A stretch of DNA of 32,062 nucleotides, taken from NCBI GenBank assembly GCA_018242105.1, contig JAFECP010000011.1:8395-40456 (forward strand), written 5' to 3'. Made by a program: the position numbers and the translations under genes. Below, one piece after another: positions 1-32,062 of the stretch. This DNA is from Pseudomonadota bacterium. Lineage in GTDB: Bacteria > Pseudomonadota > Alphaproteobacteria > Micropepsales > Micropepsaceae. Each line of letters starts with the position of its first letter. The first letter of the stretch is position 1. The notes under the pieces were generated by a model. It saw only the letters and a list, made by a program, of their open reading frames with translations, was not told the origin of the DNA and searched no databases.

Positions 1-774
1 CGCGGCGTCGGCGATCTTCGCATCGACTTTCTTATGCCCGCCGACGCTGGCGAAATCGCGCACCCGCTTGAGAAGGCGGCCCGCAATACGCGGCGTACCG
101 CGCGCCCGGCTGGCGATTTCCTTCGCACCATCCTGAGTCAGATCGAACCCCAGCACACGCGCACCGCGCTGGACGATCGAAAGCAATTCCTCAGGCGAAT
201 AAAAATTGAGCCTCACAGGAATGCCGAAACGATCGCGTAGCGGCGTCGCCAGCAATCCTGCGCGCGTGGTAGCGCCGACCAGCGTAAACGGCGCCAATGT
301 GATCTTCACAGACCGCGCCGACGGGCCCTCGCCAATGACAAGATCCAACTCGTAATCCTCCATCGCAGGATAGAGGATTTCCTCCACCGCCGGGTTGAGC
401 CGATGTATCTCGTCGATAAACAGAACATCGCGCGGTTCGAGATTGGTCAGGATGGCGGCGAGATCGCCCGCCTTTGCCAATACCGGCCCGGAGGTTGAAC
501 GGAAATTCACGCCCAACTCACGCGCCACGATCTGCGCCAGCGTCGTCTTGCCCAGGCCGGGCGGCCCGGAGAACAACACATGATCCAGCGCTTCTTCGCG
601 CTCGCGCGCAGCCTGGATGAAGATGGAAAGATTTTCGCGCGCCTGTTTCTGGCCCACGAACTCTGACAGGCGTTTCGGCCGCAGCGAAGATTCCAGCGTG
701 TCGTCTTCGCTGCGCTCCGGCGCGACGATGCGATCTTCGTTCTTTGAACTCTGCTTTGGCACCGCACTCGCCAT
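1..774 (-). CDS. ruvB: Holliday junction branch migration helicase RuvB (C-terminus beyond window)
   Basis: RuvB is the hexameric AAA+ motor that, with RuvA, drives branch migration of Holliday junctions in recombination repair. Translation from the ATG at 774 gives 258 codons open to the window edge. Visible are the RuvB opening ([15 protein letters not shown], about residues 28-42), Walker [10 protein letters not shown] (70-78), Walker B with DEIH (about 122-125) and the sensor-like LVGATTRAG stretch. About the last 80-90 residues (winged-helix domain) are missing because the window ends. The start ATG directly abuts the ruvA stop codon (TAA at 775-777), so ruvB is the last gene of a tightly coupled ruvC-ruvA-ruvB operon. 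Identification is very secure. Confidence 0.97.
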
Positions 775-1377
775 TTATCGTCCCATCGCGCGCAGGGTTT
801 CGCGGATCAGCACATCGACCGGCGCCTCGCCCATGTCGCGGGCCGTCCGCGCCACGCTTTCCGCAGCCTGGCCCTGAGAGTAACCCAGCTTGACCAAAGC
901 TGCGACCGCATCGGCCTCCGGCCCGCGCAATGCCGCTACCGGCGCAAATTCATCGTGTTCATGCCCGCGCAGGATCAGGGCCGGCGCCTTGTCCTTGAGT
1001 TCCGTGACGATGCGCAAAGCCAGTTTCGGCCCCACGCCTTGCGCCTTGCCGATCATCGCCTTGTCGGATAGCGCCAGCGCACGTTGCAGATCTTTTGCGG
1101 ACAGCGCGCTCAACACGTTCAACGCAACCCGCGCGCCGACATTCTGGACGGTCTGGAGCAGCCGGAACCATTCGCGTTCTTCGCTGCCCGCGAAACCGTA
1201 AAGACGGATCGCATCTTCGCTGACTTTGGTTTCGATCATCAGCGAGGCGGGCGAACCGGCCGTCAGCCGCGACAACGTCGAGGACGGGCAATGCACCAGA
1301 TAACCGACGCCGTTCACATCGAGGATGCAATGATCGTCGTGGATCGAATCCACGATGCCGCTCAATTTTCCAATCAT
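775..1377 (-). CDS. ruvA: Holliday junction DNA-binding protein RuvA
   Basis: RuvA is the tetrameric four-way-junction binding protein that loads RuvB. The 200-residue product starts [12 protein letters not shown] and shows the family architecture: N-terminal OB fold (about 1-64), two helix-hairpin-helix elements ([18 protein letters not shown] and [18 protein letters not shown]), then a flexible linker and the C-terminal RuvB-contacting domain ending RETLRAMGR. Length is normal. A longer reading frame extends upstream to 1545, but homology begins at this ATG. The start codon overlaps the ruvC stop as ATGA (1374-1377), indicating translational coupling. Confidence 0.97.
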
Positions 1378-1883
1378 ACCAGCGCCGCCATGATTTTGGC
1401 GCGCGTGCCAGCGAGATGCGCGTGGGCGATGGCGGCAGCGAGGGCATCGGCGGCATCGGCAGCTTCGACGCGGGCGGTGGGCAGCAAGCGGCGCACCATC
1501 ATGCCGACCTGGTCCTTGCCGGCATGGCCAACGCCGACGACGCATTTCTTGATGTGGTTGGGCGCGTATTCCGCGACATCCAACCCGGCCTGCGCCGCGG
1601 CGAGCAACGCGATGGCGCGGGCATGCCCCAGCTTCAAGGCAGCGCTGGGATCCTTGGCGATGAAAGCCTGTTCAACGCTAATCGCGGCGGGGCGATGTTC
1701 TTCGATAACCGCGCAGAGCAATTCGTGCAGCGCCATCAGCCGTGCGGCCAGTTCCGCTTTCGCGTTGCTGGTGAGGACACCATGGGCGACATGGGTCAGC
1801 CGGGTGCCGGACATATCGATGACGCCCCAGCCCATCCGCGCGAGGCCAGGGTCCAAGCCGAGAATGCGAATCGTGGCGCCCAT
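1374..1883 (-). CDS. ruvC: Crossover junction endodeoxyribonuclease RuvC
   Basis: RuvC is the dimeric resolvase that nicks Holliday junctions. From the ATG at 1883 the protein has 169 residues. The RNase H-fold acidic residues are visible: Asp in [14 protein letters not shown], Glu in [11 protein letters not shown], and the Asp pair in [21 protein letters not shown] at 1889 gives two extra residues; the ATG is preferred because it matches the usual [13 protein letters not shown] opening and leaves room after the LexA-like box at 1893-1907. No strong Shine-Dalgarno is seen for either start. It is the first gene of the ruvCAB operon. Confidence 0.96.
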
Positions 1884-1892
1884 CGGCAATTT

Positions 1893-1907
1893 GTACCGTG
1901 TTTGTTC
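1893..1907 (-). promoter_or_regulatory. Candidate LexA (SOS) box upstream of ruvC
   Basis: The plus strand reads GTAC-CGTGTTT-GTTC, a one-mismatch match to the direct-repeat LexA box GTTC-N7-GTTC known from alphaproteobacteria. It ends 10 bases upstream of the ruvC ATG, where a repressor would block ruvCAB expression. Resolvase genes are typical SOS targets. The position and family logic support it; binding is inferred. Confidence 0.5.
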
Positions 1908-1916
1908 AGAACTGTC

Positions 1917-3563
1917 TTATGCCACGCGGCCGGCGTGATCCAGCATGGCGTGGGCGATTTCGCGCTCGCCCATGACGACCTCGCTGGCCCCGAGCTTGAG
2001 CAGATGATCCACCTCGGCGTCGAAATGCGCGCGGGCCACGATCTCCAGTTCCGGATTGGCTTTGCGCGCCTGCTCCACGATCTGGCCCGCCTCGAAGGCT
2101 TCCGGAATGGCGACGAAGAGCAGCCGCGCCCCGGCGATGTTCGCCGCCTTGAGCACGTTGCTCATCGCGGCATTGCCTTCGATCACTTCGATGCCGTCGC
2201 GGCGGATGCCTTCGATCACATCGCGCGCATTCTCGATAACGGCAAACGCAACCTCCATGCGCTTCAGCCCTTCGCCGACGAGATGGCCGACGCGGCCATA
2301 ACCGACGACGATGGCGTGCCGGGTAAGTTGTGTCGGCGCGATTTCGGCAGGCTTCTCACGCGGCATTTCGGGCGTAGCAGGTTCGGGGCGGCTTTGGCGT
2401 TCGGCGGCGGCGACCAGGAGGGGATTGATGAGGATGGTGAGAATGGAGGCGCCGAGGATGAGATCGCGCACGCGATCGGGCAGCAAACCCTGCCCGATGC
2501 CGAGATCGGCGAGGATGAAGGAGAACTCGCCGATCTGCGCAAGGCCCGCGCCGATGAAAAGCGCCGTGGCGAGCGGATAGCCGAACCAGCGCGCGATGAG
2601 ATAGGCCGCGCCGCCGATGCCGAAGATGACCACGGCGATGGAGGCGGCCAAAGCGGCAGGTTCCTGCACAATCACCAGGGGATCGAAGATCATGCCGACG
2701 GAGACGAAGAACAGCACCGCGAAGGCATCGCGCAGCGGCAGCGTTTCTTCGGTGGCGCGTTGCGAAAGCGGCGAGCCGCTCATGATCATGCCGGCGAAGA
2801 ACGCGCCGAGCGCAATGGAGACGCCGAACAGTTCCGCCGCGCCGAAGGCGACACCCAACGCGACGGTCAACACCGCCAACCGAAACAATTCGCGCGATCC
2901 GGTATGCGCCGTGTAGTGCAGCACCCATGGGATCACGCGGCGGCCTACGATCATCATGAAGGCCACGAAGCCGCCGAGTTTGAGGGCCGTGAAGCCCAGG
3001 GCGCGCAGAAGCGAGGAGGCTTCGATATGACCGCCTTTCAGCGCGGTCGCGACCGGAGGCAGGAGAACCAGCGCCAGGACGGTGATGAAGTCCTGCATCA
3101 CCAGCCAGCCGACGGCGATGTGGCCCTGGCCGGAATCCATCAGGTGGCGTTCCTGCAGGGTGCGGGTCATCACCACGGTGGAGGCGATGGCGAGGGACAG
3201 GCCGAAGACAAGGCCGGTGCCGAGATTCCAGCCGATCAGCCAGGCCACCGCTTCGCCCAGCGCGGTGGCGGCCGCCACCTGCAACAGCGCGCCGGGAACG
3301 GCGATGCGGCGCACGGAAATCAGATCGCGCGGGGAGAAATGAAGCCCCACGCCGAACATCAGCAGGATCACGCCGATCTCGGCGAGCTGGAGGGTGAGGC
3401 CCTTGTTGGCGACGAAGCCGGGGGTGAAAGGACCGACGGCCACGCCCGCCAGCAGATATCCCACCAGCGGCGAGAGCTTCAGGCGGTTGGCCATTGTGCC
3501 GAAGAGGAAAGCGAGGCCCAGGCCGATCACCAGAACGGCGATCAGGGGCGAATGATCGGTCAT
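1917..3563 (-). CDS. ybaL: YbaL-type monovalent cation/proton antiporter (CPA2, Kef family) with RCK-N domain
   Basis: This is an inner-membrane CPA2 antiporter, predicted to exchange K+ or Na+ for H+. Residues from about 7 to 390 hold a dozen hydrophobic segments with the Kef/YbaL signatures SPLVGYLLAGVAVGPFTPGF, LLMFGVGLHFSPRDL and ALGAFFAGMIMS. A charged, Pro-rich linker follows. The cytosolic C-terminus is a Rossmann-type RCK-N domain with the nucleotide-binding glycine motif VVGYGRVGHLVGEGL. The chosen ATG gives 548 residues starting MTDHSPLIAVL, which aligns with the E. coli YbaL start. In-frame ATG at 3581 and TTG at 3629 are alternatives. It lies between yebC (91 bases upstream) and ruvC on the same strand, and appears to be an insertion into the otherwise familiar yebC-ruvCAB order. 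Confidence 0.9.
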   Translation of the reverse strand: MTDHSPLIAVLVIGLGLAFLFGTMANRLKLSPLVGYLLAGVAVGPFTPGFVANKGLTLQLAEIGVILLMFGVGLHFSPRDLISVRRIAVPGALLQVAAATALGEAVAWLIGWNLGTGLVFGLSLAIASTVVMTRTLQERHLMDSGQGHIAVGWLVMQDFITVLALVLLPPVATALKGGHIEASSLLRALGFTALKLGGFVAFMMIVGRRVIPWVLHYTAHTGSRELFRLAVLTVALGVAFGAAELFGVSIALGAFFAGMIMSGSPLSQRATEETLPLRDAFAVLFFVSVGMIFDPLVIVQEPAALAASIAVVIFGIGGAAYLIARWFGYPLATALFIGAGLAQIGEFSFILADLGIGQGLLPDRVRDLILGASILTILINPLLVAAAERQSRPEPATPEMPREKPAEIAPTQLTRHAIVVGYGRVGHLVGEGLKRMEVAFAVIENARDVIEGIRRDGIEVIEGNAAMSNVLKAANIAGARLLFVAIPEAFEAGQIVEQARKANPELEIVARAHFDAEVDHLLKLGASEVVMGEREIAHAMLDHAGRVA

Positions 3564-3654
3564 GCCCGGCGCATCGGTCATCGCGCCGTCATCATGCACC
3601 AACCGCCGGGTTTCGTCTTCCTGCGCCAAGGCTTCGGAAGACAGGCCATTCCGT

Positions 3655-4401
3655 TTAGCCGCCCAGCTTCGCCATCAAGGCATCGGACAATTCGTAATTG
3701 CCATAGACGGTCTGCACGTCGTCATGCTCGTCGAGCACTTCGAGCAGCTTCATCAGCGTCTCGCCATTGTCGTCGCTGACGGGCGACATGGTCTTGGGGC
3801 GCCACTCGATCCTGGCGCCGGAAGGCTCGCCCAGCTTCTTCTCCAGCGCATCGCGAACGCTGCCGAAATCCTCCATCGAGCTGAGGAATTCGTGACCCTC
3901 TTCGCCGGAGACGACTTCGTTCGCACCCACTTCGATGCCGGTTTCCAGCATCGCATCTTCGGAGCCCTTGTCTTTCGGATAGGTGATGACGCCGACACGG
4001 TCGAACATGAAGGTGACGGAGTTGGGCTCGCCCAGCGCGCCGCCGAATTTCGAGAAGGTCGAGCGGATGTCGCTGCCGGTGCGGTTGCGGTTGTCGGTCT
4101 GGGTTTCCACGATCAGCGCGGCGCCGCCGGGGCCGTAGCCTTCGTAGCGCACTTCCTCGATGTTCTCGGCGCCCGCGCCCGTCGCCTTGTCGATGGCGCG
4201 CTGGATATTGTCCTTGGGCATGGATTGCTGCTTGGCGGCGATGATGGCCGCGCGCAGGCGGGGGTTGTGGTTGGGATCGGGCATGCCCTGCTTGGCGGAC
4301 ACCATGATTTCGCGGGCGAGCTTGGAGAAGAGCTTGGACTTCTCCTTATCCTGCCGCCCCTTGCGGTGCATGATGTTCTTGAACTGACTGTGGCCTGCCA
4401 T
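3655..4401 (-). CDS. yebC: YebC/PmpR family protein
   Basis: YebC-family proteins are cytosolic and abundant. They have been described as DNA-binding regulators and, more recently, as factors that assist ribosomes on difficult sequences. The 248-residue product begins [21 protein letters not shown], the family hallmark, and carries the conserved [21 protein letters not shown] stretch in three pieces around residues 86-106. Length is typical. It is the first gene of the minus-strand run toward ruvB. Its leader contains a 27-bp direct repeat (4409-4469) whose inner copy supplies a purine-rich GGGAGAG ribosome-binding candidate. Confidence 0.96.
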
Positions 4402-4408
4402 GTTTTTT

Positions 4409-4469
4409 GCCGCTCTCCCTCTCGGGAACGCTCCTAATTTTGGCCGCTCTCCCTCTCGGGAACGCTCCT
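4409..4469 (-). repeat. 27-bp tandem direct repeat in the yebC leader
   Basis: Two identical 27-base copies occupy 4409-4435 and 4443-4469, separated by 7 bases. Each contains CCCTCTCGGG and, read on the minus strand, a GGGAGAG purine run that could bind the ribosome. The inner copy ends 8 bases before the yebC start codon. The repeat looks like a local duplication of the translation-initiation region. Confidence 0.8.
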
Positions 4470-4553
4470 GCTGCTCTTATGTTGTTCGCCGATTTTCCGC
4501 GGATGCGGCCGCGGGAACGGCGGCTGAAATACCCGTTCGCCCTCCTTTGTATC

Positions 4554-4583
4554 AAGGTCTCTAAAGGTCTCTAAAGGTCTCTA
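4554..4583. repeat. Three tandem copies of a 10-bp unit (AAGGTCTCTA)
   Basis: AAGGTCTCTA is repeated three times without mismatch, followed by a partial AAAG. A 10-bp period places the copies on the same helix face. It lies just past the T-tract of the candidate minus-strand RNA and upstream of yebC. Function unknown. Confidence 0.75.
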
Positions 4584-4850
4584 AAAGAAAGGCCCGCGCG
4601 GCGTCCCGGCGAGCCCAACGGTGTCCAGCTACGCAGCAGGCTCCAGGAGAGCGGCTTTCCACCGCGCAACCAATGAGCACCTTCGCTCCAACCTCCCCGG
4701 TTTTCATGCGGAGGCTCCATCTTCGGCCGGCCTCTGAGATGTCCGGCTTTCGATGGTCTCCACGCGGGGTCCGCACAAGGCTCGGCCCCTTACCTGTCTG
4801 TCCTTGCGGCGTCGCTACTGTTTCAAGGCTTTTCTCCCACGCATCACCCG
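4583..4850 (-). ncRNA. Candidate unassigned small RNA between yebC and the toxin-antitoxin genes
   Basis: No convincing protein gene lies in 4402-4980. On the minus strand there is a promoter-like pair, TTGCAT (4880-4885) and TATATG (4857-4862), with 17-base spacing. About 240 bases further on is a terminator-like element: a 7-bp stem (4609-4615 with 4591-4597, one G-U), an 11-base loop and TTTCTTTT (4590-4583). Between them are several short hairpins, for example GCCGG/CCGGC and GCTC/GAGC. A long open frame on this strand (to 5163) crosses the TA operators and has no recognisable domain, so it is not called. I do not match this to 6S, tmRNA, RNase P or SRP RNA. Promoter matches are weak (3/6 and 4/6). 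Confidence 0.33.
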
Positions 4851-4931
4851 ATGGAACATATAAAGAACAGATAGGACTGATGCAAGGGGTATGAGGAATA
4901 TTTTTTAATTCGCCCGGAAGGGTGCGGACTT

Positions 4932-4969
4932 GGTTACATGTAACCGCCATGCTAGGGTTACATGTAACC
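4932..4969 (+). promoter_or_regulatory. Twin 14-bp palindromic operators of the toxin-antitoxin operon
   Basis: The perfect palindrome GGTTACATGTAACC occurs twice, at 4932-4945 and 4956-4969, with centres 24 bp apart. The second copy ends 11 bases before the antitoxin ATG and abuts its AGGAG ribosome-binding site (4970-4974). Paired palindromes directly upstream of a TA operon are the expected binding sites of the antitoxin or antitoxin-toxin complex for autoregulation. A weak promoter (TTGGTT at 4930, TAGGGT at 4953, 17-bp spacer) would overlap both copies. Confidence 0.75.
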
Positions 4970-4980
4970 AGGAGATCGCC

Positions 4981-5205
4981 ATGGCCGCCCGCTCGACATC
5001 GGCTTCCGCCAAGAAGGTCCGCGCCCACCGCGCCAAACTGCGCGCGCAAGGCCTGCGCCCCATCCAGATCTGGGTGCCGGACGTGAACGACCCGAAGTTC
5101 ATTGCCGAAGCGCATCGGCAGTCGCGACTCGTGGCGCAAAGCCCGCATGAAAAAGAAGAGCAAGACTTCATAGATTCCATTTCGGATTTATCCGGCTGGT
5201 CGTGA
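4981..5205 (+). CDS. Type II antitoxin, MazE-like (DUF3018 family)
   Basis: This is a 74-residue small basic-then-acidic protein. The middle (RVR/AHRAKLRAQGLRPIQIWVPDV, about residues 13-36) is the hallmark of the MazE-family/DUF3018 antitoxins: a DNA-binding N-terminal half followed by a toxin-neutralising tail rich in Glu/Asp (HEKEEQDFIDSISDLS). The ATG at 4981 has an AGGAG six bases upstream. An in-frame start upstream at 4930 would run through the operators and is rejected. Its last bases overlap the toxin start as GTGA. It probably represses its own operon through the two palindromes just upstream. Confidence 0.85.
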   Translation: MAARSTSASAKKVRAHRAKLRAQGLRPIQIWVPDVNDPKFIAEAHRQSRLVAQSPHEKEEQDFIDSISDLSGWS

Positions 5206-5543
5206 AACGCGGCGAAATATGGACGGTTTCCGATAGCGGCGGCTATGCGGGAAAGCCCAGACCTGCGGTGATCGTGCAGGATAACGCGTTCCCGGAAACA
5301 GCGTCCGTCACAATCTGCCCAATCACAAGCGACTTGGTGGAAATACCGATATTCCGCTTGCCGCTCACGCCGAGCGAAGCAAATGGATTGCGGATACTCT
5401 CGCATCTCATGGTCGATAAGATTACGACCACGCAGAAATCCAAGCTTGGCCACCGCGTCGGAGAGTTGAGCAATGAGGATATCGCTCTACTCAATCGCAC
5501 CATGATGATCTTTCTCGGGCTGGCATCCACCAGAAGTTCATAA
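5202..5543 (+). CDS. Type II toxin, MazF/PemK-like endoribonuclease
   Basis: MazF/PemK toxins are sequence-specific mRNA endonucleases that arrest translation when the antitoxin is degraded. The 113-residue protein shows the family start MKRGEIWTV, then GKPRPAVIVQ, a central VTICPITSD and HLMVDKITT, which together outline the CcdB/PemK SH3-like barrel. The GTG start at 5202 overlaps the antitoxin stop codon by four bases (GTGA), so translation is coupled. The next gene, a restriction-methylation enzyme, begins 32 bases downstream with no terminator seen, so the three may form one transcript. Confidence 0.88.
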   Translation: MKRGEIWTVSDSGGYAGKPRPAVIVQDNAFPETASVTICPITSDLVEIPIFRLPLTPSEANGLRILSHLMVDKITTTQKSKLGHRVGELSNEDIALLNRTMMIFLGLASTRSS

Positions 5544-5575
5544 CAAACTGACGGCAAGCGAAGCGGGGAAGCACA

Positions 5576-7444
5576 TTGCTCAGCACCAACGAGGTCCGCG
5601 CGCGGGCGGCGGAATTTGCGCGCGAATGGAAGGACGCGCATTACGAATCCGGCGAGAAGCAGAGTTTCTACGACGACTTCTTCAAAGTCTTCGGCATGAA
5701 GCGCCGCCAGGTGGCGACGTTCGAGGAGCCGGTGAAGAAACTCTCCGGCAAGCATGGCTTCATCGACCTGTTGTGGAAGGGCAACCTTCTGGTCGAGCAC
5801 AAGAGCGCAGGCAGGGATCTGGCACGCGCAAAAGAACAGGCGCTCGACTACTTCCCCAATCTCAAGCCGGAAGAATTGCCGCGCTACGTCCTAGTGAGCG
5901 ATTTCCAGAATTTTGAGCTTTACGATCTGGACGAGCGCAAGGAATTGAAATTCAAGCTCGCCGATCTGCCCCGCCACGTCGAAGCGTTCAACTTCATCCT
6001 CGGCAGGAAGACGGTCGTCTTCAGTGATCAGGACCCGGTCAACATCAAGGCATCGGAGCTTGTCGGCGCGCTGCACGATGCGCTGGAAAAATCGAACTAC
6101 AAGGGCCACGATCTTGAGCGGTTTCTTGTCCGCATCGTCTTCTGCCTGTTCGCGGACGACACCGGCATTTTCCAGCCCAGCGACATTCTGCTGAACTTCC
6201 TGGAAAATCGTACAAGGGAAGACGGTTCCGACACCGGCGCGCTTCTCAACCAGCTTTTCGAAGTGCTGAACACCGACAGGCCGGATCGCCAGAGCAATCT
6301 GGACGAAGAGCTGGACCAATTCGACTATGTAAACGGCGGGTTGTTCGAAGAGCGGCTGCTCGCCCCGGCGTTCGACAGCAAGATGCGGCAGCAGCTTCTG
6401 GAAGCCTGCCGCTTCAAATGGGATGCGATTTCACCGGCCATCTTCGGTGCGCTGTTCCAGTCCGTGATGGAGCCAACGGAACGGCGGCGCAAAGGCGCGC
6501 ACTACACGACCGAACTGAACATCCTGAAGCTGATCCGCCCGCTTTTCCTGGATTCGCTGCGCGCGGAGTTCGATGACATCCGGCAACGCAAAGGTGCTGA
6601 CCGGCGCAACAAGCTCAATGCGTTCCACGACAAACTTGGACGGCTGACATTCTTCGATCCTGCCTGCGGCTGCGGCAACTTCCTCATCATCACTTATCGC
6701 GAGCTGCGGCGACTCGAAATCGAGGTGCTGAAAGAGATTTATCCGCCCAATAAACAGGAACTTCGCCAGCAGGAACTGGATGTGACGGCGCTTTCCAAGA
6801 TCGACGTGAATCAGTTTTACGGAATCGAGATCGAGGAATTTTCCGCTCTGATCGCGGAGACGGCGATGTGGATGATGGACCACATCATGAACAACGAATT
6901 GTCGCTTGCCTTCGGCAAGAACTATGCGCGCATTCCGCTAAAGAAATCCGCGACCATCGTGCATGGCGATGCGCTGGAGATCGACTGGGCGACGGTATTG
7001 CCGCCGGAGCAATGCTCTTATGTGTTCGGCAATCCGCCGTTCAGCGGCGCGAAAACGCAGGATGACAAGCAGCGCGCACAAGTGCGCGCCATCGCCAATC
7101 TCGGCGGCAGCGGCGGCACGCTGGATTATGTCGCGGCGTGGTTTTTGAAAGCCGGTGCCTATGTAAACGGACAGGCTTTGAGCCGTGAAATCGGTCGGTC
7201 GGTCGGTCGGTCGGTCGGTGCAAGGTTCAGGCCAATCCTGCGCTGCATCCATCGCGTTCGTCGCGACAAATTCCATCACGCAGGGCGAACAGGTCGCGCA
7301 GCTTTGGCCACTTCTCTTTTCGCACTACGGACTGGAGATCAGCTTCGCGCACCGCACCTTCGCATGGGGATCGGACGCGAAAGGCAAAGCGCATGTGCAT
7401 GTCGTCATCATCGGCCTGACCAAGCGCGCCTTCGAGCCGCTTGA
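5576..7444 (+). CDS. MmeI-like restriction-methylation enzyme, N-terminal part (frame broken at TCGG tract; OFF state)
   Basis: This is the first part of a single-chain type IIG/IIL enzyme that both cuts and methylates DNA. The start is TTG at 5576 with a GGGGAA run about five bases upstream. Residues 1-150 form the nuclease domain: Asp64, then Glu74-His-Lys76, the D-X9-EXK arrangement of MmeI. A helical connector follows. The N6-adenine methyltransferase core has motif I DPACGCGNF (361-369) and motif IV NPPF (486-489). At residues 539-549 the reading frame enters seven TCGG units. After them this frame departs from homology, adds about 70 unrelated residues and stops at 7444 (622 codons). 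The missing methyltransferase end, target-recognition domain and C-terminus continue in another frame from 7185. Removing one unit (7 to 6), or adding two, joins both parts into a 952-residue protein (six units), a normal family length. Confidence 0.92.
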   Translation: MLSTNEVRARAAEFAREWKDAHYESGEKQSFYDDFFKVFGMKRRQVATFEEPVKKLSGKHGFIDLLWKGNLLVEHKSAGRDLARAKEQALDYFPNLKPEELPRYVLVSDFQNFELYDLDERKELKFKLADLPRHVEAFNFILGRKTVVFSDQDPVNIKASELVGALHDALEKSNYKGHDLERFLVRIVFCLFADDTGIFQPSDILLNFLENRTREDGSDTGALLNQLFEVLNTDRPDRQSNLDEELDQFDYVNGGLFEERLLAPAFDSKMRQQLLEACRFKWDAISPAIFGALFQSVMEPTERRRKGAHYTTELNILKLIRPLFLDSLRAEFDDIRQRKGADRRNKLNAFHDKLGRLTFFDPACGCGNFLIITYRELRRLEIEVLKEIYPPNKQELRQQELDVTALSKIDVNQFYGIEIEEFSALIAETAMWMMDHIMNNELSLAFGKNYARIPLKKSATIVHGDALEIDWATVLPPEQCSYVFGNPPFSGAKTQDDKQRAQVRAIANLGGSGGTLDYVAAWFLKAGAYVNGQALSREIGRSVGRSVGARFRPILRCIHRVRRDKFHHAGRTGRAALATSLFALRTGDQLRAPHLRMGIGRERQSACACRHHRPDQARLRAA

Positions 7445-8438
7445 AAAGCGGCTGTTCAGCTACGACGACATCAACGGCGATCCTGTCGAGACCAAACACA
7501 AAGCGTTGTCGCCATATCTGTTCGATGCGAGCAACCTGCGCGATAGACATTTGGTGGTGAAGGATCAAAATAAATCGCTTTGCGAAATGCCAAAAATGAT
7601 TACCGGCACACAGGCGATCGATGACGGAGAACTCACATTTTCAGAGGATGAAGCGAAAGCTTTCTTGCAATCGGAGCCAGCGGCAGAAAAATTCCTCCGA
7701 CCGTTCTTGGGTGCGGATGAATACATCAACGGCTACGCGCGCCGTATCCTCTATCTCAAAAACGCTCTACCGAATGAACTCCGGGCCATGCCTCATGTCA
7801 CCGAACGAATTCACAAGGTGAGAGAGTTTCGTGCAAAGAGCAAAAGAAAATCGACGTTGGCGGGCGCAGATTGCCCCGCATGGTTCCTTGTGGAAGTCGT
7901 GCCCGAGGCGCCATTCCTTGTCGTCCCGCAAGTCAGTTCCGAACGACGGGACTACATCCCAATCGGCTGGCTCAATCCTCCGATCATTCCGAATGACAAG
8001 CTTCGACTCATTCTCAAGGCGGACTTATGGCAATTCAGCATCCTGACCTCGCGCATGCACATGGCATGGATGCGTGCGATCACCGGTCGTATGAAGAGCG
8101 ATTACATGTATTCGGTGGGCATCGTTTACAATAATTTCCCCTGGCCCGAGGCGAGCGAGGCGCAGAAGGAGAAAATCCGCGCGCTGGCGCAAGCCGTGCT
8201 CGATGCGCGGGCGAAATTTCCCGACGCGACGCTCGCCGATCTTTACGATCCCGATTCCATGCCGCCGGATTTGCGCAAGGCGCATCGCGCGCTCGATGCG
8301 GCGGTGGACGGCCTCTACAAACGCGGCGGCTTCGCCAGCGACCGCGAGCGGGTGGAGCATCTCTTCGCGCTCTATGAGAAGCTGGTGCAGCCGCTGACGG
8401 CGCGCGCAGGCAAAGAAAAGCGCAAGAAGAAAACCTGA
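7185..8438 (+). CDS. MmeI-like restriction-methylation enzyme, C-terminal part with target-recognition domain
   Basis: This is the continuation of the enzyme starting at 5576, shifted by one base across the TCGG tract. Homology resumes at IAFVATNSITQGEQV, the methyltransferase segment after motif IV. It then runs through the target-recognition region (FAWGSDAKGKAHVHVVIIGL onward) to the family C-terminus YSVGIVYNNFPWPE and LADLYDPDSMPPDLRKAH. A GTG at 7185 just before the repeats opens this frame, with a weak purine run (GGACAGG) nine bases upstream. A separate C-terminal fragment of 417 residues is therefore conceivable, but untested. Bases around 7560-7620 are only about 43% G+C by my count, clearly below the flanking genes, which suggests acquisition by transfer. 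Confidence 0.9.
   Translation: MKSVGRSVGRSVQGSGQSCAASIAFVATNSITQGEQVAQLWPLLFSHYGLEISFAHRTFAWGSDAKGKAHVHVVIIGLTKRAFEPLEKRLFSYDDINGDPVETKHKALSPYLFDASNLRDRHLVVKDQNKSLCEMPKMITGTQAIDDGELTFSEDEAKAFLQSEPAAEKFLRPFLGADEYINGYARRILYLKNALPNELRAMPHVTERIHKVREFRAKSKRKSTLAGADCPAWFLVEVVPEAPFLVVPQVSSERRDYIPIGWLNPPIIPNDKLRLILKADLWQFSILTSRMHMAWMRAITGRMKSDYMYSVGIVYNNFPWPEASEAQKEKIRALAQAVLDARAKFPDATLADLYDPDSMPPDLRKAHRALDAAVDGLYKRGGFASDRERVEHLFALYEKLVQPLTARAGKEKRKKKT
7191..7219 (+). repeat. Tetranucleotide simple-sequence repeat, TCGG x7, inside the restriction-methylation gene
   Basis: Seven perfect TCGG units plus one T interrupt the methyltransferase coding sequence between motif IV and FVATNSI. Upstream homology is in the frame of 5576, downstream homology in the frame of 7185. 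The offset equals one base, so six or nine units restore the full-length frame, while seven and eight do not. Slipped-strand mispairing at such tracts is the classic mechanism of phase variation. Confidence 0.95.
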
Positions 8439-8489
8439 GTAGTAACGGGCTGATATTCTTCGCCCTCGCCTCCTTTCCGGCGGAGAAGG

Positions 8490-9365
8490 TCATGTATCGC
8501 CCAGGAATTTCTCGACAGTCTCCATCCACACATCGAACCGGTCGTGATGCGACCAGTGGCCGGCGCCTTCGATGTTCACGAGGCGCGCATTCCTGAGGTG
8601 CGCGATGCGCCCATCCGCCACCGGGTCGGAGGCCCAGCTTTCGGTGCCGCGGATCAGAAGCGTGGGCGCGGCGATGCGCTCCCAGATCTGGCGCTGTTCT
8701 TCCGGCGGCAATCCCGCCGGGCCGCCGCCCATGCGCACGGCCGGATCGAACTTCCACGAATAGGTGCCGTCCTCGTTTTGAATCGCGCCGTGAACGGTCA
8801 GATGCCGCGCCTGTGCGGCGGTGAGATGCTTGTTCTCTTCGGTCATGCGCGCGATGGCGTCTTCGAGCGTTGCGTAGCGGCGCGGGCTGCGGCCCGCATA
8901 TTCGCGCTTCTCCTCGATCCATTTGCGCATGCGTTCGGCGAGCGGCGTTTCGCGCATGCGCTTCAGCATGTTGGGTGACGGGCCCAGCCCTTCGATGGCG
9001 GCGACTTTCTTCACCGTTTCGGGAAACAGGCCCGCATAGAGCAGCGCGATGGAACCGCCCAGCGAATGGGCAATGATGGTGACCGGCGCCATGCGCTTTT
9101 GCAGCACAAGCTGCGCGATGTCGTACACATAGTTGATCTCGTTATAGCCGCCGCCGGCGGCGTGATCGCTGTCGCCATGGCCGCGCAGATCGGGCGCGAC
9201 GATGTGGTAGCGGCCGCGCAGCTTCTCCGCGACCCAATCCCAGTTGCGGCAATGATCGCGGCCGCCATGGATGAGCAGGAGCGGCGGCGCGCCTTCATTG
9301 CCCCAATCGACATAATGAAGTCTGAGCGCCTGCGAGAAATAGAACTGGGAGGTAGGACCCTGCAT
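8490..9365 (-). CDS. Alpha/beta hydrolase
   Basis: This is a cytosolic alpha/beta-fold hydrolase of 291 residues; the substrate is unknown. The oxyanion region LLLIHGGRDHCRNWD, strand-loop APDLRGHGDSD, nucleophile elbow AHSLGG (Ser nucleophile, Ala replacing the first Gly of the usual GXSXG) and C-terminal GAGHWSHHDRFD (catalytic His) are all present. The acid is probably the Asp of SWASDPVAD. The ATG at 9365 is chosen because MQGPTSQFYFSQALRLHYVDWGNE, given here in outline, is the usual family start. A TTG at 9395 would add ten residues. It is convergent with the restriction gene and has no obvious operon partner. Confidence 0.88.
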   Translation of the reverse strand: MQGPTSQFYFSQALRLHYVDWGNEGAPPLLLIHGGRDHCRNWDWVAEKLRGRYHIVAPDLRGHGDSDHAAGGGYNEINYVYDIAQLVLQKRMAPVTIIAHSLGGSIALLYAGLFPETVKKVAAIEGLGPSPNMLKRMRETPLAERMRKWIEEKREYAGRSPRRYATLEDAIARMTEENKHLTAAQARHLTVHGAIQNEDGTYSWKFDPAVRMGGGPAGLPPEEQRQIWERIAAPTLLIRGTESWASDPVADGRIAHLRNARLVNIEGAGHWSHHDRFDVWMETVEKFLGDT

Positions 9366-9455
9366 GAAACCCGGCCAATGTTGGATTGGCTCCAAACATC
9401 GGCCGGTTGCGCGGCAAGCTCAAGCCCTTGCGGCGCAACCGGCGGCCACTGGCCG

Positions 9456-9569
9456 GCCGCAACATCCGGCCATTTCGAACAGGCCTTCTCCGATGACGGC
9501 GGCAAAAGCTGGGAAGTGAACTGGATCGCCGGCGACACGCGGACAAAAGACGAAACCGGCGCGAAATAG
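9456..9569 (+). pseudogene. 3' remnant of a DUF1579-like gene
   Basis: The last codons before the TAG at 9567 read HFEQAFSDDGGKSWEVNW, which resembles the end of small DUF1579-like or SnoaL-like proteins. No matching upstream coding sequence exists: the frame further left is antisense to the hydrolase. It looks like the stump of a deleted gene. The assignment rests on one short motif. Confidence 0.4.
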
Positions 9570-9879
9570 CATCTCGCCATCGTCATTCCCTACGCCGGAA
9601 CGATGTCGGTGAAGACGAAGCCTTCGCGTTCCACCGTCTCGCCGATGGTGACCGGAATCGGCGCCGCGAACATCGGCCCTGCATGGCGGACCGCCGCTTG
9701 CGCAAGATTGCATCATGCGTGGGAGAAGCACGGGACGCGAAATTTCGCGCCATCAGCGCCTTCCGCGCCGGGCTTGCTCTGCCGGCCAATCCCCGCTTGC
9801 CTTCGCGCGGCGGCTCCTTCAGCTTGCGCATCTCAGGGCCGGACAATCAGCACAAACAACAACGGGCGGACGAACACCC
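9570..9879. other. 310-bp stretch without an intact gene
   Basis: No intact gene is supported here. On the minus strand, 9590-9712 encodes a 40-residue stretch (HAGPMFAAPIPVTIGETVER near its middle) that ends in a normal TAG but is cut by an in-frame TGA at 9713-9715. It could be the tail of a decayed minus-strand gene. The final 20 bases hold the ribosome-binding region of the transporter gene at 9880. Confidence 0.35.
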
Positions 9880-11313
9880 ATGACCACTTCCACCGGCGCC
9901 ACCGGCGCGGGCGACTCCCTGAGCGCGTTCCAGGAAAGCAACCGTTCCAAGACATCCTTCATCGGCCATCCGCCGGGCGTGGGCTGGCTGTCATCCGCGG
10001 AATTCTGGGAGCGCTTCGCCTATTACGGCATGCAGGCGCTGCTGGTTCTTTATCTCAGCCACTTCCTGTTCAAGCCGGGGACCATCGAGCATGTGTGGGG
10101 CATCGGCTGGTTCAGCCACGCGCTGGAATCGCTCTATGGCAAGCTGGACTATGCGGCGCTCGCATCCGCCGTCGTCGGCTTCTATTCGGCGACGGTCTAT
10201 CTGACGCCCATTCTCGGCGGTTACATCGCCGACCGGCTGATCGGGCGCACCTGGACGGTCGCCATCGGCGCCAGCATGATGGCGGCGGGATATTTCCTGC
10301 TCTGCGTCGAGCAGACATTCCTCATCGGCATCTTCGCGCTTCTGTTCGGCGTCGGCTGCTTCAAGGGCAATATCGCAGCCCAAGTTGGCGACCTCTACAC
10401 GATCGACGATCCGCGCCGCGCGGACGGCTTTCAGGTGTATTTCCTCGGCATCCAGATCGCGGTGATCATCGCGCCGCTCATCACCGGCACATTGGGTGAA
10501 AAAGTCGGCTGGACATGGGGCTTCGCCTCCGCGGGCGTCGGCATCCTTATCGGGCTCGTCATCTATCTCTTCGGCCGCTACTCCTATCCGCCCGAATTGC
10601 TCGCGCAGCGCAAAGGCACCGCGAAAGCGGATCGCCCCGCATTGAGCCGCCGCGATTGGGGCGTTGTCGCGATCCTGGTGGTGCTGCTGCCGGTGCTGGC
10701 GATGGCGGCGGTGGGCAATCAGCAGATCTTCAACGCCTATCTCATCTGGTCCGAGAAGAACTACGATCTGGCGATGTTCGGCGGCACGATGCCGACGAGC
10801 TGGATGTTCTCCATCGACGCGGTGGTGAGCACCTTTCTGATGATCGGCGTCATCGCCTTCTGGCGCTGGTACGGCCGCCATTGGCAAGAGCCGGCGGAAA
10901 TCACCAAGATCCTGATCGGCACGGCGATCAGCGCCTTCGCGCCGCTGACGCTGGCGCTGTTCTCACAGATCGTCGCGCAGACCGGCCATCCGGTGCCGTT
11001 GTGGTGGGCGATAGCGTTCCACGTCATCAACGACACCGGCTTCTCGATGGTGTTCCCGGTGGGACTGGCGCTTTATTCGCGCGCCGCGCCCAAAGGATTG
11101 GGCGGCATCATGATCGCGATCTACTATCTGCACCTCTTCATCGGCAACAATCTGATCGGCTATCTGGGCGGCTTGCTGGACAAGATGTCCGGCTTCCAGT
11201 TCTGGCTGCTGCATAGCGCGATCATCGGCGTTGCGGCGGTGCTTCTGCTGCTGGCGCGGATTTTCCTCGGCCATTATCTGGCGCCCACAAAAGCGGATGT
11301 GGCGGCGGCTTAA
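9880..11313 (+). CDS. POT/PTR-family proton-coupled oligopeptide transporter
   Basis: This is an inner-membrane MFS transporter of the POT family, importing di- and tripeptides with protons. The 477-residue protein starts with a short Ser/Thr-rich tail. The first helix then carries the ExxER proton-coupling motif (EFWERFAYYGMQALLVLYLS, about residues 42-61). Later come GGYIADRLIGRTWTV, the POT signature region GCFKGNIAAQVGDLY and QVYFLGIQIAVIIAPLITG, and about twelve to fourteen membrane segments in total. The ATG at 9880 is preceded by GGGCGGA. An open frame extends upstream to 9715 but lacks homology. It is a single gene with no clear operon. Confidence 0.9.
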   Translation: MTTSTGATGAGDSLSAFQESNRSKTSFIGHPPGVGWLSSAEFWERFAYYGMQALLVLYLSHFLFKPGTIEHVWGIGWFSHALESLYGKLDYAALASAVVGFYSATVYLTPILGGYIADRLIGRTWTVAIGASMMAAGYFLLCVEQTFLIGIFALLFGVGCFKGNIAAQVGDLYTIDDPRRADGFQVYFLGIQIAVIIAPLITGTLGEKVGWTWGFASAGVGILIGLVIYLFGRYSYPPELLAQRKGTAKADRPALSRRDWGVVAILVVLLPVLAMAAVGNQQIFNAYLIWSEKNYDLAMFGGTMPTSWMFSIDAVVSTFLMIGVIAFWRWYGRHWQEPAEITKILIGTAISAFAPLTLALFSQIVAQTGHPVPLWWAIAFHVINDTGFSMVFPVGLALYSRAAPKGLGGIMIAIYYLHLFIGNNLIGYLGGLLDKMSGFQFWLLHSAIIGVAAVLLLLARIFLGHYLAPTKADVAAA

Positions 11314-11316
11314 GCT

Positions 11317-11733
11317 TTAACCGCCATAAGCGCGATCGACAGCGGCGTCGGCCTGCATCATCGCGTCGTCGACCGCCTGGCGATAGCAGGACGGCGCGCC
11401 ATCCGACACGGTGATGGGATAGCGGTTGTCCAGCCGCTGGCACAGCCTGCGCGCGGCGACGAAGATGCGCGTGTGCAGCTTGCGCACGCCCCAATCCGTC
11501 GTGAGATCCAGATCGTCATAACGCACCGGCGCGGAAAGGCCGACATCCACGATCGGCGCGCCGATGGTGCTGCGCTGCGGCGTGTAATGGCGCATGCGCG
11601 GCGCCTGAACGATGACGTCTTGCGGGCTCGCGCCCGGCGCGCCGTAGCCATAGTCCTGCGCGGCGGCGGGAAGCGCGGCGAGGCCGGCGGCGAACGCGCC
11701 CGCGAGCAGTGCGGTTTTGACGGACATTCTCAT
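11317..11733 (-). CDS. UrcA family secreted protein (copy 1)
   Basis: This 138-residue exported protein belongs to the uncharacterised UrcA family, common in alphaproteobacteria. The ATG at 11733 follows AAAGGAA at good distance and opens a signal peptide (MRMSVKTALLAGAFAAGLAA, cleavage near AAAQDY). The mature part has VRYDDLDLTTDWGVRKLHTR, which is the family core, then a Cys pair (RRLCQRL and PSCYRQAV) likely to form a disulfide. The stop lies 3 bases beyond the end of the transporter gene (convergent). Function is unknown. It is a paralogue of the next gene. Confidence 0.8.
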   Translation of the reverse strand: MRMSVKTALLAGAFAAGLAALPAAAQDYGYGAPGASPQDVIVQAPRMRHYTPQRSTIGAPIVDVGLSAPVRYDDLDLTTDWGVRKLHTRIFVAARRLCQRLDNRYPITVSDGAPSCYRQAVDDAMMQADAAVDRAYGG

Positions 11734-11809
11734 CGTCTGTTCCTTTCGCGAACCCTCACGCGCTGACGAACGCCGGAAATGCCGGCATTCGCCTGTCGCG
11801 GGAGCGGCA

Positions 11810-12232
11810 TCAATCTTCGTAGCGGCGGTCGCGCGCATCGCGGATCGCGGAATTGGCGCGCAACTCGCCGTTCTGCAGCGCGGTCTTGTAGCAATTCGTT
11901 CCGGTCTGCTGATAAACCGGATAGGCCTCGGCAAGACGGGTGCATGTCGTCTGCGCCGCGTCGCGCACGCGCAGCTTCAAGGCATGCGCGCCGCGCCATG
12001 TGCGCAGGTTGAGATCGTCATAAGGCACATTCGTGGACAGGGAGATTTTTTCCAGCGGGCCGTTCAGGCGCTGGCCATCCGCATGGGTGTTGAAACGCGG
12101 AGCGATGACCTGGATGCTTTCTTCGCCGTTATTGCCGTAGTCCTGCGCGCTGGCTGCCGACGCCGCGAACGCCAAAGCGGCGGCACCGGCAAGAATCGCG
12201 GCGCGTGACGGAAATTTCATGGAACCGGACAT
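11810..12232 (-). CDS. UrcA family secreted protein (copy 2)
   Basis: This 140-residue paralogue of the gene at 11317 lies 76 bases upstream on the same strand. The start ATG at 12232 has GAGGAG nine bases upstream; the ATG at 12220 is an alternative. A signal peptide (AAILAGAAALAFAASAASAQ) precedes the core motif VPYDDLNLRTWRGAHALKLR and the paired Cys (TTCTRL, NCYKTAL). The shared Y/DDL, W-G and two-Cys pattern marks a tandem duplication. No function is established for the family. Confidence 0.8.
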   Translation of the reverse strand: MSGSMKFPSRAAILAGAAALAFAASAASAQDYGNNGEESIQVIAPRFNTHADGQRLNGPLEKISLSTNVPYDDLNLRTWRGAHALKLRVRDAAQTTCTRLAEAYPVYQQTGTNCYKTALQNGELRANSAIRDARDRRYED

Positions 12233-12399
12233 GGATATGCTCCTCTCTTTGCCCTTGAGAAAACGCCCCGTCTGCGGCCCGGTTTCCGGAGGAACTAAGG
12301 TCTCATTGTGACGCGAAGGCTGTGATCGCCCCGGATTGCAAGCGCTTAACCGTGCGCGCAAAGATGGCGCATCACTTGGCTTCAACATTGGGGACTTTC

Positions 12400-12600
12400 A
12401 TGACGAAATTCTTCGCAGTGATTTTTGCTGTCGGCGTCAGCATGGCTGGGATTTCCGCAGCCGACGCCGCCGGCGGTTGCGGCATCGGCTGGCATCGCGG
12501 TCCGCACGGCGGCTGCCTGCGCAACTATGTGCATCCGGCAATGCATGTCTGCCCGCGCGGTTATCATCTGGGCCCGTACGGCCACTGCCGCGGAAACTGA
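12400..12600 (+). CDS. Small secreted Cys/Gly/His-rich protein (GCG/CRPN-like)
   Basis: This is a 66-residue product with an N-terminal signal peptide (MTKFFAVIFAVGVSMAGISA, cleavage near ADA). The mature part has two related halves: GGCGIGWHRGPHGGC and HVCPRGYHLGPYGHC. Each has a Cys, then G-(W/Y)-H, then a Cys. This resembles small alphaproteobacterial exported proteins with the GCG-x-(W/F)-H-R-G-P-x-G-G-C motif. The ATG at 12400 is preferred (GGGGA seven bases upstream); a frame from 12322 adds an unlikely leader. It is followed by a strong terminator. Possible metal binding through Cys/His is a guess. Confidence 0.7.
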   Translation: MTKFFAVIFAVGVSMAGISAADAAGGCGIGWHRGPHGGCLRNYVHPAMHVCPRGYHLGPYGHCRGN

Positions 12601-12628
12601 GCGGTTCGATATAGCGAGACTGAAAAAG

Positions 12629-12655
12629 CGGCGCCTTTCGGGGCGCCGTTTTTTT
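12629..12655 (+). terminator. Rho-independent terminator after the small secreted protein
   Basis: A perfect 7-bp stem CGGCGCC/GGCGCCG (12629-12635 with 12642-12648) encloses a 6-base loop and is followed by seven T residues. It lies 28 bases after the stop at 12600. Confidence 0.9.
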
Positions 12656-12735
12656 GCCTGCGCCGCGCCGCCTTCATGGCCTGCGCGCCCGCGCCGCATC
12701 GCTGCCCCTTGCAATTACTTTGGAATATTTCTAAG

Positions 12736-12758
12736 TATCATTCGCATATAAGGTGATA
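12736..12758 (+). promoter_or_regulatory. Possible ahpC promoter/operator
   Basis: An AT-rich patch in the ahpC leader carries a TATAAG (12747-12752), a 5/6 match to a -10 element. It lies inside the inverted pair TATCA-N13-TGATA (12736-12740, 12754-12758). The -35 is not clear. An OxyR- or iron-type regulator site would make sense for peroxide defence, but no known consensus is matched with confidence. Confidence 0.3.
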
Positions 12759-12807
12759 AACCTCTCCACTCCCGCCCGGAAACCCGGGCTTTTTGAAGGA
12801 AAAAACG

Positions 12808-13347
12808 ATGCTGACCGTTGGCGACAAATTCCCCCAATTCGAACTGAAGGGCGTCGTTTCGACCGACCCCAACACCGCCTTCCGCGATTTCGACAACGCC
12901 TCGGATGCGGGCAAATGGAAGGTCGTGTTCTTCTGGCCGAAGGACTTCACCTTCGTCTGCCCGACCGAGATCGCCGGCTTCGGCGCGCTGAACGGCGAGT
13001 TCAAAGATCGCGACGCGGTGATCTATGGCGTCTCGATCGACAGCGAATTCGTGCATCTGGCCTGGCGGCAGAACCATGCCGATCTGAAGACCCTGCCCTT
13101 CGCGATGCTCTCCGATGTGAAGCGCGAGCTTTCCACCGCGCTGGGCGTGCTCGACAAGGACAGCGGCGTCGCCACGCGCGCGACCTTCATCGCCGATCCG
13201 GACGGCATCATCCGCTTTGCCTATGTCACCGATATGAGCGTCGGCCGCAATCCGCAGGAAGTGCTGCGCGTGCTGGATGCGCTGCAAACGGACGAGCTTT
13301 GCCCCTGCAACTGGCGGAAGGGCGAAGAGGTTCTGAAGGCGGCGTAA
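12808..13347 (+). CDS. ahpC: Alkyl hydroperoxide reductase AhpC (2-Cys peroxiredoxin)
   Basis: AhpC reduces organic peroxides, H2O2 and peroxynitrite in the cytosol. The 179-residue protein has the peroxidatic Cys in FTFVCPTEI (about residue 50) and the resolving region DELCPCNW near the C-terminus. The CPC form is typical of AhpC enzymes that are paired with AhpD rather than AhpF. The ATG at 12808 follows AAGGAAAAAACG; a TTG-type frame from 12793 is discarded. The gene for its reductant, ahpD, follows 137 bases downstream, separated by a large inverted repeat. Confidence 0.94.
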
Positions 13348-13351
13348 TAAC

Positions 13352-13461
13352 TGTCATCCCGGCCAGCGAGCACAGCGAGCGTGAGCCGGGACCCATCGGG
13401 GAGGCTGCGCGATGGGTCCCGGCTCAGCGCGATGCTCACGCATCGCTTGGCCGGGATGACA
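13352..13461. repeat. 110-bp inverted repeat between ahpC and ahpD
   Basis: The outer arms TGTCATCCCGGCC (13352-13364) and GGCCGGGATGACA (13449-13461) are perfectly complementary. Nested inside is a 15-bp perfect pair, GAGCCGGGACCCATC with GATGGGTCCCGGCTC. A second element with nearly the same outer arms is at 29256-29415. It looks like a dispersed intergenic repeat. As RNA it would form a long hairpin that could modulate ahpD expression. Confidence 0.9.
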
Positions 13462-13484
13462 ATTTTAGTTTGAAGGAAAAAACC

Positions 13485-14036
13485 ATGTCTCTCGAAGATC
13501 TGAAGAACCGCCTTCCCGATTACGCGAAGGATCTGAAACTCAATCTCTCCTCGCTCGCCGCCGAGCCGTCGCTGAACGATCAGCAGCGCGCGGGCACGTT
13601 CGTGGCCACGGCGCTGGCTTCGCGCAATGCCGATGTGACGCGCGCGATCCTTGGCGAATTCGCGCCCAAACTTTCCCCCGAAGCGCTGGATGCGGCGCGC
13701 GCGGCGGCCAGCATCATGGCGATGAACAACATCTATTACCGCTTCACCCATCTGGCCTCGTCGCCGGATTACCGTTCGCTGCCGGCCAAGCTGCGCATGA
13801 ACGCGATCGGCAAGCCGGGCGTGGACAAAGCGGACTTCGAACTGTGGTCGCTGGCCGTCTCCGCCATCAATGGCTGCGGCATGTGCATCGACAGCCATGA
13901 GAAGGTTCTGCGCAATGCGGGCATCGCCGCCGAGCAGATCCAGAGCGCGGTCCGCATCGCTTCGGTGGTCCACGCCGCCGCCGCGACGCTGGACGGCGTT
14001 GCGGTGGAAGCAGAGCTTCCGGCGCAAGCCGCCTAA
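13485..14036 (+). CDS. ahpD: Alkylhydroperoxidase AhpD
   Basis: AhpD is a thioredoxin-like disulfide reductase that regenerates AhpC using dihydrolipoamide-linked electrons, as in mycobacteria. The 183-residue all-helical protein carries the CXXC active site in [15 protein letters not shown] with the following His of the AhpD motif, and the His/Asp-rich helix is intact. Length matches the family. The ATG at 13485 follows GAAGGAAAAAACC, the same leader style as ahpC, which suggests coordinated translation. It ends 46 bases before the next gene on the same strand. Confidence 0.93.
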
Positions 14037-14082
14037 TTCCCGCCGGAATGTTCCCCATGATGCTCTCCAACCGGAGGGCATC

Positions 14083-14931
14083 ATGAAATTTCTCGCCGCT
14101 TTCGCCGCACTGGCTTTCGCATCCGCGGCGCAAGCTGCCGTTCCCGCGGAATGGACGGCGCCGCAGGCGCCTTTCCGCATTATCGGCAACACTTATTATG
14201 TCGGCACCAAGGATCTGGCGGTCTATCTCATTGCCTCGCCCAAAGGCGACGTGCTGATCGACGGCGCGCTGGTGCAGACCGTGCCGCAGATCGAGAAGAA
14301 CATCGCGGCGCTGGGATTCAAGCTCTCCGGCATCAAGCTGATTCTCAACACCCACGCCCATTACGATCACGCCGCGGGCCTTGCGCAGTTGAAAAAAGAC
14401 ACCGGCGCACGCTTCGACGCCAGCGCCGGCGACAAGCCGATCCTGGAAGCCGGCGCCATCAGCTTCGGGCCGACGGCGAATGTGCATTATCCGCCGGTGA
14501 CGGTGGACCATGTGGTGAAGGACGGCGAAACGGTGAGCGCGGGCGACGTGCATCTCACCGCGCATCTGACACCGGGGCACACGCCGGGCTGCACAAGCTG
14601 GACGTGGAATGAAACCGAGAGCGGCAAAACCTATCGCGTGATCGACATCTGCAGCGTGTCCGTTGCGGGCAATCCGCTGGTGAACAACAAAGCCTATCCG
14701 CGCATCGTGGAAGACTATCGCGCCAGCATCGCGAAGTTGAAAGCGATGCACGCGGATGTGTTCCTGGCGCCGCATGCAGGCTTCTACGATCCGCAGGGCA
14801 AGGAAGCGGCGCGAAAAGCGGGCAGGCCAAATCCCTTTGTCGATTCCGCCGCCCTGCAAAACTTCATGGCGAAAGCGGAAGCCGCCTTCGACAAGGAGTT
14901 GGCGCGGCAGCAGGCGGGGGAGAAGCCCTGA
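14083..14931 (+). CDS. Subclass B3-type metallo-beta-lactamase fold protein (secreted)
   Basis: This is a 282-residue exported protein; the signal peptide is MKFLAAFAALAFASAAQAA. Zinc ligands of the subclass B3 pattern are visible: His91-X-His93-X-Asp95-His96 (THAHYDHAAG), His166 in the TPGHTPGCTSWTW block and His231 in LAPHAGFYD. There is no Zn1-site substitution, so hydrolysis of beta-lactams, including carbapenems, is plausible. B3-like enzymes from environmental bacteria vary greatly in activity, and some act on other substrates. GGAGG lies just upstream of the ATG. It follows ahpCD on the same strand and precedes a cupredoxin. Confidence 0.85.
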   Translation: MKFLAAFAALAFASAAQAAVPAEWTAPQAPFRIIGNTYYVGTKDLAVYLIASPKGDVLIDGALVQTVPQIEKNIAALGFKLSGIKLILNTHAHYDHAAGLAQLKKDTGARFDASAGDKPILEAGAISFGPTANVHYPPVTVDHVVKDGETVSAGDVHLTAHLTPGHTPGCTSWTWNETESGKTYRVIDICSVSVAGNPLVNNKAYPRIVEDYRASIAKLKAMHADVFLAPHAGFYDPQGKEAARKAGRPNPFVDSAALQNFMAKAEAAFDKELARQQAGEKP

Positions 14932-15011
14932 GATTTACGCGGTACGGGTTTGAGAATTCTATAGAGTTGAGAGCGCACCGCGAACAGCGGTTCCTGTTTC
15001 GAGGAAACATC

Positions 15012-15416
15012 ATGCGCCTTCGCCCGTTCGCACTTGCCGCGACCCTCGCCGCTTTCGCCATTCCCGCTGCCGCACAGACGGCGCCGGACTGGTCGAAAGC
15101 CGAGACCGTCACCCTGTCGATGAGCAATTATGCCTTCGCGCCCTCCACGCTGACTTTGAAAACGAACCAGCCTTACAAGCTCGTCTTCACCAGCACGGTG
15201 ATGAAAGATCATGATTTCAATGCGCCCGAGCTTTTCGCCGCCGGCGCGATCGCGCCGGAAGATGCGGGCAAAGTGTCGAAAGGCACGGTGGAAGTGGACG
15301 ATGGCGGCACGGTGACTGTGCGCTTCGTGCCGACGAAGCCCGGCACCTATAATTTCGACTGCGATCATTTCATGCACGCAATGATGGGCATGAAGGGAAC
15401 GGCGGTGGTGCAATGA
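15012..15416 (+). CDS. Secreted cupredoxin-like copper protein
   Basis: This is a 134-residue periplasmic protein with signal peptide (LRPFALAATLAAFAIPAAAQ, cleavage near AQT). The remainder is a single cupredoxin domain beginning VTLSMSNYAFAPSTLTLK. Candidate copper ligands are the His of MKDHDFNAPE and the Cys, His and Met of DCDHFMHAMMGMKG, the usual C-terminal loop. It could shuttle electrons or bind copper; no partner oxidase is nearby. The start ATG has GAGGAAA just upstream. The 80-base gap from the previous gene contains no strong terminator. Confidence 0.78.
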   Translation: MRLRPFALAATLAAFAIPAAAQTAPDWSKAETVTLSMSNYAFAPSTLTLKTNQPYKLVFTSTVMKDHDFNAPELFAAGAIAPEDAGKVSKGTVEVDDGGTVTVRFVPTKPGTYNFDCDHFMHAMMGMKGTAVVQ

Positions 15417-15446
15417 CTTTCCTCTTCCCGCGAAGCGGGGAGGAAA

Positions 15447-16277
15447 TTATTTTATCGGCAGCCAGATGGTGATGCCGCCATTGCCGGTGCGCGGGTCGAA
15501 CGCAGCGTTGTGGCGCTCGAAGCCGGGCGCTTCGGCGGGCGCGTGGCTGCTGTTCGGGAACCAGTCGTTCCAGATCGCACCATAGGTCTCGCGGATCTGG
15601 GTCACATGGCCGTCATGCGCGAAAACGGCGTAGGTTTGCGGCTGAAGCGTGAGCTTGACGAGATCCTTCGGTATGGCGCCGAACTTCGTCACGCCCGCGG
15701 CGGTGACATGCTCGATGCTGTCGTCATCCGAAGCGGTGGTGACGCCAACCGGCGGCTCATCGATCTTGTGTTCGATGCCGCGATAATGGTTCTGCATGAA
15801 GCGCTGCCACTGGCCCGCGATGTTCTGCATCCCGTTATAGGGGATGTGCTGGCTGAGCCCCACAAACAGCAGCGCGCCCGCTTTCTCGATGCGCGGTTCT
15901 TTCAGTTTCATAGCTTTGGACTCCAGATGGCGGATGGCATCGACGAGCTTCAGCCCTTCGATGGATTCGGATTTGCGGACCTCTTCGGGCGTTTTGCCGA
16001 ACTGCATCTTGAACGCACGGCTGAACGCTTCGTGGCTGGCATAGCCGGTGTCGAGCGCAACACCGAGGATGTCCGACGCACCGGCGGCCAGCGCATAGGC
16101 CGCTTCGGTGAGGCGGCGGGCGCGGCGGTATTCGATGACCGAAAGGCCGGTGGCTTCGCCGAAGGCATGCGCCAGATGGAAGCGCGACGCATCGCAAAAC
16201 TTGGCGATCTGCTCCAGCGAGAGGTCGCGATAGAGATTGCGTTCGATGACGAACAGCGCCTTGTTGGTGAGCGACAC
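15447..16277 (-). CDS. AraC-family regulator with GyrI-like effector domain
   Basis: This is a 276-residue regulator. Residues 1-105 hold two helix-turn-helix units of the AraC/XylS type (LEQIAKFCDASRFHLAHAF and ILGVALDTGYASHEAFSRAF, ending FGKTPEEVRKS). Residues from about 118 on form a GyrI/SOUL-like small-molecule binding domain ending WLPIK, as in Rob and BmrR-type sensors. The GTG start at 16277 follows AAAGGAT. It probably senses lipophilic drugs or stress compounds. Its targets are unknown; it is convergent with the cupredoxin gene and has no obvious divergent partner. Confidence 0.86.
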   Translation of the reverse strand: MSLTNKALFVIERNLYRDLSLEQIAKFCDASRFHLAHAFGEATGLSVIEYRRARRLTEAAYALAAGASDILGVALDTGYASHEAFSRAFKMQFGKTPEEVRKSESIEGLKLVDAIRHLESKAMKLKEPRIEKAGALLFVGLSQHIPYNGMQNIAGQWQRFMQNHYRGIEHKIDEPPVGVTTASDDDSIEHVTAAGVTKFGAIPKDLVKLTLQPQTYAVFAHDGHVTQIRETYGAIWNDWFPNSSHAPAEAPGFERHNAAFDPRTGNGGITIWLPIK

Positions 16278-16344
16278 GGCCGATCCTTTCGAGACCGATC
16301 CTAGCCGGATCGAAAGACCTTCGCTTGACCGGGATTGCGGCCGG

Positions 16345-17226
16345 TCAGGCTTTTGCAGGTGTGGTCGCCATGCCCGCGTCGCGCGCGTCTTTCAGGCTGC
16401 CGTGGTGCATGGACCAGACATGGGTGAATTCCGCGCCAAGCAGGAATATCTGCGCGGTGTAGTAGATCCACAGCAGCAGCACGATGACGCCGCCCGCCGC
16501 GCCATAGCGATAGCCCACCGTGGCCGAGCCAAGGTAAAGGCTGATGAAGAACTCACCGACATTGAACAGGACGGTTGTGCCGATGGCGCCTGCGATCACA
16601 TCGCGCCACTGGATTTCACAATCGGGCAGCGCGCGATAGATCGCCGCCAGAAGCAACGCGACCAGCACGAAAGAAATGCCGAAATTGAGAACATACGCGA
16701 GGAAGGAGCCGATGGGCAGCACATAATCGATGCGCTCTCCCAGCGCATGGATCGCCGCGGACATCACCAGCGACGTCAGAAGCAGAAAGCCCAGCGCCAC
16801 GACGAGAAACAAGCTCATGAACCGCCCGCGCGCCAGGCGCCGCCAGATCGCCGTCTTGGGCTGGGCTTTCCAGATCTTGTTCAGCGCCGCCTGCATCTCG
16901 CCGAACATGCCCGAGGCCGTGACGATGAGAAGGACGACGCCGATGATGTTGGTCCAGAAGCCGGTGCCGGTGGGATTGTCGGCATTGCGGATCGCGGTGG
17001 TGAGCAGCTTCGATGCACTGGGACCGACGAGGCGGCCCACCTCATGCGCGATGGCGGTGCCCGCCGCTTCGCGCCCGAAGACGAGGCCTGCGATGGAAGC
17101 CGCGATATAAAGAACCGGCGCCAGCGCGGTGATGGCGTAAAAGGCGATGGCGGCGCCACGGCTGAGCGAGTCATCTTCGTCAAACGCGACGATGCCTTCC
17201 TTCAGCAATGCCCAAAGTTCCCGCAT
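16345..17226 (-). CDS. YihY/BrkB family inner-membrane protein
   Basis: This 293-residue protein belongs to the YihY/BrkB (formerly 'RNase BN') family, inner-membrane proteins of unsettled role. The N-terminal LSRGAAIAFYAITALAPVLY is the family signature. Six hydrophobic segments follow, with the conserved GAIGTTVLFNVGEFFISLYL and YRYGAAGGVIVLLLWIYYTA stretches near the C-terminal third. The start ATG is at 17226. It stands alone between the AraC regulator and the HepT/MntA pair. Confidence 0.88.
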   Translation of the reverse strand: MRELWALLKEGIVAFDEDDSLSRGAAIAFYAITALAPVLYIAASIAGLVFGREAAGTAIAHEVGRLVGPSASKLLTTAIRNADNPTGTGFWTNIIGVVLLIVTASGMFGEMQAALNKIWKAQPKTAIWRRLARGRFMSLFLVVALGFLLLTSLVMSAAIHALGERIDYVLPIGSFLAYVLNFGISFVLVALLLAAIYRALPDCEIQWRDVIAGAIGTTVLFNVGEFFISLYLGSATVGYRYGAAGGVIVLLLWIYYTAQIFLLGAEFTHVWSMHHGSLKDARDAGMATTPAKA

Positions 17227-17349
17227 ACCCGATCAAGCCATAGGGTGCGCTTGAGTTCCATCCCCTTGTGCCAAGGCGCGGGAGACACCCCCTACGGGAA
17301 AAACATCGTCCCGCTTCGCCTATGCCTCAACCACGATATCAAGCGACGT

Positions 17350-17715
17350 TTAAAATGTGGGTTTGTAACCGAGGCGTCTGAGTTCCTCGGAAATAGCAGT
17401 CGCCAGTAGCGGAAGATCACTTGCAATCGTTTCCCAGATCACTTCACTCGACACCGCAGAATATGCATGGCGATATACGTTTCCCGCAGCTTTGATTGCC
17501 CTCCAATTTATCGTGAGGAATCTCGCTTTGGCCTCGTCCGGAATATGTCGCGAAGCCTCGGAGATAATCTCCAGTGCGCGTGTGGCAGCGTAGATGCGCA
17601 TCCGCTCGGCTGAAAACTCGCTCGCGCTTAAGCTTCCAACGAATTCGTAGGCCGCGTCGATATTTTCCAGTATATCCAAAAGGTAACGCGCGAAGCCTCC
17701 CTCCCTAGAAGGCAT
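17350..17715 (-). CDS. HepT-like toxin/RNase (DUF86)
   Basis: HepT toxins are small HEPN-fold RNases paired with an MNT nucleotidyltransferase antitoxin that AMPylates them. The 121-residue protein from the ATG at 17715 is helical and carries the motif region GNVYRHAYSAV. This has the H-X-Y of the RX4HXY catalytic motif, but Gly where the first Arg is expected, a variant I associate with one DUF86 branch. The start lies inside the antitoxin gene (11-base overlap), so translation is coupled. A start at 17742 would overlap further and is less likely. Base composition is lower in G+C than neighbours. Confidence 0.82.
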   Translation of the reverse strand: MPSREGGFARYLLDILENIDAAYEFVGSLSASEFSAERMRIYAATRALEIISEASRHIPDEAKARFLTINWRAIKAAGNVYRHAYSAVSSEVIWETIASDLPLLATAISEELRRLGYKPTF

Positions 17716-18007
17716 TGACGCGGTCCTGCATCGCACTTTCAACAGCGAATGGCTTTAAGGCCTTGGCTTCGATCAGATCCACTTTTCGGCCGAATAAATC
17801 TTCGAGATCGAGTTGAATTCCGACGAATTGATAAACGCCCATATGACTTTCGGGGTCGAGTTCGACCATGACATCCACATCGCTTGACGATTTGGCCTCC
17901 CCGCGAGCGACCGAACCGAAGACGGCAGCGTGCAGAATGCCTTTCGCGCGCAACGAATCCTTGTTGGCGCGCAGAATTCCAAGAGCACGGTCAAGCGTCA
18001 TCGACAT
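17705..18007 (-). CDS. MntA-like nucleotidyltransferase antitoxin
   Basis: This is a 100-residue minimal nucleotidyltransferase of the MNT family, partner of the HepT-like toxin downstream. The motif GS-X10-D-X-D is exact (GSVARGEAKSSSDVDVMVE), followed by a third acidic position in KVDLIEA. It would transfer AMP to the toxin. The ATG at 18007 is preferred. In-frame GTG 18013 and ATG 18001 exist, but a -10-like TATACT ends only seven bases upstream of 18007, implying a leaderless message. Confidence 0.85.
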   Translation of the reverse strand: MSMTLDRALGILRANKDSLRAKGILHAAVFGSVARGEAKSSSDVDVMVELDPESHMGVYQFVGIQLDLEDLFGRKVDLIEAKALKPFAVESAMQDRVNAF

Positions 18008-18013
18008 AGACAC

Positions 18014-18019
18014 AGTATA
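18014..18019 (-). promoter_or_regulatory. Candidate -10 element giving a leaderless mntA message
   Basis: On the minus strand TATACT (5/6 to TATAAT) spans 18019-18014. With usual spacing, transcription would start at or next to the ATG at 18007, and no ribosome-binding site is visible. The -35 is poor (TGAACT at 18042-18037, 17-base spacer). Confidence 0.4.
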
Positions 18020-18039
18020 GCAGATACAAGGGTTAAAGT

Positions 18040-18861
18040 TCAGCCGGTCAGATTTTCCGGAATCGTCTGTTTCAGGCGGCCGCCGACGCGCACCGGCTCG
18101 ATGCGCGCGGCGAGGCCCTTGGCGTTGGTTTCAAGAAACACGCCGCAAAGCGTTGCCGGCCCTGTCGCAGGCTGGAAGCGGTTGCCGGGAAGCTTGCGGG
18201 TGAAGCGGTTGAGCGGCTCGAACTTGTCCATGCCGATGACGCTGTCGTAATCGGCGCAGGCACCGGCATCGGTCTGATACGCCGTGCCGCCCGGAAGTAT
18301 CTGCGCGTCACCCGTCGGAATGTGCTGATGCGAGCCGACGACCAGCGATGCGCGCCCGTCGCAGAAATGGCCCATCGCCATTTTCTCCGATGTCGCTTCG
18401 GCGTGCATGTCCACCACGATGGCATCCGCCGCTTCGCCGAGCGGGCAGGCATTCAGTTCGGAATCGACGGCGGCGAAGGGATCGTCCTGCGGCTCCATGA
18501 AGACGCGGCCAAGCGGCGAGACGACAAGCACGCTCTGCCCGTTCTTCGCCTGAAACAGATTGGCGCCCTTGCCCGGCGCACCGGCGGGCAGATTGCGCGG
18601 GCGCAGCACGCGGTCTTCGTCGGCGATGAAATTCAGAATCTCGCGCTGATCGGCCCAGTGATTGCCGGTGGTGATGCAATCCACGCCGAGCGCGAAGAAT
18701 TCGTTTGCGATGGCGCGGGTGATGCCGAAACCATGCGCCGCGTTTTCGCCGTTCAGGATGACGAAATCGAGCTTCAGCCGGTCCATCAGGCGCGGAAGTT
18801 CCGCGGTCACAACATCGCGGCCCGGCTTTCCGATAACGTCTCCAATGAAAAGAATTCGCAT
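18040..18861 (-). CDS. ymdB: YmdB-family metallophosphoesterase (2',3'-cyclic phosphodiesterase-like)
   Basis: This 273-residue calcineurin-fold phosphodiesterase belongs to the TIGR00282/YmdB family; the Bacillus homologue acts on cyclic nucleotides and affects biofilm formation. Metal-binding motifs are visible: FIGDVIGKPGRD, NGENAAHG, TGNHWAD and the His-rich VGSHQHIPTGDAQ. Conserved YQTDAG and IGMD motifs are near the C-terminus. The ATG at 18861 begins MRILFIGDVIG; an upstream extension to 18918 is not homologous. In many alphaproteobacteria this gene sits close to 5-FCL and yebC; here it is separated from both by accessory genes. Confidence 0.93.
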   Translation of the reverse strand: MRILFIGDVIGKPGRDVVTAELPRLMDRLKLDFVILNGENAAHGFGITRAIANEFFALGVDCITTGNHWADQREILNFIADEDRVLRPRNLPAGAPGKGANLFQAKNGQSVLVVSPLGRVFMEPQDDPFAAVDSELNACPLGEAADAIVVDMHAEATSEKMAMGHFCDGRASLVVGSHQHIPTGDAQILPGGTAYQTDAGACADYDSVIGMDKFEPLNRFTRKLPGNRFQPATGPATLCGVFLETNAKGLAARIEPVRVGGRLKQTIPENLTG

Positions 18862-18962
18862 GACCTGCCTTAAAGCATTGCAGCCATGCGCCGCGCAACT
18901 GACACGGCAACTGTGCAAGAAGCGGCGCGAAGGCCTAAGCTACGGGAAAACAGGAGGTGCCC

Positions 18963-19463
18963 ATGGCTGTTCTGGCGTTAAGAACCAACGAGTTTCCCCT
19001 CACCCAGCCCCTCGCTTACCAGGAACAGGACAGCCCGCTCACGCTGGCCCAGGGCCTTGCCGAATATTATCGCGTCAATGGCGGACGCGTGCTTCCGCCC
19101 GAAACCCTGTCGCCGGAAAGCGCAGCCCTGTTTCGAAGCCATGACATCTGCCATGTGATCTTCGGCCTCGACACGACGATGGAAGACGAGGCGATGGCCG
19201 ACACGCGCACCTTGCTCTCCTGCGATGTGGGCTTCGCGCGCTATTCGCATTATCTGGCCACCAACACGGAAGCGCAGGCCGCCTTCAAGGAAGCCGGTTA
19301 CGGCGCGGTGCTATGGGGCACGCTGAAAGCGCTGCCGCGCCTGGCCCGCGCCATTCGCGAAAACTTCCGCATGACGCGGAAGTGGCCCTGGGTGCCGCCG
19401 GAAAGCTTTAAGGAGCGCAAGCTTTCCGATCTTCGCCGCGAATATGGAATTCGCGTGATCTGA
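18963..19463 (+). CDS. Coq4-like ubiquinone-biosynthesis family protein
   Basis: This 166-residue protein carries the Coq4 signature HD-X2-H-X11-E exactly (SHDICHVIFGLDTTMEDEAM). Coq4 is a zinc-dependent protein of ubiquinone synthesis, recently linked to C1 decarboxylation/hydroxylation. This protein is shorter than most Coq4 proteins, so the exact role is uncertain. The ATG at 18963 has a perfect AGGAGG five bases upstream; a GTG at 18957 overlaps that site and is rejected. It starts a plus-strand run of three genes divergent from ymdB. Confidence 0.72.
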   Translation: MAVLALRTNEFPLTQPLAYQEQDSPLTLAQGLAEYYRVNGGRVLPPETLSPESAALFRSHDICHVIFGLDTTMEDEAMADTRTLLSCDVGFARYSHYLATNTEAQAAFKEAGYGAVLWGTLKALPRLARAIRENFRMTRKWPWVPPESFKERKLSDLRREYGIRVI

Positions 19464-19467
19464 CGCG

Positions 19468-20148
19468 ATGATGCTGCGCACGGCCATCACATCCGCGCTG
19501 TGGATCGGATTGATGGGCGTTTGCCTGTTCGCTGCCGCGGGAAACTGGCGCTGGCCGCAAGGCTGGGCGTTCATCGCGATCTATTTCTTCGGCTCGCTGG
19601 GCTTCGGCGCTTACTACGCCAAACGCGATCCGGCGCTTCTCAAATCGCGCATGGAGCCGCTGAAGGACAAAGGCGCGCCATGGTGGGATCGTGTATTCCT
19701 GCTCACCTTCATCACGATCTGGTTTCTGTGGCTCATCTTCATGGGCGTGGATGCCGGGCGCTGGCATCTCACCGCGCCCATGCCGGTGGCCGTGAACACG
19801 ATTGGCGGTTTGCTGATCGCCGCCGGCTTCCTCGCCACGCTTGCGGTGTTCAACGCCAACAGCTTCGCCGAGCCGACGGTGCGATTGCAGAGCGATCGCG
19901 GCCAGCATGTGATCGACACCGGGCCTTACGCGCTGGTGCGCCATCCCATGTATGCGTCGGCGATCCTCTATCTTTTCGGCATGCCGCTGCTCTTGGGATC
20001 GACATGGGGATTGCTGGCGCCGCCGCTGTTCATCGTCGCCGTGTCGCTGCGCGCCATCGGCGAAGAGAACAAGCTGGCGCGCGAACTTCCAGGCTATGCG
20101 GACTACATGCAACGCGTGCCTTACCGGCTGGTGCCGTTCGTGTGGTGA
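19468..20148 (+). CDS. Isoprenylcysteine carboxyl methyltransferase-like membrane protein
   Basis: This is a 226-residue polytopic membrane protein with about five hydrophobic segments. The C-terminal half has the ICMT/PEMT-family signature TGPYALVRHPMYAS, then EENKLARELPGYADYMQRV, which together form the SAM-binding methyltransferase core. Bacterial members methylate phospholipids, thiols or unknown lipophilic acceptors; the substrate here is unknown. The start ATG follows the previous stop by 4 bases, so the two genes are probably cotranscribed. Confidence 0.82.
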   Translation: MMLRTAITSALWIGLMGVCLFAAAGNWRWPQGWAFIAIYFFGSLGFGAYYAKRDPALLKSRMEPLKDKGAPWWDRVFLLTFITIWFLWLIFMGVDAGRWHLTAPMPVAVNTIGGLLIAAGFLATLAVFNANSFAEPTVRLQSDRGQHVIDTGPYALVRHPMYASAILYLFGMPLLLGSTWGLLAPPLFIVAVSLRAIGEENKLARELPGYADYMQRVPYRLVPFVW

Positions 20149-20245
20149 CGGGCTAGTTTGTTGCCCGTTTTGTTTCGCATGGCGGCACTGCGCCCGCGAG
20201 GCGCCAGACTTCTGTTACAAATCCGGATATTCAAAGGGATGGGGC

Positions 20246-21196
20246 ATGCGGTTTCTTGCGTTGGTGACGTTTCTGGGATTGGCAGCCGCCCCGGCACAGG
20301 CCGCGATCTGCCACACACAGAATTTGATGCCGGAATTCCTCACCTTCGAAGCGCAGACCGAGGGAATAGCGGCGGATGCGCGCGCCGGCCTGTTTGTGAA
20401 GGCCATCGCGGAACGGCATCCGGACTACTACACCAGCGAGGAATTCGGCGACGCGGCGCGGCTGCACAAATCGGCCTTGCGGTTTTTCGATCCTTCCCGC
20501 CCGATCGTGTTCGGCGGCTTCGGGCCGCTGACCGAGGCGCATCTGCGCGCGGTGGCCGCAAACGTCATGCCCGCCTTCGGCAAGGCGCAGGCCGATTTCG
20601 CCAGGGCTTTCCCCGATTTCGCCTGCCGGGCCGACGTCATGTTCGGCATATCGCTGCTGCATTTCGATGGGCATGGCTACAACGACAAATCCGGCCGCGA
20701 GCATATGCGCTTTGGCATCGACATGATCGCGCTGCTGCACCAGCCGCAGGATCTGCCCGCGTTCTTCGCGCATGAGCTGTTTCACATCTATCACGCGCAG
20801 GCGCTGGGCGTTCATTCCGAGGATGACGACCGCACATGGTGGGCGATGTGGGAAGAAGGGCTCGCCACCTATGTCAGCCGCCAGATGAACGCGCCGCAAA
20901 CGGAACAGCAGGTTCTGTGGATTCCATCCGATCTGGTCGCGCAGATGGGAAAGCCCGGCGTGATGAAGGAGACGGCAAAAGAGATGCTCGCCGATTTCGA
21001 CACCACCGAGCACTATCGCAACTGGTTTACCGCAGGACATTCCGCGCCGGGCCTGCCCGCCCGCGCGGGCTATTTCATGGGGTTGCGGATGGCCGAAGAA
21101 TTGGGCCGCACGCGCACGCTGCAACAACTCGCGCATCTGACGCCGGATGAAGTGAAGCCACTGGCGAAGGTGTTTCTGGAAGAACAGGCGCGCTAG
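20246..21196 (+). CDS. Secreted zinc metallopeptidase-like protein (HExxH)
   Basis: This is a 316-residue exported protein. The signal peptide (MRFLALVTFLGLAAAPAQAA) is followed by a domain with His176-Glu177-X2-His180 (FFAHELFHIYHAQALG). A Glu pair at 203-204 (MWEEGLATYVSRQM) fits the third zinc ligand of gluzincin-type peptidases. It resembles DUF2268-like predicted proteases, but I cannot place it firmly. AAAGGGATGGGGC precedes the ATG at 20246. It follows the methyltransferase-like gene by 97 bases. Confidence 0.7.
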   Translation: MRFLALVTFLGLAAAPAQAAICHTQNLMPEFLTFEAQTEGIAADARAGLFVKAIAERHPDYYTSEEFGDAARLHKSALRFFDPSRPIVFGGFGPLTEAHLRAVAANVMPAFGKAQADFARAFPDFACRADVMFGISLLHFDGHGYNDKSGREHMRFGIDMIALLHQPQDLPAFFAHELFHIYHAQALGVHSEDDDRTWWAMWEEGLATYVSRQMNAPQTEQQVLWIPSDLVAQMGKPGVMKETAKEMLADFDTTEHYRNWFTAGHSAPGLPARAGYFMGLRMAEELGRTRTLQQLAHLTPDEVKPLAKVFLEEQAR

Positions 21197-21206
21197 GCCG
21201 CTCACC

Positions 21207-21264
21207 CTTCGACAAGCTCAGGGTGAGGAGAATTGCATAGATCCTCATGCTGAGCCTGTCGAAG
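21207..21264. repeat. REP-like inverted repeat, CTTCGACAAGCTCAG family (copy 1)
   Basis: CTTCGACAAGCTCAG (21207-21221) pairs with CTGAGCCTGTCGAAG (21250-21264) with one mismatch. The same family occurs at 28531-28604. It lies between the convergent metallopeptidase and 5-FCL genes and may act as a bidirectional terminator. Confidence 0.85.
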
Positions 21265-21299
21265 CATGGGACCAGACGGTTCTGTCAGAAAGTTATGCG

Positions 21300-21860
21300 C
21301 TAGCGGAATTCGCGCATGCCGTTTTCGGTGATCACCGCATCGAGCGGATGGTCGTGGGCTTCGCGCGGGAGTTCATCCACTTCCTGTCCCGCATAAGCGA
21401 CGCCGATGGCGCGCACCGTGGAGTTCGCGCGCAGGAAATCCAGCGTGCGGTCGTAATAGCCGCCGCCATAGCCGAGGCGATGGCCGTGGCGGTCGAAAGC
21501 GAGCAGCGGCACCAGCAGGATTTTCGGATAAGCCAGCGGCCATTCTTTCAGCGGCTCGGGAATCCCGTAGGCGCCGCGCTGCAAATTCTGTCCCGCGCAC
21601 CAGCGGTGAAACACCAGCGGTTCGCCCTTCGCGGCGACGCGCGGGAAGGCGAGTGTGCAATTCTGCAAGGTGAGTTTCTTCAGCAGGATGTGCGGATCGG
21701 CTTCATCGCCGATGGCGATATAGCCGCCGGCAACGCTGCCCTCCGCGATCTTCAACGCCGCGACATGTATGGCGACATCGCGGGCGAAATCGGGATGCGC
21801 ATGCGCGAGTTGCGCGCGGCGGGCGCGCAGTTCTTTGCGAAGTTCAATCTTTGAGATCAT
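21300..21860 (-). CDS. ygfA: 5-formyltetrahydrofolate cyclo-ligase
   Basis: This enzyme converts 5-formyl-THF to 5,10-methenyl-THF with ATP. The 186-residue product has the N-terminal ELRKELRARR, the central GEPLVFHRW and GAYGIPEP, the LVPLLAFDRHGHRLGYGGGYYDRTLD block (phosphate-binding glycines) and a normal length. ATG at 21860. In bacteria this gene often follows the 6S RNA gene and can be cotranscribed with it, as here. Confidence 0.95.
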   Translation of the reverse strand: MISKIELRKELRARRAQLAHAHPDFARDVAIHVAALKIAEGSVAGGYIAIGDEADPHILLKKLTLQNCTLAFPRVAAKGEPLVFHRWCAGQNLQRGAYGIPEPLKEWPLAYPKILLVPLLAFDRHGHRLGYGGGYYDRTLDFLRANSTVRAIGVAYAGQEVDELPREAHDHPLDAVITENGMREFR

Positions 21861-21939
21861 TGCGGTGTCTGGTTGGCCGGGTCGGTTTGCACGCTGTCGC
21901 TACAAACCCCTTCGCTTGCTGCCCGGCCATGACGGGCTT

Positions 21940-22117
21940 TTAGGCGGACAGGACCGCGCACCACCGTTGGATTTCGGATCCTCACGGGCCTGCAAGTGCA
22001 GGTGGGCGCCATATGTCCGGAACCACGGCTCCGGTCAGGGACAGCTCCCGGTGAGTACCATTAAGGCCCCTGGGCATCGCTATCCTGACGCGTGGGGCAG
22101 TACCTGTCCGAGGGCTA
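21940..22117 (-). ncRNA. ssrS: 6S RNA
   Basis: 6S RNA mimics an open promoter and sequesters sigma70 RNA polymerase in stationary phase. Location between zapA and 5-FCL on the minus strand is the conserved place. The ends close as a helix: CGGACAGG (22110-22103) pairs with CCTGTCCG (21952-21945), extended by UUAG/CUAA after a small bulge. Inside are stretches I associate with alphaproteobacterial 6S, CAGGGGCCTTAATGG in the central bubble region and GGCGCCCACCTG. About 178 bases; ends are approximate. Confidence 0.88.
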
Positions 22118-22119
22118 AC

Positions 22120-22479
22120 TTAGGCGTGACCGAGCCTTGCGGCAATGTCTTCGGCGCGTTTGGCGGAGCGTTCCATCAGGCTGATCGCCTGTGTTTCCGC
22201 CTGATTGAGCTTGCCGCTGATCTCTTCATGCGCGCTGGCGAGATCGCCCGCATGTTTGGCGTGACCTTCCAGCTTGGAGCGCACTTCGTAAAATTCGTCG
22301 GTGATGAGAAGCGCCGCCATCAAGAGCAAGCGCTGATCGCCAACCTGCCCCACACTTTCCAGAAGCTCGCGCACCTTGCTGTCGACATGCGAGGCGAGAT
22401 CTTTCAGATGCTCTTCCTCGCCTTCATCGCAGGCGATGGTATAGGCGCGGCCGCTCACCATGACGTTTACAAGTGGCAC
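22120..22479 (-). CDS. zapA: Cell division protein ZapA
   Basis: ZapA promotes bundling of FtsZ filaments at the division ring. The 119-residue protein opens with the conserved VNVMVSGRAYTIACDEGEEEHL head domain (given in part), followed by DQRLLLMAALLITDEF and a long C-terminal coiled coil. ATG at 22479; the stop at 22120 is immediately followed by the 6S RNA. The DUF4164 coiled-coil gene lies just upstream on the same strand. Confidence 0.92.
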   Translation of the reverse strand: MPLVNVMVSGRAYTIACDEGEEEHLKDLASHVDSKVRELLESVGQVGDQRLLLMAALLITDEFYEVRSKLEGHAKHAGDLASAHEEISGKLNQAETQAISLMERSAKRAEDIAARLGHA

Positions 22480-22502
22480 AGCGAGCTCCGTTCTGCAGAA
22501 AA

Positions 22503-22568
22503 GCGAGTAGTGCGTAGCGAATAGCGAAATAGAACTTCCCTATTCGCCATTCGCAATTCGCTATTCGC
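22503..22568. repeat. GCGAATAG/CTATTCGC inverted repeat between zapA and the DUF4164 gene
   Basis: GCGAATAGCGAAATAG (22517-22532) faces CTATTCGC at 22540-22547 and again at 22561-22568, so more than one hairpin can form. It is a lower-GC element in high-GC surroundings, and it lies between zapA and the upstream gene, which end and start close by. Confidence 0.8.
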
Positions 22569-22583
22569 TTGTTCGATCATAAA

Positions 22584-22847
22584 TCACCGCCCAAGGGCCA
22601 TCCGTATCTCGGCAATCGCGCCGTCGAGGCGCTCTTCGACTTCTTCGGTGATGCCCGCAAGGCCGCGCGTCTCTTCTTCCAGTTCCGCGACCCGCGCGAG
22701 CAGCGCTTCGCGCTCCGCGTTCAGGCCCGCGATCTCGGCAGCGTCCTTTTTGGCTTTGGTGCGGACCTCCGCGAGGGGAAGCGCGTTCGCTTCCAGCGCT
22801 TCGAGCGCTTTTTCCAGCCGGGCGGCGGTGTCGTCGAGCCTCGACAT
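22584..22847 (-). CDS. DUF4164 family coiled-coil protein
   Basis: This is an 87-residue acidic, almost fully helical coiled-coil protein (heptad-like Leu/Ala pattern from residue 5 to 70, EREALLARVAELEEETRG). Proteins of this family are found upstream of zapA in alphaproteobacteria, as here, which suggests a division-related role, but none is established. ATG at 22847; 104 bases separate it from zapA. Confidence 0.75.
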   Translation of the reverse strand: MSRLDDTAARLEKALEALEANALPLAEVRTKAKKDAAEIAGLNAEREALLARVAELEEETRGLAGITEEVEERLDGAIAEIRMALGR

Positions 22848-22950
22848 TCCGGCTCCTCATTAACGAATCTCCGCCGGACCATAGGCCGCATGGCCCGGAG
22901 CATCAACGAAAGGCCGCTTCAGCCGTTGTTTTCCACGGGTTATTGCCACC

Positions 22951-22980
22951 TTGACGGGTGGCTTGCCCCCTCGCTAAGGC
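22951..22980 (+). promoter_or_regulatory. Promoter of tkt
   Basis: TTGACG (22951-22956) and GCTAAGGC (22973-22980) are separated by 16 bases. They match the alphaproteobacterial housekeeping pattern TTGACGS/GCTANAWC closely. The -10 ends 26 bases before the tkt ATG. Confidence 0.6.
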
Positions 22981-23006
22981 CACATCCCAACCGGAGGTTT
23001 TCCCGC

Positions 23007-25001
23007 ATGACCAGCCCGATGGAACAGGCAGAAATTCGCCGCCTCGCCAACGCCATTCGCGGCCTGACGCTGGATGCCGTGGAGACCGCCAAATCCGGCC
23101 ATCCGGGCCTGCCTTTGGGCATGGCCGACGCGGCCACAGTGCTGTTTTCACAGTTCCTGAAATACGACCCGGCCGATCCGAACTGGCCCGACCGCGACCG
23201 CTTTGTGCTCAGCGCCGGTCACGGCTCGATGCTGCTCTATTCTCTTCTTTATCTCACCGGCTATCGGGGCATGTCGCTGGACGACATCAAGACGTTCCGC
23301 AAACTCGGTTCGCCTTGCGCGGGCCATCCGGAACATGGCCACGCACCGGGCATCGAGACGACGACCGGCCCGCTCGGCCAGGGCATCGGCAACGCCGTGG
23401 GCATGGCGATCGCGGAGGCGCATCTGAACAAGCGCTTCGGCGACGATCTGGTCAGCCACAAGACCTATGTGATCGCGAGCGACGGCGATCTGATGGAAGG
23501 CATTTCCCACGAAGCCATCGGCATCGCGGGTCATCTGAAGCTGAAGAACCTCATCGTCCTTTATGACGACAACAACATCACCATCGATGGCGCGCGCGCG
23601 TTGTCCGACACCACGGACAACAACAAGCGCTTCGAAGCGTCGGGCTGGCAGGTGGACACCTGCGACGGCCACAACGCGGCGGATGTGTTCCGCGCGCTGA
23701 CCGCGGCGCAGAAATCCGAAAAGCCGGTGATGATCAACTGCAGGACGATCATCGGCTTCGGCATGCCGACGCGGGCAGGCACGCAAAAGGCGCACAGCGA
23801 CGCGCCGGGCGCCGACGAAGTGGCGGGCGCGAAGAAGGCGCTCGATCTGCCGCCCGGCGCCTTCACGCTGAACGATGGCGTGCTGGAGAAATGGCGCGAG
23901 ATCGGCAAGCGGGGCGCATCCGCGCGCGCGGAATGGACCAAGCGCAAATCCTCCGCGCAGGCGTCGAAGGATTTCGACGACGCGATGGCGGGCAACATCC
24001 CGCATGCGCTGCATGGCGCGCTGAACGACTACAAGAAGAAAGTCGTCGCCGAGAAGCCCACCATCGCAACGCGCAAGGCGAGCGAAGGCGTGCTGGAGGT
24101 GGTCAACGCGAACGTGCCGTCCACGATGGGCGGTTCGGCGGATCTGACGCCGTCCAACAACACCAAGACCAAGGACATGCTCGACTTCGAGCCGCAGACC
24201 TATGGCGGGCGCTATATGCGCTGGGGCATCCGCGAGCACGGCATGTGCGCGGCGATGAACGGCATGGCGCTGCATGGCGGCGTCATTCCGTACGGCGGCA
24301 CCTTCATGGTGTTCTCCGATTATTGCCGCCCATCGATCCGCCTTGCCGCGCTGATGCAGCAGCGCGTGATCTATGTGATGACGCACGACTCCATCGGCGT
24401 GGGCGAAGACGGCCCGACGCACCAGCCGGTCGAGCAACTGGCCGCGATGCGCGCGATGCCGGGCCTCCTCACCTTCCGGCCCTGCGATCCGGTGGAAACC
24501 GCCGAAGCGTGGGAAATCGCGCTGAACAGGAAGGATGGGCCGAGCTTCCTCGCCCTCACGCGCCAGAACGTGGCGACATCGCGCAGCGAAGCAACGGACA
24601 AGAACCTCACCGCGCATGGCGCTTATGAGATTGCCCGGGCGGACAATGCACAGGTCACTTTCTTCGCCTCGGGCTCGGAAGTGGAGCTTGCAATGCAGGC
24701 CCGCGAATTGCTCAAGGCTGACGGAATCGGCGCGCGCGTTGTATCCATGCCGTGCTGGCCGCTGTTCGAGAAACAGGACGCAACATATCGTGACGCCACG
24801 ATCGGAAACTCTCCGGTAAAGGTCGCCATCGAAGCCGGGGTGCGCCAAGGCTGGGACCGCTATATCGGCCCGAACGGCATCTTCATCGGCATGCACAGCT
24901 TCGGCGCTTCCGCGCCGTACAAGGATGTTTACAAGCATTTCGGCATTACCGCCGAAGCCGCGGCGGACGCCGCGAAGAAGGCAATCGGGAAAGGAAAGTA
25001 G
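23007..25001 (+). CDS. tkt: Transketolase
   Basis: Transketolase is a thiamine-diphosphate enzyme that moves two-carbon units between sugar phosphates in the pentose phosphate pathway. The 664-residue product shows [33 protein letters not shown], the TPP motif [14 protein letters not shown] with DDNNITIDG, the pyrimidine-domain [17 protein letters not shown] and [18 protein letters not shown]. Length is standard. Start ATG 23007 has GGAGG nine bases upstream and a promoter at 22951. gap follows after only 2 bases. Confidence 0.97.
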
Positions 25002-25003
25002 TT

Positions 25004-26011
25004 ATGGCACTTCGCGTCGCGATCAACGGTTTCGGTCGCATCGGGCGGCTCGTTCTGCGCGCCATTCATGAGAACAACCGCAACGATATCGTCGTCGTTG
25101 GCATCAACGATCTGGGCCCTGTCGAAACCAACGCCCATCTGTTGCGCTATGACAGCGTGCACGGCCGCTTCCCCGGCGAAGTGAAAGTGGACGGCGACCT
25201 GATGGTCCTGGACGGCCACAAGATCAGGGTAACGGCGGAACGCGATCCGGCGAAGCTGCCGCACAAGGAGCTGAACGTCGATATCGCGCTGGAATGCACG
25301 GGCATCTTCACCAGCAAGGAAAAGGCTTCCGCGCATCTGACCGCCGGCGCCAAGCGCGTGCTGGTTTCCGCGCCGGCCGACGGGGTGGACAAGACCATCG
25401 TCTTCGGCGTGAACGACAACACGCTGACGAAGAACGACATCGTCGTCTCCAACGCGAGCTGCACGACGAACTGCCTCGTGCCGATGGCCAAGGTGCTCCA
25501 CGACGCGTTCGGCATCGAAAAAGGCTTCATGACGACGATCCACTCCTACACCGGCGACCAGCCGACGCTGGATACGCTGCACAAGGATCTCTACCGCGGC
25601 CGCGCCGCGGCGCTCTCCATGATCCCGACCTCGACGGGCGCGGCGAAGGCCGTGGGCCTCGTCATGCCGGAGCTGAAGGGCAAGCTGGACGGCGTGTCGG
25701 TGCGCGTGCCGACGCCGAACGTGTCGCTGGTCGATCTGAAAGTCGTGACGAAGAAATCCACCACGGCCGCCGAAGTGAATGAAGCGATGAAAAAGGCGGC
25801 GGCCGGACCGATGAAGCGCATCCTCGCCATCGTGGATGCGCCGCTGGTGAGCCACGACTTCAACCATGACCCGCATTCCTGCTCGTTCATGCTGGACCAG
25901 ACCAAGGTGATGGAGGGCAACCTCGTCGGCATCATGGGCTGGTACGACAACGAATGGGGCTTCTCCAACCGCATGGGCGACACCGCCGTTGCGATGGGCA
26001 AGTTGATTTAA
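25004..26011 (+). CDS. gap: Glyceraldehyde-3-phosphate dehydrogenase
   Basis: GAPDH carries out phosphorylating oxidation of glyceraldehyde-3-phosphate. The 335-residue protein has the NAD-binding start [16 protein letters not shown], the catalytic Cys153 in SNASCTTNC, the conserved His in [11 protein letters not shown], and C-terminal [12 protein letters not shown]. It begins 2 bases after the tkt stop; its ribosome-binding run AAAGGAAAG lies inside the end of tkt, so the two are cotranscribed. pgk follows after a 210-base gap holding a nested repeat. Confidence 0.97.
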
Positions 26012-26020
26012 GAATAAGGA

Positions 26021-26200
26021 CTCACGCAGAGCCACAGAGGCGCGGAGTTCGTGTCTCATTCTGAATCGTCATGGCCGGGCTTGTCCCGGCCATCCATTTT
26101 CCAGAGGCAAGAGTCGCGTTAATGGATGGCCGCCACGAGGGCGGCCATGACGGTTGATAGACTTTGGAATAACCTCGGCGTCTCTGCGGCTCTGCGTGAG
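26021..26200. repeat. Nested inverted repeats between gap and pgk
   Basis: The outer arms begin CTCACGCAGAGCCACAGAG (26021-26039) and end CTCTGCGGCTCTGCGTGAG (26182-26200), nearly complementary (one mismatch within 19). Inside is a second inverted repeat, GTCATGGCC (26068-26076) to GGCCATGAC (26143-26151), itself with hairpins. Two repeat families appear stacked, one inserted in the other. Confidence 0.85.
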
Positions 26201-26221
26201 AATATCTAACGGACGACTGAC

Positions 26222-27424
26222 ATGCCCGACTTCAAAACGCTCGACGATCTCAACGTCAAAGGTAAGCGCGTGCTGGTGCGCGCGGACCTCAATGTGCCGA
26301 TGAAGGATGGCAAGATCACCGATGCCTCGCGCATTGAGCGGCAGGCGCCGACGATCAAGGAATTGTCCGACAAGGGCGCGCGCGTGATCGTGCTCTCGCA
26401 TTTCGACCGTCCGAAGGGAAAGGTCGTGCCGGAGATGTCGCTGAAGCCGATCGCGCCGGCGCTGGCGAAAGAACTCGGCAAGCCGGTGGCATTCGCATCC
26501 GATTGCGTAGGCGATGTCGCGAAGGATGCCGTTGCCAAGTTGAAAGACGGCGACATCGTTCTTCTGGAGAACACGCGCTTCCACAAGGGCGAGGAAGCAA
26601 ACGATCCGGACTTCACCAAACAGGTCGCGAGCCTCGGCGACATCTTCGTCAACGATGCGTTCAGCGCGGCGCACCGCGCGCATGCGACGACGACGGGCCT
26701 CGCACACCTGTTGCCGAGCGCGGCGGGGCGTTCGATGCAGGCGGAACTGGAACATCTGGACAAGGCGCTCGGCAATCCGTCACGTCCGGTGATGGCGGTG
26801 GTGGGCGGCGCGAAAGTTTCCACCAAGCTCGATCTGCTGCAGAATCTCATCGGCAAAGTTGATTATCTCGTGATCGGTGGCGCGATGGCGAACACCTTCT
26901 TCGTCGCGGAAGGGTGCCAGATCGGCAAATCACTCGCCGAACGCGACATGATCGATACGGCGCTCGCCATCGTGCACAAAGCGACGGAAACCGGCTGCGT
27001 GCTCATCCTGCCGACCGATGTCGTCGCGGCGAAAGAGTTCAAGGCGCATGCCGAACACCGCACGGTGGAGATCGGCCACGTGCATGCCGATGAGATGATC
27101 CTCGATGTCGGCCCCAAATCCATCGCGGAGTTCAAGAACCGCCTGAAGGTCACCAGAACCGTGGTCTGGAACGGCCCCTTTGGCGCCTTTGAAACCCTGC
27201 CCTTCGACAAGGCCACAGTGGCCGCGGCCAAGGCCGTGGCGGAGGAGACCAAGGCGGGGAATCTCATCTCTGTGGCGGGCGGCGGAGACACCGTGGCGGC
27301 GCTCAACCACGCCGGGGTTTCGGCTGATTTCACCTATATTTCCACGGCCGGCGGGGCGTTCCTGGAATGGCTTGAAGGCAAGACCCTGCCGGGGGTAGAA
27401 GCCCTCGCGCACAGCAAGGGCTGA
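26222..27424 (+). CDS. pgk: Phosphoglycerate kinase
   Basis: Phosphoglycerate kinase makes ATP from 1,3-bisphosphoglycerate in glycolysis. The 400-residue two-domain protein has [18 protein letters not shown], the substrate-site [34 protein letters not shown], and the ATP-site NGPFGAFE and [12 protein letters not shown]. Length is normal. ATG at 26222. It follows gap and precedes fba in the usual order; the gap-pgk space holds nested repeats and no clear new promoter. Confidence 0.97.
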
Positions 27425-27487
27425 GGCACGTCAGGCGGTTAACCGGCGGCGGATGGCTTCAGACCCGCAACCACGGGGCCTTTCCGC

Positions 27488-28513
27488 ATGACTCTCAACA
27501 ATCTCAGCGACCTCAACGCCATCGCCCGCAAGATGACGGCGAAGGGCAAGGGCATCCTTGCCGCCGATGAATCCACCGGCACGATCCAGAAGCGTTTCGA
27601 CAAGATCAACGTCCAGAACACCGAAGAGAACCGCCGCGATTATCGCGAGATGATGTTCCGCGCCGAGGGCGGCATGAAGCATGTCTCCGGCGTGATCCTG
27701 TTCGACGAGACGATCCGCCAGAAAGCGAAAGACGGCACGCCGCTCGTGAAGCTGATCGAGCAGGCCGGCGCCGTTCCGGGCATCAAGGTCGACAAGGGCA
27801 CCAAGCCTCTGGCGCTGGAGCCCAGCCAAACGGTGACGGAAGGTCTCGACGGATTGCGCGAGCGCCTTGTGGAGTATCACCAGCTTGGCGCGCGTTTCGC
27901 CAAATGGCGCGCGACCTACGATCCCACCAAGCCGTCCTACAACGCGATCAACGCCAATGCGCAGGCGCTGGCGCGCTATGCGGCGCTGTGCCAGGAGAAC
28001 GGCATCGTTCCGATCGTCGAGCCGGAAGTCCTCATGGACTACGACAACGACATCGACGCCTGCGAACGCATCACCGAATGGGTGCTGAAGGAAACCTTCC
28101 AGCAGCTCTACTACGCGAACGTCGCGCTCGAAGGCATGGTGCTAAAGCCGAACATGGTGATCAGCGGCATGAAGGCTTCGAAGCGCGCGAACGTGGAAGA
28201 AGTGGCCGAGCGCACCGTGAAGGTGCTGCGCCGCTGTGTGCCGTCGGCGGTGCCGGGCATTGCCTTCCTCTCCGGCGGCCAGTCGGATGAAGAAGCCACA
28301 GCACATCTGAACGCCATGCATGTGTTCGATGCGAACCTGCCGTGGTCGCTCACCTTCTCTTATGGCCGCGCGTTGCAGGCTGCGCCGCAGAAGGCGTGGA
28401 GCGGCAAGGCTGAGAACGTGCCCGCCGCGCAAGCCGCGTTCGCGCATCGCGCCAAGATGAATGGCCTGGCTTCCACCGGCCAGTGGAAAAAGGATTTCGA
28501 AAAGGCAGCGTGA
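27488..28513 (+). CDS. fba: Class I fructose-bisphosphate aldolase
   Basis: This enzyme interconverts fructose-1,6-bisphosphate and triose phosphates through a Schiff base. The 341-residue protein is of the animal-like class I type: GKGILAADESTGTI near the start, PIVEPEVLMDYDNDID, the Schiff-base Lys220 in GMVLKPNMVI, and FLSGGQSDEEAT near the C-terminal phosphate loop. Metal-ligand motifs of class II enzymes are absent. ATG at 27488, 63 bases after pgk; likely same operon. Confidence 0.96.
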   Translation: MTLNNLSDLNAIARKMTAKGKGILAADESTGTIQKRFDKINVQNTEENRRDYREMMFRAEGGMKHVSGVILFDETIRQKAKDGTPLVKLIEQAGAVPGIKVDKGTKPLALEPSQTVTEGLDGLRERLVEYHQLGARFAKWRATYDPTKPSYNAINANAQALARYAALCQENGIVPIVEPEVLMDYDNDIDACERITEWVLKETFQQLYYANVALEGMVLKPNMVISGMKASKRANVEEVAERTVKVLRRCVPSAVPGIAFLSGGQSDEEATAHLNAMHVFDANLPWSLTFSYGRALQAAPQKAWSGKAENVPAAQAAFAHRAKMNGLASTGQWKKDFEKAA

Positions 28514-28530
28514 TCCGTTTCCTCCTCGCC

Positions 28531-28604
28531 CTTCGACAAGCTCAGGGTGAGGAGGAAACAAGTTCTCATGCTGAAACCAACTCCTCATGCTGAGCTTGTC
28601 GAAG
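28531..28604. repeat. REP-like inverted repeat, CTTCGACAAGCTCAG family (copy 2)
   Basis: A perfect 15-bp inverted pair, CTTCGACAAGCTCAG (28531-28545) and CTGAGCTTGTCGAAG (28590-28604), lies between fba and thiE. The left arm is identical to the copy at 21207. A CTCATGCTGA motif is repeated inside. Confidence 0.9.
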
Positions 28605-28630
28605 CATGAGCTGCTCAAATCCGAGAATGC

Positions 28631-29254
28631 ATGAGCACCTGCCGCCTTTATCTCATCACGCCGCCGAAATTCGAGCCGCGCGCTTTTGCCGAGGAGCTGA
28701 GGCGCGCGCTCGATGGCGGCGATGTCGCCTGCCTGCAACTGCGCCTGAAGGACGTGAGCGATCACGACATCATGCGCGCCGCAGAAATCCTCATGCCCAT
28801 CGCGCAGAAGCGCGATGTGGCGTTCATCGTCAACGACCGGCCCGATCTCGCGCATATGCTGCGCGCAGACGGCGTGCATGTTGGGCAGGAAGATACCTCT
28901 TACGCCGAAGCGCGCGAAATCATGGGCAAGAACGCCATCGTCGGCGTGACCTGTCACAACAGCCGCGATCTGGCGTTCGAAGCGGGCGAAGCCGGCGCGG
29001 ACTATGTCGCGTTCGGCGCGTTCTTCCCGACGCAGACCAAAGAACCCAAGACCGTCGCCGATATCGAATTGCTGCAATGGTGGGCGGAAAGCATGACGGT
29101 GCCCGTCGTCGCCATCGGCGGCATCACCGTGGACAACGCTAAGGTGCTGGTGGACGCTGGTGCAGACTTCCTCGCGGTGTCGGCGGGGGTGTGGAGCTAC
29201 AAGGGTGGCGCACAGGCAGCAGTGCGAGCGTTCAACGCTCTTTTTAACACCTGA
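28631..29254 (+). CDS. thiE: Thiamine-phosphate synthase
   Basis: ThiE joins hydroxymethylpyrimidine-PP and thiazole-P to form thiamine phosphate. The 207-residue TIM barrel begins CRLYLITPP and shows [52 protein letters not shown] and AIGGITVDN, the standard ThiE motifs. The supply of thiamine cofactor for the nearby transketolase is a tempting link but is an inference. ATG at 28631 lies after a repeat element; no thiamine riboswitch is seen. Confidence 0.9.
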
Positions 29255-29255
29255 C

Positions 29256-29415
29256 TGTCATCCCCGGCCGAGCGAAGCGAGGGGAAGGGACCCAGGTGGT
29301 AAACATCGGAACGGTCCCTCCGAACAGAACTCGAAAATCCTTTGAAATAGCGTGAATTCACCACCTGGGTCCCCTTCCCTCGGCGCGCGAAACGCGCGCC
29401 TCGCCGGGGATGACA
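29256..29415. repeat. 160-bp inverted repeat between thiE and efp
   Basis: The outer arms TGTCATCCCCGGC (29256-29268) and GCCGGGGATGACA (29403-29415) pair perfectly. Nested ACCCAGGTGGT and ACCACCTGGGT also pair. It is the same family as the element between ahpC and ahpD. The left arm starts one base after the thiE stop. The right end supplies a -35-like ATGACA to the efp promoter. Confidence 0.9.
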
Positions 29416-29438
29416 AGCGGGGTTTGGGTTGCTAGAAC
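29410..29438 (+). promoter_or_regulatory. Promoter of efp
   Basis: GCTAGAAC (29431-29438) matches the alphaproteobacterial -10 consensus GCTANAWC at every position. ATGACA (29410-29415), 5/6 to TTGACA, lies 15 bases upstream. The -35 belongs to the end of the inverted repeat at 29256-29415. Confidence 0.55.
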
Positions 29439-29504
29439 CCGCGCGCTCTTTGAACTCGACCCACACAGGACCGCGGCCCGCGAAAGCGGGTCCAGACAAC
29501 TTCC

Positions 29505-30080
29505 ATGGCCAAGATTTCCGGCAACGACATCAAGCCCGGCACAATGATCGAATACGAAGGCGCGCTGTGGATGGCGGTCAAGACGCAGAAGGTGAAGCCG
29601 GGCAAAGGCGGCGCCTATAACCAGGTCGAGCTCAAGAACGTCACCGTCGGCACCAAGCTGAACCAGCGTTTCCGCTCCGACGAGAGCGTCGAAGAGATTT
29701 ATCTCGAGAAGAAAGACTTCCAGTTCCTGTTTGCGAACGGCGACATGCTGACCTTCATGGACATGGACACCTACGACCAGATCGAACTTTCCATGGATTT
29801 CGTGGGCGAGGATCAGGCGCGTTTCCTGCAGGACGGCATGAAGACGCTGGTGCAGATGTATGACGGCCGCGCCATCGGCATCGCGCTGCCACAGAACGTG
29901 GTGCTGGAAGTCACCGAGGCCGATCCCGTCCTGCGCGGCGGCACGGCGGCGCCGTCCTACAAAGGCGCGACGCTCGCCAACGGCATGAAGATCCAGGTGC
30001 CGCCCTTCATCGAAGCGGGCGAGAAGATCGTCGTGCAGACGGAAGACGGAAGTTATTTGCGCCGTGCGGACAAAGAATAA
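29505..30080 (+). CDS. efp: Elongation factor P
   Basis: EF-P rescues ribosomes stalled on polyproline stretches. The 191-residue protein starts [17 protein letters not shown] and has the three-domain length. The tip residue that is modified in many bacteria is a Lys, Lys34 in [10 protein letters not shown], so beta-lysylation is possible if EpmA is present elsewhere. C-terminal [13 protein letters not shown] is intact. ATG at 29505. It is transcribed with the metabolic run but has its own likely promoter. Confidence 0.96.
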
Positions 30081-30082
30081 TG

Positions 30083-30168
30083 CTTCGAGGCGCCGCTATC
30101 GCGGCGCACCTCAGCATGACGAAATTTGGACTCGTCATCCTGAGGCGCGAGCGTAGCGAGCCTCGAAG
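30083..30168. repeat. REP-like inverted repeat, CTTCGAGGC family, between efp and suhB
   Basis: CTTCGAGGC (30083-30091) pairs with GCCTCGAAG (30160-30168). An inner pair CCTCAGCATGACGA and TCGTCATCCTGAGG also matches almost fully. The motif TCATCCTGAGGCGCGAGCG is typical of dispersed alphaproteobacterial intergenic repeats. Confidence 0.85.
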
Positions 30169-30187
30169 GATGTGTGAGGAACGGTGA

Positions 30188-30988
30188 ATGCCTTATCTCT
30201 CTCCAGCTCTTAATGTGATGACCACCGCCGCGCGCAAAGCGTCGCGCAAGCTCATTCGCGATTTCGGCGAGGTGGAGAACCTGCAGATCTCCGTGAAAGG
30301 CCCCGGCGATTTCGTCACCGTCGCCGACCAGCGCACCGAAAGCATCCTGATCGGCGAATTGCAGCGCGCGCGGGCGGGCTATCCCATTCTCTCCGAAGAA
30401 GTCGGCCTCATCGACGGGCCGGACAAATCGCACCGCTTCATCATCGACCCGCTCGACGGCACGACGAATTTCCTGCACGGCATTCCCCATTTCGCCATCT
30501 CCATCGCGCTGGAACGCGACGGCCAGCTTGTCAGCGGGGTGATCTACAATCCCATCACCGATGACATGTTCACCGCCGAGAAAGGCCATGGCGCCTATCT
30601 CAACGACACGCGCCTGCGCGTGGCCGGCCGCAAGGACATGCGCACCGCGCTTTGCGCCACGGGCATCCCGTGGATGGGCAAGGACGGGCATGAGCGCTTC
30701 CAGTCCGAACTGGACGGCGTGATGAAATCGACTGCGGGCGTGCGCCGCTTCGGCTCCGCCGCGCTCGATCTCGCCTGGGTCGCCGCGGGACGCTACGACA
30801 TGTATTGGGAGCGCGATCTGAAGGCATGGGACATCGCCGCGGGAATCCTGATGGTGCGCGAGGCGGGCGGTGTGGTGAGCGACCTGAACAACCAGCAGAA
30901 GATGCTGGAGACGGGCAATGTGATCGCCTCCAACGAGGCCATGCATGGCCAATTCCTGAAGCTGCTGAAAGATGCCGGGAAGAGTTGA
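30188..30988 (+). CDS. suhB: Inositol monophosphatase family protein (SuhB-like)
   Basis: This is a Mg2+-dependent phosphatase of the IMPase/SuhB family. The 266-residue protein has the metal-binding acidic residues in SEEVG, DPLDGTTNFLHG, and the C-terminal AWDIAAGILMVREAGG, the family signature. It hydrolyses inositol-1-phosphate in vitro; in E. coli SuhB also acts in rRNA transcription, not shown here. ATG at 30188. The next gene begins 34 bases beyond its stop, probably cotranscribed. Confidence 0.93.
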   Translation: MPYLSPALNVMTTAARKASRKLIRDFGEVENLQISVKGPGDFVTVADQRTESILIGELQRARAGYPILSEEVGLIDGPDKSHRFIIDPLDGTTNFLHGIPHFAISIALERDGQLVSGVIYNPITDDMFTAEKGHGAYLNDTRLRVAGRKDMRTALCATGIPWMGKDGHERFQSELDGVMKSTAGVRRFGSAALDLAWVAAGRYDMYWERDLKAWDIAAGILMVREAGGVVSDLNNQQKMLETGNVIASNEAMHGQFLKLLKDAGKS

Positions 30989-31022
30989 GGCGATGGCCCG
31001 CGCGCCCTATTCTTCCCGCCCA

Positions 31023-31877
31023 ATGACAAAATCACTCGCAATTTTCGCGCTGACCGCCGGGATTCTGGCGGCGACAACAGCCTCGGCCCAGATGTTTCCG
31101 GGCGAAGGCATCACGGTGAACGGCCAAGCCGCATCCATGGCCTACGGCCCTCGCGGTCCCTATCCTGGCATCATCCAGTTGCACATGCCCAAACCGCAAA
31201 AGCCGCACAAACGGCATGTGGCGAAGAAGGCCGCGCCATCGGCCGCCGATGTGTCCGCAGCGCTCATGGCAGCGCAACCGCAACAAACCATGCCGGACGT
31301 GGCGGATTCCGCGCCAGCCGCGAGCGCATCCAGGTCCAGGAAATCCAAAACCGCCGCACCGCCGCCGCCCGCGGAAGCCGCGCAGGATGAGGGCGGCATA
31401 CCGCTTTCGCTCGCGCCCGAAGAGCCGCATCCGGTCCCGCAACACCGCAAATCCATGAAGACTGCCGCTGCCACGCCGGCACCGGCCGCCACGGCGCCAT
31501 CCACCGCGAGCAACATCGCCGCCGCGCAGCAGACGCCCGGCGTCAAATCCAATCTCACCAAACGCAGCGAGATCCTGTTCCCGCGCGGCGCGACCGATCC
31601 GGGCACGGCGACAATCAACAAGCTGCGCAGCGTCGCCAGCGATCTGAATACCTTGCTGGGCGCTGGCGCGCAGCGCGTGCAACTGGAAGCTTATGGCGGC
31701 GCGCCGGGCGACAAATCCTCCGACGCACGCCGGCTATCGCTCAAGCGCGCTCTGGTGATCCGCCAGATTCTGATCGAGGACGGCGTGCCGAGCGAGCGCA
31801 TCGACGTGCGCGCCATGGGCGGCATTGACGATCACGGCGCGCCGGATCGCGTCGATGTGTTCGTGAACGCAGGCTAA
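31023..31877 (+). CDS. Secreted OmpA-like domain protein with Ala/Pro-rich linker
   Basis: This is a 284-residue exported protein. Signal peptide MTKSLAIFALTAGILAATTA, cleavage near SAQMF. It is followed by about 150 residues of low-complexity Ala/Pro/Lys sequence and then a C-terminal domain of about 100 residues with ILFPRGATDPGTATINKL and RRLSLKRALVIRQILIEDGV. These match the start and helix of OmpA-like peptidoglycan-binding domains. It may tether the envelope to the cell wall. ATG at 31023 preferred; ATG 30993 gives ten more residues. Its stop overlaps the convergent transporter stop. Confidence 0.75.
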   Translation: MTKSLAIFALTAGILAATTASAQMFPGEGITVNGQAASMAYGPRGPYPGIIQLHMPKPQKPHKRHVAKKAAPSAADVSAALMAAQPQQTMPDVADSAPAASASRSRKSKTAAPPPPAEAAQDEGGIPLSLAPEEPHPVPQHRKSMKTAAATPAPAATAPSTASNIAAAQQTPGVKSNLTKRSEILFPRGATDPGTATINKLRSVASDLNTLLGAGAQRVQLEAYGGAPGDKSSDARRLSLKRALVIRQILIEDGVPSERIDVRAMGGIDDHGAPDRVDVFVNAG

Positions 31878-32062
31878 CCCAGCTTCGCTTCGCGCGCCTC
31901 GCGGCCCATAAGCGTCAGCACGATGATGGCCACCGCCGCCGCAATCGCGACGGATGCGAGCGCGAAGGAATAATTCTCTCCGCTCTTCGCCGCGATGCTG
32001 GTCTGCAGCACCGCATTGTAGGAAGCGATGAAATTGCCGAGCTGATAGACCGTGCCCGGGAA
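31874..32062 (-). CDS. MFS transporter, C-terminal end only
   Basis: Sixty-two codons enter from the right edge and end at TAG (31874-31876). They encode two hydrophobic helices, FPGTVYQLGNFIASYNAVLQ and ALASVAIAAAVAIIVLTLMG, then the short basic tail GREAREAKLG. This is the look of the last two membrane segments of a major facilitator transporter. Substrate cannot be told from this fragment. The stop overlaps the OmpA-like gene's stop on the opposite strand. Confidence 0.65.
   Translation of the reverse strand, partial: FPGTVYQLGNFIASYNAVLQTSIAAKSGENYSFALASVAIAAAVAIIVLTLMGREAREAKLG

Follow-up and report, generated by a model that had tools for sequence, protein, structure and literature searches.

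A perfect TCGG tract divides an MmeI-like restriction-modification gene of an environmental alphaproteobacterium: a putative phase-variable switch in its OFF arrangement

Most known cases of repeat-driven switching of restriction-modification (R-M) genes come from host-adapted pathogens that carry many such tracts. The type III systems of Haemophilus and Neisseria are encoded by separate mod and res genes. Tetranucleotide repeats mediate phase variation of these Mod genes (De Bolle 2000, as cited in PMC6321876). Switching by repeats has also been proven for type IIG enzymes (PMC4889913, PMC3936762). Cj0031c of Campylobacter jejuni is a phase-variable type IIG enzyme with a poly-G tract, and many Cj0031 homologs in Campylobacter are without the tract (PMC4889913). 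The JHP1272/HP1353-HP1354 enzymes of Helicobacter pylori are type IIG and have been suggested to be type IIL and to resemble MmeI and TaqII (PMC3936762). In MmeI, Trp570 is reported to be absolutely conserved and to belong to the adenine pocket (PMC4833311). Phasome surveys apply a cut-off of five or more units to tetranucleotide tracts, and their cut-offs take in tracts that may mutate below 1e-5 (PMC6321876). In the hsdM gene of H. influenzae, as few as four pentanucleotide units switched at a high rate (PMC2651432).

Here, we describe an MmeI-like gene in which a TCGG tract separates two reading frames. The gene lies in a 32,062-nucleotide stretch of DNA (the window) from the draft genome (78 contigs, 3.2 Mb) of an environmental alphaproteobacterium.

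The split gene and its repeat tract

Profile searches place the tract inside one MmeI-family (type IIG/IIL) gene whose halves occupy two frames (Table 1). The profiles PF20464, PF20465, PF20473, PF20466, and PF20467 all score far above cut-off and are spread over both. The frame of 5576 contains MmeI_N, MmeI_hel, and positions 5-190 (the first three quarters) of the MmeI_Mtase profile, and the frame of 7185 contains MmeI_Mtase 190-252, MmeI_TRD, and MmeI_C. PADLOC classifies both halves as REase_MTase_IIG. In an alignment with MmeI (PDB 5hr4), the first half covers residues 3-529 and the second 533-911, so that together they span almost the whole enzyme.

The N-terminal part encodes a PD-(D/E)XK nuclease (D..EHK), a helical spacer, motif I (FDPACGCGNFL), and motif IV (NPPF). 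True homology stops at about 7165, and the remainder of this frame is an out-of-frame tail. GGGGA precedes the TTG start, whose context is identical in a relative (L005). The C-terminal part holds the last methyltransferase strand with FVATNSITQGEQ, the conserved Trp, the target recognition domain, and the C-terminal helical domain. In the alignment to 5hr4, the Trp of FAHRTFAW corresponds to MmeI Trp570 and is located 3' of the tract with the recognition domain. The first available start codon of this frame is the GTG at 7185, within the repeat-bearing insert. An earlier sequence-only reading of this DNA had put the nuclease, spacer, and motifs I and IV before the tract and the recognition domain after it. 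This division holds, with the nuance that C-terminal homology proper begins at about 7245-7250 and not at 7185.

Enzymes of the MmeI family methylate adenine on one strand and cleave at a distance from a specific site. Across the two frames, the domain order of the family is preserved (nuclease, helical spacer, gamma-class methyltransferase, recognition domain, C-terminal domain). The catalytic motifs D...ExK, FDPACGCGxFL, and NPPF and the adenine-pocket His and Trp are all present, as judged from both translations and the 5hr4 alignments. With seven units, the domains are not on one continuous polypeptide, and the gene as sequenced is a disrupted copy of an MmeI-family gene, not an intact member.

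Table 1. Coordinates of the features discussed. Positions refer to the window, except in the rows for homologs (L numbers), where they refer to the homologous locus.
Feature	Position	Strand	Basis or remark
yebC	3655-4401	-	upstream border of three-gene block
Two perfect palindromes GGTTACATGTAACC	4932-4945, 4956-4969 (within 4932..4969)	.	5' of antitoxin gene
MazE-like antitoxin gene	4981..5205	+	overlaps toxin start
PemK/MazF-like toxin gene	5202..5543	+	ends 32 bp before MmeI-like gene
MmeI-like gene, N-terminal part, 622 aa as sequenced, TTG start	5576..7444	+	profiles, 5hr4 alignment
Extra segment relative to homologs, ~55 bp, includes tract	7171..7225 (approximate)	+	linker comparison
MmeI-like gene, C-terminal part, different frame, 417 aa	7185..8438	+	profiles, 5hr4 alignment
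(TCGG)7 + T repeat tract, sets reading frame	7191..7219	+	repeat count, genome search, frame arithmetic
Hydrolase gene	8490-9395	-	downstream border of three-gene block
L015, in-frame repetitive insert	5893-6051		methyltransferase loop
L017, in-frame repetitive insert	5863-6000		methyltransferase loop
L046, in-frame repetitive insert	5815-6000		methyltransferase loop
L053, in-frame repetitive insert	3268-3417		methyltransferase loop
L066, in-frame repetitive insert	5336-5488		methyltransferase loop
L070, in-frame repetitive insert	5890-6033		methyltransferase loop

The tract is 100% perfect, with a unit count known from one draft assembly. Single proteins of 948, 952, 956, and 960 aa result from 3, 6, 9, and 12 units, respectively, while seven units yield 622 aa without the recognition domain and eight yield 615 aa. 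The seven-unit product is without the last methyltransferase core strand, the adenine-pocket Trp, and the whole recognition domain. These recomputed products agree with the earlier arithmetic, in which six or nine units fuse the parts (952 aa with six) and seven or eight do not. The profiles and the 5hr4 alignment likewise bear out that seven perfect units split one gene, and the 622-aa product matches the OFF arrangement that had been read from the sequence. The tract also has the features sought in SSR phase variation: the unit is not a multiple of three, it lies within coding sequence, the seven units exceed the survey cut-off, and the count decides whether the protein is full-length or truncated.

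Among TCGG runs of at least four units, this tract is the only one in its own 3.2-Mb genome, where no further copies of the tract or its flanks were found. The genome-wide repeat background was estimated from 384 kb of stretches. Apart from the tract, this sample contains no tetranucleotide run of at least four units, and it has no homopolymer of at least nine. A period-4 run of the tract's length is expected about 1e-8 times per 3.2 Mb under the assumption of independent bases, whereas real repeats arise by slippage. Base composition alone does not predict a run this long.

The MmeI-like gene forms a three-gene block with the toxin-antitoxin pair upstream. The GGTTACATGTAACC palindromes are likely the autoregulatory operator of the antitoxin gene, and a transcription unit shared by the pair and the MmeI-like gene is possible from the gene arrangement. 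The toxin is a neighbour and not part of the switch. Among the homologs whose neighbourhoods were compared, the toxin was found beside none of the others. Between yebC and the antitoxin gene lie a 34-bp near-perfect duplication (4404-4469) and three perfect copies of AAGGTCTCTA (4554-4585).

The methyltransferase loop and the tract in relatives

The tract is the main part of the extra segment, which occupies a variable loop; the helix that ends in KAGAYV precedes this loop and the strand IAFVATN follows it. The linker at this site is 12-33 bp long and in one frame in most of the homologs examined, flanked by the helix (AWFLKAGAYV in the window gene) and the core strand (IAFVATNSITQGEQ). Six homologs (L015, L017, L046, L053, L066, L070) carry in-frame inserts of 138-186 bp at the same linker. 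In a structure model of L017 (mean pLDDT 80.6), the insert (residues 529-563) is a disordered loop with pLDDT below 50 that sits between helix 509-525 and strand 570-577. The model and the six inserts indicate that the loop tolerates added residues, so that six or nine units could plausibly give an ON protein.

Several of the six inserts are clear inverted repeats, recalling palindromic elements inserted in coding genes. The extra segment of the window gene is single-copy in the genome and has no strong palindrome, unlike the inserts of other homologs, and a transposition footprint was rejected on these grounds.

The window gene is the only one of 115 homologous loci with an above-threshold repeat inside the gene. 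None of the 68 other genomes of the genus contains five TCGG units in a row. Among 385 genomes of the class, one other such run was found (G178), but it abuts an N assembly gap and so carries no information on tract sharing. The order-level and family-level genome sets were identical (96 genomes). In 2.9 million viral contigs, 74 stretches with five TCGG units were detected, none with an MmeI homolog. Since no relative has the tract, it looks like a lineage-specific acquisition and not a conserved switch.

Within the genus, the nearest homolog (L005/L086; Hyphomicrobiales bacterium HJP_bin43) is also without the tract, and its flanks differ from those in the window. Its reading frame is interrupted by a TGA (AW*LKAG) some ten codons before the position that corresponds to the tract. 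This codon (at about 2212-2214 in L005 and identical in L086) falls in the otherwise invariant AWF motif and is two base changes from Phe. The TGA reflects either a pseudogene or a sequencing error, and it may hint that the MmeI-like gene is simply dispensable in the genus. Five of the 115 homologs (L023, L033, L062, L064, L084; ~4%) are frameshifted with no repeat tract, which means that disrupted copies are not exceptional. No syntenic empty site was found in the five genus genomes with the downstream hydrolase, in which only the hydrolase aligns, and a tblastx version of this comparison gave noise only. A separate repeat array, (GACCCCT) x19, starts at 7367 in the locus of an Acidobacteriaceae MmeI homolog (L054), ~190 bp past its matched end.

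Explanations for the frameshift

The OFF arrangement, with two intact halves, is shown by the assembly. The account that we favour, with reasonable though far from full confidence given one draft assembly, is that of a phase-variable single-gene R-M enzyme caught OFF. With seven units, the ribosome translates the nuclease, the spacer, and motifs I and IV, exits the frame in the tract, and stops after 622 residues. The resulting protein would be unable to recognise, methylate, or cut DNA. Slipped-strand events that add or remove TCGG units would bring the halves back into one frame at six or nine (952 or 956 aa), so that six or nine would be ON and seven or eight OFF. The tract codes for a short Gly-Arg-Ser-Val run in the insert-tolerant loop, and the ON protein should fold. 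Because one recognition domain would serve both activities, restriction and methylation would go off together and the cell would not be poisoned. A population would then be a mixture of ON cells, which restrict phage and bear the methyl mark, and OFF cells, which admit incoming DNA. A single TCGG tract in a repeat-poor genome, located inside an R-M gene, is a point for switching. Against it, the tract is absent from homologs and from 68 other genus genomes and so is not conserved, and seven units make a short tract. If the proposed switch is real, it would suggest that bet-hedging of phage defence can also evolve where a lineage has no set of contingency loci.

As the main rival account, the gene may have been broken not long ago, when a single slippage event struck a neutral loop that tolerates expansion; switching would then not be selected and the gene would be on its way out. 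This is unlikely in our estimate, but it deserves serious weight: the tract is common to no relative, a nonsense codon lies close to the tract position in the nearest homolog of the genus, repeat-free frameshifts occur in other homologs, and the loop takes unrelated inserts. The state of the downstream half speaks for the other side. In pairwise comparisons with seven homologs, the ratio of nonsynonymous to synonymous differences is 0.20-0.46 for the N half and 0.31-0.39 for the C half, and the 396 codons 3' of the tract contain no stops in frame, compared with 7 and 10 in the other frames. The two halves thus appear equally constrained, and the downstream decay (dN/dS near 1) that the sequence-only reading had named as part of the evidence against itself is not seen. 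Because synonymous sites are near saturation, these values rule out a long decay but not a recent break, which would look alike. Moreover, the break lies exactly at the genome's one such tract, and slippage is therefore expected to revert it, selected or not.

An assembly or consensus error is improbable. The real cell would then carry six (or nine) units, with a gene that is intact and does not switch; a mixed count, the other possibility, would itself be phase variation. The draft state of the genome and the assembly gap beside the sole other TCGG x5 run in the class lend this idea some weight; however, ordinary short reads span a 29-bp tract, and this one is embedded in a contig of more than 80 kb with no gap near. 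We give very little credence to two proteins that form a working split enzyme, or to ribosomal frameshifting in the tract. Both frames are open and the GTG at 7185 could start the second, but it has no clear ribosome-binding site, and the break interrupts a loop of the methyltransferase immediately ahead of a core strand. In the other homologs, this region is part of a fused protein. The tract also offers no A/T-rich slippery heptamer for frameshifting.

Beyond the preferred account of a switch caught OFF, a broader evolutionary scenario may be put forward tentatively, with more doubt than conviction. The MmeI-family loop that joins the last methyltransferase helix to the FVATNS strand may be an evolutionary landing pad for in-frame repetitive DNA, as in at least six homologs, whose inserts are often palindromic. 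Here, in an environmental alphaproteobacterium and just downstream of a MazEF pair, a tetranucleotide would have made it an on/off switch for restriction and methylation.

Comparison with known phase-variable systems

The sequence-only reading had called a type IIG/IIL example from this class unusual. Its claim needs narrowing, because phase-variable type IIG enzymes are known (PMC4889913, PMC3936762): repeat-switched single-chain R-M enzymes are already described in Campylobacter and Helicobacter, with homopolymers. The apparent novelty lies in the lineage, in the tetranucleotide unit, and in the placement of the tract within the methyltransferase loop. In the open-access literature, judged mostly by titles and abstracts, no type IIG/IIL gene with a tetranucleotide tract came to light.

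MmeI (PDB 5hr4, type IIL) has the same five domains in the same order as the window gene over nearly the full length, and its motif I, NPPF, the His of GAHYT, and the Trp of FAHRTF-W recur there. Unlike MmeI, the window gene is interrupted: a repeat tract within the methyltransferase loop shifts the frame and divides the gene in two. The Mod genes of Haemophilus and Neisseria share with it a tetranucleotide unit within the coding sequence of a DNA methyltransferase. However, those systems divide their functions between mod and res, whereas the window gene encodes one type IIG/IIL chain.

The JHP1272/HP1353-HP1354 enzymes are switched by slippage in the coding sequence, as we infer for the window gene. 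Their tracts are homopolymers, one of which alters specificity near the C-terminus, while the window gene has a tetranucleotide before the recognition domain that would act on/off only. Cj0031c likewise is a single-chain R-M enzyme in which a tract in the coding sequence splits two frames, and its methylation and restriction switch together (PMC4889913). It differs in its poly-G tract, in variation that has actually been observed, and in its host-adapted campylobacterium, and its membership in the MmeI subfamily is not established.
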